DNA of 64,000 bases. It comes from Acidimicrobiia bacterium (GTDB taxonomy: Bacteria > Acidobacteriota > Vicinamibacteria > Vicinamibacterales > CAVVIG01). Each line of letters begins with the position of its first letter. Positions within the stretch are counted from its first letter, which is position 1. The notes beneath the pieces are model-generated. The model ran no database searches. It saw nothing but the letters and a program-made list of their open reading frames with translations, and had not been told where the DNA came from. Below, piece after piece: positions 1 through 64,000 of this stretch. The position numbers were made by a program, and so were the translations under genes. The DNA lies in the NCBI GenBank assembly GCA_016871175.1, contig VFZL01000002.1, forward strand, positions 1 to 64,000. Reading direction: 5' to 3'.

Positions 1-65
1 ACGCACCAGCTTGAGGGGCTGGCGGTAGCAATACCGTGGAGGTTCGAGTCCTCTCTTCCGCACCA
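1..65 (+). tRNA. tRNA-Leu (anticodon GAG), 5' end outside window
   Basis: The 3' three quarters of a class II tRNA are visible. The anticodon stem CCAGC/GCTGG closes a 7-base loop TTGAGGG, giving anticodon GAG, which reads CUC and CUU leucine codons. A long variable arm (CGGTA/TACCG around GCAA), a T-arm with GTTCGAG, and an encoded CCA at 63-65 follow. The long variable arm excludes most other isotypes. The 5' acceptor strand and D-arm lie outside the window. An accessory island starts directly behind it, so this 3' end is a candidate integration site, but I found no second copy of it in the window. Confidence 0.93.
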
Positions 66-92
66 ATAGAAAGTCAATCAAGGCAAGGACTT

Positions 93-132
93 ACGGACGC
101 TACCCCACACGGGAGCGTCCGTTGGTGTTTTT
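93..132 (+). terminator. Rho-independent terminator after tRNA-Leu
   Basis: A 9-bp perfect stem (ACGGACGCT at 93-101 with AGCGTCCGT at 114-122), extended by CCC/GGG inside the loop, is followed by TGGTGTTTTT. It sits 28 bases behind the tRNA CCA end and should stop tRNA transcription. Between it and the first gene, a direct repeat GTAGTCGGG occurs twice near 137-156; nothing else is recognisable up to 360. Confidence 0.8.
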
Positions 133-360
133 GGGGTAGTCGGGTAAGTAGTCGGGTTTTGAGGGTCCCACCAGACCCGTTCCAGACGCTGCCAGACCTC
201 GCCAGGACGACCATCTCCCCGCTCCCGAGCGTCTTATCCACCCCTCCGAACGACCCCGCCAGACCCGCGCCAGCAGCCGCCTCCAGAACCCGACGCGGGT
301 TGCCAGTCATGGTAGAGAATGTGCCTTCGCGTCAACGGCAATCTGGTGGAGCAGCCACCG

Positions 361-1287
361 ATGAAAAAGTTCTACAGGGTCATGCTTGGCAAGGACAGTG
401 TGTATGCCGACGAATGCCGCCAGCGCGGATTTATCGGAGCCAACTTCGGAATCAAGCAAGATTTAACTGGACACCTCTCAGACGATTGGCGGAAGTTCAA
501 TAAACAGTTCATACCCGTCTATCTCCAAGCCAATCCAGCCAAGACAAATATCGCTGCTGGTTTGAGCTGCGGTCTGCTCTGGACACTCTGTAAAAATATG
601 GAGGACGGAGACATAGTCCTCTCGCCTGATGGCACAGGCAAATATTTTGTCGGTGAAGTTCAAGGTGAGTACCGATTTGTTCCTGACGCAGGTCTTCCAC
701 ACCAACGACAGGTCCGTTGGTTTGAGAGCACCATTGAGCGTTCCGCAATGAGTGACGCCCTAAGACATTCAACAGGGTCGATTGCCACCGTCTGTCAAAT
801 CAACAAACACCGCGAGGAGTTGACGAGCTTGATCAAGGGTGAAGCCCAGAAACCCGCCTTGATCAGCACGGATCCCGATGTCCAAGACCCGCTGGTCTTT
901 GCCTTGGAGAAACATCTAGAGGATTTCTTGGTCGCCAACTGGTCGCAAACCCTGCTCGGGAAGAAATATGGCCTCTACAACGATGGGGAGAACTTCGGAC
1001 AGCAGTTCCCAACCGACACTGGCGCTATCGATATCCTGGCGATTAGCAAGGACAAGCGAGAGCTCCTGATCGTGGAACTCAAGAAGGGCAGAGCGAGCGA
1101 CTCCGTGGTCGGGCAAATCCTGCGGTACATGGGTTACATCAAGGAAGTCACTGCCGAGGACCACCATCGGGTGCGAGGCGTGATCATCGCTTCCGAGGAC
1201 GACCAGCGAATCAAGCGTGCTCTCACGGTCGCTCCAGACGTTGAGTTCTTTAGGTACGAAGTGAAGTTTGATTTGGTCAAGGACTAA
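361..1287 (+). CDS. Predicted restriction-type nuclease: PUA/EVE-like N-terminus plus NucS-type PD-(D/E)XK domain
   Basis: The 308-residue protein has two parts. Residues 1-155 resemble a PUA/EVE-like reader module (GDIVLSPDG at 83-91, VRWFEST around 118-124). Residues 175-300 match the NucS/DUF91-type endonuclease domain: GAIDILAI at 221-228 with Asp224, VELKKGR at 238-244 with Glu239 and Lys241, then VVGQILRYMGYI. The D...ExK arrangement is the PD-(D/E)XK active site. In this architecture the N-terminal module is usually thought to sense modified or foreign DNA, so a single-gene restriction role is an inference. Start: ATG 361 is preceded by GGTGGAG; an upstream in-frame start at 319 would add 14 residues. 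Its base composition is more AT-rich than the core genes of the window, and it sits between a tRNA and a recombinase, which suggests transfer. Confidence 0.8.
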   Translation: MKKFYRVMLGKDSVYADECRQRGFIGANFGIKQDLTGHLSDDWRKFNKQFIPVYLQANPAKTNIAAGLSCGLLWTLCKNMEDGDIVLSPDGTGKYFVGEVQGEYRFVPDAGLPHQRQVRWFESTIERSAMSDALRHSTGSIATVCQINKHREELTSLIKGEAQKPALISTDPDVQDPLVFALEKHLEDFLVANWSQTLLGKKYGLYNDGENFGQQFPTDTGAIDILAISKDKRELLIVELKKGRASDSVVGQILRYMGYIKEVTAEDHHRVRGVIIASEDDQRIKRALTVAPDVEFFRYEVKFDLVKD

Positions 1288-1556
1288 CGATTCCACGATG
1301 TCCCCTGCTGTCTGCCGCTCAATAAGACATCAAGCAGCTTTCGGGAAGGACACCACTACGTCACGCGAGTCAGCTTTCGTCTCGGTGACGTTCTGAGGGT
1401 CGCGTAATACCCCGCCAACCCACTATGGAACCGCGATCAGGGGTGAACCAACGTCCTCTAACCCCCTTCCACGCGACTCCCCAGACCCGCGCCCAACGGT
1501 TCCATCTGTAATGGTTTGGTCGCAGCGTTACAGGGAGCCAGAAAAGCCTTGTGTTT

Positions 1557-1582
1557 GTCATAGTGACCTACTACACTATGAC
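1557..1582. promoter_or_regulatory. Perfect 9-bp inverted repeat at recombinase start (operator or recombination site)
   Basis: GTCATAGTG (1557-1565) and CACTATGAC (1574-1582) are perfect inverted copies separated by 8 bases, ending two bases before the recombinase ATG. The dyad overlaps a possible promoter (TTGTCA at 1555-1560, 16-base spacer, TATGAC at 1577-1582). It could be an autoregulatory operator or part of the crossover site used by the recombinase. No Shine-Dalgarno sequence lies between the dyad and the ATG. Confidence 0.6.
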
Positions 1583-1584
1583 AT

Positions 1585-2304
1585 ATGACCAAGAAACGCA
1601 CCCGCGCCGACGAGACCCTCACCCCCCGCACGTTCGGGTATTGCCGCGTCTCGACCCGCCAGCAAGCGAATGAAGGACATTCCCTCGCGGACCAGCAGCA
1701 GCGGATTGCGGGGTATTGCCAAGCGAACGGTCTTCCCGCACCGAGCCAGTTCTTTGTGGATGCTGCGACCAGTGGAACGGTCAGCCTTCAGAAGCGTGAG
1801 CAGGGTGCGCTGCTCCTCGCGGACCTGCGGAAGGGTGACCACATCATCGTGACCAAAGGTGACCGTCTGTTCAGGTCTGCGAAGAACGCACTGGAGATTG
1901 CGGAGTCGCTGCGGGACAAGGGAGTCGGACTCCATCTGATGGATATGGGTGGTGAGGTGCTCAACTCCTCCGTCTCTCGTCTGGTGTTCGGCATCCTAAT
2001 GATGGTTGCCAATATGGAGAGCGAACGTATTGGGGAACGCACCGCCAGTGTGAAGGAACACCTACGCGCACAGGGTCGGTTCGTCGGGGGTGCGGTGCCG
2101 TTTGGGTATGCCAAGACTGCGGATGGTGCGCTCAAGCGACGGAAGGATTTTAGTTCGCTCCAGAAACGGATTAGCGAGATGTCGCGGAAAGGTCATTCCA
2201 CCCGCGCTATCGCCCAGACGCTAACCGAGGACGGGACGCCCGTGAGCCACAACACCATCTACCGACTGCTGGATGGGCGACGGAAGACGGACGCGCACGC
2301 GTAG
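1585..2304 (+). CDS. Serine recombinase (resolvase/invertase family)
   Basis: The 239-residue protein carries the resolvase catalytic motif YCRVST at 19-24, with Ser23 as nucleophile, then a typical resolvase core (GDRLFRS near 92-98, MMVANMESERIGERT near 137-151) and a short C-terminal helix-turn-helix region (STRAIAQTL...SHNTIYRLL). It lacks the large zinc-ribbon/coiled-coil extension of phage large serine integrases, so it is more likely a resolvase/invertase or small-element transposase. It probably mobilises or rearranges the surrounding island. The start is ATG 1585, with no Shine-Dalgarno, directly behind a perfect dyad, so translation may be leaderless or autoregulated. It ends with TAG. 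Confidence 0.92.
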   Translation: MTKKRTRADETLTPRTFGYCRVSTRQQANEGHSLADQQQRIAGYCQANGLPAPSQFFVDAATSGTVSLQKREQGALLLADLRKGDHIIVTKGDRLFRSAKNALEIAESLRDKGVGLHLMDMGGEVLNSSVSRLVFGILMMVANMESERIGERTASVKEHLRAQGRFVGGAVPFGYAKTADGALKRRKDFSSLQKRISEMSRKGHSTRAIAQTLTEDGTPVSHNTIYRLLDGRRKTDAHA

Positions 2305-2315
2305 AACACCACGTT

Positions 2316-2352
2316 GGGAGAGTGCCCGTCCCATCCACGGGCATAATCTCCC
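2316..2352. promoter_or_regulatory. Two-part hairpin between recombinase and HNH fragment
   Basis: GGGAGA (2316-2321) pairs with TCTCCC (2347-2352) and TGCCCGT (2323-2329) pairs with ACGGGCA (2337-2343), around a 7-base loop. The hairpin starts 11 bases after the recombinase stop and ends 2 bases before the HNH start codon. It has no T-run on the + strand, so it is a weak terminator candidate; sequestering of the downstream start is the alternative. Confidence 0.45.
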
Positions 2353-2354
2353 CC

Positions 2355-2578
2355 ATGCCCCGTCTTACCGCTCGCCCAAGACCGACCGCTTCCCCAGACG
2401 AAGCACTGCTGATTGAGACCCTCCAGTCGCTCCGCACGCAACGGCGTCAGCGTCTGTCGCCCCGTCGTCCCCGTCTTCGACTCTCCCGCGAACAACGGGC
2501 ACTGATTGCTGCCAAGACCGACCGGCGCTGCCACATCTGCGGTGGCGTGCTAGACGTCACCTGGCATGCCGACCACGG
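2355..2578 (+). pseudogene. HNH endonuclease, 5' fragment only
   Basis: From ATG 2355 the reading encodes a basic N-terminal region and then LSREQRALIAAK...RCHICGG...WHADH, the first half of an HNH nuclease: the CxxC zinc pair and the ADH that starts the active site. After ADH (about 2578) the similarity stops, and the remaining open frame to 2795 is low-complexity Arg/Ser-rich sequence unlike any HNH C-terminus. The catalytic second half and second CxxC are missing, so this is a remnant. The break probably marks the right edge of the tRNA-Leu island. Confidence 0.65.
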
Positions 2579-2779
2579 GCTTCTTCACCGGCACGCTGTG
2601 GGGCAACGGGGCCGACCGCCCGATTCTGGCACGGTGATCTATGGGGCGGCTGCTTGTTGCCTTGCGATTGACTTCCTGACGATTCAGGTGCGGAGCCTCG
2701 CACCGGGACGTTCCGAGCAGCGTCGCCTCGGAAACCCTAGCTGGTCCGTAGGCTGGGCTCGGACGCGGCGTAGCATAGG

Positions 2780-2810
2780 TTGGGTGAGCCTCTGACGGAG
2801 TTGGTATAAT
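2780..2810 (+). promoter_or_regulatory. Candidate sigma-70 promoter for the polysaccharide export genes
   Basis: An extended -10 element, TGGTATAAT (TATAAT at 2805-2810), matches consensus perfectly. The upstream -35 is weak (TTGGGT at 2780-2785, 19-base spacing). Transcription would begin near 2817, about 30 bases before the permease start. The rest of 2579-2847 shows no gene. Confidence 0.55.
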
Positions 2811-2847
2811 CCACAGGCTCGGCATACCGGAGCCGACGCCTGTTCCA

Positions 2848-3750
2848 TTGGAGACACCGACATCCTTACGGGCGATTCCATCACTCGGGACCGAGCGCGC
2901 TCGTGTGACGCTGTCCGCACGCTCGGCATCGTTCGCGAGCCATCTGAACCCGGTTGCGCTGCTCCGGCAACTGTGGCGCGGGTGGAGCCTCATCGGTCAG
3001 TTCACACGACGCGAGGTCCAAGGCCGCTACCGCAGCTCGCTACTCGGCCTCGCGTGGTCGTTCATCAATCCTCTCGCGCTTCTCCTCGTCTACACCTTCG
3101 TGTTTGGTATCGTGCTGAAGCAACGCTGGCCGAGTGTGGCGTCGGACGGGCTCGCGCAATTCGGCCTGGTGCTCTTTGCCGGGCTCATTGTGTTCGGCAT
3201 CTTCAGTGAATGCGCGACCCGCGCCGCCGGACTCATCGTCAGCACGCCGAACTATGTGAAGAAGGTGGTGTTCCCCTTGGAGCTACTGCCCGTGAGCGTG
3301 CTCGGATCGGCACTGTTTCACGCGGCCATCGGGTTGGCCGTACTGCTCGTCGCGCACCTCGCGCTTGGCGGCGCGGCGCGAGCAAGCTGGGTGCTCATTC
3401 CGGTCGTGCTGCTGCCGGTCGTGTGTCTCAGCCTCGGGCTCCTGTGGATGCTATCGAGCCTCGGCGTGTTCATTCGCGATCTCGGGTACGCTGTGGCGCT
3501 TGCAGTGCAGATCCTGTTCTTCGCGACGCCGATCTTCTATCCAATGGAGGCCATCCCGTCGCCCTACCGCGCGGTGCTGCGCTCCAGTCCGCTGGCGACA
3601 GTCGTCGAGGCCCTGCGCGCCACCATCTTCGGTGGCCCGCCGGTGGCGTGGACGTCGTGGGCGCTGGCGGCGTTGTTCGGCGCCGTGGTGATGGTGGTGG
3701 GGTACGCCTGGTTCATGCGCACGTGCCGTGCTTTTGGAGACGTCATCTGA
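2848..3750 (+). CDS. ABC-2 type polysaccharide export permease (Wzm/KpsM/TagG family)
   Basis: The 300-residue inner-membrane protein has about six hydrophobic segments. The family-typical N-terminal region (FTRREVQGRYRSSLLGLAW, residues about 52-70) and the conserved end (FFATPIFYPMEAIP, then SPLATVVEALRATIFGG) are both present. With its ATPase it would export a lipid-linked polysaccharide to the periplasm. The start is a TTG at 2848 without a clear Shine-Dalgarno; an in-frame GTG at 2905 is an alternative and would still keep all membrane segments. The partner ATPase follows within 60 bases but is truncated, so this exporter may be non-functional. Confidence 0.88.
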   Translation: METPTSLRAIPSLGTERARVTLSARSASFASHLNPVALLRQLWRGWSLIGQFTRREVQGRYRSSLLGLAWSFINPLALLLVYTFVFGIVLKQRWPSVASDGLAQFGLVLFAGLIVFGIFSECATRAAGLIVSTPNYVKKVVFPLELLPVSVLGSALFHAAIGLAVLLVAHLALGGAARASWVLIPVVLLPVVCLSLGLLWMLSSLGVFIRDLGYAVALAVQILFFATPIFYPMEAIPSPYRAVLRSSPLATVVEALRATIFGGPPVAWTSWALAALFGAVVMVVGYAWFMRTCRAFGDVI

Positions 3751-3806
3751 CGGACGCCCCCTCTCCGTCTTCGTCATCGGCTGTGTCGTCAAAGTCGCCT
3801 GGATCG

Positions 3807-4382
3807 ATGGGCGAACTCGCCGTCGCGGTCCGCGACGTCGGCAAACGCTATCGCATCTACTCGCAGCCTCAGGATCGGTTGAAGCAGATGGTGTTCGGCC
3901 GCTTCGGTCGTCACTACGGGGAAGATTTCTGGGCGCTTCGGCACGTGACCTTCGACGTGGCACCGGGCGAACGCTTCGGCGTGATAGGGCGCAACGGATC
4001 GGGGAAGAGCACCCTCCTTCAGATGATCGCCGGCACGATCGCACCGACCGAAGGCGAGGTCGATATCCGCGGTCGTGTCGCGGCGTTGCTCGAGTTGGGC
4101 AGCGGCTTCAACCCTGAGTTCACTGGGCGCGAGAACGTCTTTCTCAACGCGGCCATTCAGGGTCTCTCTCGCGAGCAGGTGCTCGCGCGCTTCGACGACA
4201 TCGCGGCGTTTGCCGACATCGGGGAGTTCATCGATCAGTCCGTCAAGGTGTACTCGAGCGGCATGTTTGTGCGGTTGGCCTTCGCCGTCAGCACGAGCAT
4301 GGAGGCGGATGTTCTGCTCATCGACGAAGCGCTGGCCGTGGGCGACGTCTTCTTCCGGCAGAAGTGCTACCGCCGGCTCGAA
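3807..4382 (+). pseudogene. Polysaccharide ABC transporter ATPase (Wzt/KpsT/TagH family), 3' end deleted
   Basis: Starting at ATG 3807 (in-frame GTG at 3783 possible), the protein shows Walker A GRNGSGKS (61-68), a Wzt-type Q-loop region (RVAALLELGSGF), the signature YSSGM (149-153) and Walker B VLLIDEALAVGD (169-180). At about 4382, directly after the D-loop region, homology stops. The switch histidine and the C-terminal half are missing and the frame runs into glycosyltransferase sequence read out of frame, ending at 4505. It follows the permease in the usual Wzm-Wzt order. The junction looks like a deletion, or an assembly error. Confidence 0.82.
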
Positions 4383-6250
<1,868 letters not shown>

Positions 6251-6269
6251 CGACACGAAGCGACTCGTG

Positions 6270-8177
6270 ATGGATCGGACGGTCCTCCCGTCAGTCGACG
6301 TCATCGCGTCGCGTCCCCACCAGAGCGTCAGCCCGTCCAGGCGCGAAGGGGTTGCAGCGTTCCTGCTGATTGCCACGGCATTCCTGCTGCTCTTCGGGTC
6401 GGTGCTCGATGCCGAATTCTACGTCGTCGAGGACCACATCCTGTTCAGGCGCGGGCCCACCGCGTTCGGGGATTGGTGGACGCGCGTCGTACAGGACGTC
6501 CAAGCGTACGGTCGCTTCCGACCAGGGTACCAGGCGTACGTTGTCCTCGGCTTCGCGTTGCTGGGCCCTCACCCTCACCTCTGGCACGCGGCGGTGCTGC
6601 TGTGCGGAAGCGCGACATGCTGGTTTCTCTACGCGGCGCTGAGGACGCTTGGCGCGGACGTCGTCTCGACGGCTGTCTTCGTGCTGCTCGTGCTGCTAAC
6701 TGGGACGCAGCATTGGATTTGGATCAATCTGATTCCAGCCGAAACCTCGGGCATGTTATAGGCTTCAGCCGCGACCTGGGGCATCGTGAACGCGGCGCGC
6801 CGGGAGTCCGGGCCAACCGGGCCCGCCGCACTTGCGCTGACCTGTCTGGCGCTGGCCGGTTTGGCAAAAGAGAGTTTCGTCATCCTCGTTCCGGCGCTGT
6901 TGCTCTTCTGGCTGACGTGCCATCGGTGGTTTCACGGCGACTCGTGGGGCCACGCGCTGCGAGCGCTTCGCGGGACGCTGGCGGTCGGCATCTCCATCTT
7001 CTCGCTTCACATCGCCTTGGTCCTGGCGACTTTGATGGCGCTGCCGGCCGGCTATAGCGGGAGCATGGTCGGGCTCTTGAGTGCGAGCTTCGACCCCAAG
7101 CACTGGCTCGACCTCGTCTCGGTGGTGCCACTGACCGTACGGATCGCACTGGTCGCGACCATCGCCGTCGCGGGCTTGACGTGGATCGAACAACCCCGCC
7201 GTCGTTAGCTGATCCTGGCGGTGGCAGGCGTGTTGAGTCTTTGGCTCGTTCCGCAGCTCGTGCTCTACAGGAACGGCATGCGAGAACGATATCTTCTGCC
7301 CTTCATGGTCGGCGTCGCCGGTGCCATCGCACTGGCCTTGGCCGCCATGCGACAGCATCCCCGATTGCGCGTTGCGTGGCCGCTCGCGGTACTCGCGCTC
7401 GCTCCAGCGCTGGGCAGGGGTGTGTCGTCCACTGTGGCGCTGGTGGAACCGTTTGTCGCCGAGACCAAAGCCTTCGATCGGATGGTCAGGTTCCTGGCCG
7501 AGAACGTGCCTCCGCACAGCGCGATCCTGATGGCTGGTGATTCGGGCACGGCATATGGCTTCGAAGCCACGTACGCGCTGCCGATGTACCTGACGCGAGC
7601 AGGTAGCACGTCACCGTTCTATCTGTGGCCGCTCGTATCGTCCGGCGAACGGAGCCCCGCCCACATTGCAGCCTTGCGGGACAACACCGCCTTCAAGTAT
7701 CCCGACACGCTGACTCCCGATGGCGTTGGCGCGGTCGTCATCGTGGACAAGTGGGTACCGACGCTCGACATCGATCCATTGGTGCGCTGGCTGGGCGACA
7801 CACGGTGGCGTGAGGTGACGTTCGCTGAGCCATACACGACTTTCTCGTGGCGGCGTCCCGGCTACGCTGCCGCCGGGTCGGTCAGACATCGTGCGCTGTT
7901 GTCCGTCGATGGCGGGGCGGCGACTCGTGGCCATTCACTCCTGGTGGTCGATCGACCGTTGGCCGCGATCATCAGCGCCGGGCCGGTGCTCGACGGGCCA
8001 CCTTGAGGTCTCGAGCCCGACTTCGCCGGTCCCGGCTCGATCGTCTGGCTCGGCCGAGGCGATCGGGAAGGTCTGGCCGGAACCTTGACCGCCGATCGCG
8101 AGCAGTCCATCGTGATCGAGGTTGACGTCGTAACAACAGGGGTCGCGATGCTGAAGTGGACCCCAGGACACTGCTAA
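6270..8177 (+). pseudogene. Multi-pass membrane protein (GT-C-like), interrupted by in-frame stops
   Basis: One reading phase stays coding-like from ATG 6270 to a TAA at 8175-8177 but is cut by TAG at 6759-6761, TAG at 7206-7208 and TGA at 8004-8006. The pieces are hydrophobic and resemble integral-membrane glycosyltransferases: an N-terminal membrane segment (AAFLLIATAFLLLFGSVLD) with an acidic loop FYVVEDH, several further helices, and a C-terminal soluble part (VPPHSAILMAGDSG...). After the TGA, SIVWLGRGDREGLAGTL still looks like protein. The phase never changes, so substitutions (or base-call errors), not indels, are responsible. Family assignment is tentative; it lies between fucose synthase and the repeat protein. 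Confidence 0.6.
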
Positions 8178-8209
8178 GTGTATTACGGAGGAAGCGGGGA
8201 CGGGCGGGC

Positions 8210-8254
8210 GGCAAAACGAAACGAGGGGGCACGCTCTCTCAGCGTGCCCCCTCG
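8210..8254 (-). terminator. Strong rho-independent terminator for the repeat-protein gene
   Basis: A 14-bp perfect stem (8222-8235 with 8241-8254, GC-rich, 5-base loop CTCTC) lies 31 bases beyond the TAG of the minus-strand repeat protein. Read on the minus strand it is followed by CGTTTCGTTTTG, a T-rich tail. It also separates this gene from the convergent broken membrane protein. Confidence 0.8.
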
Positions 8255-8284
8255 AAGCGGTCGCGGATCGGACGCCCTGTGGTC

Positions 8285-9432
8285 CTATTGTTTCAGAATC
8301 GGCGTGTCGTTGCCGTTGCCCCACTGGAATCCATTGGACCCGCCCGACGCGTACTTGACGTACCAGGTACCGTTCGAAGGGCGGAAGATGGCGACATCCA
8401 CCTTCGCGTCGCCGTCGTAGTCTCCAGGGACCGGAACGTCGGAGGTGTTCCCCCAGGGGATGGTGGCCGAGGCAGAGGTGCCCGAGTACCGGATGTACCA
8501 GGTGCCGCCCGAGGGACGGAACACCGCGAAGTCGGTTTTCCCGTCACCGTCGTAATCAGCCGGCACCGGCTTGTCGCCGGCATTACCCCACGCGAACGCG
8601 AGGCCAGCTCCCGTTCGTGAGCGCTTGATGTACCACGTGTTGGCGCTTGGTCGATAGACGGCATAGTCGATGACCTTGTCGCCGTCGTAGTCGCCTGGAA
8701 CCGGGATGTCGTCCGCGTTCCCCCATTGGAACCCTGTCGACCAACCCGCGAGCGAGCGCACGTACCACGTGTCATTCCACGGACGAAACGCCGCGATCTC
8801 GCTCCTGCCGTCGCCGTTGTAGTCACCAGGAACGAGTTTCAGGAACGAGTTTGTCGTGTTCGTTGCCCCACTGGACCCCCGTGGCAAACCCAGTCGCCGT
8901 GAATCGCAGGTACCACGTGCCGTTCCACGGTCGGAACACGGCGATGTCAATAAGCCCGTCGCCGTCGTAGTCAACGGGGACCGGGATGTCGCCTCTGTTC
9001 CCCCCAGGCTACACCGGTGGTCCGGCCGTTCGAGTGTTTGATGTACCACGTGCCGTTCGACGGGCGGAACACCGTGATGTCGCTCATGTAGTCGCCCGAG
9101 AAGTCCCCAGCCACCGCGGCCGCCACGCCGACGCGGGTCGAGATTTCAACCGACGGCTCGCCAACGACCCGCGACGTGTTGTAGGCCCGCACGACGAAGT
9201 AGTAGGGGCTACCGTTCGTGAGGTTCAGGATCTGAGCGGTGGTGCGATTGCCCACGTCGACCGCGGCCGTGTAATACCCTGGCTGCGTGCCGTATTCGAC
9301 GCGATACCCGGCAATCCCGGGTTCGATGGACGCGTCCCATGCGAGGGTGGCGCTGGCGGCCTGCGCCACTGCCGTCGTGGCCAGCGCTGCGACAGCGAAG
9401 CAGCAAGTCCGGAAGAGTGTTCGTGCGCTCAT
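8285..9432 (-). pseudogene. Secreted Fn3 plus six FG-GAP/VCBS-like repeats, broken by two frameshifts
   Basis: The start codon at 9432 opens a signal peptide (CCFAVAALATTAVAQA) and a fibronectin type III domain (LAWDASIEPGIAGYRVEYG...YYFVVRAYN). Six about 40-residue repeats follow with the pattern DYDGDG, then (V/I)FRPSNGTWY, ending WGN. The first repeat sits in the start frame; a C6 run at 9000-9005 shifts the frame, and a 13-bp tandem duplication at 8827-8852 shifts it again. Removing one C and one 13-bp copy restores an uninterrupted protein ending NGNDTPILKQ with TAG at 8285. The Asp-rich loops resemble calcium-binding beta-propeller blades. It is probably extracellular; the pathway is unknown. 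It is followed by a strong terminator. Confidence 0.75.
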
Positions 9433-9449
9433 AGCTCCCAGATGAGCAA

Positions 9450-9514
9450 AGGGCGTACCCTGCGCTCGAGGTCAGAGCCCGCGATCCGGGCTCGGCCTAA
9501 GTTGTTGATGACCT
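9450..9514. promoter_or_regulatory. Structured leader upstream of the repeat-protein gene
   Basis: Between the divergent genes at 9432 and 9698 there is nested pairing: AGGTCA (9469-9474) with TGACCT (9509-9514) encloses the hairpin GAGCCC/GGGCTC (9475-9480 with 9488-9493), and a small hairpin AGGG-CGTA-CCCT lies at 9450-9461. On the minus strand this would be the 5' leader of the Fn3/FG-GAP gene. It matches no riboswitch consensus I know (checked by eye against cyclic-di-GMP class I). Confidence 0.3.
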
Positions 9515-9697
9515 TCGTTTTGTCCCGAGGCCCGTAGGCCCTCTCGCTCGAACTGCGGCCACGATTCATATTGTGCTGTTCCTTACGCCGTCATGTGAGC
9601 GATTGACAGCATACTAGCCCCAGCCAGCCCCCTCTGCCTGAGTCGGAGTGCCGTTTCCGGCGCTATTTCACGCGCGCACGAGTCCGATAAGGGAGTT

Positions 9698-10258
9698 ATA
9701 GGTCCGTCTCGCAACAGTTTTTCGCGCCCTGCCCTCTGTAAGTCCGCTTTCAACAGGGTCGTCGTCGCCGCCGTTCTGGGGGCGTCCTCGCTGATCGCGA
9801 GGCCCGCTCGTGCCACGGTCGTCGAGTCGCTGGGGGACGCGACTATCACGCACGACGATGGTGCCCGCACCTGGACGCTCGAGGCAGGCCGCGCGCGGCT
9901 GAGTCTCACCGTTGACGCGGGTGTTGATTACCAACTAGTCACACTCAAGGGGCCGACCGGGAGGCCATGGACGCATACCGCTGCCGCGGACACGTGGACC
10001 GTGATCAACGGAAAGCATGCGCCGTTCGGCTCGCGGGCCGATGGATACGAGTTCGAGCGAGTGGGGACCGAGAACACCGGCCGCTCGCTTCGGCTGGCCG
10101 TCAGTTATCGCTTCAAGCCGGGGAACCTCCGCGTGACCCGACACGTCGCGGTCATTGCCGGTTCGCCGACTTTCGAAATGTGGATTCATACAGATCCGGT
10201 GGGTGACTTACACTGTCAGGCTCGTGCTTGGGCCTCGCCCATGCCCCCGATTTGCTGA
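9698..10258 (+). pseudogene. Truncated secreted protein (glycoside-hydrolase-like N-terminus), start codon apparently lost
   Basis: Coding signal runs in one frame across this stretch. KSAFNRVVVAAVLGASSLIA...ARA is a good signal peptide, followed by a beta-rich domain (DATITHDDGARTWTLEAGRA, SYRFKPGNLRVTRHVAVIAG) resembling N-terminal domains of some secreted glycoside hydrolases; that similarity is weak. No ATG, GTG or TTG lies upstream in frame. The only codon well placed behind a Shine-Dalgarno (AAGGGAG at 9689-9695) is ATA at 9698, one base from ATG. The other end is cut at about 10200, where unrelated sequence leads into the next glycosyltransferase. A GTG at 10001 would give only 85 residues. 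Confidence 0.55.
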
Positions 10259-10298
10259 GGGGGAGCAGGGGTCCCGCGCACACGCCGGCCTTACGACT

Positions 10299-11327
10299 AT
10301 GACCGTTGCCCTCCTCATCGTTAATTGGAACGGCGGAGCGCTTCTCCGCCGTTGTCTCGAATCGGTCACGCGCCAGGAACGTCCGCCCGACCATGTCGTG
10401 CTTGTCGACAACGCCAGCACCGACGACTCGCTTGCCGCCACGGCGAGTCTCCTGGAAGGTGCTGAGGTTATCATGCTTCCACGCAATGCGGGCTTTGCCC
10501 GTGCCAACAATGTCGCGGCGTCGGCCGCCTCGCGGTACGACGCGCTAGCCCTTCTGAATCCTGACGCCATCGCGCATCCCGGTTGGCTCGCCGCCCTGAT
10601 GCGAGCGGCCGATGACCATCCAGGTGCCGCTGCGTTCGCCAGCCAGATCCGGCTGGCGTCGGCTCCGCACCTCCTCGACGGCGCCGGCGATTCATACCAC
10701 GTCTCGGGTCGCGCCTGGCGAAACGCGCACGGTCGTCCGGTGTCCGCCGGTCCCTCTGAGGTGACAGAGGTGTTCGCGCCTTGCGCGGCAGCCGCTCTCT
10801 ATCGCCGCGAGGCGTTTGAGGAGGTGGGCGGCTTCGATGAACGGTACTTCTGCTACTTCGAGGATGTGGACCTGGGGTTTCGCCTTCGACTTCGAGGACA
10901 CTCGTGCCTGTATGTACCGACGGCGATCGTCGACCACGTGAGCTCGGCGTTCAGCGGCTACCGCAGCGACTTCGCCGTGTACCACGGCGAGCGAAACATG
11001 GTCTGGACGTTTTTGAAAGACATGCCGGCGCCGCTCTTGTGGCGCTACCTGCCCCAGCACGTTCTGCTCAATCTCGCCGCGCTTGTCTACTATCCGTTCC
11101 GCGGGCAAGGGCGCGCGGTCTGGCGCGCGAAGGCTGACGCCGTCTGGCACTGGCGTGCCGTCTGGCGCGATCGGGCGAGTGTCCAGCGCGGCACCCGCGT
11201 CGCGCCCGAACAGTTGCAGCGCGCGCTTCGTCACGGGCTCACCGTTCCCTATGTCGAGCGATACTCGGGCGCGTTCCCGCCGCCGGCGGGACCGTCACCC
11301 ACCGGCGACGAGCGGTCGCGGACGTAG
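10299..11327 (+). CDS. GT2 family glycosyltransferase (rhamnosyltransferase-like)
   Basis: The 342-residue cytoplasmic or membrane-associated glycosyltransferase has a GT-A fold. It starts VALLIVNWNGGALLRRCLESV, followed by VLVDNASTDDS (nucleotide binding), the metal-binding region LLNPDA, and the family-typical FDERYFCYFEDVDLGFRLRLRG acceptor region with EDVD. A C-terminal amphipathic segment (LPQHVLLNLAALVYYPF) may touch the membrane. It presumably adds a sugar to the polysaccharide repeat; donor and linkage cannot be read from sequence. ATG 10299 is chosen because the family begins at this point; the upstream open frame is leftover sequence. Unlike most neighbours in this block, it is intact. 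Confidence 0.88.
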   Translation: MTVALLIVNWNGGALLRRCLESVTRQERPPDHVVLVDNASTDDSLAATASLLEGAEVIMLPRNAGFARANNVAASAASRYDALALLNPDAIAHPGWLAALMRAADDHPGAAAFASQIRLASAPHLLDGAGDSYHVSGRAWRNAHGRPVSAGPSEVTEVFAPCAAAALYRREAFEEVGGFDERYFCYFEDVDLGFRLRLRGHSCLYVPTAIVDHVSSAFSGYRSDFAVYHGERNMVWTFLKDMPAPLLWRYLPQHVLLNLAALVYYPFRGQGRAVWRAKADAVWHWRAVWRDRASVQRGTRVAPEQLQRALRHGLTVPYVERYSGAFPPPAGPSPTGDERSRT

Positions 11328-11434
11328 GTCGTCACGGAGGTCGTGTTCGCTTGCCTCAATGCCCCATTTGAAGAGGCGGCGCAGAGAGAGTACGCGCGGT
11401 AGAATGCCCTCGCGCATCCCTCACACATGACTTC

Positions 11435-13237
11435 ATGCTTGAGCTAGGTCTCTACGCGCTGATGGCCGCGGCCGTGTCCCTGGGCCTGGTGCCAATGTGC
11501 CGTCACGCAGCCCGGCGTTGGGGCTTCACCGCCAGGCCCACAGATGATCGGTGGCACCGTGCCCCGACCGCCCTCTTGGGTGGCGTCGCCATCGCCGTAA
11601 CGGTGTTGGGCCTGCAGGTTGGCCTGGGGGGCTGGCGTGCCATTCCGGTGATCCTCATCGGTGGATGCCTCATCTTCCTCGTCGGACTGGTCGACGACCT
11701 GCTCGACTTGAAGCCGTACTCCAAATTGGTGGCGGAAATCGCGATTGCCGCGCTCTTTGTCTCGCAGGGATATCGACTCGGGTGGCTGACGTCGCTCACG
11801 CTCGACACGCTCGTGACCATGGTGTGGATCGTGGGCCTGACCAATGCGCTGAACCTTCTGGACAACATGGACGGCCTGTGCGCCGGCACGACACTGATTG
11901 CCGGCTCGTCCCTGCTCGCGACGCTGTGGCTGTCCGGTGGTCAGTCACCGGAGCTGGTGCAGCTGACCTTGCTGCTCGGCGCTACGGCGGGATTCCTGGT
12001 CTACAACTTCCATCCAGCGTCCATCTTCATGGGCGACGGTGGAAGTCTCTTCCTCGGCCTCAACCTCGCGGTCCTGACCCTGACGCCGTACTCGAAGGCG
12101 CAGGCCTCCTCGAGCGTCCTGTCGATCATCGCCGGTCCGCTCCTCGTGCTGCTGGTGCCCATCTTCGACACGACGCTGGTGACGGCGTCACGGTTCTTTT
12201 CGGGCCGGAGCGCTGCGCAGGGCGGTCGCGACCACTCCTCGCATCGGCTGGTTGCGATGGGGCTCTCCCAGCGACGAGCCGTGGCGGTGCTGTGGACGCT
12301 CGCGGGCCTGGGCGGACTCCTGGCGCTGTCCATTCATCGGTTCCAGAACGATTGGGCGAGCCTCGCGGCCGCCGTCTTCGTCCTGGTCATGATCATCCTG
12401 GCGGTGTACCTGGCCCACGTCCGCGTCTACGACGAGGCGGATGCTGCCGTGCTGAGGAGCGGCGGCGCGACGCCGGTGGTCTTCACTTTCCTGTACAAGC
12501 GACGCGTCGCGGAAGTGTTGCTCGATTTCTGTCTCGTCTCGCTCGCCTACTATTTGTCGTACCGCCTTCGGTTCACGGGGGTCGATTTCGGCGTCGCGTT
12601 CAAGATCTTCTTGGCGTCGCTCCCGCTCGTCGTCGGCATTCAGATCGTCGCGCTGTTCGCGTTCGGGGGGTACCGCGGTGTGTGGCGCTACTTCGGTTTG
12701 ATGGACAGCGTCACGTTCTCGAAGGCGGTCATTGCCGGCACGGTAGCCTCCGTGATCGTGACCTGGCAGTGGTTCGATTTACGGCCCTTCCCGAAGGAGG
12801 TGTTCATCATCTATGCCGCCCTCCTGATGCTCGCCCTCATCGGTTCTCGCGCATCGTTCCGCCTCATTGGAGAGTTCGTGCACCGGTGGCGCCACGAGGG
12901 CCAGCGGCTCATCATCTACGGGCCGGGGGATGGAGCGGCAACGGCGGTGCGCGAACTGCTTGAGGGCCACCCGAACGGCTACCGTATGGTTGGTTTCATT
13001 CACGACGACCCGCTGATGGCCCGCACGTGGATGCAGGGGTACCCGGTGCTCGGTGGCTTCGCGTCGCTGGTGTCTCTCATCGGGAACGACGCGGTGGATA
13101 CTGTGGTCATCACCACGCCTGCGATTGACGTCGAGCAGCTCGAACACCTCGGCGCGCTCTGCGCGGAGACGGGTGTATCGCTGGCGCGCTTGCATTGGCG
13201 CCTGGACGAGATCGTCCCGTCCTACAAAACGGGGTAG
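11435..13237 (+). CDS. Fusion: WecA/TagO-type sugar-1-phosphate transferase plus PglF/CapD-type N-terminal domain
   Basis: Residues 1-330 are a polytopic polyprenyl-phosphate sugar-1-phosphate transferase of the MraY/WecA family: LVDDLLDL (86-92), NALNLLDNMDGL (137-148), MGDGGS (199-204), PIFDT (242-246) and the GGRDHSSHRL loop (263-272). Residues about 345-600 resemble the N-terminus of PglF/CapD/WbpM nucleotide-sugar dehydratases: membrane helices, the FGGYRGVWRYFGLMD motif, then a Rossmann/CoA_binding_3-like module (RLIIYGPGDGAATAVRELL...GFIHDD). The catalytic SDR domain is absent, so the second half probably regulates or anchors. The protein likely starts lipid-linked polysaccharide synthesis. 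At 600 residues it is far longer than the usual 350. Confidence 0.88.
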   Translation: MLELGLYALMAAAVSLGLVPMCRHAARRWGFTARPTDDRWHRAPTALLGGVAIAVTVLGLQVGLGGWRAIPVILIGGCLIFLVGLVDDLLDLKPYSKLVAEIAIAALFVSQGYRLGWLTSLTLDTLVTMVWIVGLTNALNLLDNMDGLCAGTTLIAGSSLLATLWLSGGQSPELVQLTLLLGATAGFLVYNFHPASIFMGDGGSLFLGLNLAVLTLTPYSKAQASSSVLSIIAGPLLVLLVPIFDTTLVTASRFFSGRSAAQGGRDHSSHRLVAMGLSQRRAVAVLWTLAGLGGLLALSIHRFQNDWASLAAAVFVLVMIILAVYLAHVRVYDEADAAVLRSGGATPVVFTFLYKRRVAEVLLDFCLVSLAYYLSYRLRFTGVDFGVAFKIFLASLPLVVGIQIVALFAFGGYRGVWRYFGLMDSVTFSKAVIAGTVASVIVTWQWFDLRPFPKEVFIIYAALLMLALIGSRASFRLIGEFVHRWRHEGQRLIIYGPGDGAATAVRELLEGHPNGYRMVGFIHDDPLMARTWMQGYPVLGGFASLVSLIGNDAVDTVVITTPAIDVEQLEHLGALCAETGVSLARLHWRLDEIVPSYKTG

Positions 13238-13292
13238 GCAGCGAACGCGAGGATGGTTCTTCGGCCGCCTGCGGCGGCCCACGGAGAGGCGA

Positions 13293-14372
13293 TCAGCGCC
13301 TGAGGGTGACGCGCAGGTTTCGCGGGGCAGCCGGGACTGGCTCGACTCCCACCCCGTCAGTAGTGGCCCAACCGAGGGCGACCAGCATGGCTCGTGCGAT
13401 TGGGCCGGGGTCGTGGATGACCTCGCCCGGGCCGACCGATGGCGTCATGAGCGAGTTGATGTCCCCGCGCGGATAGGCGTTGTCGTTCAGGTGCGCGATG
13501 CTCGATCCGGGCAACCAGGGGTTCGGCGCGAACAATTGGGCCGCACGGCTGTCATCGGTGGGTTCGAACCGAATGCTCTCACTCGTCAGCGCAGCACCCA
13601 GTGTCGTCGAGCCGTTCGGGAACACCGAACCATCGAGCAGCCGCTGGCCCGTCGTCGTTTTGACGAAGGTGTCGTAGCCCATCGGCAGTGGCGGCCAGCC
13701 CACGCCCCAGGAACCCACGCCGTTGACCGTTCGCAACGATCCGACGAAACCGAGTCCGTGTCCGATCTCGTGCAGGGCGACCGTGACGAGATCGAAGCGC
13801 TCGCCTGCGGCCCCGTCGAGGCCGAAGTACCAATCGAAAAAGGCGTTGAAGTTCGCGACGATCTCCTCGTTGGACGTGAGGTCGTAGCCAGCGCGCGAGT
13901 TGGCGAGCGCCACGGGATAGTAGGTGTTTGGCTTCGGTGCATTCGGAAAGTCGCGGAGCATCGCAGCCGCGCCCGACGAGGCGAGGAAGTACGGACTGAG
14001 CTCGGTCCGGAAGTTCGCGGTCACGCGGATCGGGACCCGCGAGTGGAGCACCGAGCCCCAGATACTGAGTGCGTGCTCGAACGCCGTCCGCGCCGCCGGC
14101 GGAAACGCGGTGTTGTAGGTGACGACGAACGTCGCGGGTCGTGCCGCGGAGTTGGGCGCCGCCATCATGCCGTCCGGTACCGGCGCGCGTCCGACGTAGG
14201 TGAACCCTCGGTACTCGTCCGCTGGTTCGGCGATCATCGGCCCTGGAATCTGCAGCGGTGCGTCGGACATCGCGGCCACACTCGTCAGGCCGATGACGCA
14301 GGCGACGGCGATGACAAACGCCGCAGCGTGGAGGCGATGTGGAACAGATGGTGTCATAGTTTCCGTGCTCAC
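13293..14372 (-). CDS. Secreted zinc metalloprotease-like protein (HEIGH motif)
   Basis: The 359-residue protein has a signal peptide (AAAFVIAVACVIGLTSVAA, residues 16-34), then a protease-like domain with VTVALHEIGHGLGFVGS (HExxH at 201-205) and a later DINSLMTPS that could be a Met-turn. The metzincin third ligand, expected at residue 211 in HExxHxxGxxH, is Gly here, so the exact family is unclear. Similar HExxHGLGF proteins occur as secreted proteases in soil bacteria. ATG 14357 is an equally good start. It ends just downstream of the convergent WecA-fusion gene. Substrate unknown. Confidence 0.78.
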   Translation of the reverse strand: MSTETMTPSVPHRLHAAAFVIAVACVIGLTSVAAMSDAPLQIPGPMIAEPADEYRGFTYVGRAPVPDGMMAAPNSAARPATFVVTYNTAFPPAARTAFEHALSIWGSVLHSRVPIRVTANFRTELSPYFLASSGAAAMLRDFPNAPKPNTYYPVALANSRAGYDLTSNEEIVANFNAFFDWYFGLDGAAGERFDLVTVALHEIGHGLGFVGSLRTVNGVGSWGVGWPPLPMGYDTFVKTTTGQRLLDGSVFPNGSTTLGAALTSESIRFEPTDDSRAAQLFAPNPWLPGSSIAHLNDNAYPRGDINSLMTPSVGPGEVIHDPGPIARAMLVALGWATTDGVGVEPVPAAPRNLRVTLRR

Positions 14373-14599
14373 TCGCCCTCCCCGTCGAGCAAGCCAAGTA
14401 CCGACACCTGATTCCGTTAGTCACGACAATCCTCGTCATCATGGCGCAGCGTGCGATTGTGCAGTCACGGGTCGTCGAGTGACTGATGTGCGCAACGAGG
14501 GATCGAAGGAGATGCAGACGTGCGATCGCGCCCCGACACCACGGACCGTGATCGGGCGCGACAGCGGCACGAATTCGGTGGGCGAAATTCCAGAAGCGT

Positions 14600-15421
14600 C
14601 TACCGACCCACGAGGCCCTCGACCGGGCTGCTTGCCGTCGCGTACATCTTTGGTGGGATCCGTCCGGCCTTGTACGCGAGGCGCCCGGCGCGGACGGCCA
14701 ACTTCATCGCCTCCGCCATGGTGATGGCGTCCTGCGCACCGGCGATCGCGGTGTTCATGAGGACACCGTCGGCGCCGAGCTCCATCGCCAGCGCCGCGTC
14801 TGAGGCCGTGCCCACGCCGGCGTCGACGATGAGCGGCACGCGCGCGAACTCGCGAATGATCCGGATGTTGTTGACGTTCTGGATGCCGAGCCCCGATCCG
14901 ATGGGCGCGCCGAGCGGCATGACCGCTGCGGCGCCGGCGTCCTCCAGCTTGCGGCACGTCACAAGGTCATCGCTCGTGTAGGGCAGCACGACGAACCCCT
15001 CGTTGACCAGGATGCGCGTAGCCGCGACCAGCTGTTCGTTGTCCGGGAAGAGGGTCCGTTCGTCGCCGATCACCTCGAGCTTGACCCAGTTGGACAACCC
15101 CGCCTCTCGACCCAATCGGGCCGTGCGGACGGCTTCGTCTGCGGTGTAGCAAGCGGCGGTATTGGGCAAGATGAAGAATCGCGCCGGATCGATGTAGTCG
15201 AGCAGCGACTCCTTCGTCCGATCGGAGATATTCACCCGACGCACGGCCACCGTCACCATGTCGGCGCCCGAGGCTTCGTGGGCGCGACGCATGATGTCGA
15301 ACGTGGCGTATTTGCCTGTGCCCACGATGAGGCGAGACTGAAACGTCTTGCCCGCGATCACGAGCGGGTCGACGGCTGCACCTGTGAGGGTGTCGACTGC
15401 GGAGCCAGAGGACTGGTTCAT
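14600..15421 (-). CDS. thiG: Thiazole synthase ThiG
   Basis: This 273-residue TIM-barrel enzyme forms the thiazole phosphate of thiamine from deoxyxylulose 5-phosphate, dehydroglycine and ThiS thiocarboxylate. Signatures: [11 protein letters not shown] (31-41), [28 protein letters not shown], the Schiff-base lysine in [10 protein letters not shown] (Lys114), and the phosphate-binding [11 protein letters not shown] and [29 protein letters not shown]. Length is normal. It starts 5 bases behind thiS, so the two are co-transcribed. I saw no TPP riboswitch consensus upstream of the operon. Confidence 0.96.
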
Positions 15422-15426
15422 GTGTG

Positions 15427-15627
15427 CTATCCACCGCCCACGAAGTTGACGATCTCGATCTCGTCGCCTTCGTGGATCTCGGCGCGGTCGTACTGCGCCC
15501 GCTTCACCACAAAGAGATTGTGCTCGACGGCCACCCGCCTGGCATCGATGTCCAGGAGCGCGAGCAACGCGCTGACGGTCAGCGGGCCGGCGATCTCGTA
15601 GGGATCGCCGTTCAGTCGAATCCGCAC
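15427..15627 (-). CDS. thiS: Sulfur carrier protein ThiS
   Basis: This 66-residue ubiquitin-like protein begins [12 protein letters not shown] and ends EIVNFVGGG; the C-terminal Gly-Gly is the site of adenylation and thiocarboxylate formation. It donates sulfur to ThiG, encoded 5 bases downstream. The start overlaps no other gene and lies 6 bases after the DUF3108 gene, suggesting a three-gene operon. Confidence 0.94.
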
Positions 15628-15633
15628 CGCTCG

Positions 15634-16431
15634 CTACTGCACCTCGCGCAGTGCGAGCGCGAAGCTGCCAACCGGGAGATCCGCCTGCATCTTGACGGGC
15701 AGCCGGCGAGCGTCATTCGAGATCCAAAGGCCCAGGTTCTCACCCACCGGACGCCCCTGCGTATCGACGATGCGGACGCAGAGCTTCCACGCCTTGAAGT
15801 CCCCGAGTGGCACGCGCACATTCTCGGAGCCCACGGTGTTCAACGACAGAGTGTAGAGCGCACCTTCGTCGAGGATCGAGTAGCTCAGCGTCTTTCCCGG
15901 CGACAACGTCATCGCTCGGAGGGCATAGATCACCGAGAGTCCGTCCTGCACCTGGGCCGGCACCGTCACGTTGGTCTTGATCGGCCGCTCACCGGACAGC
16001 TCGAAGAGTGCACGCTGAGACGATCGGTCGAACCGCGTCGTCCCCAGCCGGGTGCGGCGTCCCTCCTCGCTGTACAGCGTCATCTGCTGCGGGAGGAGCG
16101 TCGCTGTATCCAGGAGCGTGTCCATCTTGTAATACAGCGAGTAGAGCCGCGAGATGAGCGGGAGCGGCTTGCCTTCCGCCACGATGTAGTACGCGGCCGA
16201 ATCTCTCGACGAACTGCGTCGCTCTCGGACCGTCGACACCGCCGTGCCAGCGACCATGTACGATGCCCACGACACGTCGAATGTCAGCGTCTCGCCGACT
16301 TTGAACGGCACGGTCGTATCACGGCGCGGCACCGCGATGGGCGAGCGGGGCGCCGCACGCTGGGCCGCCACGGGGAGGTCGAGCGACGTGACGGCGAGCA
16401 CGCCGACAGCTGCGGCAGCAAGAAGTCGCAT
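15634..16431 (-). CDS. DUF3108 domain-containing exported protein
   Basis: The 265-residue protein has a signal peptide ([22 protein letters not shown]) and a DUF3108 domain: [22 protein letters not shown] at about 43-64, the [20 protein letters not shown] region, and [25 protein letters not shown] near the end. DUF3108 proteins are periplasmic or outer-membrane-associated beta-rich proteins of unknown role. It is 6 bases upstream of thiS; a shared transcript is likely, but I see no functional link to thiamine. Confidence 0.88.
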
Positions 16432-16535
16432 AAACCCAATCTTACGAGTTTTCGCGACGGTTTTTCGACTCCGTCACACCCGTCGGGGTCCAAGTCCCTA
16501 CCGGGAAGCGCACCCGCCTCAGCGGTGCCGTCGCG

Positions 16536-17513
16536 TCAACGCGGGCTGTCCGACGCGAACACGGCCGCACCAAGCAGACCCGCATCCTGATTGAGGATCA
16601 CACGCACCGGCATCCGCTCGAGGAGCCCCCGCATGGCCCCCTTGTCGAGGAATGCGCGCAGGAAGCGCCCGTCACTCAGCGCGGACAGGATCTTCGGCGG
16701 GATTCCACCACCGATGAAGAGGCCGGCGGTGGCCATCGTGCGCAGCGCCAAGTTGCCAGCCTCGGCACCCAGCGCGTCGACGAAGAGCTGCAGCGCCTCC
16801 ACGCAGCCATGACACCGCCGTTGCAACGCGGCGCTCGTGATCGCTGCCGGCGCGTCGGGGTTGGTCTCGTCCTCGACCGCCAGACACGGTCCGGCGTGCG
16901 TGATTCGAAACAGGTTCACAAGGCCTGGCCCAGACAGGATGTGCTCGACCTCGGCCCGCCCATAGCGCTGCGTGAGGTCACGCAGCAAGGCGATGTCGCG
17001 CTCGGAGCGAGCGGCCCAGTCGGCATGTCCGCCTTCCAAGGCCACAGCCACGAATCGGCCGTCGACGGAGTGCAGAAGCGCTTGTCCGAGTCCGGTGCCC
17101 GGGGCGATGACGGCCCTGTTACCTCGGACCGCCGCCTCGCCCTTCTGAAGCTCGTACAGCTCCTGCGGCGCGAGCGCCGGGACGGCGTACGCCATCGCCT
17201 CGAGATCGTTCAGCAAGACGACGCGCTCGATGTCGAACGCGTGCGCCACAGCCTGGGCGTGGATGTGCCACCCCACGTTGGTCAGCGTGGCGGAATCTTC
17301 GAGCACGGGCCCGGCTACGCCAAAGCACGCGGTCCGGACGGCGGCGCCGCCGACCGCGGAATCCGTGGCGAACGCCGAGAGCATCTCGATCACGCCAGGG
17401 AATGCAGGCGTCGCAAACGACCGGACCGCCCGCGGCGTCGGCCGACCCGTTGAGCTCGTCTCGAAGAGCCCGAGCACCGACTTCGTGCCGCCGATGTCGC
17501 CAGCCAGAATCAT
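16536..17513 (-). CDS. glk: Glucokinase (bacterial Glk family)
   Basis: This 325-residue cytoplasmic kinase phosphorylates glucose with ATP. It begins MILAGDIGGTKS (ATP phosphate-binding loop at residues 5-12), and carries the LLNDLEAMAY segment with the catalytic Asp, NRAVIAPGTGLGQALL, the ALEGGHADWAARS glucose-binding region, the SGPGLVNLFR segment and GLFIGGGIPPK. ATG 17513 is chosen because the family begins here; the frame is open to 17567. The unrelated BRCT/TPR gene starts divergently about 110 bases away. Confidence 0.93.
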   Translation of the reverse strand: MILAGDIGGTKSVLGLFETSSTGRPTPRAVRSFATPAFPGVIEMLSAFATDSAVGGAAVRTACFGVAGPVLEDSATLTNVGWHIHAQAVAHAFDIERVVLLNDLEAMAYAVPALAPQELYELQKGEAAVRGNRAVIAPGTGLGQALLHSVDGRFVAVALEGGHADWAARSERDIALLRDLTQRYGRAEVEHILSGPGLVNLFRITHAGPCLAVEDETNPDAPAAITSAALQRRCHGCVEALQLFVDALGAEAGNLALRTMATAGLFIGGGIPPKILSALSDGRFLRAFLDKGAMRGLLERMPVRVILNQDAGLLGAAVFASDSPR

Positions 17514-17625
17514 GCGCAGACCGCGTGACGCACATTGCACCTTGACTTCGCTTCCATTCTCCATCATCTTGAGGCAGCGTTCGGCACGGCGGCCTGATCG
17601 CCCGTGCCGCGCCGCTCGTCATCGC

Positions 17626-18768
17626 GTGTCTGCCACCACGCCACCACCTCCATCGTCGTCGCTGCTCGCCGGTCAGCTCGTCGTCCTCGCCGGCAAGCTG
17701 GCGTCGCTCGGACACAAAGAAGCCCGCGCGCTCGTCGAGCGTCTGGGTGGCGCCACCGCCGACGATGTGAGCGCCCGCACGACCATGCTCGTGATGGGCG
17801 GACTGGGTGACGAAGGTGCTGCGGGGGAAGGGGAAGGGGCGAAAAGCCTGAAGTTGAAGCGGGCGGAGGAGCTCAACGAGCAGCAGACCGCGACCATTCA
17901 GATCCTGAGTGAAGACGCCTTCTGCCGCGTGGTCGGCGTACCGACGCCCACCGAACTGCGCCAGCAGTATCACGGCGTGCGCGACGTGCTCGGACGGTAT
18001 CGTGCGCTCCGTGAAGATCACCTCCGTTACCTGATCAAGTGCGGTGTGGTCCGGCCGGCGCTGCGAAACAACGCGGATACGTACTTTACGTTTCAGGACC
18101 TCGCCGTGATCAAGCAGGCCAACGACGAGCTCTCGCAGGGCGCCTCCTTTCGCAGTGTCATCAAGGCGTTGCTGGCAGCCCGTGAGGGGCAGCTCTCGTT
18201 CGACTTCCGATTGGAGGCCGAGCCGGCTCGCATCATCACGCTCGAGCGACGGCGCTCGCACGTGCCCGCGCTGACCAAGGCACAGCCGACGCCAACGACC
18301 GTGCGACGGGCCCAGATGGCCGAGGAGTACTTCCGGGCGGCATCGATGCTCGACGACGGGGATTCGTCAATGGTGGCCGAAGCGGCGGCGAAGTACCGGA
18401 AAGCCCTCGAGTTCGACCCCGGCCTCGTCGCGGCGCTCATCAACCTCGCCAACATCCATTACAGTCGGGACGAGTTGATCGAGGCGCAGGCCCTCTACGA
18501 GCAGGCTATTGGGATGGAACCCGACTACTTCGAGGCTCATTTCAATCTCGGGCACATCCACCACGACTTGGGCCGTTTCCCCGACGCGCAGGCGTGCTAC
18601 CGAGAGGCGCTTCGGTTGAACCCGACCTACCCAGATGCGCATTTCTATCTGGCGGTGACGTTCGAGAAGATGGGGTTGTCGCCTGAGGCGAAGCCGCACT
18701 GGACCGCGTACCGCCAACTCGCGCCGAAGGGCGAGTGGGTGGAGTTGGCGAAGGAGTTCTCGGACTAG
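17626..18768 (+). CDS. BRCT - MerR-like HTH - TPR protein
   Basis: From GTG 17626 the 380-residue protein has three modules. Residues about 12-105 look like a BRCT domain (LLAGQLVVLAGKLASLGHKEARALVERLGG, then TTMLVMGG) with a Lys/Glu-rich insert. Residues about 130-185 resemble a MerR-type winged helix (YLIKCGVVRPALRNNADTYFTFQDLAVIKQ). Three tetratricopeptide repeats follow (AAAKYRKALEFDPGLVAALINLANIHY, AQALYEQAIGMEPDYFEAHFNLGHIHHDLG, AQACYREALRLNPTYPDAHFYLAVTFEKMG). This suggests DNA-linked scaffolding or regulation, with effector partners unknown. It overlaps the convergent zinc-ribbon gene by 4 bases at the stop codons. Confidence 0.85.
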   Translation: MSATTPPPPSSSLLAGQLVVLAGKLASLGHKEARALVERLGGATADDVSARTTMLVMGGLGDEGAAGEGEGAKSLKLKRAEELNEQQTATIQILSEDAFCRVVGVPTPTELRQQYHGVRDVLGRYRALREDHLRYLIKCGVVRPALRNNADTYFTFQDLAVIKQANDELSQGASFRSVIKALLAAREGQLSFDFRLEAEPARIITLERRRSHVPALTKAQPTPTTVRRAQMAEEYFRAASMLDDGDSSMVAEAAAKYRKALEFDPGLVAALINLANIHYSRDELIEAQALYEQAIGMEPDYFEAHFNLGHIHHDLGRFPDAQACYREALRLNPTYPDAHFYLAVTFEKMGLSPEAKPHWTAYRQLAPKGEWVELAKEFSD

Positions 18769-18992
18769 TACCGGTAGTCGTCGTCGGGCGAGCGTTTCTT
18801 GGGCGTCCGGCGCAGTTTGTAGAACTGACAGTCCGGACACCACGCTTCGGGGTTGAAGCTCGTGCCGGCGATGGGCAGCACGTCGCGATGTCCGCAGCAC
18901 TCGGGTCCGTCCTCGGGAGGACGTCGCCAGCGGCACGACTTGAAGCGGAGCACCGCCGCCGAAGCCGATGGGCTTTCGACGCGATCAGACAT
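18765..18992 (-). CDS. Small cysteine-rich (zinc-ribbon-like) protein
   Basis: The 75-residue basic protein has CCGHRDV and WCPDCQFYKLRR, i.e. Cys-Cys-x-His plus CxxC, enough for one zinc site. Its ATG (18992) overlaps the end of the RhlE-type helicase gene by 8 bases, indicating translational coupling. The C-terminal tail KKRSPDDDYRY is charged. Function unknown; the coupling suggests an RNA-related role, which is inference. Confidence 0.65.
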   Translation of the reverse strand: MSDRVESPSASAAVLRFKSCRWRRPPEDGPECCGHRDVLPIAGTSFNPEAWCPDCQFYKLRRTPKKRSPDDDYRY

Positions 18993-20304
18993 CGTGCTCA
19001 GATTCTACACGGAGTTCCGGCTCGACGCGTACGCCGACGGACCGCTCCAGACTGGCAAACGCGTGTCGCTCCTCCGGTGAGACGAGCGTGATGGCGCGGC
19101 CCGACTCATCGGCGCGACCGGTGCGCCCCACTCGGTGCACATACGCGTCAGGGGAGTCGGGCACTTCGTAATTGATCACCGTGTGGATGCCGTCGATGTC
19201 CAGGCCGCGAGCGGCGATGTCGGTGGCGACGAGCACGTTGTAGGTGCCGCCGCGGAAACCCTCAACGGCCGCGCGTCGCTGGTCCTGCGAGCGATCGGCG
19301 TGGAGGGCGGCGCACCGAATGCCGGCTGCCTGCAACTTGCGCGCAAGCCGCTCCGCCCCCACCTTCATCCGGGTGAACACCAACACAGGGCCGCGTGCCT
19401 GGCGCAGATGGTCGATGAGCCACTCGAGTTTATGTGACGAGGGAACGGACGCGATCCGGTGGGTAATCGACTTCGCCGGCTTGCTGCGATGGCCCACCTG
19501 CACGTACTTCGGATCCCGAACGATCTCGAGGGCCTGGCGCACGACGTCGTCAGGCATCGTGGCGGAGAAGAGCAGCGTCTGACGTTCGCTCGGGATGGCG
19601 GCGATGATCTTCCGCACGTCGGGCCAGAAACCCATGTCCATCATGCGATCCGCTTCGTCCAGAACGATCAACTCGATGGCGCCGAGGTCGGCGTTCTGCT
19701 GCCGCATGTGATCCATCAGCCGCCCAGGTGTGGCGACGATGATGTCGACGCCAGCCTTGAGAGCGCGCTCCTGGCCGCTCATCTCGACCCCGCCGTAAAC
19801 GGGCACGCTCGTGATGGACGTGTGGTAGGTCAGGCCGTGAATCTCGTCTTCGATCTGGACGGCCAGCTCGCGGGTTGGCGCCAGCACCAGCACTCGGCTG
19901 CGCTTCGGCTCGGCGGGTGCCGGTCCGGCAGCGGCGAGCTCGGCATCATCGTCCAGCAGTCGCTGGACCGTCGGGATGACGAACGCGGAGGTCTTGCCGG
20001 TGCCGGTTTCGGCACAGGCAATGACGTCCTGCCCACTCAGTGCCAACGGAAGCACGGCTGTCTGAATGGGCCGCGTTTCCTTGTATCCGAGGTCTCGTGT
20101 GCCCTCGAGAAGGCGCGGATCCAGGTTCAGTGAGCTGAAGGGCAGCGGTGTGGCGTCGCAGTCGACCGGTTCGAGGGTCGCGGCGGACACCGCGGACGCT
20201 GGTCGGGGGGGCGGAACGCGTGCGCGCGGTCCACGGCGCGATACGGGATGTCCACGACGGGGCGGGCGTCGTGTGTCGGCAGGTCTGCTGGTGTTGGAGC
20301 TCAA
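18985..20304 (-). CDS. DEAD-box RNA helicase (RhlE/DbpA-like)
   Basis: The 439-residue ATP-dependent RNA helicase begins with an Arg/Pro-rich tail (residues 1-50) instead of ending with one. It carries a Q-motif (LGYKETRPIQTAVLP), Walker A AETGTGKT (98-105), PTRELA, GGVEM, TPGRL, DEAD in VLDEADRMMDMGF, SAT in LFSATMP, VFTRMK, ARGLDI and HRVGRTGR. All helicase motifs are intact. It probably acts in ribosome assembly or mRNA turnover. infA lies 13 bases upstream on the same strand and a small zinc protein overlaps its end, suggesting a translation-related operon. Confidence 0.93.
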   Translation of the reverse strand: MSSNTSRPADTRRPPRRGHPVSRRGPRARVPPPRPASAVSAATLEPVDCDATPLPFSSLNLDPRLLEGTRDLGYKETRPIQTAVLPLALSGQDVIACAETGTGKTSAFVIPTVQRLLDDDAELAAAGPAPAEPKRSRVLVLAPTRELAVQIEDEIHGLTYHTSITSVPVYGGVEMSGQERALKAGVDIIVATPGRLMDHMRQQNADLGAIELIVLDEADRMMDMGFWPDVRKIIAAIPSERQTLLFSATMPDDVVRQALEIVRDPKYVQVGHRSKPAKSITHRIASVPSSHKLEWLIDHLRQARGPVLVFTRMKVGAERLARKLQAAGIRCAALHADRSQDQRRAAVEGFRGGTYNVLVATDIAARGLDIDGIHTVINYEVPDSPDAYVHRVGRTGRADESGRAITLVSPEERHAFASLERSVGVRVEPELRVESEHDV

Positions 20305-20317
20305 ACTCTGATGCCGG

Positions 20318-20536
20318 CTAGCGGGCGCGGAACGTGATGATGCCTCGCACGGGGTCGTACGGGGAAACGCCGACGGTGACGCGGTCGCCCGGGACGACCT
20401 TGATGCGGAAGCGTCGCATGCGTCCGCTCAGCTGCGCGAGTACCTCGTGGCCGGCGTCGCACTGCACGCGATAGAGGCCGCCGCTGTGCACGGCCACGAC
20501 GGTGCCTTGCATGTCAATCAAATCGTCCTTGCTCAA
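20318..20536 (-). CDS. infA: Translation initiation factor IF-1
   Basis: This 72-residue S1/OB-fold protein binds the ribosomal A-site region during initiation. It reads LSKDDLIDMQGTVVAVHSGG, then YRVQCDAGHEVLAQLSGRMRRFRIKVVPGDRVTVGVSPYDPVRGIITFR, full length and collinear with IF-1. The best start is TTG at 20536, with AAAGGA about 12 bases upstream; no ATG fits the family N-terminus. It precedes the RhlE-type helicase by 13 bases. Confidence 0.94.
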   Translation of the reverse strand: MSKDDLIDMQGTVVAVHSGGLYRVQCDAGHEVLAQLSGRMRRFRIKVVPGDRVTVGVSPYDPVRGIITFRAR

Positions 20537-20594
20537 TCGGGCTAGCTGTCCTTTCCGCTCGCGCGCGACGCGAGCACAACATTGTGACACACGG

Positions 20595-20629
20595 CCGGGA
20601 GGTCGCGCCACCTGGCGCGACCTCCCCGG
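20595..20629. repeat. Long GC-rich perfect hairpin with 2-base loop
   Basis: CCGGGAGGTCGCGCCA (20595-20610) pairs with TGGCGCGACCTCCCCGG (20613-20629) with one bulged C, around a CC loop. It lies between the acyl-activating gene end (20770) and the infA start. No T-run follows on either strand, so it is not a classical terminator; it could still terminate, stabilise the upstream mRNA end, or bind a protein. Confidence 0.5.
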
Positions 20630-20769
20630 CAGGATCGGGCAAGCGGGCGTGTAGCAGGCCACAGGTGGGCAGGGATCAGGTAGGGCTGGTAGGTCGGTCC
20701 CAGCCTCTCCCACCGCCTGGTCGCTGCCTGCGCGACGCCCCTTGACATGCGGGCGCCTCGCCATGCGCT

Positions 20770-23298
20770 CTACAGCGCGCGCACGGCGTCCTCGACGCGC
20801 CGTGCGAGCGCCTCGTAGTCGTCGCCTGCGAGCGTCATCGGAGCACCGAACGCCACTCGAACGCGGCCTGGCTTGGCCATCCGCCACCCAGGAGGTAGCA
20901 CTTTGTCCAGCCCCTCGATGCGGACCGGGACCACCGGGACGCTGAGGCGAGCGGCGATCATCCCAATGCCGGGTCGGAACGCGTCGACGTCACCCGTGGG
21001 GCTCCGACGTCCTTCCGGGAAAATCAGCACGGAGTCGCCGCCTTCGAGCACCTCGCCAATGTAGCGCAGGGTCTGGCGCGCCCCAGCCTCACGCTGGGGA
21101 AGTGGAAACGCGTTGAACACGAGCGCCGCCAGGTAGTAGTTCAGGCTGTTCGTGAACCACGCGCGGCGTCCGAATTGCTCCGGGAAGAAGTGCGCCTTGA
21201 AGAACTCCTTCGCCATCGCGATCGCGACCCGATACCGCACGCGCCCGGGCAACGCCGCCAGGACGACAGGCGCGTCCATGTGGCTCTGATGGTTCGCGGC
21301 GAACATCACAGGTCGTTTGAGGTCGCGCACGTGCTCGAGCCCCTCAACGCGGACCCAGGCGAACACGCGGGCGAGCGGCAGGATCCAGAGCGGAAGGTTC
21401 ACCCTGCGGACCAGTCGCGCCGGCCACGACCGGTTCCACGAGGGGAAGTCGACCGGCTCGGACACGAGCGTGTCGGAAGGCGACGGCTGCGCGACGAGCG
21501 CGCGCAGTTGGGCCACGTCGCGTGCACCGGCAAAGGCCGCTTCGTCGATGCGTGTTTGAAAGGTATCCTCGAGCGCGACCATCAGCTCCACGCGCTCCAA
21601 TGAGCTCAAGCCGAGCTCTTCGAGCGTGGTACCCGGCGCAAGATCTGTGCGACCAGCGTACTTGGCGATCAGCGCCGCCAGTGGATCCACACCCGCGTGG
21701 GCGATCTGCGGTGCGCGTCCGGCGAGAGTCTCCTGCGCCCAGTCGCGGATGGCCGCCCGTTTCAGCTTTCGCGTGCCCTCGGTGCGGGGCAGCTCGGGCT
21801 CGGGCCAGGCGAGTGCCCTCCGGATTCGCTGGTGATCGCTCAACTGAGCATTGGCGTCCCGAACGACCGCCTCCACGTCCACGCCGGGTTCGAGCACGAG
21901 GATCGCCCCGACACGTTCACTTCCGTGGCGAGGTGCTCCCCCTTCACCACCAGTCAGGCCCACGACCGCCGAATCCTTCACACCCGGCAGCCGATTGAGC
22001 ACGCGCTCGACATCCTCCGGAAAGACGTTAAGCCCCTCGGGCGTGACGAGCATCTCCTTCTTGCGGCCCTTGATGAACAGCTGCCCCCCTGGTCCAACCT
22101 CTCCGATATCTCCCGTATGAAACCAACCGTCCTCGAACGCCCTGGCCGTCTCGGCTTCGGCGTTGAAGTAGCCCTTGGTGACGTTCTCGCCGCGGACCAG
22201 AATCTCGCCGTCCTCCGCGATCTTCACTTCCACCCCGGCGATCGCCTTGCCGACGGAACCACGCTTGGTCGCGAACGGATGGTTGAGTGTGACGATCGGC
22301 GCCGTCTCGGTGAGCCCGTATCCCTGGATGACGGCGAAGCCCAGCTCGCCCCAAAACGCCTCGAGCTCGGGCTCGAGCGGCGCCGCACCAACGACGAAGC
22401 TCCAGAACTTGAGACCAAACAGTCGATGGATCCGGCGATACCGCCACCAGCGCTTCGCGAAGTGCTGTTTCGGTCCGGGTGTGGCCACTTCGGGAGCGAG
22501 CCGCAGGACGTGTTCACGCAGGACGTCGAGAATCTTCGGCACCGACACGAGCACCGAGACCCGATGGCTCTTGATCTGCGAGACGATCTCGACGGGGTTG
22601 TACCCGCGCATGAAGATGACAACCCCCGGCAGCATCGGTGGGATGAAGGTCGCCATCGCCTGCCCGAACATGTGGCTGAGGGGGAGCAGGTTCAGAAACC
22701 GGAGTGGAAAAAATGGGGTGCCCCACTTCCGATACTTCCGCACCTCTCGTTCGACCGGCACGATGTTCGCCAGCACGTTCCGATGAGTGATGACGACGCC
22801 CTTCGGTTCAGCCGTCGCGCCGGACGTGAAGATGATTTCCGCCGTGTCGTCGCGCGTGATCGCGACCGGATCGAGGGGCCCTGTCGCGGCCTCCCAGTCG
22901 ATGGTCGACAGCTTCCAGACGACGGCCGATGGACCGATGTGATCACTCTCCAAGGGTGGGACGTCCTGGCCCACCAGGACGACCCTGGCCCTGACGATGC
23001 GGGTGACGCGTGCGAGAAAGTCGGGGGTGCTCCGGTAGTCGATCGGCACGACGATGATGCCGCGGAGGAGGCATCCCCAGAAGGCGACGATCCATTCGGG
23101 GCGGTTCTCGGAGAAGAAGACGACGGTGTCGTTCTTCCGGAGGCCGGCCTCGTGCAGCCGAGCTGCGAACGCTCGCGCGGCGCGCCCGGCTTCCCCGTAC
23201 GTGAACCGGCGCTCGCAATACCCATCGTCGTGAACGAGGAAGGGACCGTCCGCGCGAGCCAGGTCTTCGAAGAAATCGAGCAGCGTATCCCGTGCCAC
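20770..23298 (-). CDS. Acyl-CoA/ACP synthetase - carrier protein - 1-acylglycerol-phosphate acyltransferase fusion (Aas-like)
   Basis: The 842-residue protein has three modules. The N-terminal 530 residues are an AMP-forming acyl synthetase: IIFTSGATAEPKGVV (about 154-168), NLLPLSHMFGQAM, QGYGLTETAP, DGWFHTGDIG and KGRKKEMLV. Residues about 545-620 are a carrier-protein-like domain with the phosphopantetheine serine in LEELGLSSLERVEL. The last 210 residues are a PlsC-type acyltransferase with NHQSHMD (HX4D) and FPEGRRSPTG. It probably activates fatty acids and transfers them to lysophospholipid at the membrane. It is longer than E. coli Aas because of the internal carrier domain. ATG at 23298 is supported by the immediate family start. 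Confidence 0.92.
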   Translation of the reverse strand: MARDTLLDFFEDLARADGPFLVHDDGYCERRFTYGEAGRAARAFAARLHEAGLRKNDTVVFFSENRPEWIVAFWGCLLRGIIVVPIDYRSTPDFLARVTRIVRARVVLVGQDVPPLESDHIGPSAVVWKLSTIDWEAATGPLDPVAITRDDTAEIIFTSGATAEPKGVVITHRNVLANIVPVEREVRKYRKWGTPFFPLRFLNLLPLSHMFGQAMATFIPPMLPGVVIFMRGYNPVEIVSQIKSHRVSVLVSVPKILDVLREHVLRLAPEVATPGPKQHFAKRWWRYRRIHRLFGLKFWSFVVGAAPLEPELEAFWGELGFAVIQGYGLTETAPIVTLNHPFATKRGSVGKAIAGVEVKIAEDGEILVRGENVTKGYFNAEAETARAFEDGWFHTGDIGEVGPGGQLFIKGRKKEMLVTPEGLNVFPEDVERVLNRLPGVKDSAVVGLTGGEGGAPRHGSERVGAILVLEPGVDVEAVVRDANAQLSDHQRIRRALAWPEPELPRTEGTRKLKRAAIRDWAQETLAGRAPQIAHAGVDPLAALIAKYAGRTDLAPGTTLEELGLSSLERVELMVALEDTFQTRIDEAAFAGARDVAQLRALVAQPSPSDTLVSEPVDFPSWNRSWPARLVRRVNLPLWILPLARVFAWVRVEGLEHVRDLKRPVMFAANHQSHMDAPVVLAALPGRVRYRVAIAMAKEFFKAHFFPEQFGRRAWFTNSLNYYLAALVFNAFPLPQREAGARQTLRYIGEVLEGGDSVLIFPEGRRSPTGDVDAFRPGIGMIAARLSVPVVPVRIEGLDKVLPPGWRMAKPGRVRVAFGAPMTLAGDDYEALARRVEDAVRAL

Positions 23299-23360
23299 GC
23301 TCGAATTGTATGATGTGAAGGCGAGAGGGAGATTCCTCGGCTATCCCAAAGGGTGCTTTC

Positions 23361-24815
23361 ATGATGCGTTCCGAGTCGGTGTCGCGCCGTCGAATTCAAG
23401 TCGCCGCGGCCGTAGCGGTCGCGTGGGCGTGTGCGCTTGCGCCGAGCCCATCTGCTTATGCACAGGCGAACGCGCTGCAGCCCGGTCCCGTGTGGCCAAA
23501 GCTGTCGCAGGGAGAGCGCGACCAGGTGATGACGTTCGGCGAAGAGTTCAAGCAGTTCATCGGATCGGCGAAGAGCTCGCTGACCTTCGTTCGGGAAGCG
23601 ACCAAGATGGTCGAGGCTGCCGGATTCAGGTCGTGGCCCAAGGCGCCGACGAAAGCGGCCGTGACACCTGGATCGCGGTGGTACGCGATCAACCGAGATC
23701 GCACGATTGTCGCATTCGTGATCGGTCGCGAGCCGATGACGGCGGGTGCGCGGATCGTGAACACCCACAACGACTCGGTGTTCATCGGACTCAAGCCGAA
23801 GCCGATGCGCGAGAGCTTCGATCTCGTCCTCCTGGACACCATCGTGCACGGCGGCATCAAGAACTATCAGTGGGTCAACCGGCCGCTCGCGATGATCGGA
23901 CGCGTGATGAAGACCGACGGCACCGTTGTCACCATTGACGTCGGCCACGCCTCGGGTGATCCCGTGCTGACCATTCCGGACCTCGCGCCGCACGTCGACA
24001 ACGACTTCCGAGAACGGCGAAATCGCGACGTGATTCAGACCGAGGAGCTGGACCCGCTGCTGGCGACGACCGCGGCGGCCGCCGCAGAGATTCTCAAGTC
24101 CAAGTACAACCTGACGCCTGAGGACTTCCTGTCCGCCGACATCCAGATCGTCCCCGCTCAAGGACCGGTCGACATCGGGCTCGACAGGCAACTGATCGGC
24201 GCCTATGGCCACGACGACCGGTCGAACGGCTACGCGGCGTTTCGCGCCATCGCGGAAACGAGCGCGCCGCAGCGCACGGCTATCGCCTACGGCGTGAACA
24301 ACGAAGAGGTCAACTCATGGACGACGGGAGTCGACTCGGAGTGGTTTCGTACGCTGATTGCCGAGATCATCGCGGCACAGGAGCCTGTCTACAACGATCT
24401 CATGCTGCGCCACGCGCTCCGGTCCTCACAGGTGCTCGTCTCGGATTGCACGACGGCGCTTGATCCGAATTTTCCTCAGCCCTATCTCCCCAATAGCTCG
24501 GCGCGGTTGGGCTGGGGGCTCGTCTTCAAGGAGTACGGCGAGGGTCGTGAGGCCGACGCAGAATACTTCGCGAAAGTCCGCGGCATCTTCAACGACGCGG
24601 GCGTGCGGTGGCAGACCCATGCGTATCGTGCCGGCTATGGCGGCGGCACCATCGCGCAGTGGTTCGCGAACGCGGACATCGATGCCATCGACGTGGGTAT
24701 CGGCTTGCTCAGCATGCACTCGCCGATGGACATCTCCTCGAAGGTCGATCTCTGGGAGCTCTATCGAGGCTTCAAAGCCTTTCTGGCCACGACGGCGGCC
24801 GCTTCGACGCGCTAG
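23361..24815 (+). CDS. Exported M18-family aminopeptidase
   Basis: The 484-residue protein carries all M18 zinc motifs: THNDS (His and Asp ligands), GHDDRSNGYAAF (GxDDR), NNEEVNS (general base and ligand) and IGLLSMHSPMDI (last His ligand, where LSMHSxRE is usual). M18 aspartyl aminopeptidases are normally cytosolic; this one begins with a clear signal peptide (RRRIQVAAAVAVAWACALAPSPSAYAQ), so it probably acts in the periplasm or outside. Start ATG 23361; a second ATG follows directly. It diverges from the Aas-like gene with about 60 bases between them. Confidence 0.88.
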   Translation: MMRSESVSRRRIQVAAAVAVAWACALAPSPSAYAQANALQPGPVWPKLSQGERDQVMTFGEEFKQFIGSAKSSLTFVREATKMVEAAGFRSWPKAPTKAAVTPGSRWYAINRDRTIVAFVIGREPMTAGARIVNTHNDSVFIGLKPKPMRESFDLVLLDTIVHGGIKNYQWVNRPLAMIGRVMKTDGTVVTIDVGHASGDPVLTIPDLAPHVDNDFRERRNRDVIQTEELDPLLATTAAAAAEILKSKYNLTPEDFLSADIQIVPAQGPVDIGLDRQLIGAYGHDDRSNGYAAFRAIAETSAPQRTAIAYGVNNEEVNSWTTGVDSEWFRTLIAEIIAAQEPVYNDLMLRHALRSSQVLVSDCTTALDPNFPQPYLPNSSARLGWGLVFKEYGEGREADAEYFAKVRGIFNDAGVRWQTHAYRAGYGGGTIAQWFANADIDAIDVGIGLLSMHSPMDISSKVDLWELYRGFKAFLATTAAASTR

Positions 24816-25054
24816 TCGCTGTGCGCGCTGAATCAGTACCGCCTGCCCGGCGGGGCATCCCGCCTCGGGGCGTTGCTCATCGCTCGTGTCTGCCCCAATA
24901 CGCTCGAATGCCCGCCTTCCGCTCGGTGTCCGGGAGCGTTGCTCGACTGCTCGAGGAATGGCGCGCCGAACACTGATTGGGCACGGCTGGTTCCTGTGCC
25001 GCCCCGAACCAGAATGCTGTCGCGACCCAGCCAGGATTCGGGGCGGCCGATCGT

Positions 25055-25285
25055 CTAGTCGCCGAACGCTTCGATGTCGTCCTCAGCTGCTCCTGGCAAG
25101 AGGTCGAAGAACGCATCGAGGCTTCGGTCGAGGGCGCGCCGGAGCTGCGGGATTGTGCCGTCGATGGTGTGCAGCGTCACACCAGCCGTCGTGCCATCCG
25201 CGAGGGTGAGTGTTGCGCCCTCGACCGACTTGACCGAGTGATCAGGAACGAGCCGAAGTCCATAAACCAACGTGTAGCGAGACAT
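25055..25285 (-). CDS. Small hypothetical protein
   Basis: The 76-residue protein begins MSRYTLVYGLRLVP and ends EDDIEAFGD, with a beta-type centre (VEGATLTLADG...VTLHTIDG) and one amphipathic helix (PQLRRALDRSLDAFFDLLP). No cysteines, signal peptide or membrane segment. The regular secondary-structure pattern supports a real gene, but I recognise no family. The flanking gaps 24816-25054 and 25286-25530 show no other gene. Confidence 0.5.
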   Translation of the reverse strand: MSRYTLVYGLRLVPDHSVKSVEGATLTLADGTTAGVTLHTIDGTIPQLRRALDRSLDAFFDLLPGAAEDDIEAFGD

Positions 25286-25530
25286 GCGTTGATGCTAGCA
25301 GTTTGCCGGCCGAGGGCCGAGGCGGTCGTAACCTTCTCGTCACGCGTCACAAGGGTCGCAGGCCTCAAGTCACCTCGGGGCGCGCCAGCGCACGTCCACG
25401 CAGTGGGTCGGGCGTCGGCATCGATCGTGACCAGCGACGTCAAATCAGTGACCAACGCTCGAGGACCAACGACGAACCCTCCCTTGTCTTGCCCGCCCGA
25501 TAAAGGAACAATGAACGCGAGGAGTGGCAC

Positions 25531-28371
25531 GTGAAGAAGCTGATCTGGACGTCCGTGGTGGTTTCGATCTTGTTCGGCATGGCGTGTGGCGGCGCGACCG
25601 AGTCGACCTCGCCGCCGACCGGGTTATCGACCGCGGCGGCCCCGTCTGCTGACATTCCGACGATCGATTTCGAGAAGTACGTTCTGCCGAACGGCCTCGA
25701 GGTCATCCTGTCGGAGGATCACCGGCTGCCCCTCGTGGCCGTGAACCTGTGGTACCACGTCGGTCCGGCCAACGAAGACGTCGGGCGGACGGGCTTTGCG
25801 CACCTGTTCGAGCACATGATGTTTCAAGGCTCGAAGCACGTGCCTGGCGACACGCACTTCAAGTCGCTCGAAGGGGCTGGCGCCAGCAGCATCAACGGCA
25901 CAACGGATTTCGACCGCACGAACTACTTCGAGACCGTCCCCTCGAACCAGTTGGAGTTGGCGCTGTGGCTCGAGTCTGACCGCATGGGCTACCTGCTCGA
26001 CAAAGTCGATCAAGCGAACCTCTCCAACCAGCAGGATGTGGTTCGCAACGAGCGGCGGCAAAGCGTCGAGAACCAGCCGTACGGGATCGTCGAAGAAGCG
26101 CTGTTTCATCAGCTCTTTCCGAAAGGACATCCGTACTACGCCTCGATCATCGGATCGCACGAAGACATCCAGGCGGCCAGGCTCGAGGACGTGAAGAATT
26201 TCTTCAAGCTGTACTACGCGCCCAACAACGCGAGTCTGGCCATCGTCGGAGACATCGACAAAGCCGCCACCAAGGCACTGGTCGAGAAGTACTTCGGCAC
26301 GCTGAAGCAGGGGAAACCGGTAGCCAAGCCGTCGGTGCAGACCCCGCCCATCACCTCCGAGCGACGCGCGGTGATGAAGGACCGGGTCGAGTTACCACGG
26401 GTGTACATGGCGTGGCTGACCTCGCCGATCTTCAAGCCCGGTGACGCCGACGCCGACATCGCGTCGTCGGTCCTCGGCATGGGCCGCTCGAGCCGCCTGT
26501 ACAAGAAGCTGGTCTACGAACAGCAGATCGCACAGACCGTGACCGCGTCGCAGCAGTCACTGACGTTGGGATCTGTCTTCTTGATTGAGGCGACTGCCCG
26601 TCCGGGGCACACGGCGGAGGATCTGGAGAAATCGATCGATGAGGCCCTTCAGACGCTTCGTGAGACGGGACCCGAGGCCTCCGAGGTGGATCGGGCGCGC
26701 AACGTCATCGAGACCCGCATCATTCAGGGACTCGAGACGCTCGGCGGATTCGGAGGGGTGGCAGACAGACTGAACAGCTACAACCACTACCTGGGCACTC
26801 CTGGCTTCCTGCCCGATGACATCAAGCGGTATCGCACGGTGACGCCCGAGTCGGTGAAGACCTTCGTGCAGCAGCAATTGACGCCGACATCACGGGTCGT
26901 CGTGCACGCCGTGCCAGGTACTCCGGATCTCGGCGCACCGGTGCCGACGCCGAAGCCCAGCCAGGCGGCGGCCGGCACCGGTGCCGAGTCCTTGAACGCA
27001 GACGAGTCCTGGCGCGGCGAGATGCCCAAACCAGGACCGGTGAAGGCCCTCCAAGTGCCTCTGCCTGTGTCGTTCGAGCTCCCAAATGGCCTGACGGTCC
27101 TGGTCAACGAGCGGCCCGGCCTGCCCATCGTGTCCGCCAGCCTCGTGGTGAGGACTGGCAGCGGCGCCAACCCGGTCGACAAACCGGGACTCGCCAATTT
27201 CACCGCGTCGATGCTGGACGAGGGTACCGCGTCCCGGTCCGCACTGCAGATTGCGGACGAGGTGGCGAGGCTTGGTGGATCGCTCAACACCGGATCCACG
27301 ATGGACGCCTCGCAGGTCACGGCGAGCTCCCTTCGTCGCAACTTCCCCGAGCTCCTGGACATCATGGCAGACGTGACACGCCAGCCGTCGTTTCCGACCG
27401 AGGAGGTTGAGCGTCAACGGGCCAGCCGACTCGGGAGCCTTCTCCAGCAGCGCGAGAACCCGAACGCCGTGGCATCCCTGGTGGCTTCGGCGGTGATCTA
27501 CGGCGAGAAGCACCCCTACGGCTTCCCCGAGCTCGGCACGGAAGCGTCCAACAAGACGATGTCTCGCGAGGACATGCACGGGTTCTGGAGCCGGAACTTC
27601 GTGCCGAACAACGCCGCCTTCGTGGTTTCCGGTCAGATCACACGTGACGAACTCCGGCCGACGATCGAGAAGGCGTTTGGCACGTGGGCCAAGGGCACCC
27701 CGGTGCAGCCGACGCTGAGCCCCCCGGATTCCGTGCCCGCGCGCCTGGTGCTCGTGGACAAGCCCGGCGCACCGCAGACGCAGTTGCGCGTGGCCGGTCT
27801 CGGCGCACCTCGATCGACTCCCGAGTATGAGGCGCTACAGGTGATGAACGAGAGCCTGGGCGGTCTCTTCTCGAGCCGCATCAACCTGAACCTACGAGAG
27901 GTGCACGGTTACACCTACGGCGCGGGCTCCCAGTTCGTCTTCCGTCGTGGCACAGGGCCATTCATGGTGGCGACCGGCGTTCGCACAGAGGTGACGGGAG
28001 CGTCAGTGTCGGAGATCTTCAAGGAGCTGCGCGGCATGCGGGAGAAGCCGCCGGCTGGTGAAGAGCTCGCGCTGGCCAAAGACTCGCTCGTACGGTCGCT
28101 GCCGGCACAGTTCGAAACCAGCGGGCGCGTGACCGGCAGCACGAGCAACATCTACGTCTACGACCTGGGCCTCGACTACTACGCCAAGCTCCCCACCACG
28201 CTCGGCGCGGTCACGACCGAACAAGTGAAGGCTGTCGCCGACAAGTACCTCGTGCCCGAGAAGCTGTCGGTGATCGCCGTCGGCGATCGCTCCAAGATCA
28301 CGCCAGAGCTTCAGAGACTCAAGCTCGGTGCTGTGGAAGTCCGGAACGCTGAGGGCAGTCTCACGAAGTAG
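25531..28371 (+). CDS. M16-family zinc peptidase (two-lobed, lipoprotein)
   Basis: The 946-residue protein contains two M16 halves in one chain. It begins with a lipoprotein signal (SILFGMAC, lipid-modified Cys19), so it is probably anchored in a membrane and faces the periplasm. The N-terminal lobe has the inverted zinc motif HLFEH (91-95) with a downstream Glu in NERRQSVENQPYG. The C-terminal lobe (from about 505, FELPNGLTVLVNERPGLPIVSASL) lacks HxxEH and should be the inactive partner lobe, as normal for the family. It degrades peptides of unknown identity. The start is GTG 25531 with GAGGAG 8 bases upstream. Confidence 0.94.
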   Translation: MKKLIWTSVVVSILFGMACGGATESTSPPTGLSTAAAPSADIPTIDFEKYVLPNGLEVILSEDHRLPLVAVNLWYHVGPANEDVGRTGFAHLFEHMMFQGSKHVPGDTHFKSLEGAGASSINGTTDFDRTNYFETVPSNQLELALWLESDRMGYLLDKVDQANLSNQQDVVRNERRQSVENQPYGIVEEALFHQLFPKGHPYYASIIGSHEDIQAARLEDVKNFFKLYYAPNNASLAIVGDIDKAATKALVEKYFGTLKQGKPVAKPSVQTPPITSERRAVMKDRVELPRVYMAWLTSPIFKPGDADADIASSVLGMGRSSRLYKKLVYEQQIAQTVTASQQSLTLGSVFLIEATARPGHTAEDLEKSIDEALQTLRETGPEASEVDRARNVIETRIIQGLETLGGFGGVADRLNSYNHYLGTPGFLPDDIKRYRTVTPESVKTFVQQQLTPTSRVVVHAVPGTPDLGAPVPTPKPSQAAAGTGAESLNADESWRGEMPKPGPVKALQVPLPVSFELPNGLTVLVNERPGLPIVSASLVVRTGSGANPVDKPGLANFTASMLDEGTASRSALQIADEVARLGGSLNTGSTMDASQVTASSLRRNFPELLDIMADVTRQPSFPTEEVERQRASRLGSLLQQRENPNAVASLVASAVIYGEKHPYGFPELGTEASNKTMSREDMHGFWSRNFVPNNAAFVVSGQITRDELRPTIEKAFGTWAKGTPVQPTLSPPDSVPARLVLVDKPGAPQTQLRVAGLGAPRSTPEYEALQVMNESLGGLFSSRINLNLREVHGYTYGAGSQFVFRRGTGPFMVATGVRTEVTGASVSEIFKELRGMREKPPAGEELALAKDSLVRSLPAQFETSGRVTGSTSNIYVYDLGLDYYAKLPTTLGAVTTEQVKAVADKYLVPEKLSVIAVGDRSKITPELQRLKLGAVEVRNAEGSLTK

Positions 28372-28379
28372 CTCCTTGC

Positions 28380-29411
28380 CTACTTCGCCGCCAGCCCCGC
28401 CTTGGCGCACTCATCGACGACGGTCATGTAGCGCAGGACCCCTTCCTTGCCAATGACGTAGGGATTCGGATCGGACGGCTTCCGCTTGGCGAGCAGGGGC
28501 AGGTGGCGTTTCGAGCCGTCGAAGTCGGTGTGGTTCGCGATGATGATTTCCGCGTCCTCCTTCGCGACGATGTCGCGGAAACGCTCCGCGGACTTGCTAT
28601 AGATGTCGAACCAGAACCGGGGTGGACGGTCTGGCGTGATGTATCCCGAGGGGTTCGTGACCCAGTTAAACGCTGTTCCGCCCCATTCCGCAGCGATACG
28701 CGTCTTGCCGTTGTCTTTCACCGGGATGATGGTTGAGAGCGTGCCCAAGGTGTGCCCGGGTGTGACATACAGCGTCAACGTCGTGTCGCCGAGCGTCAGC
28801 TTCATGCCGTCGGTGGCGACGACGTCGCGTTTCGGTGCCGGATCGCGACCCTTCTCGAGTAGCTCCCAGTCCGCCGCTGACAGCACGATCTTCGTGCCGA
28901 ACCGATCCTGAAGGAACTTCGCGCCGCCCGAGTGGTCCGAGTGACCATGGCTCACGATGGCGTACTTGATCTGCGCCGGATCGAGTCCGAGCGTCCTCAG
29001 ACCGTCGGCCACCTCCGTCTCGACTGAGTAGTCGAAAATCGTGTCGACGAGGATGATGCCCTGCGAGGTGGTCACCGCCCAGGCGGAGTACTCCGTCTGA
29101 CCGACGAAATACAGGTTGTCGAAGACCTTCGCAGGCTTCGCGTACCACGAGGCACGCGGTGGTGGCCCTTGCGCTCGTGGGGGTCGCGCGGCGTTGGCCG
29201 GAGGCGGCGTCAACTGTCCGCACGTGCGATTGAACACGGCCCTATGATCCTGACCGGCCGCATGACGAGCCGCCGCGATGTGCGACTCTGGTGTGCCCGG
29301 CTGGACCTGCGCCGCGATCGAGCCGATTCGCCAACCGCCGATGGCGAGCGCTGCGCCAAGCGAGACCGCCAGAACTGCGCCACGTGTCAACCGAATCGAT
29401 GCCAACTTCAT
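28380..29411 (-). CDS. Exported metallo-beta-lactamase-fold hydrolase
   Basis: The 343-residue protein starts at ATG 29411, which has GGGAGGAG upstream, and has a signal anchor (GAVLAVSLGAALAIGGW). The MBL motifs are in order: SHGHSDHSGGAKFL (HxHxDH), TPGHTLGTLS, EWGGTAFN and the last-ligand region IIANHTDFDGS. The SAWAVTTSQGIILVDT opening and TLGLDPAQIKYAIVSHGH resemble subclass B3-like proteins, so lactamase activity is possible but unproven. It is convergent with the M16 peptidase, with only 8 bases between stop codons. Confidence 0.87.
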   Translation of the reverse strand: MKLASIRLTRGAVLAVSLGAALAIGGWRIGSIAAQVQPGTPESHIAAARHAAGQDHRAVFNRTCGQLTPPPANAARPPRAQGPPPRASWYAKPAKVFDNLYFVGQTEYSAWAVTTSQGIILVDTIFDYSVETEVADGLRTLGLDPAQIKYAIVSHGHSDHSGGAKFLQDRFGTKIVLSAADWELLEKGRDPAPKRDVVATDGMKLTLGDTTLTLYVTPGHTLGTLSTIIPVKDNGKTRIAAEWGGTAFNWVTNPSGYITPDRPPRFWFDIYSKSAERFRDIVAKEDAEIIIANHTDFDGSKRHLPLLAKRKPSDPNPYVIGKEGVLRYMTVVDECAKAGLAAK

Positions 29412-29513
29412 GCGGCTCCTCCCGTCGGGGATGGTAACACCTCTCGAGTGAAGAGCAGGCGCAGAGCGAAGAGCCAACGACTGAGCGCTAAAAGCGGAGA
29501 GGCGGTGAGCGCT

Positions 29514-30920
29514 TTAGAGTGGCGGACCGTCCCCGGGCTGCACAAGCGCTCTCGCTACCTGGATCGCCTCGTCCAAGGAGCGAACGGCGCCGTCCAGTTG
29601 CTGTTCGTACACCGTTTTCAGAATCTCGCCCATGCGCGGACCGGGCCGCACGCCAAGATCGATCAAGTGTCGCCCCATCAGCAGAGGGTCCGGCGCGTGG
29701 TGCTCGACGCCGAGCATCCGCGCCCGCTCCAGAAACCAGTCCATCGCGTCGCAGTTGAATTGCCCCGGCTCGCGACCCAGACAATCCGATTTCGCAAGTC
29801 TCGCCAGGAGCTCCAGATCCACCTTCTGCGCGAGCCGACGGAACGCGCCGTCGCCGACCTCGTCGCGCGTTTTGAACCACATGCCCGGTTTCAAGTGCTG
29901 CGCCACCATTCCGAGCACCTGTCGGCGCACGTCGTAGCCATCGAGGGTGTGGACGTTGAGGCGGTCGAGAAACGCCGACGCCGGCGCCACGCCTTGCTCC
30001 TCGTGATCGATGGATCGGATACGACCGTCGATGAACGCGGTCGTGGCGGGTTTGCCGAAGTCGTGGCACACCGCTCCCAACATGATCGCAAGGCGCTCCG
30101 GCCGCGGCAGATCATCCACGCGGGTCCGCGCCTGATCGATGACCTGCAACGTGTGGACCCAGACGTCGCCCTCGGGATGCCACTCCGGCTCCTGAGGGCA
30201 GCCCACAAGCGCGTGCAGCTCGGGAAACAGCCGTTCGACGATGCCGAGCTCCAGCGCGAGCGCGAATCCGAGAGACGGGCGTGCGGCGGCGAGTACCTTG
30301 TCGATCTCCCCCCAGACGCGTTCGGCCGGCAGATCGTCCAGCGGGGTCTTTCTGCAGACGTCGGCCGTCGCCGGGTCGAGCGTCAGGTTGAATCGCGCGA
30401 CGAACTGCACCGCTCGCAGTACGCGCAGGGAATCGTCGCCAAACGTCGACGAGTCGACCATGCGGAGCACGCGCGCGTCGAGGTCTTGTCGTCCCCCGAA
30501 CGGATCAACCAACTCGTCCTCCGGTCCAAGCGGATCCCACGAGATCGCGTTGATCGTGAAGTCACGCCGGCGCGCCGCCTCTGCAGGGGACATCGTCGGA
30601 TCGCCTGACACGTGGAAGCCTTTGTGCCCGCGCCCTGATTTCGATTCGCGCCGCGGCAGCGATACATCGATGTCGGCGATCTTGAACACCTGAAAGCTTT
30701 CGCCGACCGCCTCCACGCGACCGAGAGATTCAAGCACGGCGCGCAGTCGTTCGGCGGACAGACCGAATACCTCGAGATCGATGTCCTTGGAGCTCGCCCC
30801 AAGCAGCCGATCGCGTATCCACCCGCCGACGACGTACCCATGTCCACCCGCGTCACGGACCGCTGCCGCAACCACGCGCGAGCGCTCGAGGGGATCGAGA
30901 GCCTCCAGGGTCGCGGTCAT
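29514..30920 (-). CDS. CCA tRNA nucleotidyltransferase / poly(A) polymerase family with HD domain
   Basis: The 468-residue enzyme adds or repairs tRNA CCA ends. It has the nucleotidyltransferase GG motif and catalytic acids in YVVGGWIRDRLLG...DIDLEVFG, the RRDFTINAIS motif, DSLRVLRAVQFVARF, and an HD hydrolase domain (VCHDFGK, later AQHLKP). Start ATG 30920 overlaps the stop of the upstream SDR gene as ATGA, so the two are translationally coupled; the frame extends further upstream into that gene, which I do not use. Confidence 0.92.
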   Translation of the reverse strand: MTATLEALDPLERSRVVAAAVRDAGGHGYVVGGWIRDRLLGASSKDIDLEVFGLSAERLRAVLESLGRVEAVGESFQVFKIADIDVSLPRRESKSGRGHKGFHVSGDPTMSPAEAARRRDFTINAISWDPLGPEDELVDPFGGRQDLDARVLRMVDSSTFGDDSLRVLRAVQFVARFNLTLDPATADVCRKTPLDDLPAERVWGEIDKVLAAARPSLGFALALELGIVERLFPELHALVGCPQEPEWHPEGDVWVHTLQVIDQARTRVDDLPRPERLAIMLGAVCHDFGKPATTAFIDGRIRSIDHEEQGVAPASAFLDRLNVHTLDGYDVRRQVLGMVAQHLKPGMWFKTRDEVGDGAFRRLAQKVDLELLARLAKSDCLGREPGQFNCDAMDWFLERARMLGVEHHAPDPLLMGRHLIDLGVRPGPRMGEILKTVYEQQLDGAVRSLDEAIQVARALVQPGDGPPL

Positions 30921-31750
30921 ACGCTCTCGGACCCAGACGAGGCCGCGATCGGCGCGCGTCTCCACATGTGGACGATGCGGTCGCACAACGACGGTGCGAG
31001 GGCGCCGAGGACTGCCAGAGTCTTCGACGGTCGATACGGGTAGATCTCGGCGACCGGCTTGCCGAACGCGCGAACGATGGCGTGAGCGACCACATCGGCG
31101 CTTTGGCGAGGCCCGCGCGCCCGCGTTGCGAAGCCGGACTCACGCCTCATGACGCTCATGAACTCGGTGTCGGTCGCGATCGGGTACACGACGCTGAGGT
31201 GAACCCCCGATCCACGGAGCTCCGCCCGCAGGCTTTCGGCCAAACCGACCTGGGCGAACTTCGTCGCCGCGTAGGCGCCCATGAACGGGATGCCGCGCCG
31301 GCCGACGATCGACGAGATGACGAAGACGTGGCCTCGGCCGAGCCGACGGAATTCCGGCAGAGCGAGGCGGATCGCGTGGTACGTGCCCATGAAGTTCACA
31401 TCCATCAGTCTCCGCATCTGAGACGGTTCGATGACGTCGACTGTGCCGTAGATGCCGAAGCCCGCGTTGCAGACGATGGCGTCGAGCCGGCCGAACTGGG
31501 CGACGGTCCGTGCGAGGAACGTCCGCATCGCCTCGGGGTCTGTCACGTCCGCGACGACGGGGAGCGCGCGTCCGCCTTGCTGCTCGACCGCGGCGGCCGC
31601 TTCGACGAGCTTCGCCTCACGTCGTGCGCAGAGGGCCACGGCGGCGCCCTCCCGGGCGAAACGCAAGGCCACGGCTCGCCCGATGCCGGCCGAGGCGCCC
31701 GTGATCGCCACAATTGGAGGATCGTTTCGCTCGCCGTTCGCATGAGTCAT
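30917..31750 (-). CDS. Short-chain dehydrogenase/reductase
   Basis: The 277-residue classical SDR has TGASAGIG (17-24), the NAG motif in VCNAGFG, the catalytic Ser in FVISSIVG and the YAATK motif. The C-terminal region after residue 190 (YPIATDTEFMSVMRR, then IYPYRPSKTLAVLGALAP) resembles membrane-associated DltE/YqjQ-type SDRs. Substrate unknown. It is coupled to the downstream CCA-adding enzyme by an ATGA overlap. Confidence 0.9.
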   Translation of the reverse strand: MTHANGERNDPPIVAITGASAGIGRAVALRFAREGAAVALCARREAKLVEAAAAVEQQGGRALPVVADVTDPEAMRTFLARTVAQFGRLDAIVCNAGFGIYGTVDVIEPSQMRRLMDVNFMGTYHAIRLALPEFRRLGRGHVFVISSIVGRRGIPFMGAYAATKFAQVGLAESLRAELRGSGVHLSVVYPIATDTEFMSVMRRESGFATRARGPRQSADVVAHAIVRAFGKPVAEIYPYRPSKTLAVLGALAPSLCDRIVHMWRRAPIAASSGSESV

Positions 31751-31960
31751 GGTGCTGAGGATAGCGCGAAGCGGGTGCCCGGGTTGGGACCGTCGTGCCC
31801 ACGCGCGTCCAGGCTCTCAGGCGTCAGGCAACGCAAAAAGGCCGGGAGCCAATTCGGCATGAGGCTTGAGACGGCTCCCACAAGAAGCGCGAACTCGAAG
31901 CTCGAGAACGATGGGAACGGTCGGCGCGGTTGAGGCGTCGATATAAACAGGTCAAAAGGC

Positions 31961-32269
31961 ATGAGACCGTGTCGACTGCGGCGCCGAAGCGTGTGTGACG
32001 CGTCCGGGCGCGCGGATCCTGCGTCGACGGTGACGCCGGTTCCTGGGCTCGCCGCCTTGGCCCTTCAACGACTTGGCCAAGTCGTCTGTGGACTTCAGGG
32101 CCACGACGACATGGTCCAGTTCGACCACGGGCGGATGTTCCTGCGGTGCATCACATGTGGCCGCGAGTCGCCAGGATGGGATGTCCCGGGGACAATGGCG
32201 GTGCGACCGCCTCAGCCTCCAGCGTCGAGAGTTGCCGCCCCGAAGGCGCCAGTCCGACGCGTCGCATAG
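31961..32269 (+). CDS. Small CGLQGHD/CxxC zinc-ribbon-like protein
   Basis: The 102-residue protein has a central conserved-looking core VCGLQGHDDMVQF...RCITCGRESPGWDV, providing Cys, His and CxxC for a metal site; the ends are basic and low-complexity. Similar GLxGHD...CxSCGxESPGW cores recur in small proteins of Acidobacteriota (from memory). Start ATG 31961 lies directly behind AAAAGG; a possible -10 (TATAAA at 31942-31947) would give a very short leader. Function unknown. Confidence 0.6.
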   Translation: MRPCRLRRRSVCDASGRADPASTVTPVPGLAALALQRLGQVVCGLQGHDDMVQFDHGRMFLRCITCGRESPGWDVPGTMAVRPPQPPASRVAAPKAPVRRVA

Positions 32270-32299
32270 GAGAGCCTGGACACGAGAGCCGATCGGCTC

Positions 32300-33229
32300 T
32301 CAGCCTTCTCGCAGCACGCTGCGGAGCACAAACGCGACGTTGGACGGGCGTTCGCCCAGCCGACGCATGAAATACGGGAACCACTCCCGTCCGAACGGAA
32401 TGTAGATTCGCATCCGATGCCCTTGTTTTGCCAGCGAGAGCTGGAGATCGCGGCGGATGCCGTAGAGCATTTGGAACTCGAATCGGTCCGATCCGAGAGT
32501 GTGCTGCGCCGCGAAGCGCTGCGTCCTCTCGATCATGACTGGATCGTGCGTGGCGATCGCGGGATAGGTGCCCTCGAGTAGCAGACGCTGGACGTGCCGC
32601 ATGTATGCGGCGTCCACGTCTGCCTTCCGTTGGTGTGCCACCGTCGCGGGCTCTTTGTACGCGCCCTTGACCAAACGTATCCGCGCACCCAATCGGTTCA
32701 CCCGTGTGATGTCATCGTCGGTTCGATACAGCTCGGACTGCAACACCACGCCAATGTTCCGATACTCCTGCTGCCACAGCGTCTCGAAGACCTCGAGCGT
32801 CACGTCGGTGTACGCGGAGCTCTCCATGTCGATCCGGACGAAGAATTCGTCGGCCGCGTCGAGAATACGCCGCATGTTGTCCACCGCGGTCGCACGGTCG
32901 ACGGTGAGCCCGAGCTGCGTCAGTTTCAGCGACAGGTTCTTGATGATGCCTGCCTGATTGACGGCGTCGATCACACGCAAGTAGTCGCGTGTGGCGGCGT
33001 CCGCCTCGGCCGAGCTCTGGACGCTCTCGCCGAGGTAGTCGAGCGTCTGGAGCAGACCCTGCGCCTCAACCGCTCGCGCGGCTGTGATCGCCGCCTCGAC
33101 GGTCTCGCCGGCGATGAACCGGCGTGCGAAGCTCGTGGGCTTGCGCATCCCGTGGCGCGACGCGAGGCGCTTGACGCCGGCGCTGCGCGCCAACAGGTGG
33201 AACACCGCTTTGGCGGCACGGTCGAACAT
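32300..33229 (-). CDS. Proline dehydrogenase (FAD)
   Basis: The 309-residue monofunctional enzyme oxidises proline to pyrroline-5-carboxylate. Family motifs: LSLKLTQLGL, VRIDMESSAYTDVTL, GVVLQSELYRT, RIRLVKGAYKEP, AIATHDP, FEFQMLYGIR and the conserved end RIYIPFGREWFPYFMRRLGERPSNV. Length agrees with the short PutA/FadM type; the P5C dehydrogenase partner is not in the window. It starts 9 bases after the PlsB-like gene. Confidence 0.94.
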   Translation of the reverse strand: MFDRAAKAVFHLLARSAGVKRLASRHGMRKPTSFARRFIAGETVEAAITAARAVEAQGLLQTLDYLGESVQSSAEADAATRDYLRVIDAVNQAGIIKNLSLKLTQLGLTVDRATAVDNMRRILDAADEFFVRIDMESSAYTDVTLEVFETLWQQEYRNIGVVLQSELYRTDDDITRVNRLGARIRLVKGAYKEPATVAHQRKADVDAAYMRHVQRLLLEGTYPAIATHDPVMIERTQRFAAQHTLGSDRFEFQMLYGIRRDLQLSLAKQGHRMRIYIPFGREWFPYFMRRLGERPSNVAFVLRSVLREG

Positions 33230-33238
33230 CAGGTGGTA

Positions 33239-34360
33239 TCAGTGCGCGCGGCCGTGCGTGACGAGCAGGTGTTCGATTGAGCGCGCGTAGTAGCGCAGTA
33301 CGGTGCGGTCGCGCACGCGGAAACGGCCGCGATCGACGACGACGATGCCGCGCGTGACGAGGGCCTCGGCGGCTTCATCCACCGCTTGGCGCCCGCTCGT
33401 CACGGCGAGGTTCGCGCGACGGGCGGAGAGCTCCTCGATGAGACGGTCGATGCGCCCCTCGAGATCGCACCGCAGGAGCGAAGGGCGCATCGCTGCGGTG
33501 AACAGCGCCGTGGGCAAGACCTTGTACAGCGCGCCGACGTGTTGCCGCACGGTACGCGCGAGCTCGAGGACGTCGCTTCTCGAGTGTGGATCGGTCCCGG
33601 CGGCCGGGACCGGTGTCCCGAAGGTGACAACGGCCCGGGAGTGGTAGCCGACGGCGTACCGCACCATCTCGGCGAGCTCTCGCCCGAATGGGCGCTGCTG
33701 CTTCTTCACACGCTGGCGGGCCAGGATGCGATCCTCGAGCACGAGGTCGTACGCGATCGCCACGGGCACGATCACCAGGTTCGGACACTCTGCGGAGAGT
33801 GCCGCGTGGAAGAGCCCCGTCTTCGCCGGCTTGAGCTCACCGCTGTAGCTGCGGCCGCCCTCCGGATAGAAGAAGAGATCGTGCTTTTTCAGCATCTCGG
33901 CCACGTACGCTTTGAGCGTGATGAGATACGCCGGATCCTTCGTGTTTCGCCGTATCGGGATGGCGCCAGTCACGTGCTTGTGGATCAGGCCGAGCGGCCC
34001 GCCAAACAGGTTGATGCCTGCCGCGATGAGCGGCGGGCGAATCCCGTTGTCGTCGAGCACAAGCGGCTCGACGAGATAGTCCGTGTGGCTGCGATGATTC
34101 GACGCATAGACGAGGCGATGCGTTCGCACGGCCTCGGCGACGCGATCCAAATGCTCGTGGTGTCGATCGATCTTGCGCAGAATCGGATAGAGCGGGTGTT
34201 GGAGCGCACGGTAAATGGCGTGCCGCTGCGTCGTGCGCAGCTCCTCGAGGTACGCGCGCACACGGTCGCGTGCCTCACCTCCACGCTGGCTATAACCGCC
34301 GCTGAGGTACTTGATGACCTCTTCTCGGGCCAAGACGGCCTGCGTGATGTCATCGAGCAT
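33239..34360 (-). CDS. PlsB-like glycerol-3-phosphate acyltransferase
   Basis: The 373-residue protein carries the acyltransferase motifs NHRSHTDYL (HX4D), GAIPIRR, and FFYPEGGRSYSGELKPAKTGL followed by VIVPVAIAYD. It is much shorter than E. coli PlsB (about 800) and resembles the PlsB/DHAPAT-like short forms. It would acylate glycerol-3-phosphate (or a related acceptor) at the membrane for phospholipid synthesis. ATG 34360 is the first start consistent with the family; the open frame reaches upstream into unrelated sequence. It is followed by proline dehydrogenase. Confidence 0.88.
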   Translation of the reverse strand: MLDDITQAVLAREEVIKYLSGGYSQRGGEARDRVRAYLEELRTTQRHAIYRALQHPLYPILRKIDRHHEHLDRVAEAVRTHRLVYASNHRSHTDYLVEPLVLDDNGIRPPLIAAGINLFGGPLGLIHKHVTGAIPIRRNTKDPAYLITLKAYVAEMLKKHDLFFYPEGGRSYSGELKPAKTGLFHAALSAECPNLVIVPVAIAYDLVLEDRILARQRVKKQQRPFGRELAEMVRYAVGYHSRAVVTFGTPVPAAGTDPHSRSDVLELARTVRQHVGALYKVLPTALFTAAMRPSLLRCDLEGRIDRLIEELSARRANLAVTSGRQAVDEAAEALVTRGIVVVDRGRFRVRDRTVLRYYARSIEHLLVTHGRAH

Positions 34361-34416
34361 GAACCTCGGACTATAGCACTTCCGAGCGCAGCTGCGTGCA
34401 GGCGGCAGAGTTCCGT

Positions 34417-35424
34417 CTAGGCCTCCACAGCGCGACACACGGCGTCGGCAAAGCCCTGTGTGGACGCCGTGCCGCCCAGATCCTTCGTGGTCTGGGTGCC
34501 CTCCGTGAGCACCGTTCCGAGCCCGCTCATGACGCGGTCTGCGGCCGGCTCTTCGCCGAGGTGCCGTAGCATCAGCACGGCGGAGAGGAGGAGGGCTGTG
34601 GGGTTCGCTAGGCCCTTGCCCGCGATGTCGGGCGCGCTGCCGTGCACGGCTTCGAAGACGGCCGCCTCTGTGCCCAGGTTCGCCGACCCCACGACGCCCA
34701 GTCCACCCACCAGCCCCGCGCACAAGTCCGAGACGATGTCGCCGTACAGATTGGGCATCACGAGCACGTCGAACTGCGACGGGTTCATGACCAGGTGCAT
34801 GCACGTGGCGTCGACGATCTTCTCGTCGTACTTGATGTCCGCGTGCTCGCGCGCGACGGCCCGCGCACACTCCAGGAAGAGGCCATCGCTGAGCTTCATG
34901 ATGTTGGCTTTGTGAATCGCCGTCACCTTCTTACGCCCGTGCCGCCTGGCATGGGCGAACGCGAACTGGGCGATGCGCGTCGAAGCCCGTTCCGTGATGA
35001 TCTTCAAGCTCTCGACCACACCCGGGATCACCTGATGCTCGAGGCCGGCGTAGAGGTCCTCCGTGTTCTCGCGCACGATGACGAGATCCACGTTCGAGTA
35101 GCGGGCAGGGACCCCCGGAAGATTCCATACCGGCCGCAAGTTGGCGAACAGGTCGAGCGCCTTGCGCAGCCCGACGTTGACACTGGTGAACCCTTCCGCA
35201 ATCGGCGTGGTGACCGGGCCTTTGAGCGCCACCCTGTTTCGCTTGATGGACTCGAGCAGCTCCAGCGGCAGGGCCCGCCCCGTGCGCTGGAATGTCACGA
35301 CACCTGCGTCGTGTCGCTCCCATGTGACGGAGACGCCGCTGGCCTCCACGATCCGCAGCACCGCGTCGGTGACCTCCGGGCCGATGCCGTCGCCAGGAAT
35401 CAGAGTGATCGTGTGTGTCGCCAT
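34417..35424 (-). CDS. NAD-type isocitrate dehydrogenase (isocitrate/isopropylmalate dehydrogenase family)
   Basis: The 335-residue beta-decarboxylating dehydrogenase has IPGDGIGPEV (10-19), SVNVGLRKALDLFANLRP (substrate-binding Ser/Asn/Arg typical of isocitrate enzymes), VIVRENTEDLYAG, the catalytic region TAIHKANIMKLSDGLF, and NLYGDIVSDLCAGLVGGLG with the metal-binding Asp residues. The SVNVGLRK loop favours isocitrate over isopropylmalate. It feeds 2-oxoglutarate into the TCA cycle. Confidence 0.9.
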   Translation of the reverse strand: MATHTITLIPGDGIGPEVTDAVLRIVEASGVSVTWERHDAGVVTFQRTGRALPLELLESIKRNRVALKGPVTTPIAEGFTSVNVGLRKALDLFANLRPVWNLPGVPARYSNVDLVIVRENTEDLYAGLEHQVIPGVVESLKIITERASTRIAQFAFAHARRHGRKKVTAIHKANIMKLSDGLFLECARAVAREHADIKYDEKIVDATCMHLVMNPSQFDVLVMPNLYGDIVSDLCAGLVGGLGVVGSANLGTEAAVFEAVHGSAPDIAGKGLANPTALLLSAVLMLRHLGEEPAADRVMSGLGTVLTEGTQTTKDLGGTASTQGFADAVCRAVEA

Positions 35425-35446
35425 GGTGTGGGAGCGAGCCGGACCG

Positions 35447-35935
35447 CTACTCGCGGGCGTACCAGAAGAGCGAAAGGAATCCGAGGCCGAGGTTCACCGA
35501 CATCAGCGTCGTCGAGGTCTGATGCAGCCGGTCGAAGCGGACCCGACGCGGATCCGATTCCGGTAGCGCATTGATGGGTCCGGCCGCCGCCGTCTGGATC
35601 TGCGCGATCTCGCCCAGCACTGGGACGCCCGCGTAGATAGCGTTGGCCAGCATCGCCACGCTGAGAATCAGACGCGGCACGAAGGCCCGCGGCGGGGGAC
35701 CGACGAACTTCATGATCAGGAGACCGGCGACAACCACTGCGCCGCAGACATACGCCACGGCGCTGAATTGGCGCAGGACGTCGCCAAACAAGAGACCAGC
35801 GAGAACGCGCCCGTTGTGCGCATCGGCGGCCTCCAGGACCTGGAACGCCGATGGCGCGACGATGGCGCCGATCGCCACCATGCCGCCAGTCCACACCACG
35901 AGCCCCGCCAGCACCGCATAGCGCACCACGAACAT
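35447..35935 (-). CDS. DUF4149-type membrane protein
   Basis: This small protein (about 162 residues) has four hydrophobic helices: VVRYAVLAGLVVWTGGMVAIGAIVAP, AVAYVCGAVVVAGLLIMKFVG, LILSVAMLANAIYAG and MSVNLGLGFLSLFWYARE. The pattern and the P-S-A-F-Q and RFDRLHQTST stretches match DUF4149. Start ATG 35935 is preferred over an upstream one at 35962 that lies in repeat sequence. Function unknown. It is upstream of the isocitrate dehydrogenase on the same strand (22 bases). Confidence 0.78.
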   Translation of the reverse strand: MFVVRYAVLAGLVVWTGGMVAIGAIVAPSAFQVLEAADAHNGRVLAGLLFGDVLRQFSAVAYVCGAVVVAGLLIMKFVGPPPRAFVPRLILSVAMLANAIYAGVPVLGEIAQIQTAAAGPINALPESDPRRVRFDRLHQTSTTLMSVNLGLGFLSLFWYARE

Positions 35936-35947
35936 CGCGTCATTATA

Positions 35948-36012
35948 GGTTCGAAGGTTCAAAGGGTTCGAAGGTTCAAGGTTTCAAGGTTCGCTGGTTC
36001 AAGGATTCGCGG
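35948..36012 (+). repeat. Degenerate GGTTCRA tandem repeat
   Basis: About eight imperfect copies of a heptamer-like unit GGTTCGA/GGTTCAA lie head-to-tail (starting at 35948, 35956, 35965, 35973 and onwards, then decaying to GGGTTTT at about 36011). It lies between the divergent DUF4149 and transketolase genes. The same unit recurs near 53.6 kb. Confidence 0.75.
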
Positions 36013-36090
36013 GTTTTGGGCAATCTTCCTTCTCAATCTACAATCTTCCGGACGATTCCACCATTCCCGTTCCCCACTCCCGGAGGCCCT

Positions 36091-37953
36091 TTGGATCGCG
36101 CCGCCCTCATCGCCGCCCTGAACAACGCCGCTGCGCGGATGCGCATCGACTCCGTCCGCTCCACGTCTGAAGCGGGAAGCGGACACCCGACGACGTGCTG
36201 CTCAGCCGCTGACTTGGTGGCGGCGCTGTTCCTGGCCGAGATGCGCTTCGATCCCAAGGATCCGCAGCATCCAGGCAGCGATCGATTCGTCCTGTCCAAG
36301 GGTCACGCCGCGCCCCTCTTGTATGCCGCGTGGGCCGCTGCCGGTGCGCTCGACCGATCTGAGGTGATGCGCCTGCGGGAGCTCACCTCTGACCTCGAAG
36401 GCCACCCCACTCCTCGGCTTCCGTTCGTGGATGTGGCCACCGGATCACTGGGACAAGGGATCTGCGCCGCCGTCGGTTCCGCGTTGAACGCCCGCCGAAT
36501 CCAATCCGACTACCGGACCTACTGCCTCATCGGCGATGGCGAGTCGGCCGAGGGTTCCGTCTGGGAAGCCGCGGCCATCGCCGAACAGGAGGGGCTGGAC
36601 AACCTGTGCGGTATTACCGACGTCAACGCACTCGGCCAGAGCCGGGCGACGATGTGGAAGCACGACCTCGACCAGTTCGCGCGCCGGTGGCGCGCGTTCG
36701 GGTGGCACGCGATCACCATCGACGGGCACGACATGTCCGCCGTCCTCGACGCCTATGCGGAAGCACGGTTGACCAACGGTCGGCCGACGATGATCGTCGC
36801 GAGGACGCTCAAGGGGAAGGGCATTTCGTTCATCGAGGGCAAAGACAACTGGCACGGGAAACCGCTCAAGAAGGGCGATGACCTCGATCGCGCGATAACC
36901 GAACTCGAAGGGCAGATTGTCCCAGCGGCCGATGTGGTGGACCTGGCCAGTCGGATTCCCAGGCCACCATCTCGGCCATCGAGTCCGCCCGCGCCGAAGC
37001 CAGTCGCTCCGCCCGCGTACGCGATCGGGGATCAGGTGGCGACGCGCGAAGCCTACGGCACCGCGCTGGCCAAGCTCGGCGCCGCCGACGAACGCATCGT
37101 CGCGCTCGACGCTGACGTGAAGAACTCCACGTTCAGCGAGCGGTTCGAGAGCGCGTTCCCCAACCGCTTCTATCAGAACTTCATCGCCGAGCAGGTGATG
37201 ATTGGCTCCGCGATGGGGCTCGCGGCTCGTGGGGCCATCCCGTTCCCGTCGACCTTCGCATGCTTTTTGACCCGCGCCGCGGATTTCATCCGGATGTCGG
37301 CGATCAGCAACGTGAACGTCAAGCTGGCGGGATCCCACGCCGGCGTCTCGATCGGGGAGGACGGGCCCTCGCAAATGGCCCTCGAGGACCTCGCGATGTG
37401 TCGCGCGCAGCCGAACTACGTGGTGGTGTACCCGTGCGACGCGGTGAGCGCGGAGAAGCTCGTGGCGCTGATGGCCTACCACTCAGGCCCTGCGTACATG
37501 CGCACCAGCCGGCCCAAGACGCCGGTTATCTACAAGAACGACGAGACGTTCGAGATCGGTGGCCTCAAGGTGCTCCGGCAGAGCGACCGAGATGTCGTGA
37601 CGGTGGTCGGCGCGGGTGTCACGGTGTTCGAAGCGCTGAAGGCGCATGACACGCTGAAGGCGTCCGGCACGCTGATTCGCGTCATCGATCTGTACTGCCT
37701 CGCACCCATCGACAGGGCGGGACTGGTCGCAGCCGGCAAGGCCACGGGCGGCCGGATCGTGACGGTGGAGGATCACTATGCGGCGGGCGGCGTTGGTGAT
37801 GCCGTCGCCGAGGCCGTCGCGGACGCAGGCATCCGGGTCGATCGCATCGCGGTCCGCGAGATTCCCAGGAGCGGCAAGCCAGAGGAGCTGCTCGTGCGCT
37901 ACGGCATCTCGGACTCCCACATCGTCGAGAAAGTCCGGAACGTGACGCTGTGA
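36091..37953 (+). CDS. tkt: Transketolase
   Basis: The 620-residue thiamine-diphosphate enzyme of the pentose phosphate pathway begins with TTG at 36091, with GGAGG 5 bases upstream. N-terminal ThDP/Mg region: SKGHAAPLLYAAW, GDGESAEGSVWEAA, LDNLCGITDVNALGQ. A proline-rich linker near residue 295-315 (PRPPSRPSSPPAPKP) leads to the pyrimidine-binding domain with YQNFIAEQVMIGSAMGLA (conserved Glu) and GSHAGVSIGEDGPSQMALEDLAM. The C-terminal domain is complete. The chain is shorter than E. coli TktA and resembles the animal-type/archaeal-length transketolase. Confidence 0.94.
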   Translation: MDRAALIAALNNAAARMRIDSVRSTSEAGSGHPTTCCSAADLVAALFLAEMRFDPKDPQHPGSDRFVLSKGHAAPLLYAAWAAAGALDRSEVMRLRELTSDLEGHPTPRLPFVDVATGSLGQGICAAVGSALNARRIQSDYRTYCLIGDGESAEGSVWEAAAIAEQEGLDNLCGITDVNALGQSRATMWKHDLDQFARRWRAFGWHAITIDGHDMSAVLDAYAEARLTNGRPTMIVARTLKGKGISFIEGKDNWHGKPLKKGDDLDRAITELEGQIVPAADVVDLASRIPRPPSRPSSPPAPKPVAPPAYAIGDQVATREAYGTALAKLGAADERIVALDADVKNSTFSERFESAFPNRFYQNFIAEQVMIGSAMGLAARGAIPFPSTFACFLTRAADFIRMSAISNVNVKLAGSHAGVSIGEDGPSQMALEDLAMCRAQPNYVVVYPCDAVSAEKLVALMAYHSGPAYMRTSRPKTPVIYKNDETFEIGGLKVLRQSDRDVVTVVGAGVTVFEALKAHDTLKASGTLIRVIDLYCLAPIDRAGLVAAGKATGGRIVTVEDHYAAGGVGDAVAEAVADAGIRVDRIAVREIPRSGKPEELLVRYGISDSHIVEKVRNVTL

Positions 37954-38226
37954 GTCGCCGCCGTTTCACGTTCTGAGTCAGACCGTCACCGGTACCGGGA
38001 AAGCCGGCCGCGCAAACGGCTTCACACGATTGCTCGGTTGGGGCGAATACCCCCGCCTGCGACCGCGAACCTCCGAACCCAGGGACTTTCGAACCTGAGC
38101 ATCCTCGACTCCCGCCTCCCGGCCTGGGTGGCGAGCGAATAATTTCACGCGACCCGCGGCAGTCGCACGGTGAGTTGCCGATAACTCAAGCATCCGGCTG
38201 GAGTGCCGGTCCAAAGTGGAGTAGCC

Positions 38227-40053
38227 GTGCTTTCTCGAAAGTGGCAACCGTCTCGCGCGTTTTGGATCGCAGCGGCACTGGCGTTCGGCGTCACGGTGGC
38301 CCTCCAGGTACGGCACAAGGGCACTCCGACGACCCGAGTCCCGTTCTCCGAGTTCCTGAACGACGTCGAGCGCAGCAACGTTGCATCCATCGAGATCGTC
38401 GGCGACACACTCCACGTGACACGACCGTCAGGCGATGTCGTCCTGACCACGGCCCCGGGCAGCTACCTGGCGATCAATTCGAGCATGACCACCGAGATGG
38501 CCAAGAAGGGCGTCAAGATCGACGTCCGGTCGGCCGCCCAGCCGATGATCGTCGAATACGGGTCGCTCATCCTTGGCGTGCTGTTCCTAGGCGTGCTCGG
38601 GTTCTCCCTCTTTCGCATCACCTCGGGTCGCATTCCGGCCCTCGAAAGCAAGTCCCGCGAAGCGGATGACGTTGTCAGCAGCGTGACATTCGCCGACGTC
38701 GCGGGGGTCGATGAGGCGAAAGAGGAAGTGAAAGAGGAAGTGAAAGAGATCGTCGACTTCCTCCGCGAGCCGGCGCGCTTTGCCGCCATCGGTGGTCGCA
38801 TCCCGAAGGGCGTGCTGCTCGTGGGCCCGCCCGGAACGGGCAAGACGCTGCTGGCGCGGTCCATCACCGGCGAGGCGAAGGTGCCGTTCCTCTTCTCGAG
38901 CGGATCCGACTTCGTCGAGATGTACGCCGGCGTGGGCGCCTCGCGGATCCGCAAGCTGTTCAAGGACGCGCGGCGCCATCCTTCGTGCATCATCTTCATC
39001 GACAAGCTCGATGCCGTGGGTCGAAGCCGTGGCGGCAACTCGCTCAGCCACGAGGAGCGGGAGCAAACGCCCAACCAGCTGCTCGTCGAGATGGACGGCT
39101 TCGCGCCCAACCAGGGCATCGTCGTGGTGGCGGCAACCAACCGTCCCGACATCCTGGATCCAGCACTGCTCAGGCCGGGGCGCTTCGATCGCCAGGTCAG
39201 CGTGGGCGCACCAGACCTGAAAAGCCGCGAACAGATCCTGCGCATTCACGCGAAGAAGATCGCGCTGGCCGAGGACGTCAACCTCCACCAGATCGCTCGC
39301 GGCACCCCCGGCTTCTCCGGTGCCGACCTCGCGAACGTGACGAACGAAGCTGCGCTCCTCGCCGTGCGCGCGCGCCGTCAGATTGTGACGACCGACGACC
39401 TGGAGCAGGCCCGCGACAAGGTGCTGATGGGCGTCGAACGGCGGTCGCTCGCGATGACCGAGCACGAGCGAATCACCTGCGCGTACCACGAGTCTGGGCA
39501 TGCGGTCGTCGCGGCGTTGCTGCCGCACGCGGATCCGCTACACAAAGTGACGATCATCCCGCGTGGGCGGGCCCTGGGCGTGACGATGCAGCTACCGGAA
39601 GGCGACCGACACACGCATTCGCGCGAGTACCTGGAAGCGCAGATCGCGATCTTGATGGGTGGCCGAGTCGCCGAGGAATTGTTCCTGCATCAGATGACGA
39701 GCGGAGCCGGCAACGACATCGAACGGGCCACCGACATCGCCCGGCGGATGGTCTGCGAGTTCGGGATGTCCGCGCTGGGGCCGCTGGCGTATCGCACGCC
39801 AGGCAATCCGTGGGAGGGCGAGCGCGGCGCCGGGATCAGCGAGGCGACCGCCCGGCGCGTCGACGAAGAGACTAGGGATCTCGTGATGCGAGGCTACGAA
39901 ACCGCCCGCCAGATTGTGGAGATCCAGCGGGCATCGGTTCGTGCCATTGCCGAGCAGCTGTTGATGGTCGAATCGCTCGACGCCGACGGCATCAAGACGC
40001 TCATCGCGGCCCATGCCGTCCGGCCGCCGGCGGGCGTCGAATTCCAGGTCTAG
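38227..40053 (+). CDS. ftsH: FtsH-family AAA+ zinc metalloprotease with altered Walker B
   Basis: The membrane-anchored protease (608 residues) has two N-terminal membrane helices, an AAA domain with Walker A VGPPGTGKT, sensor region VVVAATNRPDILD, Arg-finger region RPGRFDRQVSV, and a peptidase domain with YHESGHAVV (HExxH) and third-ligand Asp in AGNDIERATDIAR. Walker B reads CIIFIDKLDAVGR where FtsH has IDEIDA: the catalytic Glu is Lys (AAG at 39004-39006). A 12-bp unit is tandemly duplicated at 38722-38745 (KEEV twice). GTG 38227 is chosen for the GTGGAG 7 bases upstream; 38203 is an alternative. If real, ATP hydrolysis should be impaired. Confidence 0.92.
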   Translation: MLSRKWQPSRAFWIAAALAFGVTVALQVRHKGTPTTRVPFSEFLNDVERSNVASIEIVGDTLHVTRPSGDVVLTTAPGSYLAINSSMTTEMAKKGVKIDVRSAAQPMIVEYGSLILGVLFLGVLGFSLFRITSGRIPALESKSREADDVVSSVTFADVAGVDEAKEEVKEEVKEIVDFLREPARFAAIGGRIPKGVLLVGPPGTGKTLLARSITGEAKVPFLFSSGSDFVEMYAGVGASRIRKLFKDARRHPSCIIFIDKLDAVGRSRGGNSLSHEEREQTPNQLLVEMDGFAPNQGIVVVAATNRPDILDPALLRPGRFDRQVSVGAPDLKSREQILRIHAKKIALAEDVNLHQIARGTPGFSGADLANVTNEAALLAVRARRQIVTTDDLEQARDKVLMGVERRSLAMTEHERITCAYHESGHAVVAALLPHADPLHKVTIIPRGRALGVTMQLPEGDRHTHSREYLEAQIAILMGGRVAEELFLHQMTSGAGNDIERATDIARRMVCEFGMSALGPLAYRTPGNPWEGERGAGISEATARRVDEETRDLVMRGYETARQIVEIQRASVRAIAEQLLMVESLDADGIKTLIAAHAVRPPAGVEFQV

Positions 40054-40067
40054 AGCGAGCGCTGACG

Positions 40068-40991
40068 CTATTGCTGGGCCGTGCCGGCCACCGCTTTCGG
40101 CATGAGCCCGTGCTTCGCGAAGAACGCGCGGATCGCGTCCACCGCTCGAATCTGCTGATCGGCGGGGAAGCCGCCGTGTTTCCCGCCAGGGATCGTGAGC
40201 AGCTCCGTGGTGGCACCCGCCTGCTGCAACGCGGCGTGCAGCTTCGTCGCCTGCGAGTACGGCACGGTCGGATCCGCGTCCCCGTGAATCGTCAACACCG
40301 GTGGCACGTCCTTGCGGATATACGTCAGCGGTGACACGCGGCGCGCCTGTTCCACCCGGTCCGTCCGGCTGCCCAGCCATTGCACGGCGAACGGCCGTGT
40401 GTTCGAACCGTCCAGCAAATCCACGACGTCGGTAATCCCAAACCAGTTCACGATGGCTGCCACCTTCAGGGGATCGTTACTCGGACACTGGCGATCGAGC
40501 CCCGCTGCTGGCGTCAGCATGCCGGTCGTGAGCGCCAGATGTCCGCCTGCGGAATACCCCATCGTGATGATCCGATTCGGGTCGAGGTTGTACTCCTTGG
40601 CGTGCTGGACGATCCACCGCAGCGCGCAGCGACAGTCCTCGACGGCGGCCGGCGCTTCGGAGACGCGGGCGAGCCGATAGGTTGCGTTGACGACCGCGAA
40701 GCCCATCTCGAGATAGGGCAGCAAGCGGAGACTGACGGATTCCTTGGATCCGCCGGTCCAGCCGCCGCCGTGGATGTGCAGGATCGTCGGATGCGGACCC
40801 GGCGACGTCGGTGTGTAGACGTCCAGCGTGGCATCCCAGTTGTTGACGGTCACATACGTGACGTTCGACATGATGCGCACGTCGTTCGAGACGGTCGACG
40901 CCCAGGCGGATGCCGTTCGCGACGACTGCGCGCTGGCCGGCGCGGCCACCAGAGCGAGTAACCCCAACGAAGTGACGAAGCGGAGCAGCAT
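40068..40991 (-). CDS. Exported alpha/beta hydrolase (BD-FAE/esterase-like)
   Basis: The 307-residue protein has a signal peptide (FVTSLGLLALVAAPASA) and the alpha/beta hydrolase triad: oxyanion HIHGGGW, nucleophile GYSAGGH, Asp in HGDADPTVP and His in GGKHGG. It resembles lipase/esterase families active on small esters. Start ATG 40991 follows GAGGAGG. It is convergent with ftsH and downstream of the carboxymuconolactone-decarboxylase-like gene. Confidence 0.88.
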   Translation of the reverse strand: MLLRFVTSLGLLALVAAPASAQSSRTASAWASTVSNDVRIMSNVTYVTVNNWDATLDVYTPTSPGPHPTILHIHGGGWTGGSKESVSLRLLPYLEMGFAVVNATYRLARVSEAPAAVEDCRCALRWIVQHAKEYNLDPNRIITMGYSAGGHLALTTGMLTPAAGLDRQCPSNDPLKVAAIVNWFGITDVVDLLDGSNTRPFAVQWLGSRTDRVEQARRVSPLTYIRKDVPPVLTIHGDADPTVPYSQATKLHAALQQAGATTELLTIPGGKHGGFPADQQIRAVDAIRAFFAKHGLMPKAVAGTAQQ

Positions 40992-41021
40992 GGCAACCTC
41001 CTCAAGACTCACGTGCGTGTG

Positions 41022-41660
41022 TCAACGCAAGGGTTCGATGGCAATCACGCCCCCAGGAGCTGGCTCCTGAGCGGCGTTGAGCAACATGGCCACAGTCACG
41101 TACGTTCCACTGACCGCGATGAGATCGACGATCTGTTGATCGGTGAACACGTCTTTGGCGCGAGCGAACGTGGCGTCGCTCACCTGGTGTTTCGTCGAGA
41201 GCTCCATGCAGAAGTCGTACACCACCGCCTCGTCTCTTTGCATGTTCGCCGGTCGTCGGCCCGCCTTCAGATCGGCCGCGACCGCCTCGGACAAGCCGGC
41301 TTTCAGCGCAAGCGGATGGTGCGCGTACCACTCGATTTGTGACGTCCAGAGACGCGCCTGAATCAAGATGGCGAATTCGTTCAGCCGACGCGGCACCGAC
41401 GTGTTGAATCGAAGGTAGTCGAGCAGACGGAACAGCCGGTCGCCCATGACCGGGCTGCGCAGCATCGAGTTATAGGGCCCCGCAAGGCCGACGCTCGAGA
41501 TTCTCATGATCTCGTCGCCGAGCTGCCGTGCCTGTCCATTCAACTGGTCGAGCGTCAGCTGCGGGAAGCGCTTCGGTGTCGTCGCCTGACCGCGCAGCAA
41601 GGCACCAGTCAACACAATCGACAGGACCGAGCTCAATAGGGCAACGAAAGGTCTCGACAT
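41022..41660 (-). CDS. Carboxymuconolactone decarboxylase-like protein, exported
   Basis: The 212-residue protein has a signal peptide (LLSSVLSIVLTGALLRGQ) and a CMD-type helical domain (LRFNTSVPRRLNEFAILIQARLWTSQIEWYAHHPLALKAGLSEAVAADLKAG). Where AhpD-like CMD proteins have a CxxC redox pair, none is seen here, so a peroxidase-like role is unlikely. Such proteins often accompany hydrolases of aromatic or lactone compounds; the two neighbouring alpha/beta hydrolases fit that context. Confidence 0.82.
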   Translation of the reverse strand: MSRPFVALLSSVLSIVLTGALLRGQATTPKRFPQLTLDQLNGQARQLGDEIMRISSVGLAGPYNSMLRSPVMGDRLFRLLDYLRFNTSVPRRLNEFAILIQARLWTSQIEWYAHHPLALKAGLSEAVAADLKAGRRPANMQRDEAVVYDFCMELSTKHQVSDATFARAKDVFTDQQIVDLIAVSGTYVTVAMLLNAAQEPAPGGVIAIEPLR

Positions 41661-41699
41661 AGAGGCTCCTTGCCGGTCGATCGATGGCGATCCTGTCTT

Positions 41700-43721
41700 C
41701 TACTGCTGCTGCGTGAGCGAACGGCCGATGGTCGACTGGCGTGCCCTCTCGACGATGCGCTCGCGATCCTCCGCAAGCAGCAAGCGCTCCTGTTCGAGCT
41801 TGGCCGCGGCGGCCGTCACCTTCCGTACATAGTCGTCGTGGGTTGGATAGCGCTCTTCGAGCGACGGCCGGATGTCGCCCTTCGCGATCCGCTCGGTCTT
41901 TGTCGCCGCAAAGTCGATCTGCTGTCCGGAGGCATCGCACCCCTCACCCAGCGATCCGTCCCCGCGGAGCGCCCAGCCGGTGTACGTGGCGACGGGCACT
42001 TCGATGTCGACCGTTCGGATGCCCGCGATGTTGTGACCATCGCTGTCGGACTTCGGCACGAGCGCGGCGTACGGTTTGCCGACCAGTTTCGGCGGAAGCG
42101 TCGTCAGGATGCCGTTGTCGAACTCCGGGCCGAAGTCCAGGAGGTCGCCCTCATGGAGTCGACCGTTGTAGATGACACCAGGGATCTCAGGGAAGCCAAC
42201 GGTTGCCCGCGGACCTGGCTGGACGAGGGTTCCGTTGCCCGCTCGCGGCACACGGCTCGCCGGCGGCATCTGCCCGGTGGTGACCCACGCGTCGAGATCG
42301 ACCAGAAGGGCTCGCAATGTCGCGTTCGCGAGCAGCGGACTCTGGGGCAAGTAGCAGAGGCCGCGTCCGGACGGCGCCTGACCGGTGCTGTGCGGAAAGC
42401 TGGAGAGCAGGTAGTGCCGCACGTTCGGCGGGTCCGCCAGGTCCTTGCCCCGTGTGTCGGTGTGGAGCAGCGACCCGGCTTTTGCCCAGTACTCGTTTTC
42501 CGAGTTGACCGCGACGATGTTGGGGCAGGTGTCGTCCTTCAGGCACCGCGCGAGGCGCCCGCCGGTGACGTTGGTGACGTGATCGGTTGTGATCGCCCAG
42601 GCGAATGGGAACTGTCGTTCGGGATACCAGCGACCGATGTGCTGGCGGTGCGTGCGGCCAGGCTGAGCGAATCGATAGTTGAAGAACCCGCCGCTGGCGC
42701 CGCCGATCCACGACAAGATCGCGTCGAACACCTTCCGACCCCGGGTGTCGCCGTTGAACCCGAGGTGGATGAAGTCATGCAGAAACCGAGCGGGTTGCGA
42801 CACGCCGAATGCGTAGACCCGCTCGATGTCACCAGCCAACGGGTTGGCCTGCCCGGCATCATCGACGCGCCCGTACCGAAGATACTCGGTCACGTCGCGA
42901 AGGCCAGCAAACGCCAGCCCCGCCACGAGCGGATGCTTGGCGCGGTAGGTCAGTTCGTACAACGTGCCCGATTGAAAGGCCGTGCCTGCCGGAAGCAAGC
43001 GAATGTGCGTGTCGTCCGCGAATTCCCAAGCCGAGGCGCCCAGCTGTCGGGGCGCGTCTGCGTACCGCGCGCGGACCGTGAGCGTTGCTTGCGTGGTGTC
43101 GCGGGTAGTGGTGGGGTAAGTCAGCGTGCCGCTCGTGATGCCGTCGCGATCGATCACGAGCTCTTCAAGGGAGACGCCGACGATTGGAGACCCGTCGCGG
43201 GCGGCCGCGATCGGCACCGTCATGGTCAGTCGGTTGTTGGCCGATCCCGCCGTGACGTCCCATCCGCTCGAGACGATGGTGTAACCCTGCCGCATCAGGT
43301 AGCCGTTGCCGGCGTCCGCGGCGGTCGTGGGATCGTTGGTGCGAGGCGCGTCGCTGAGCTGGCCGAGCGCGTGAAGATCGCCGCGGTTGTTCACTTCGAA
43401 GAAGATGCGGTGGTTGCCCTTCGCGCGATCGACCGGCCGAAGGATATAGACCGGCGTCGAGTACTCGACCATGCCGCGGCTATTGCGTGGTGCGAGATCG
43501 AGATCGACGATGATCGCGTTCTTGGGATCTTTGGGATCGACCTCTCCGGCCGCGCGACCGACAAGTTTCTCGTACGGTCCGACTGCACCGAATACGGTAT
43601 TGCCAAAAGTCGGCGATTCGACCTTCGTGATGACGAGCGACGTGACACGCGCCTGCGCCGTGCCGACTCCAAGCGCCCAAACGAGACACGCGGCGAGGAT
43701 GGTTGTGTGACGCATGTCCAC
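41700..43721 (-). CDS. Large exported alpha/beta hydrolase-domain protein (PF20091-like)
   Basis: The 673-residue protein has a signal peptide (TTILAACLVWALGVGTAQA), a long beta-rich N-terminal region (GAVGPYEKLVGRAAGEVDPKDPKNAIIVDLDLAP), the phrase RIFFEVNNRGD and GYTIVSSGWD, then GGASGGFFNYRFAQPGRTHRQHI. These are hallmarks of the large hydrolase-domain family PF20091 of Proteobacteria and Acidobacteriota, whose substrates are mostly unknown. Length fits (620-700). Start could be the ATG at 43721 or 43715. It lies in a run of minus-strand exported enzymes (cupin, this, CMD, esterase), probably one operon for degradation of an external compound. Confidence 0.8.
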   Translation of the reverse strand: MDMRHTTILAACLVWALGVGTAQARVTSLVITKVESPTFGNTVFGAVGPYEKLVGRAAGEVDPKDPKNAIIVDLDLAPRNSRGMVEYSTPVYILRPVDRAKGNHRIFFEVNNRGDLHALGQLSDAPRTNDPTTAADAGNGYLMRQGYTIVSSGWDVTAGSANNRLTMTVPIAAARDGSPIVGVSLEELVIDRDGITSGTLTYPTTTRDTTQATLTVRARYADAPRQLGASAWEFADDTHIRLLPAGTAFQSGTLYELTYRAKHPLVAGLAFAGLRDVTEYLRYGRVDDAGQANPLAGDIERVYAFGVSQPARFLHDFIHLGFNGDTRGRKVFDAILSWIGGASGGFFNYRFAQPGRTHRQHIGRWYPERQFPFAWAITTDHVTNVTGGRLARCLKDDTCPNIVAVNSENEYWAKAGSLLHTDTRGKDLADPPNVRHYLLSSFPHSTGQAPSGRGLCYLPQSPLLANATLRALLVDLDAWVTTGQMPPASRVPRAGNGTLVQPGPRATVGFPEIPGVIYNGRLHEGDLLDFGPEFDNGILTTLPPKLVGKPYAALVPKSDSDGHNIAGIRTVDIEVPVATYTGWALRGDGSLGEGCDASGQQIDFAATKTERIAKGDIRPSLEERYPTHDDYVRKVTAAAAKLEQERLLLAEDRERIVERARQSTIGRSLTQQQ

Positions 43722-43730
43722 CTCACCACT

Positions 43731-44126
43731 TCACTTGACCGGCGTGGTCAGCGGCTTGCCCTTCTCGACCATGTAGTTGACGATGACGACCGTTTCGCCC
43801 GCGTCGGCGTTGACCGCGTCGTGTACCTTGCCAGCCGGGATCAAGAACGATTGGCCCGCCTTGATCGTTCTGGTCACCCCTTCCACCTCGAGCGACAGGG
43901 CTCCCGACACGACGTAGCTGCTCTCCTCACCGGGATGTGTGTGGCGGCCCGTTGAGGTCCCCTTCGGGAACTCGGCCTTCGCCATGATAATTTCCCGTCC
44001 TGGCGTCGAGGCGTCGCCCTGATGCAGGACAGTGCGCCTGAACGCGGGAGCCTGGGCGAGCGCGGTGACGGCGGCGAACAGGGCAGTGGCGGCGACGGTC
44101 AACGCGATCGAACGGGTCACAGTCAT
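43731..44126 (-). CDS. Exported cupin-domain protein
   Basis: The 131-residue protein starts at ATG 44126 with GGAGG upstream. It has a signal peptide (IALTVAATALFAAVTALAQA) and a single cupin barrel: GRHTHPGEESSYVVSGALSLEVEG (metal-binding His-x-His and Glu), then GQSFLIPAGKVHDAVN (last His). Likely a metal-dependent small-molecule-binding or processing cupin. It heads the minus-strand run of exported enzymes. Confidence 0.85.
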   Translation of the reverse strand: MTVTRSIALTVAATALFAAVTALAQAPAFRRTVLHQGDASTPGREIIMAKAEFPKGTSTGRHTHPGEESSYVVSGALSLEVEGVTRTIKAGQSFLIPAGKVHDAVNADAGETVVIVNYMVEKGKPLTTPVK

Positions 44127-44545
44127 GGAGCCTCCGTGGGGGTCTGGAAAGCAGGAGTGTAACGCGAAATCGCGCCCCGACTCCTCCCCCTGGGCGCCGA
44201 ATCCTCCTGCTGACCGTCGCGGTTCCCGCAACCAGCCGATCGGCCCGCCCGGGGGGGGGCCCACCCATCGGCGAGGTCGCGGCGGCCATCATTGTCCACT
44301 TGCTCGCGGTCGACCTGTTCCCTCAGCTCGACAGCGTCGAGCGACCAAAGGCGTTCTGCTCGCGCCGTGTTCACGACGCGAGGTACGCCGTCCGATTTGC
44401 GACGATGGTCTCTCCGTCGAGTCGTGAGTCGACGAGCACGCACGACGTGCCTGGCTGTCAATCCTGCTTTGAAGGTGTTTCGGGATATCCTGCTCGACCA
44501 GGGAGGGCCTCTGAGTGGCGCGACTGGCTCCCGGTGAGGTGGCCC
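44127..44545. other. Intergenic, no gene recognised
   Basis: This gap of about 420 bases separates the divergent cupin gene and hyp operon. It contains a G9 homopolymer at 44251-44259. Open frames cross it on both strands, but none shows a domain, signal peptide or start signal. No clear sigma-70 promoter was found, although the hyp operon promoter must lie here. Confidence 0.6.
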
Positions 44546-46929
44546 GTGTCCGAGCGTGAGCGGCTGCGTGCGGTGATTCGCGGGGCCGTCCAGGGCGTTG
44601 GTTTCCGACCCTTCGTGTACCGCCTCGCTCGTGGCTACTCCCTCGAGGGCTGGGTGCTCAACTCGGCGCAGGGCGTGCACGTGGAGGTCGAGGGTTCGAC
44701 ACCAGCCCTACAGGCGTTTCTCGTGGCGCTCGACCGCGAGCGGCCGCGAGGGCGGTGATTCAGAGTCTCGAGAGCACCTGGCTCGACGCCGTGGGCCATC
44801 AGGGATTCGAGATCCGCGAAAGCGATGGCGGCGGTCCGCGCGACGCGCTCGTGATGCCCGACATCGCCACCTGCGACGAGTGCTTGCGCGAGGTCCTTGA
44901 TCCGGACGATCGCCGCTACCGATATCCGTTCATCAACTGCACCAACTGCGGGCCGCGGTTCAGCATCATCGAATCGCTGCCCTACGATCGCGAGCACACG
45001 TCGATGCGCCGGTTCGCGATGGGCGCGGATTGTCATCGTGAGTACCACGATCCGCGCGATCGGCGATTCCACGCTCAACCCAATGCCTGTCCAGTGTGCG
45101 GACCCCGGCTGTCCTGTTGGAACGCGTGCGGTGAGCTGGTGGCCGAGCGAGCCGACGCCCTGTACGCAGCCGTTGCGGCCATACGTGACGGGCGTATCGT
45201 CGCAGTCAAAGGACTTGGTGGGTTTCACCTGATGGTCGATGCCGGACCAGAGGTCGCGATCGTCAGGTTGCGTGAGCGGAAACATCGAGAAGAGAAGCCA
45301 CTGGCCGTGATGTTTCCTGACGTGTTCGACGTGCGCGGCGTGTGTCAGGTGTCTGCCATGGAGGAACGGCTCCTCACCTCGCCGGAGCGCCCTATCGTGC
45401 TCTTGTCGAGGGTGAACGCGTTCAGCGGCAGGATTGCCGGGTCTGTCGAGCCAGGGAGTGCGTGGCTTGGCTCGATGCTGCCGTACACGCCGCTTCCTCA
45501 CCTGCTGATGCGCGAGATCGGTCAGCCGATTGTTGCCACGAGCGGCAACCTCTCGGACGAGCCCATCTGCATCGACGAACACGAAGCCCTCGAGCGCTTG
45601 GCCGGCATCGCCGACGTCTTCCTCGTTCGCGATCGACCGATCGTCCGACACGTCGATGACTCGGTGGCGCGCATCGTGGCGGGCCGGGAGCTCGTCTTGA
45701 GACGGTCTCGTAGTTTCGCGTCGCTCCCGGTGCCCACGTCGATTCCGCTCCCGCCGGCCCTTGCGGTCGGGGGTCAGATGAAGAATGCCGTCGCGGTCGC
45801 CGTGGGGACGAACGCGATCATCAGCCAACACATCGGCGACTTGGGCACGGCTCAATCGACCCAAGCGTTCGAACGCGCGATCCGCGATCTCGAGCGATTG
45901 TACGAGTGGTCTCCCGAGTGCGTCGTTGCCGATCTCCACCCCGACTACCGGTCCACGATGGACAGCCGGTCGCGTGGCTTGCCGGTGTTGAGCGTTCAGC
46001 ACCATCACGCGCACGTGCTCGCGTGCATGGCCGAGAACGAGATCGATGGCCCCGTGCTGGGTGTCTCGTGGGACGGCACTGGATACGGGCGCGACGGCAC
46101 CGTGTGGGGCGGCGAATTCCTGCTGGCGGACGGCGCCCAGTTCACCCGTTTCGCGTGTCTTCGGCCGCTCCAGTTGATTGGCGGCGAGCGCGCGGTCCGC
46201 GAACCACGCCGCACCGCTCTGGCGTTGTGGCACGGACTGACCGGATCGATTGACGGGCTCGACAATCTCCCGATCGCACGAGCGTTCACCACGTCCGAGC
46301 TTGCGCTCCTCCGGCGCATGCTCGATCGAGGCGTGAACGTGCCGATGACCACGAGCACCGGCCGACTCTTCGACGGCGTCGCGGCGTTGACCGGCCTGTG
46401 CACTCACGTGAGCTTCGAGGGCCAGGCCGCCATGATGCTCGAATCAGCGGTGGACCCCGGAGTCGACGGCGCGTACTTGTGTCGACTGGTGTCGCCTGCG
46501 CGGTTCGCCTTCAGCGGGTGGGAGACCCCGACGTGGGTCGCGGACTGGGGGCCGATGGTCCAGTCGATCATCGAGGCCGTGCGGGGCGGTGAAGCCCCTG
46601 GCGCGATCGCGGCGCGCTTCCACGCAGCACTGGCGGATCTCATCGTCGCCGTTGCGGGTCGAGCCTCCAGACCCAACGTCGTGCTGAGCGGCGGCTGCTT
46701 CCAGAACAAGCACCTCGCAGAAGCGGCCATCGAGCGCTTGCGCGCGGTCGGATTTCGCCCGTACTGGCATCAGCGCGTGCCTCCCGATGATGGTGGACTG
46801 GCGCTCGGCCAACTGGCGTTTGTCGCGCACGCCGCCCGAGGCGGCGGGTTGAGACAGGCCGAGGTCGACGAAGACGCTGGCGGGTTGGCGACCCGAGGTA
46901 CTCAGGTGCTCGTCGAGGGAGGTACCTGA
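44546..46929 (+). pseudogene. hypF: Hydrogenase maturation carbamoyltransferase HypF, one frameshift
   Basis: From GTG 44546 (GAGGTGG upstream) the acylphosphatase domain reads GAVQGVGFRPFVYRLA...GVHVEVEG and then breaks near the G-run 44750-44752; adding one base gives ...RPRGAVIQSLEST, continuous with the rest. The rest holds two zinc-finger blocks (CDECL..., CTNCGPRFSI, CHREYHDPRDRRFHAQPNACPVCGP), a YrdC-like domain (IVAVKGLGGFHLM...EKPLAVMF) and a Kae1/HypF-like domain (HHHAHVLACMAE, SWDGTGYG, VLSGGCFQNKHL). It makes carbamoyl-AMP and carbamoylates HypE for the [NiFe] cyanide ligands. Total length fits HypF. A sequencing error is as likely as a true pseudogene. Confidence 0.85.
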
Positions 46930-47186
46930 TGTGCCTCGCGGTGCCCGGCAGGCTCGTCAGCATCGAGGGCGACGATCCGTACCTCCGCAGCGGGAAGGTC
47001 GACTTCTCGGGCGTCGTCAAGACGATCAACTTGGCCTACGTCCCCGAAGCCCGGGTCGGAGATTACGTGCTGGTGCACGTCGGCTTCGCAATCTCTACAG
47101 TGGATGAGAGGGAGGCTCGTGCCGTCTTCGAGTACTTGCGAGCCATGGGCGAGTTGACCGAGCTCGAGGAAGGGGGCTCTGCGTGA
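46929..47186 (+). CDS. hypC: Hydrogenase maturation chaperone HypC
   Basis: The 85-residue protein begins [16 protein letters not shown]; the N-terminal Cys2 is the HypC signature residue that carries the Fe(CN)2CO unit with HypD. It retains [21 protein letters not shown]. Its ATG overlaps the hypF stop (TGATG) and its end overlaps hypD by 4 bases. Confidence 0.96.
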
Positions 47187-48292
47187 AGTTCGTCGATGAG
47201 TACCGTGATCCGGATGCGGCGAGCCGCTATGCGGGACTGATCAAGGCCACTGTGACGAGACCTTGGACTTTGATGGAGATCTGCGGCGGCCAGACGCACG
47301 CGATCGTCAGATTCGGTGTCGACGAGCTGCTGCCTCCGTCGATCACGCTCGTCCACGGACCAGGCTGTCCCGTCTGCGTCACGCCGCTCGAGGTGATAGA
47401 GAAGGCCCTCGACATCGCCGCTCGTCTAGACGTGATCTTCTGTTCGTTCGGGGATATGCTCCGCGTCCCCGGCCTGAAGAACGATCTGCTCTCGGTCAAG
47501 GCCGAGGGTGGCGACGTCAGGGTGATCTACTCTCCGCTCGACGCGCTTGCCTTGGCCCGCGCAAATCCAGAACGGCAGGTGGTCTTCTTCGCAGTCGGTT
47601 TCGAGACGACGGCCCCGGCCAACGCGATGGCGGTGTTCCAGGCGGCGAGAGAAGTCCGACGCAACTTCGCGCTGCTCGTGTCACACGTGCTGGTGCCGCC
47701 TGCGATGGACGCCATCCTGTCGTCGCCCGTCAACCGTGTTCAGGGTTTCTTGGCGGCAGGTCACGTGTGCGCCATCATGGGCTACCACGAATACGAGCCC
47801 ATCGCACGGCGCTACCGCGTCCCGATCGTCGTGACCGGTTTCGAGCCGCTCGACATTCTCCAGGGCATCTACCTGTGTGTGAAGCAGCTCGAAGAAGGCC
47901 GGGCTGACCTGGAGAACCAGTACGCACGCGCCGTCCGCCCGCAAGGCAACCGCGAGGCGCAGCGGCTGGTGCAAGAGGTGTTCGAGATCCGGCCGCGCAA
48001 GTGGCGGGGGGTGGGGGAGATCGCCGCGAGCGGCCTGGGCCTTCGGCCTCAGTATCGGGATTTCGACGTGGAGGAGCGCTTCGGCCTGGCCGATCGGTCC
48101 CTCGACGAGCCATCGGAATGTCGGAGCGGCCTTATCCTGCAGGGCCTCATGAAGCCGCATGAGTGCCCAGCGTTTGGCGCGAGCTGTACGCCCGACCATC
48201 CACTCGGCGCGACGATGGTGTCGAGTGAGGGCGCGTGTGCTGCGTACTACCGATACCGTCGCGCGCCACACGCAGACGTGGTGTCGCGATGA
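47183..48292 (+). CDS. hypD: Hydrogenase maturation protein HypD
   Basis: This 369-residue iron-sulfur protein assembles the Fe(CN)2CO group with HypC. Motifs: [74 protein letters not shown], and the C-terminal cysteines of the [4Fe-4S] site ([31 protein letters not shown]). It overlaps hypC (4 bases) and hypE (ATGA). Confidence 0.96.
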
Positions 48293-49345
48293 CAGGGAAG
48301 CGCATGACCAGCTTCGAATGTCCCGTGCCGATCAGCCAGTACCCACGGGTGCTGCTGGCGCATGGCGGCGGAGGCCAGTTCACGCATCAGCTGATCGAGC
48401 GCATGTTTGTCCCCACCTTCGACAACGAGGCGCTCTCCGAGAGGCACGATGGCGCGCGACTCGAGGTGGAGGGCGCGCGGCTGGCGTTCACGACAGATTC
48501 GTACGTGGTTCGACCGCTGTTCTTCCCCGGCGGCGACATCGGTACGCTCGCGGTCAACGGCACGGTGAACGATCTGGCCATGTGCGGTGCGCGACCGCTG
48601 TACCTGAGCGTGGGCCTCATCCTGGAGGAAGGGCTCGCCATGGACACGTTGTGGCAGGTCGTCGCCTCCATGCGTCGTGCCGCCGACGAAGCCGGAGTCA
48701 GGCTCGTGACCGGCGACACGAAGGTCGTGGACCGTGGAAAAGGGGACGGCCTCTACCTCAATACGGCCGGCATCGGCGTCATCGAGCACGACCGCGTCAT
48801 CGCGCCGACTCGCGTGAGGCCGGGCGACGTCGTGCTCCTGTCAGGCGACATCGGTCGCCACGGGATGGCGGTCATGGCCGCCCGCGAAGGCCTGGGCTTC
48901 GAATCGACCATCGAGAGCGACTGCACGCCACTCGCGGCGCCAGTGCGCGCGCTCCTCGACGAAGGGTTGGAGGTGCACTGCCTCCGCGACCTGACGCGGG
49001 GTGGTCTCGCGAGTGCGCTCGTTGAAATCGCACGGACCTCGAAGCTTCACACGCATGTCGACGAAGCACGCATCCCAGTCCGAGCGGATGTCCGGGGGGG
49101 CGTGCGAGATCCTCGGTCTGGATCCGCTGTACGTCGCCAACGAAGGGCGGTTCGTCGCCTTCGTCGCGCCGGGTGACGCGGTCAGGGCGCTGGACGTGCT
49201 TCATCGCTTCAGGGCTTGCGAGCAGGCCACCGTGGTCGGGGAGGTCACGCCGAGTCCGGCCGGGCTGGTCACGATGCGCAGTCAAATCGGCGCGACGCGC
49301 ATCGTCGATATGCTGACCGGGGAACAACTCCCTCGCATTTGCTGA
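48289..49345 (+). pseudogene. hypE: Hydrogenase maturation protein HypE, one homopolymer frameshift
   Basis: ATG 48289 overlaps the hypD stop. The frame encodes [14 protein letters not shown], the ATP-binding [46 protein letters not shown] and [17 protein letters not shown], then goes out of phase at a G7 run (49094-49100). With six G the protein continues [20 protein letters not shown] and ends GEQLPRIC, the HypE C-terminus whose Cys is carbamoylated and dehydrated to cyanide. Everything else is intact, so an extra G in the assembly is the simplest explanation; otherwise hydrogenase maturation is inactive. Confidence 0.86.
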
Positions 49346-49381
49346 CGGATGCTCGTTGCGTCTGGCGACGCGACACCGTCG

Positions 49382-50410
49382 CTAGACCGATTGCGGAGTG
49401 GTGTCGCCTGCACCCAGTGATTGGCCGATCGCCTCGGCTGCCGCAGAATCGGGCCACACAGCGACGGGTGCCGCCGCGTAGCCCGCGTGGGCCAGACGTC
49501 CCTGGAACCAGGCGATCTCGGACGCCCAGAAGACGAGCTTCACGGCGATGCGAGCGGCGACGTACGCCTGGCCCACGATAAACGCGAGCCAGGTGGATGC
49601 GGCGCCCGGTGCCACCAGCGCGTAAGCGATGAGCATGGCTCCGAAGATCGCAGCGTCCAGTCCATAGAGAGCGAATGTGCCGAACCCGGACCGCACAACG
49701 AATCGTGCGGCCGCTCGCAGCGCGCCGATGACGCTCCCCCGATCCTCGACGATGAGTCGGATCTTCGCGTAGTCGAACCAGATATTGACGAGCGCGAGCA
49801 GGAGGACGAACGCGGCATACAGCCCGACGCGGATGAAGAATGCGGTCCGCTCGGTGTCCAGGTTGTCGGTGAGCCGATCGAACGTGTCGTCCAGCAGCCA
49901 GTGATGCGCGTGAAGGACAATGCCGGCGTAGATGAACGTCGAGATCGCTGAGAGTCGCAACAACCGAAAGAAGTAGCCGCCGGATACCTGGAAGAACGCG
50001 TGGGTGCGCGTCACGCGATTGCGTGCGAACCGGTCGATGAGCCCTCCGGAGAGGAAGAGCCACAGCAAGGCGTACGCGATGCCCATGGCGCCCACGATCA
50101 CGGGTCGCACGTCCCAGTCGAGGAACGCACTGAGGTTGTCCACCACGACGCCGAAGCCGATGATCGTCGGACCGACGGTTGTGGCCGCACCGGTCGCTTG
50201 ATCGCCGAACTCCGACAACCAGTCGTAGGTGGCGCTTGAGATCGGCGCCTGTGCCGCCAGGCTCGAGCCGAGCTGTCGCTCGATATCACTGCGCACAGCG
50301 AGCCCGAGAGGCACGCTGAAGAGGAGCGTGATCAGCCAGAGGAGCAGCACGAGGTTCCAGGAGCCGGCCACGCGGCGGACGCCATCGGCACACGCCGTCC
50401 ACGCCGTCAT
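49382..50410 (-). CDS. Polytopic membrane protein of unknown function
   Basis: The 342-residue protein has about six hydrophobic segments (LVLLLWLITLLFSVPLGLAV, VGAMGIAYALLWLFLSGGLID, LSAISTFIYAGIVL, VGLYAAFVLLLALVNIWFDYAKI, LDAAIFGAMLIAYALVAPG, LAFIVGQAYVAARIAVKLVFWA). The DYAKIRLIVEDR stretch is typical of a conserved but uncharacterised membrane family that often accompanies peptidases. Its ATG overlaps the upstream M1 peptidase stop (ATGA), so the two are coupled. Confidence 0.75.
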   Translation of the reverse strand: MTAWTACADGVRRVAGSWNLVLLLWLITLLFSVPLGLAVRSDIERQLGSSLAAQAPISSATYDWLSEFGDQATGAATTVGPTIIGFGVVVDNLSAFLDWDVRPVIVGAMGIAYALLWLFLSGGLIDRFARNRVTRTHAFFQVSGGYFFRLLRLSAISTFIYAGIVLHAHHWLLDDTFDRLTDNLDTERTAFFIRVGLYAAFVLLLALVNIWFDYAKIRLIVEDRGSVIGALRAAARFVVRSGFGTFALYGLDAAIFGAMLIAYALVAPGAASTWLAFIVGQAYVAARIAVKLVFWASEIAWFQGRLAHAGYAAAPVAVWPDSAAAEAIGQSLGAGDTTPQSV

Positions 50411-52464
50411 ACGAAGAATGCCCACGAGAGCAGCGAATCCTGGAACCACACCAACCATTTCAGCGACCATTTGGTCGCCGCGGTCCGGCCGGCGGTGCCG
50501 TCGATCGTCTTGGAATTGTTCGTCACATCGACGTCGAGCAGGAGAACCCGGTCCGGATCGACGACGGCCGATGTGGCGCGCACTGATCGCGTGAACGTAT
50601 AGTGCTTCCAGCGGTCCTGGCCATCCCACCGCTCCTTGATGGTCTCGCCATTCTCGAGCGTCACGGTCACGTCAACCGGGAAGACCGCTCCGCCATTTCG
50701 TGACACGATGACGTCGGTGCGGTAGACGTCGCCTTCCTTCACGCTCTTGAGGGTGTCAATCGCGTAGTCGAACGCGTTCGAGCTCCGGTACACCTGGTCG
50801 AAGAACCACATCAGGTCCTGGCCGGCGACCTCGTTGGCGACGGCGAAGAAATCGGCTGGCTTCGGATGCTTGAACTGCCAGCGGTCGAAGTACGTCTGGA
50901 GGACGCGCTCCATGGTCGGCCAGCCCAAGTGTCGCTCGAGCGTGTTCAGCCACAGCGCAGTTTTGCTGTAGGTCACCATGCGGCCGCCCGACACGCTGTA
51001 TCGAAACGACGGATGCGAGGGGAGATCGGTCTCCGGCGTGCGTCGGTACCCGGGCAGCCGATTCCAGTAGGTGTCCCGCGAGACCTCGAGATCACGAAAG
51101 ACCCACGGGACGAAGTTGCCGAAGAAGCGCTGCTCGTAGTACGTGCGCGGATGATCCTGAACGAGCGCTCGCGCGGCCAGGTAGGTGGTGATCCCTTCGT
51201 CCATCCAGGCGTCCTCGAATTCGTTCGAGGCGACGATGCCATAGAAGAACTGATGTCCTGCTTCGTGGAGCACGACCTCGTGCGGCGTGTTGATGGTCAC
51301 ACGCGACGCCGCGAGCCATGGAGTCCCGGCGGTGATGAGCGTCGGGTATTCCATCCCGTCGGCTTCGCTCTGATAGGCCGGGTCGATGACCGTGAGCTGA
51401 TCGTAGGGATACGGCCCAGCCCAGCGAGACAGGTACTTGAGCGCCGCGCGCGCGGCCTCGATGTGGGCGTCCGCCTGTGGGGCGTGCTCGGGCTGAAGGA
51501 GCAATCGAATCCGAACGGGTCCCTGCCGGGAACCGGACGACGACGGTGGGACCGCCTGATCGGGCTCGAAATCCGCCGTACGTTCGATCATCGTCGGGCT
51601 CGTGGTCCAGGCGAAGTCGTGGACATCCTCCTGGTAGTACGAGTGCGTGGTGGTGCCATCCCCATTCTCGGTTTCGGCACGAGCGACGCCCGTGCCGCCG
51701 ACACGCCAACGTGTCGGGACGGTCAGCTTGACGTCGTAAACGCCAAAATCCGAGAAGAACTCCGTGTTCGCGTGAAACTGATGGCAGTTCCAGCCCGTGT
51801 CCTCGAGAACGCCCAACTTCGGGAACCACTGAGCGAAGAAGTAGAAGCTCCCGATGTAGCCGGTTCGTGCGAAGGGCTTCGGCACCCGTGCGGTCCAGTC
51901 CAGCTCGATCCGCACCGTGTCACCTGGCATCGCCGGTTCCGCGAGCGGCACGAGCATCACCGTCGTATCGTCCTGATTGCCATCGTCGGGCGCGATGAAG
52001 GTCATTTGCGCGGTGCGGTCGGAACGCAGCGATTCGGCTTCCTGGCCCGAGGAGCGCTGGTGGACGATCAGCTTCTTGATGTCGACGCGCGCGAAGTCCT
52101 CGTCGTCGTGGAAGGGCGTTCGGAGCAGCGCTCGTTCGCGCAAAAACGTCGACTTGGCGTTGCGCCACGCGTTCCAGTAGACGTGAAACTGCAGCTCGCG
52201 TGTAGGGTTCGCGGTGATGTTGCGCCAGACGATCGTTTCGGACGCGGTGAGCGCGCGTGTCGAGGGATCCAGGCGCGCGGCAATCGTGTAGTTCGCATTG
52301 CGTGGCGAGCGTGTCGGCATCACCGCGCCTGTGGGTGCCGGCAGCGTCGCGGCGTTCGCGGCTCCGCGCGTGCCGGCTGATGGCGGCGCCGCGTTTTGTC
52401 CGGACACGACGATCGTCAGCACGACACCGATGACGAGACAGGACAGTATCGCCGCGCGCGTCAT
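50407..52464 (-). CDS. M1-family metallopeptidase (aminopeptidase-like), exported
   Basis: The 685-residue protein has a signal peptide (AAILSCLVIGVVLTIVVSG), a beta-sandwich N-terminal domain, and the gluzincin site VVLHEAGHQFFYG (HExxH) with the downstream Glu ligand in NEFEDAWMDEGITTYLA. The GxMEN exopeptidase motif is replaced by DGMEYPTLI. ATG 52464 places the signal peptide at the N-terminus. It probably digests external protein; the ATGA overlap with the downstream membrane protein suggests a shared role. Confidence 0.9.
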   Translation of the reverse strand: MTRAAILSCLVIGVVLTIVVSGQNAAPPSAGTRGAANAATLPAPTGAVMPTRSPRNANYTIAARLDPSTRALTASETIVWRNITANPTRELQFHVYWNAWRNAKSTFLRERALLRTPFHDDEDFARVDIKKLIVHQRSSGQEAESLRSDRTAQMTFIAPDDGNQDDTTVMLVPLAEPAMPGDTVRIELDWTARVPKPFARTGYIGSFYFFAQWFPKLGVLEDTGWNCHQFHANTEFFSDFGVYDVKLTVPTRWRVGGTGVARAETENGDGTTTHSYYQEDVHDFAWTTSPTMIERTADFEPDQAVPPSSSGSRQGPVRIRLLLQPEHAPQADAHIEAARAALKYLSRWAGPYPYDQLTVIDPAYQSEADGMEYPTLITAGTPWLAASRVTINTPHEVVLHEAGHQFFYGIVASNEFEDAWMDEGITTYLAARALVQDHPRTYYEQRFFGNFVPWVFRDLEVSRDTYWNRLPGYRRTPETDLPSHPSFRYSVSGGRMVTYSKTALWLNTLERHLGWPTMERVLQTYFDRWQFKHPKPADFFAVANEVAGQDLMWFFDQVYRSSNAFDYAIDTLKSVKEGDVYRTDVIVSRNGGAVFPVDVTVTLENGETIKERWDGQDRWKHYTFTRSVRATSAVVDPDRVLLLDVDVTNNSKTIDGTAGRTAATKWSLKWLVWFQDSLLSWAFFV

Positions 52465-52540
52465 CGCGTGCGAGTCGTGCGGATGCTCTCGAGCGCCGCG
52501 GGCGCGAGCCACGCGTCGATGGTACCACCAACCGTCGCGC

Positions 52541-52546
52541 TATAAT
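52541..52546 (+). promoter_or_regulatory. Consensus -10 box giving a near-leaderless mRNA
   Basis: A perfect TATAAT at 52541-52546 lies 10 bases before the ATG at 52556, so transcription would begin about 3 bases upstream of the start codon. The -35 at 17 bases (GATGGT) is poor. No Shine-Dalgarno precedes the ATG. Confidence 0.5.
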
Positions 52547-52555
52547 TCCCCGGTC

Positions 52556-53605
52556 ATGTCTGCCATTCGCGTCGTGTCCGTCGGTCTTGGTCCCATTGGC
52601 GTGTCCGTCGCGAAGCAGTTGGTAGAGCGTCCGGCTTTCACAATCGTTGGTGCCGTCGACATCGATCCGCTGAAGCGCGATCTCGACCTCGGCGATCTGA
52701 TTGGCGTGACGCCAAGTCGCGCGCTCAAGCGTGGGAGCGCCCGCCGGTTGGGTGTGAAGGTTGGTGCCGACGCCCCGACCATTATCAAGGCCACCAAACC
52801 CGATGTCGTGGTGCTGTGCACGAGCTCTTCGATTAAAGGCGTGATGCCGCAGCTGGAGACGATTTTGAGGACGCGCACGCCTATCGTCTCGACCACCGAG
52901 GAGCTGTCGTATCCCGGGTACACGCACCCGCGGCAGGCCCGACAGATTGACGCGTGGGCGAGGAAGGCGAGGGTCGCTGTCCTGTCGACCGGTGTCAACC
53001 CCGGTTTCGCCATGGACGCGCTGCCGATTGCGCTGACGGCTGTCTGCGAGCGTGTCGATCACATTTCAGTCCAACGCGTGCAGGACGCCCGCATCCGTCG
53101 CCTGCCGTTTCAACAGAAGATCGGCGCGGGGTTGACCACAAAGCAGTTCCAGCGGAGGGTCGAGGATGGCAGCGTCCGCCACGTCGGCCTCACCGAGTCG
53201 ATCGCGATGATCGCAGACGCCGTTGGCTGGAACCTGAGTCGGATCACGGACGACATTCAGCCGAAGCTCGCCACCGTGACCATCTCGGGCGAGTTTCTAG
53301 CCGTGGACCCGGGATACGTCTGCGGAATTGTTCAGGACGGCATCGGGTATCACGGGCGGACGCCGGTGATCACGTTGCACATGGAGGCGTACCTGGGGGC
53401 TCCCGAGTCGTACGATGCGGTGCAGATCGAGGGCCACCCCAATCTCTCGATGAAGATCGCCGGCGGCATCCATGGCGACGTCGCGACGGCATCCATCGTC
53501 GTCAACTCGATTTCGAAGGTCCTGGGCGCGGCGCCCGGGCTCCACACCATGCGCGATCTGCCTCTGCCGTCATACTTCGGTGGGTCCCTGACCTCGGGTT
53601 CATAG
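52556..53605 (+). CDS. Dihydrodipicolinate-reductase-like NAD(P)-dependent dehydrogenase
   Basis: The 349-residue protein has an N-terminal Rossmann motif (VVSVGLGPIGVSVAKQL), acidic residue after beta-2 (VGAVDIDP), the VVLCTSSSIKGVMPQLETIL and VSTTEELSYP segments, and STGVNPGFAMDALP, typical of the DapB-fold proteins annotated as diaminopentanoate dehydrogenase-like. The catalytic details differ from DapB, so true DapB is unlikely. A near-leaderless start is predicted from the TATAAT box. It is divergent from the M1 peptidase and convergent with moeA. Confidence 0.82.
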   Translation: MSAIRVVSVGLGPIGVSVAKQLVERPAFTIVGAVDIDPLKRDLDLGDLIGVTPSRALKRGSARRLGVKVGADAPTIIKATKPDVVVLCTSSSIKGVMPQLETILRTRTPIVSTTEELSYPGYTHPRQARQIDAWARKARVAVLSTGVNPGFAMDALPIALTAVCERVDHISVQRVQDARIRRLPFQQKIGAGLTTKQFQRRVEDGSVRHVGLTESIAMIADAVGWNLSRITDDIQPKLATVTISGEFLAVDPGYVCGIVQDGIGYHGRTPVITLHMEAYLGAPESYDAVQIEGHPNLSMKIAGGIHGDVATASIVVNSISKVLGAAPGLHTMRDLPLPSYFGGSLTSGS

Positions 53606-53614
53606 GATCTTCTT

Positions 53615-53658
53615 GGGTTCAAAGGGTTCGAGCCCTTGAACCCCGAACCTTGAACCCC
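53615..53658. terminator. GGGTTCAA palindromic repeat, likely bidirectional terminator
   Basis: GGGTTCAA-A-GGG (53615-53626) pairs with CCC-TTGAACCC (53633-53643) around TTCGAG, one bulged A, followed by further inverted units (GAACC at 53645-53649, TTGAACCC at 53650-53657). It sits between two convergent genes (stops at 53605 and 53684). The units are the same GGTTCRA element as at 35.95 kb but arranged in inverted orientation. Confidence 0.6.
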
Positions 53659-53683
53659 TGCACCCCCCCTGAATCCTCGCTCT

Positions 53684-54892
53684 TCAGAAGAGCGTCACAG
53701 TCACCGCCGTTCCTTCCTCCACCGTGCCCTGGTCTTCGGGAATCTCGATGTAGCCGTCCGCTCGCGACATACTCGTGATGTCGCCGGAGCCCTTGAACGC
53801 CGGCATGGCCGATCCATGTTCGAGTCTGACCGAATAGAAATGATGGCGTCCGGCGGATGAGACGATTCGCTTGGCGAGGGGAACGCGAACGACGCGCGGT
53901 GTGTCGAGGGGGAGCCGTGCCGTCGCGCGAAGGAACGGCACCAGCAGGATGTAGGCGTTCGAGAGGCACGATGCCGGATTACCAGGAATGCCGAAGAAGG
54001 CCGCGTCGCCCATCCGCGCGAAGGCGGTCGGTTTCCCCGGTTTTACCGCGATGCCGTGGAAGATCATCTGACCTCGACGCCGCACCAGGTCGAGGATCAG
54101 GTCTTTCTCGCCGACCGAGCTGCCACCGGACCACACGATGATGTCGGCGTCAGCGCAGCGATCCAGCGCGACTTCGAGATCGTCGATGACGTCCGGTGTG
54201 GCGTCGTGCGGCTCCGCGGATCCGCCGTGCGCTGAAACGACCGCGCTCAACGTGTAGAGGTTGACGTCGTAGATCTGGCCCTCGGCAAGTCCATCGCCAG
54301 GTCGAATGATCTCGTTACCTGTGGACATGAGGGCGACGCGCGGCCTGACGAAGACGTCGATCTCCGTGATCCCCACTGCCGCGAGCGCCCCGATGCGACT
54401 CGGATTGAGCAGGTCCCCCCTGCGGACCACGACGTCTCCCGGCGAGAGGTCCGCGCCTCGGCGTCCGATGTGTTGCCCCGGCGTCACTGCCGTGAGCACC
54501 CGCACCGCGTCGTGGCCGTCGGCCGTAGTGTCTTCCACCATCACCACGGCGTCCGCGCCCTCGGGCAGCGGCGCGCCGGTCGCGATTTCCGCGCATCTTC
54601 CTGATGACACGCGCTGTGTCGGTGGCTGTCCGGTGTAGATACGCTCGACGATTTCCAGGCGTACTGACGCCTCGCGAGAAGCGGAAGCCGTGTCGGCGGC
54701 CACGACGGCATAACCGTCCATGAGCGAACGGGCGAACGGTGGAACGAAGAGCTGCGCGGAGACATCTGCGGCCGCGACCCGCCCGGCGACCTCCGTGATC
54801 GGCAGGAGCTCGGTCCGGTCGACGGGACGCACCGCGTCGGCAAGGCGTCGACGCGCTTCTTCAACGGGGATCGTGGACGCGAAAGGTCGCAT
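53684..54892 (-). CDS. moeA: Molybdopterin molybdenumtransferase MoeA
   Basis: The 402-residue protein inserts molybdate into adenylated molybdopterin. Signatures: FVPPFARSLMDGYAV, IATGAPLPEGADAVVMVED, RRGADLSPGDVV, ALMSTGNEIIRPG, DIIVWSGGSSVGEKD, FHGIAVKPGKPTAFA and FGIPGNPASCLSNAYILLVPFL. Full length. Its ATG overlaps the moaB stop by one base (TGATG), indicating one operon. Confidence 0.95.
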   Translation of the reverse strand: MRPFASTIPVEEARRRLADAVRPVDRTELLPITEVAGRVAAADVSAQLFVPPFARSLMDGYAVVAADTASASREASVRLEIVERIYTGQPPTQRVSSGRCAEIATGAPLPEGADAVVMVEDTTADGHDAVRVLTAVTPGQHIGRRGADLSPGDVVVRRGDLLNPSRIGALAAVGITEIDVFVRPRVALMSTGNEIIRPGDGLAEGQIYDVNLYTLSAVVSAHGGSAEPHDATPDVIDDLEVALDRCADADIIVWSGGSSVGEKDLILDLVRRRGQMIFHGIAVKPGKPTAFARMGDAAFFGIPGNPASCLSNAYILLVPFLRATARLPLDTPRVVRVPLAKRIVSSAGRHHFYSVRLEHGSAMPAFKGSGDITSMSRADGYIEIPEDQGTVEEGTAVTVTLF

Positions 54893-55398
54893 CAGCGTGA
54901 GGCCTGCTGGACGAGGTGGCCGAGCTCGGGAATGAGCAGCTTCTCCATCGCGAGGCGGACCGCGGCCTCCGACCCAGGCAGCGCGACCACGACACAGCGT
55001 CCCGCCAGGCCTGCCGTGGCGCGGCTCATCATCGCCGCCGGCCCGATCTCATGATAGCTGAGCATGCGGAACAGCTCACCGAATCCGGTCAGCTCTTTGT
55101 TGAGGAGCGCGCGGACTACTTCAAGGGTTCCATCGCGAGAGGTGATGCCGGTCCCGCCTGTCGTGATGACCACGTCGGAATCACCAGATCCGATCTGCCG
55201 CACGATTGCCTCTCGAATAGCCTGTGGCTCATCCTTGACGATGGCTCGGCCGGTGAGGAGGTGGCCGGCTGCGGTGAGCAGATCCGCGGTGGCGCGGCCA
55301 CCGGTGTCGGTGGCTTCGGTTCGGGTGTCACTGACCGTGAGCACGAAGCATCGGACCTGACGCGGACCCAGCGACTTGTGCTCGATGTCCGGGCGCAT
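54892..55398 (-). CDS. moaB: Molybdenum cofactor protein MoaB/MogA
   Basis: The 168-residue protein adenylates molybdopterin before MoeA acts. It shows FVLTVSDTRTEATDTGGR, IVKDEPQAIREAI, DVVITTGGTGITSRDGTLEVV and VVALPGSEAAVRLAMEKLLIPELGHL. It is upstream of and overlapping moeA. The divergent GIY-YIG gene starts within its 5' end region, so the promoters overlap near 55400-55425. Confidence 0.94.
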   Translation of the reverse strand: MRPDIEHKSLGPRQVRCFVLTVSDTRTEATDTGGRATADLLTAAGHLLTGRAIVKDEPQAIREAIVRQIGSGDSDVVITTGGTGITSRDGTLEVVRALLNKELTGFGELFRMLSYHEIGPAAMMSRATAGLAGRCVVVALPGSEAAVRLAMEKLLIPELGHLVQQASR

Positions 55399-56311
55399 GG
55401 CGTCGATTGTAATAGCATTGAGCGGCTGCGCTGCCGACCTCGACGTTTCGAGGCCAGCTGACCGGATCGGTGCTCACGTGCTGCTGCGCGATCGACTGCG
55501 AGGGCGACTCGACGAGATGGGCGACACGCCGGACTACGTCCGGCTGGCGTCCGACATACTCGGGATCCGCAACGCGCCGCCGGCGCTCGCGCGCAAACTC
55601 GTCTCGCAGGCACTCGTGCTCGAGGATCGGCGCGATGCGTGGGCCGCCGTCGGTGAGGAGGTCATCGCCACCGCGCCCGCGACACCGGGTGTCTATGTTC
55701 TGCGCGATACCGATGGGCAGGCTTTGTATGTCGGGAAAGCGGTCAACCTGAAGCGACGACTGCGCGCGCATTTCGGGGCGAGGCGATGGCGGGGGCTGAA
55801 GGCGCCTCTGGCGCGCGTGGCGCAGGTCGAGTGGTTCGACGTGGGGTCGGAGCTCGAGGCGTTGCTGCGGGAGGCAGTGCTCATTCGCGACCTGCAACCG
55901 ATCGTGAACGTGCAGATCGGACCGCCCAGTAGCCGGACGCGCGAGGTCCCGCAGTCGCTGTGGAAGGATGTGCTCCTGGTGCTGCCGTCGGTCGATCCGG
56001 TTCGCGTCGAGCTGGTGGGTGCACGCGCCGACGGCGGGTGGTTCCAGCAATCGGTGGCGCGGGATGGCTGTGACCTCGCCATCCACGTCCGGCGCGCGTT
56101 CCGTTTCTTTCGGTCGCCACTTCGCACACGGGAGGATTCCACGCCTCTTGCGCCCCTGGTCTTCTCATGGCTCGCCGCGCGCGGTGGACACACCACGCGG
56201 CTCGACCCACAGGACTGCGCGACGCTGGTGAAGCTCGAAGCCCGCCTCGCCGCCCTGCTCGGGGACAAGGATCTCTTCGCCGAGCGCCTGGTACTCGCGT
56301 CTCGCGGGTGA
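55397..56311 (+). CDS. GIY-YIG domain protein (UvrC N-terminal/Cho-like)
   Basis: The protein of about 304 residues has a GIY-YIG nuclease domain PGVYVLRDTDGQALYVGKAVNLKRRLRAHFG, followed by ELEALLREAVLIRDLQPIVNVQIG (catalytic Arg and Glu, conserved Asn). The domain order and the absence of UvrC's C-terminal RNase H-like and HhH regions resemble Cho-type nucleases or stand-alone GIY-YIG proteins. It may act in nucleotide-excision repair. The true start is uncertain: ATG 55397, a TTG near 55418 or a GTG near 55478 all keep the domain. Confidence 0.78.
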   Translation: MASIVIALSGCAADLDVSRPADRIGAHVLLRDRLRGRLDEMGDTPDYVRLASDILGIRNAPPALARKLVSQALVLEDRRDAWAAVGEEVIATAPATPGVYVLRDTDGQALYVGKAVNLKRRLRAHFGARRWRGLKAPLARVAQVEWFDVGSELEALLREAVLIRDLQPIVNVQIGPPSSRTREVPQSLWKDVLLVLPSVDPVRVELVGARADGGWFQQSVARDGCDLAIHVRRAFRFFRSPLRTREDSTPLAPLVFSWLAARGGHTTRLDPQDCATLVKLEARLAALLGDKDLFAERLVLASRG

Positions 56312-56370
56312 CTCACGGCCCAGCGGTCGAAAAGCGTCCAGAAGTGCGGTAGACTTGGAGTTCCGCTTCA

Positions 56371-56447
56371 GCGCCCTTAGCTCAGTTGGATAGAGCGTCT
56401 GGCTACGAACCAGGAGGTCGCAGGTTCGAGTCCTGCAGGGCGCGCCA
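56371..56447 (+). tRNA. tRNA-Arg (anticodon ACG)
   Basis: A complete 77-base cloverleaf with encoded CCA: acceptor GCGCCCT/AGGGCGC, D-arm with AGCTCAGTTGGATAGAGC, anticodon stem TCTGG/CCAGG around CTACGAA (anticodon ACG, A34 to be inosine), and T-arm GCAGGTTCGAGTCCTGC. Integrase debris follows, so it is the likely attachment site of a lost element. Confidence 0.97.
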
Positions 56448-56557
56448 AATTCCTGAGGAAGGTCACTCGTCTCGGAATTCGTCGATGGCGAAGCTCTGCG
56501 CTGACTGACAAGTGACTGACAATGCGTAGCGGCGTCGAGCGGTCCGTGGTGGTGTCA

Positions 56558-57227
56558 TCACGCGCCAACTGCCTTCAGTTGTCGTCGACGTTCCCACACA
56601 CCCGTCAACGCCTTTCGCAGCTCCTCGTCTCTGATGTTCAGATACCGCTGCGTCGTGTTGATGTCGGAGTGCCCGAGCACTAACTGGAGCGTGCGGATGT
56701 CGACGCCGTCGGCGAGGAGCCGGCATGCGCCTTCATGTCGCACGTCGTGCCAGTGGAGATCGATCTCCCGCGCGATCGACCCGAGCTCCGGGCTTCGCGC
56801 GTGTGGTGTCGTGACCGTTCGCCAGGAGGATGAGGGATTCCCAGGCCGTCTTGCAGCTTGTCCTGGAACTCGCCGACGGGCGTGCCGAACACGAACGCGT
56901 GGGGTCCCAGGGTCGCGCGGCGCCTCGGGATCGGCGCCAAGCGGCCGTGTGAATCAAAGGAACGCGTCTGTTCTCCGCGTCCTTCGCGTGACCGCCGGGG
57001 ATAGCGATCTGGTGCTGCGTCCAGTCGACGTGGCGGTTCTGGATCCGCAGCATTTTGCCCTGCCGGCAGCAGGTTTCAAGGGCACCGACGATCCGGTCGT
57101 GCATCGCGGGGCCCACCCACCTGTGCTCGGCCGCGTTCATCGTGTGGCATGCGGCGAGTAGCGCGTCCTCCTCTCGCGTTCTGATGTTCACGCCGAACCG
57201 ATGGAACGGCGTCGTCGAGAGGAACGG
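56558..57227 (-). pseudogene. Tyrosine recombinase (phage-type integrase), remnant with several frameshifts
   Basis: Pieces of one integrase are spread over three minus-strand frames. The first (about 57227-56960) reads GVNIRTREEDALLAACH...VGALETCCRQGKMLRIQNRHVDW..HQIAIPGGHAKDAENRRVPL; the middle reads GPHAFVFGTPVGEFQDKLQ; the last reads VRHEGACRLLADGVDIRTLQLVLGHSDINTTQRYLN with the HxxR, LGH and catalytic Tyr region. The C-terminal end lies about 110 bases from the tRNA-Arg 3' end, the usual position for a tRNA-targeting integrase. At least three shifts mean it is dead. Confidence 0.8.
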
Positions 57228-57288
57228 CGGATCCTGGAATCGGCCCCGCATGGAGACCGGAGGATCCGCCTGTCGGCACGGCGTCGGA

Positions 57289-57729
57289 CGATCTGCGGAC
57301 ATTCTGGTGTCGGGCAACTGGAATCACCAGAAGAACGAGACCGGCTGGGCCGGACGCTCGACTCAGGGCGGCGTGGCGGGTCATGGCACCTCGAGTCCCT
57401 ACGACATCCACAACACCCTGATTGCGGCCGGTCCGGATTTCCGCGAGCGCACGCGTAGCCGAGTCCCAACGTCGAACGCAGACTTGGCTCCGACGCTGCT
57501 GAAGTTGATGGGCCTGACGATCCCGAACACGATGTCCGGGCGCAGCATCGACGAGGCGTTACGCGGGGGCCCGGCGCTCGGCTCAGTGCAAGCGGTGCGG
57601 CGCGTCGAGACCGCGAGACTGGCTGATGGCGCGTATCAGGTGGATGCGCAGGTGACTCGAGTCGGATGCGCGCGCTACCTTGACTTCACCGAGGTCCGCC
57701 GCTCGACTCCAACCACCGTGCCACGGTGA
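57289..57729 (+). pseudogene. Alkaline-phosphatase/phosphodiesterase-superfamily protein, 3' fragment
   Basis: The fragment reads ADILVSGNWNHQKN, HGTSSPYDIHNTLIAAGPDFRE, then VPTSNADLAPTLLKLMGL, the metal-site and C-terminal hallmarks of type I phosphodiesterase/nucleotide pyrophosphatase and sulfatase-like enzymes. The N-terminal half with the nucleophile and first metal ligands is missing, cut at about 57285 where integrase debris adjoins. It ends with TGA at 57727-57729. A stretch of about 150 bases without a gene follows. Confidence 0.65.
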
Positions 57730-57878
57730 CGTATCGTACCCCACCGAACGCTCCAACGCGTCGGCCCACCTTCGACCAGAGCCTGCCTTCCTTGTGGCTC
57801 TTCGTTCCCATGGTTACCTTGATCGTGTGAGCCCTGGTCGCTTCCGTCGATGTCCAGCGGTTCGTGAGGCTCCGTCGA

Positions 57879-57965
57879 TCAGAACGCGTAGGTCAGACCG
57901 AAAACTGCGATCCGGCCGGGCATGATCGCCGTCGGTCGCAGGTAGTTGGCCCCGGATTGCACCGT
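57879..57965 (-). pseudogene. TonB-dependent receptor, last about 28 residues only
   Basis: Read on the minus strand, the frame ends VQSGANYLRPTAIMPGRIAVFGLTYAF followed by TGA at 57881-57879. A terminal Phe preceded by alternating residues and the xxILxPRxxR-like pattern are typical of the C-terminal beta strand of TonB-dependent outer-membrane receptors. Upstream it is cut at about 57966 by the antiparallel ATPase fragment. Confidence 0.5.
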
Positions 57966-57966
57966 G

Positions 57967-58562
57967 TTGAGGCGCAGAGCCTTGGGCATGATCTGCTCGA
58001 GGAGATTCGGTTGCTGGCCAACGTCGAGAGCGACTCGCACAAATTGATGCCGCTCGTGCTCGCGGGGCAGCCCGAATTGGCGGCGCGGCTGAGCGACCCC
58101 AGCCTCAGGCAGTTGAAGCAGCGGATCGCGTTGAGGTGTTTCGTCGATCCGCTCTCGCTGCAAGAGACCGGTGCGTACGTGAGCGCCCGAATCCGCGCGG
58201 CGGGCGGCGAGGCCGTGCGGCTATTCACGAGAGAAGCCGTGATGCTCATTCACGAGCGTTCGCACGGCATTCCGCGCACCATCAATGTGATCTGCGACAA
58301 TGCCCTGTTGACCGGCATGGCACTCGGTCGCCGGCCCGTGAGCAAGAATGTCGTCTTTGAAGTGTGTCGGGATTTCGATCTGCGGCAGGCCGGGACGCCG
58401 AGGTCACGGCCGCAACAGGCACCGCCGGCCGGACCGTTCTCGGCATCAGGCCCGGCCACGAGCGTGGGTGAACAACGACACGGGGATCAGGTCGATGCTG
58501 GTGATCCCTCTGTCGATCAGGAGTCAGGCGTCGATGCCTTGAGGCGTGTGCTGAGGGAGTGA
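57967..58562 (+). pseudogene. ExeA/XrtA-associated AAA ATPase, 3' fragment starting inside Walker B
   Basis: From about 57970 the frame reads EAQSLGHDLLEEIRLLANVESDSHKLMPLVLAGQPELAARLSDPSLRQLKQRIALRC, characteristic of the ExeA/GspA-like ATPases found in exosortase EPS loci. The fragment begins at the EAQ of the expected DEAQ Walker B; Walker A and the start are missing. The C-terminus is complete (FTREAVMLIHERSHGIPRTINVICDNALL). An in-frame start exists upstream in unrelated sequence (57864), so a short product could still be made. Confidence 0.7.
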
Positions 58563-58978
58563 AGTGACGACGCGACGGTGGGTCGAGTAGTCCCCTTCCT
58601 GGACAACTTTGAACGCCCTGCCGGCAGTGTTCCGCGGTCCTTCAGCACGGCACGTCTCCTCGTCGCAGCCTGACACGCTGAGCTAAGTGTTTGTGGCTGA
58701 GCGTCATCGGCCGGCCATTGCCAGGGGCGCGCTCGCGGTGACATCTTTGCAGGCTTCCACAGCAGCCGCCGCCGTGTCTGTCGTCCTGGCGCAGCCGGCC
58801 GGATGGCGGCCCGGGGATTCCCCGTTGGCGTGCCAGACAACCGATGCTGGCGGGGATCGTGTATCGTGGTCGAGAGACGTCCCGTTCGCATGCTCGCCTC
58901 TGTGGAGCGGCACGAACAACCGACACCATTCGTTTCACTTTCAACGGTTACAAGACACTAGGTTCAATAGCCAAGAGA
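58563..58978. other. Intergenic, no gene recognised
   Basis: The roughly 415 bases between the ATPase fragment and the aminotransferase contain only short Arg/Ala-rich open frames on both strands without domains or start signals. No tRNA, repeat or clear promoter is visible; the final 60 bases are more AT-rich and probably carry the aminotransferase promoter. Confidence 0.5.
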
Positions 58979-60133
58979 ATGACTGAGAGGATCCCGCTCC
59001 TCGATCTACGCCCCCAGTACGACCCCCTCCGGGAAGCCATTCTGGCCAGCGTCACACGCGTGTGCGACAGCCAGCAATACATCAATGGACCGGAAGTGGA
59101 AGCGCTCGAGACCGAGCTGGCGAATATGCTGAGTGTCCCGCACGCCGTGGCAGTGTCGTCCGGGACCGACGCGCTCTTGTTGGCACTGATGGCGCTCGAC
59201 GTCGGACCCGGCGACGAGGTCGTCACGTCGACCTACTCGTTTTTCGCCACGGCCGGCGCCATCGCGCGGGTCGGCGCTACCCCTGTGTTCGTCGACATCG
59301 ACCCGGTGACGTACAACGTCGATCCGCAAGCGCTCGCCGCGGCGATTACACCCCGGACCAAGGCCGTGATTCCCGTCCACCTGTACGGGCTGAGCGCCGA
59401 CTTGGATGCCATTGTTGGCGAGGCAGCAGGTCGAGGGGTCGCGGTCATTGAGGACGCCGCGCAGGCCATCGGGGCCACCTACAAGGGGCGCCCAGTAGGC
59501 AGATTCGGGACATTCGGCTGCTTCTCGTTCTTCCCCAGCAAGAATCTGGGCGCGTTCGGCGACGCCGGGCTCCTCACCACCAATGACCCCAAGCTGGCGA
59601 ACCGCGCGCGCCTGCTGCGGGTGCATGGGATGCACCCGAAGTACTACCATTCACTCATCGGCGGCAACTTCCGATGCGATGCGCTCCAAGCTGCGATTCT
59701 CCGCGTGAAGGCGCCACACCTCGCGGCCTGGACCGAAGCTCGTCGGGCGAACGCCGCGCGCTATATGGAGCTGTTTGCGCGCGCGGGGCTGCTCGACTCC
59801 ATCGGCCTGCCGACCGAACCAGCTGACCGACGCCACGTCTTCAATCAATTCATCATCCGTACGTCTGACCGTGACGGGCTGAAGCGTCAACTGGAGGCTG
59901 AGGCGATCGGCAACGAGATCTACTATCCGGTGCCGTTCCATCTGCAACCGTGCTTCGCGCACCTGGGATACTCGCGCGGTGACTTCCCCCACGCAGAGCG
60001 AGCGGCGGAGCAGACGCTGGCGCTGCCAATCTACGGCGAGATGACCCCGGATCAGCAGCAGCGCGTCGTGTCGGTCATCGCGGCGTATTTCCTGAGCAGC
60101 TCAAACCGCGTTCCCGGACTGGCGAAGGTTTGA
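58979..60133 (+). CDS. DegT/DnrJ/EryC1-type PLP aminotransferase
   Basis: The 384-residue sugar aminotransferase begins IPLLDLRPQYDPLREAIL and has VSSGTDALLLAL, STYSFFATAGAI, IEDAAQAIGATYKGRPVG and the PLP lysine in FFPSKNLGAFGD. The GGNFRCDALQAAIL and YPVPFHLQPCFAHLGY regions complete the fold. It aminates a keto-sugar nucleotide, probably for the EPS; which sugar is not readable. ATG 58979 is the family start; upstream in-frame sequence is not used. Confidence 0.93.
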   Translation: MTERIPLLDLRPQYDPLREAILASVTRVCDSQQYINGPEVEALETELANMLSVPHAVAVSSGTDALLLALMALDVGPGDEVVTSTYSFFATAGAIARVGATPVFVDIDPVTYNVDPQALAAAITPRTKAVIPVHLYGLSADLDAIVGEAAGRGVAVIEDAAQAIGATYKGRPVGRFGTFGCFSFFPSKNLGAFGDAGLLTTNDPKLANRARLLRVHGMHPKYYHSLIGGNFRCDALQAAILRVKAPHLAAWTEARRANAARYMELFARAGLLDSIGLPTEPADRRHVFNQFIIRTSDRDGLKRQLEAEAIGNEIYYPVPFHLQPCFAHLGYSRGDFPHAERAAEQTLALPIYGEMTPDQQQRVVSVIAAYFLSSSNRVPGLAKV

Positions 60134-60557
60134 GCCCATGTTGGCCGTGAGACTCGGGTCTGTTGTGGCCAGCCCAGGCCGATGACCCATCCATGGTCTC
60201 AGAGCGGTTTGAGCGTTTGTCTCTTGCTTGATGGACTTCGTTTCCGAGGCACCGTACCTTTTGCCCAATACCTGTCGCCCGGAGCCGCGTCATCAAACCT
60301 GGCCAGGGCTCAACTCTTTGATGGCCCAGGGGTTCCCCTCGACGTCCAGCAGGGTTGCCGGCTGGTGCCGTCTTTGCACGCAAAACTGTGAGGAGCGCCC
60401 AGAAGTCCTGTTCGGTTTCCGCCCGGATCGGCGAAAATTCTACTCAGGATACTCTGGTCGCCTGCGTGGGACGCTTGCCATGCCACGCTGAGAAGGCGGG
60501 GAAGAGAGCGCCGACGGCGGGTGGCATGCCTGCGAGGGCGAGGGTGAGCGACCAACG
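60134..60557. other. Intergenic, no gene recognised
   Basis: The gap of about 420 bases holds inverted GGCCAG/CTGGCC-type motifs near 60160-60340 but no recognisable gene, transposase piece or RNA. Short open frames (for example 60182-60391) have no domain. It may be further decayed sequence. Confidence 0.45.
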
Positions 60558-62891
60558 ATGAGCCGAGTCGAACAGTCATATCATCGACTGCGACAAGGAG
60601 CCTCTGACCCTCCGTCCGATGACCAGACCGCGGACCCGGCCGGGGAAGTCCTGGAGCGCTACCCGCGCGAGAATCCTTCGACGGCTGACGACCCCTCGCA
60701 CTCCACACTCAAGGGCGAAGCACAAGTCAGATCAGGGCGGAATCCGGTGGATCGGCGTCGGCCAATCGCGATGCGGGCCGAACCCCTGGATTTCCCACAG
60801 AGCAGGGTGTCGGATGGTGTGCGGTGGGCTCAGCAAGGCGGGGAGCCGGTCTCATCTCGCGTCAGCATGGCCATCCCGTCGTCGGGCGATGACTCTGATT
60901 TCAATCCGACAACAATGCTGTGGGGCTTCCTTCGAGTGCTGGCTCGGCGGAAGTGGCTGACACTGGCGGCGTTCATCTTGGTGCTCGCAGGTAGCATCGC
61001 GTTCCTCAGGACCCTGAAGCCTTTGTTCCGCGCGACGGCGCGCCTTACCGTTGAGTCCAGAACCGCGACCGACACCCTGCTGAAGACCCCTGACGCAGGA
61101 CCTCAGCAGGGATACCTCGAGACCGTCGCCGAAGTGCTGCGCAGTCGCTCGCTCGCCGAACAAGTCGTCACGACGCTCGAGTTCTGGCGGCATCCGGAGT
61201 ACGCGACCACGGCTGGCGACGCAGCACCTGGTCCCGATGGGCCCGTCCCACCCGGGCTGGTCGATCGACTCTTGGCGAATACGAGCGTCGCGCTCGTTCC
61301 GTTGAGCGCGGTGGTGAACGTGTCAGTGCAGTCATCCGACCCGGAGCTAGCCGCCAACGCCGCGAACGGCATGGTGGAGGCATTCATCCGGCGCGACCTT
61401 CAGTCTCGGCTGGCCGTGGCGAAGGACGCGACCAGTTGGATAGCGCGGCAGCTCGAAGAGCAGCGGATGCGTGTCACGGAAACGGAAGCGTCGCTGCAAC
61501 GCTACCGCGAGTCGCAGAACGCAGGGTCCCTCGATGAGCGCCAGAACATCGTCGTCCAGCGGCTCGGCGACCTCAACACCGCCGTGACGCGTGCGCGTAC
61601 GGAGCGTATAGCCAAGGAGGAACTGTTCAAGCGTGTCGGTGAGCTTCGGGGTAATCGGGCGCAGCTCGATTCGGTCCCGGCCGTCGCGGGCAACGCCTAC
61701 ATTCAGCAGCTGAAGGGGCAACTCGATCAGATCGATCGGCAGCTGCAGGAAGCGGCGCTGACCCTAGGCGACAAGCATCCGGAGATGATCCGATTGAACG
61801 GGGCGAAGGCCGAGGCCGACCGGCGACTGGCGGCCGAGATCGACACGCTCATCGGGTCGGTGCAGAACGAGTTCCTCACAGCCCGAGCGCAGGAGCAGAG
61901 CCTGACCGCGGCACTCGAGCTGCAAAAGCGCGAGGCCCAGGAACTGGATCGCAAGGGGGTGGAGTACGCCGCGCTGGTTCGAGAGGCGGAGAGCAATCGC
62001 GCGCTCTATCAGAGCCTGCTTGAGCAGGCCAAGAACGTCGGCATGTCGAGCGACCTACAGCGCAGCAACGTCCGCATCCTCGACCCGGCGACGCTGCTGC
62101 GCTTCCCGATCAACCCGGTCGGTCGGCTCACTCTGCTGCTGGCGGTGATCGCCAGCCTGACCTTTGCCGTCGGCCTCGCTTTTGTCGTGGAGTACCTCGA
62201 TCCACGGCTTCGGATTCCAGACGAGATCTCGAGTCAGCTCGGGATTCCGCTGCTGGGGGCGGTCGAGCAGCTGCCCAAGGCGAAGGACGGCGGCGGGCTG
62301 CTCGTGACTCAGGGCGTTCCTCCTCGCTTTCGGGAAGCGATCGCTCATGTGCGCGCCAACATCGAAGCGAGCTCCGGAGCCAAGTCGGGAGTCGTGTTGG
62401 TCACCAGCTCTGGTGCGAAAGAGGGCAAGACGCTTGTTGGCGGCAACCTCGCGCTGGAGTTCGCCCTCGCGGGCCGGCGCGTGCTCCTGATCGACTGCGA
62501 TCTCCGCCGGTCCAGCGTCCATTCGCTTTTCAGCCTGCCCATCGAGCCCGGGCTGACCACGGTCCTCAATGCCCCGGGTCGCGAATCATTGGAGGTTGCC
62601 CTCAGGACGGGGCCCTGCCCCTTGCTGTCGATTCTCACCGCCGGGCCGACGCCGGCCAGTCCAGCCGAAGCGCTGGGGCTGTCCCGACAGGCAGACCACG
62701 TGGTGTTCGTCGTCGCTGCCGATATCACGCGTCGCCGCACAGCCAAGCTCGCGGCGGAACGGCTTCGGCGCGTCGGCGTGGCGTCGATCGGCGCCGTCCT
62801 CAATCGGGTCGCCATCCCCAAGTGGGGAGGACTCTACTCCCCGTGCTACAGCGACTACGGGTCGTATTACAACACGTCGTCGCGCACGTAG
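60558..62891 (+). CDS. Wzc-like polysaccharide co-polymerase / BY-kinase, Walker B segment deleted
   Basis: The 777-residue protein has a polar N-terminus (1-120), membrane helix WLTLAAFILVLAGSIAFL (about 134-151), a large periplasmic coiled-coil Wzz-type domain (EEQRMRVTETEASLQRYRES...), a second helix (LTLLLAVIASLTFAVGLAFVV, about 522-542) and a tyrosine-kinase domain. Walker A (SSGAKEGKT) and Walker A' (VLLIDCDLRR) are present, but the sequence jumps from PAEALG to QADHVVFVV near 62678, skipping the stretch of about 40 residues that carries Walker B (VIVDSPP). The C-terminus has a Tyr cluster (YSPCYSDYGSYY). The deletion is in frame. It should still act in chain-length control but not as a normal kinase. 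Confidence 0.88.
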   Translation: MSRVEQSYHRLRQGASDPPSDDQTADPAGEVLERYPRENPSTADDPSHSTLKGEAQVRSGRNPVDRRRPIAMRAEPLDFPQSRVSDGVRWAQQGGEPVSSRVSMAIPSSGDDSDFNPTTMLWGFLRVLARRKWLTLAAFILVLAGSIAFLRTLKPLFRATARLTVESRTATDTLLKTPDAGPQQGYLETVAEVLRSRSLAEQVVTTLEFWRHPEYATTAGDAAPGPDGPVPPGLVDRLLANTSVALVPLSAVVNVSVQSSDPELAANAANGMVEAFIRRDLQSRLAVAKDATSWIARQLEEQRMRVTETEASLQRYRESQNAGSLDERQNIVVQRLGDLNTAVTRARTERIAKEELFKRVGELRGNRAQLDSVPAVAGNAYIQQLKGQLDQIDRQLQEAALTLGDKHPEMIRLNGAKAEADRRLAAEIDTLIGSVQNEFLTARAQEQSLTAALELQKREAQELDRKGVEYAALVREAESNRALYQSLLEQAKNVGMSSDLQRSNVRILDPATLLRFPINPVGRLTLLLAVIASLTFAVGLAFVVEYLDPRLRIPDEISSQLGIPLLGAVEQLPKAKDGGGLLVTQGVPPRFREAIAHVRANIEASSGAKSGVVLVTSSGAKEGKTLVGGNLALEFALAGRRVLLIDCDLRRSSVHSLFSLPIEPGLTTVLNAPGRESLEVALRTGPCPLLSILTAGPTPASPAEALGLSRQADHVVFVVAADITRRRTAKLAAERLRRVGVASIGAVLNRVAIPKWGGLYSPCYSDYGSYYNTSSRT

Positions 62892-62993
62892 AGACGCCCG
62901 TCGCCACTGCCCCTCGATGGTTGGTTGCGGGTTCCGTGCGCGCCTCGTCGCGGCGCCGCTTCCGTCGAAGAAGGGCACCAACGACCGAAGCCG

Positions 62994-63572
62994 CTATCCT
63001 CCGACGGATTGCTCGACGAGGTCGCAGATCACGTGCAGCAGAGTGCGGTGCACCTCCTGCACGCGGGGTGTGGATAGGGAAGGGACGTTGATGTGCACGT
63101 CGGCGGCCCGGCCGACGGCGCCTCCGTCGCAGCCGGTGAGCGCCACCGTGATCAATCCGAGTTCGCGCGCCCGTCCCAAGGCCGCCACGACATTCGGCGA
63201 TCTGCCGCTGGTGCTGATCCCGAGGGCCACGTCGCCGGAGCGGCCGAGCGCTTCAACCTGTCGGAGGAAGATGCGGTCGAAGCTGTAGTCGTTGCCGATG
63301 CTTGTCAGGATACTCGTATCGGTCGTCAGCGCCACGGCAGGCAGCGCCGAGCGCTCGCGGAGGAAGCGACCCACGAACTCCGCGGCGACGTGTTGAGCGT
63401 CCGAGGCACTGCCGCCGTTGCCGAAGATGAGCAACTTGTTGCTGGAGCGGAACGCCACGGCGATGGCCCGGGCCGCGTCCAGCACGGGCTGGCCGCCGCT
63501 GGCGGCCACCGCTTGATGGAGCGCCACGGTCTCAGCCAGCGTGGCGAGCAGAATGCTTCGGTTGTCATCCAT
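62994..63572 (-). CDS. gmhA: D-sedoheptulose-7-phosphate isomerase (SIS domain)
   Basis: The 192-residue SIS-fold isomerase makes D-glycero-D-manno-heptose 7-phosphate. Signatures: LLIFGNGGSASDAQHVAAEFVGRF, LTTDTSILTSIGNDYSFDRIFLRQVEAL, GISTSGRSPNVVAAL and ITVALTGCDGG, then VPSLSTPRVQEVHRTLLHVICD. Length normal. The heptose-kinase gene lies upstream on the same strand, giving the first two steps of nucleotide-heptose synthesis. It is convergent with the Wzc-like gene. Confidence 0.94.
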   Translation of the reverse strand: MDDNRSILLATLAETVALHQAVAASGGQPVLDAARAIAVAFRSSNKLLIFGNGGSASDAQHVAAEFVGRFLRERSALPAVALTTDTSILTSIGNDYSFDRIFLRQVEALGRSGDVALGISTSGRSPNVVAALGRARELGLITVALTGCDGGAVGRAADVHINVPSLSTPRVQEVHRTLLHVICDLVEQSVGG

Positions 63573-63719
63573 CGGCAGGGTCAGCTCTCGTTGTTAAGCG
63601 GGGCCCGCGTCATCTCGGGTGGCGCTCCCCCCTACATAGATGATTTTACTTCCTTCAGGCTCGATGGCGAATGGTACCTCTGTCAGACCCGAGGCCAGCA
63701 TCGCCTTGCGCACGCGGGC

Positions 63720-64000
63720 CTACTGCCGTGGTTGCACGAAGAGCAGCAGGCACCCGCCACCACCGGCTCCGAGCACCTTGCCGCCCTCTGCGCCTGCCGC
63801 GATGGCTTTATTGTAGTAGGAGTCGAGAAGGCTGTTCGTCACCTTGGCGGCCATGTGCTTTTTCAGCTCCCACGCCCGCGCCAGGATGTGGCCGACCTGC
63901 GAAATCTCATTCCGGAGCAGCTGGCAGCGGAGCTCTTCTGAAAGCCATACCATCTGGTCCATGCTGGCTTTGACGTGTCCGTTGCCGTTGATCCGCTTTT
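63720..64000 (-). CDS. GHMP kinase, probably D-glycero-D-manno-heptose 7-phosphate kinase; partial, with early in-frame TAG
   Basis: The 3' part of a GHMP kinase enters from the window edge (KRINGNGHVKASMDQMVWLSEEL) and shows GGKVLGAGGGGCLLLF, the conserved C-terminal GHMP glycine motif. Its place upstream of gmhA favours heptose-7-phosphate kinase (HddA). A TAG at 63720-63722 stops the frame, yet the same frame stays protein-like for another 41 codons (VRKAMLASGLTEVPFAIEP, GSKIIYVGG) to a TAA at 63594-63596, matching where such kinases normally end. The TAG is therefore probably a nonsense change or base error. The 5' part lies beyond the window. Confidence 0.82.
   Translation of the reverse strand, partial: KRINGNGHVKASMDQMVWLSEELRCQLLRNEISQVGHILARAWELKKHMAAKVTNSLLDSYYNKAIAAGAEGGKVLGAGGGGCLLLFVQPRQ

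Follow-up and report, generated by a model that had tools for sequence, protein, structure and literature searches.

How do the ends of four unrelated genes come to lie side by side with no intact gene among them? We address this question for a locus within a window of 64,000 nucleotides (the whole stretch of DNA analysed), carried by a contig of 200,568 bp; the draft genome comprises 4.44 Mb in 85 contigs, with a completeness of 96.8%. The stretch is real, ordinary genomic debris that deletion adjacent to an integration site accounts for well, and its simplest history is probably that two deletions next to a tRNA-Arg integration site truncated four neighbouring genes in their 5′ parts.

Four gene tails beside a tRNA gene

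Intact genes are absent over 2.5 kb, from tRNA-Arg(ACG) to the start of a DegT aminotransferase gene at 58979 (Table 1), and a rough ORF caller places the region among some four stretches of low coding density on the contig. On the 5′ side of the tRNA lies a gene that we take, from its sequence, to be of GIY-YIG type. A preliminary description of this DNA had recognized four gene fragments and no intact gene over 57227–58562; protein homology bears this out for all four, although that span omits the tRNA and most of the integrase relic, which reaches back to 56558. The tails alternate in strand in the order −, +, −, + (integrase, phosphodiesterase, receptor and ATPase), and each of the four keeps its 3′ stop codon and lacks its 5′ part. 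The junction near 57966, earlier read as a joining of antiparallel gene ends, is indeed an antiparallel meeting, but the receptor and ATPase genes abut there at their broken 5′ sides (57965–57969); the natural tail-to-tail meeting is that of the phosphodiesterase and receptor, whose stop codons face each other 150 bp apart (57729 versus 57879).

Table 1. Features of the locus, in window coordinates
Feature	Position	Strand	Evidence
tRNA-Arg, anticodon ACG, intact; probable former attachment site	56371–56447	+	ARAGORN; order upstream gene/tRNA/integrase common to relative G018 (L016)
Tyrosine-integrase relic, C-terminal part only, frameshifted, stop kept	56558–57247	−	PF00589, 3.5e-9; tblastn against L015; match within own genome
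Junction 1: heads of integrase and phosphodiesterase lost; about 40 bp unassigned	57248–57285		Homology ends
Phosphodiesterase tail, open frame, natural stop	57286–57729	+	71% amino acid identity to sister-species gene (PF01663)
Spacer between convergent stop codons of phosphodiesterase and receptor tails; possibly native	57730–57878		
Outer-membrane (TonB-type) receptor tail, CarboxypepD_reg/beta-barrel, about 29 C-terminal residues, natural stop	57879–57965	−	Pfam domains of relatives
Junction 2: heads of receptor and ATPase lost; unassigned sequence no longer than about 3 bp	57966–57968		
TIGR03015-type ATPase tail, Walker B (EAQ) to stop, without Walker A	57969–58562	+	TIGR03015, 4.8e-37, model positions 131–267 of 269
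Intact DegT-type aminotransferase bounding the debris	58979–60133	+	PF01041, 1.7e-119; 384 residues without internal stop

Each tail was matched by protein homology, with E values given for single genomes. The integrase relic (matched over 56546–57245; 4.0e-53 and 1.3e-35) aligns by tblastn to residues 168–409 of a 424-residue relative (L015) in two frames, so that it lacks the N-terminal 167 residues; away from the junctions the same alignment reveals a 12-residue gap and an out-of-frame stretch, and a search of the genome with a whole relative found no N-terminal piece. The phosphodiesterase tail (57283–57717; 3.5e-62) corresponds to residues 367–508 of the 514-residue gene of the sister species (G001), in which the type I phosphodiesterase domain (PF01663) spans residues 34–351, and the relic therefore begins beyond the catalytic domain. 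For the receptor, the best relatives (6.9e-7 and 2.6e-6) are proteins of 959 and 979 residues with CarboxypepD_reg and outer-membrane-barrel domains; the relic, roughly the last 29 residues, contains neither the N-terminal domain nor a full barrel.

The ATPase tail (57921–58502; 2.8e-65) had been described as starting exactly at EAQ of Walker B, and in most relatives homology does begin at the E of this motif, at base 57969. Its score of 127.8 bits against TIGR03015, the model of XrtA/PEP-CTERM-associated ATPases, lies below the curated cut-off of 324.5, as do those of the intact relatives L019 (231.4) and L078 (251.8). Walker A is missing from the relic and present in all six named records matching the tail, each of them a longer protein. 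Of 40 genomes, 34 have family matches with E values of 1e-20 or below, this tail included; the whole-gene search that recovers the tail also picked up an 82-residue piece in G018 at 8.1e-22. A search of solved structures with the relic yielded no useful match (best E value 0.51). In a tree of eight proteins the relic groups with two PEGA-operon-type genes (G013 and G014) at a support of 90/90, below the mark for a firm grouping, so that the relic may or may not belong to the downstream exopolysaccharide locus. In four loci of relatives (L018, L019, L020 and L023) the ATPase gene follows an L019-like PEGA-domain protein and one further protein, with no exopolysaccharide genes seen nearby (Pfam scanning covered L019 only); in L055, L078 and L079 its neighbours are polysaccharide-export or Wzz-type genes.

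From their domain content, the remaining tails are predicted to be unable to work as enzymes, the PF01663 domain being absent from the phosphodiesterase tail and Walker A from the ATPase tail. The pN/pS ratios of the phosphodiesterase (0.33–0.54) and ATPase (0.31–0.47) tails reflect constraint like that among intact relatives, which suggests that truncation was recent relative to species divergence.

Integrases at the tRNA-Arg site

At tRNA-associated integration sites of tyrosine recombinases, the integrase reads towards the tRNA 3′ end. Similarly, the integrase relic here faces the 3′ end of tRNA-Arg(ACG) from about 110 bp away, and integrases of different types occupy the same tRNA in relatives. 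Unlike at such sites, the integrase is dead and a second copy of the tRNA end was not found: elsewhere on the contig the closest match shares 20 of 28 bases, at window position 38, and the window holds no other match within 3 mismatches of 30. The locus thus contains no intact integrative element.

A tyrosine integrase adjoins tRNA-Arg(ACG) in 7 of 16 loci, comprising the window and 15 loci from relatives (the window, L015, L016, L082, L086, L087 and L088), or in 7 of 14 once L089 and L093, with under 400 bp of sequence downstream, are set aside. This count rests on tblastn with four integrases and on Pfam scans of part of the downstream ORFs; an integrase match was the reason for including L015 and L016, and an integrase is present at 4 of the 13 remaining loci of relatives. 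By mutual similarity these integrases are of several types, and because related MAGs carry several types at one tRNA-Arg site, the preliminary term 'rearrangement hot spot' is a fair one. Related integrases also adjoin other arginine tRNAs, in L021, L022 and L025, the last on contig C22 of the window's own genome. There, at 5943–6700 of L025, another member of the relic's integrase family lies beside tRNA-Arg(CCG) without its N-terminal half, its match starting at residue 206 of 424. One could imagine that in Acidobacteria of this order integrase tails of about 200–260 residues, lacking the N-terminal half, persist beside tRNA-Arg more often than chance decay allows, and that a tail-only integrase has kept a use and is not debris; we regard this as very improbable. 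In G046, the 17-base core of the tRNA 3′ end (GCAGGTTCGAGTCCTGC) recurs 5.6 kb away, beyond the integrase (L015, 35–47 and 5638–5650), and this repeat may mark the distal boundary of a small integrated element.

Origin of the truncations

The layout of the tails suggests how they could have arisen. Four whole genes would once have neighboured one another, integrase (−), phosphodiesterase (+), receptor (−) and ATPase (+), with integrase and phosphodiesterase forming one head-to-head pair and receptor and ATPase another. One deletion would have run from inside the integrase into the divergent phosphodiesterase, leaving the scar at junction 1, and a second from inside the receptor into the divergent ATPase, leaving that at junction 2; the tail-to-tail meeting of phosphodiesterase and receptor would need no event. 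Because all stops are kept, all four genes are truncated on the 5′ side and strands alternate, two deletions would explain all four truncations. We infer from this layout that deletion was the cause, that its events numbered two and that all four genes once stood whole here. The intact four-gene order was not found in any relative, the genus being represented by one other genome (G001). A TonB-type receptor lies tail-to-tail near the phosphodiesterase in 2 of 10 loci of relatives (at 395 bp in L072 and 1.35 kb in L073), and the C-termini of these two receptors do not resemble the receptor relic. Only short, imperfect repeats occur in 56300–58950, none marking a transposon or a common joining sequence; plasmids searched with 57000–58700 gave no near match, and a 39-base pattern over junction 2 had no exact match in genome_contigs or viral_contigs, collections that may leave out the window's own genome.

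Alternatively, the tails could have arrived separately, as remnants of the cargo of elements integrated one after another, or as fragment insertions, without four whole genes ever having stood here. Relatives carry integrases of several types at this tRNA, which fits such a history, as does the phosphodiesterase, whose presence is limited to 15 of 40 genomes, this tail included, and whose neighbours differ in most relatives. In the sister species it lies at another place, adjoining genes that we take to be transporter genes; the same block is present here on contig C48 (79% over 4.7 kb), where a Plug-domain receptor and an LptF/LptG-type gene occupy the place of the phosphodiesterase, so that the tail may not mark a constant home of the gene. 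Separate arrival nevertheless requires a larger number of events than the two-deletion history, would not on its own account for every piece being a 3′ end that keeps its stop, and finds no repeated tRNA end downstream on the contig; we consider it unlikely.

The two-deletion history was also weighed against the preliminary suggestion of a chimeric assembly, in which the assembler would have joined unrelated sequence ends at either junction or at both. The assembly is a draft in 85 contigs, and in 4 of 16 tRNA-Arg(ACG) loci (L016, L087, L089 and L093) the contig breaks off no more than about 0.6 kb past the tRNA, which indicates a place that is hard to assemble. Halves swapped by an assembler should survive elsewhere, yet in the rest of the assembly the 366-residue phosphodiesterase head is matched only by another gene (31%, 3.5e-5), and the 132-residue ATPase head (taken from G013) has no match at an E value of 0.01, although a whole-gene search recovers the tail; at 96.8% completeness these absences argue against a chimera, while allowing for a missing contig. 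Moreover, the DNA identity of the phosphodiesterase tail to the sister species (73%) fits the 72–79% of this genome's genes around the sister's phosphodiesterase locus, the integrase relic is damaged independently of the junctions, and the junction stretch has no second copy in the assembly. A chimera is accordingly not supported and is more doubtful still than separate arrival.

Debris of this kind has a parallel in Rickettsia, where decaying remnants comprise neighbouring genes cut to short pieces and deterioration extends over segments with several pseudogenes (PMC2374718). Neighbouring genes are likewise reduced to short pieces here, but each is cut on its 5′ side and not into many pieces, with the integrase also frameshifted, and the tRNA and integrase relic flank the debris, which according to that paper is not so for its deteriorating ORFs (PMC2374718). 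Once strand and truncated side are listed, what looked like unrelated genes spliced together comes down to two deletions, and a false lead is removed; alternating strands with every piece a 3′ end offer a cheap check on similar mosaics before a chimera is called.

Other gene scars in the genome

In three relatives (L077, L080 and L081) a DegT gene follows what we take to be smpB, whereas the intact DegT gene of this genome lies in the window. At the corresponding place here, on contig C41 (L026, 6137–6283), a DegT remnant of about 135 bp follows smpB and is 77% like the intact window copy in a DNA match, the three relatives keeping the whole gene. The next gene is a PF00375 symporter, and the C41 block with the fragment is colinear with all three relatives compared. 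Gene scars of this kind therefore occur elsewhere in the genome. Within the window, the chain-length determinant/tyrosine kinase protein at 60558–62891 lacks about 33 residues of L078 between the segments aligned at SPAEALG and LSRQADHVV. The missing residues include the stretch ending VVLDTP, presumably the Walker B region, and because of this loss the kinase part may, judging from the alignment, be inactive.
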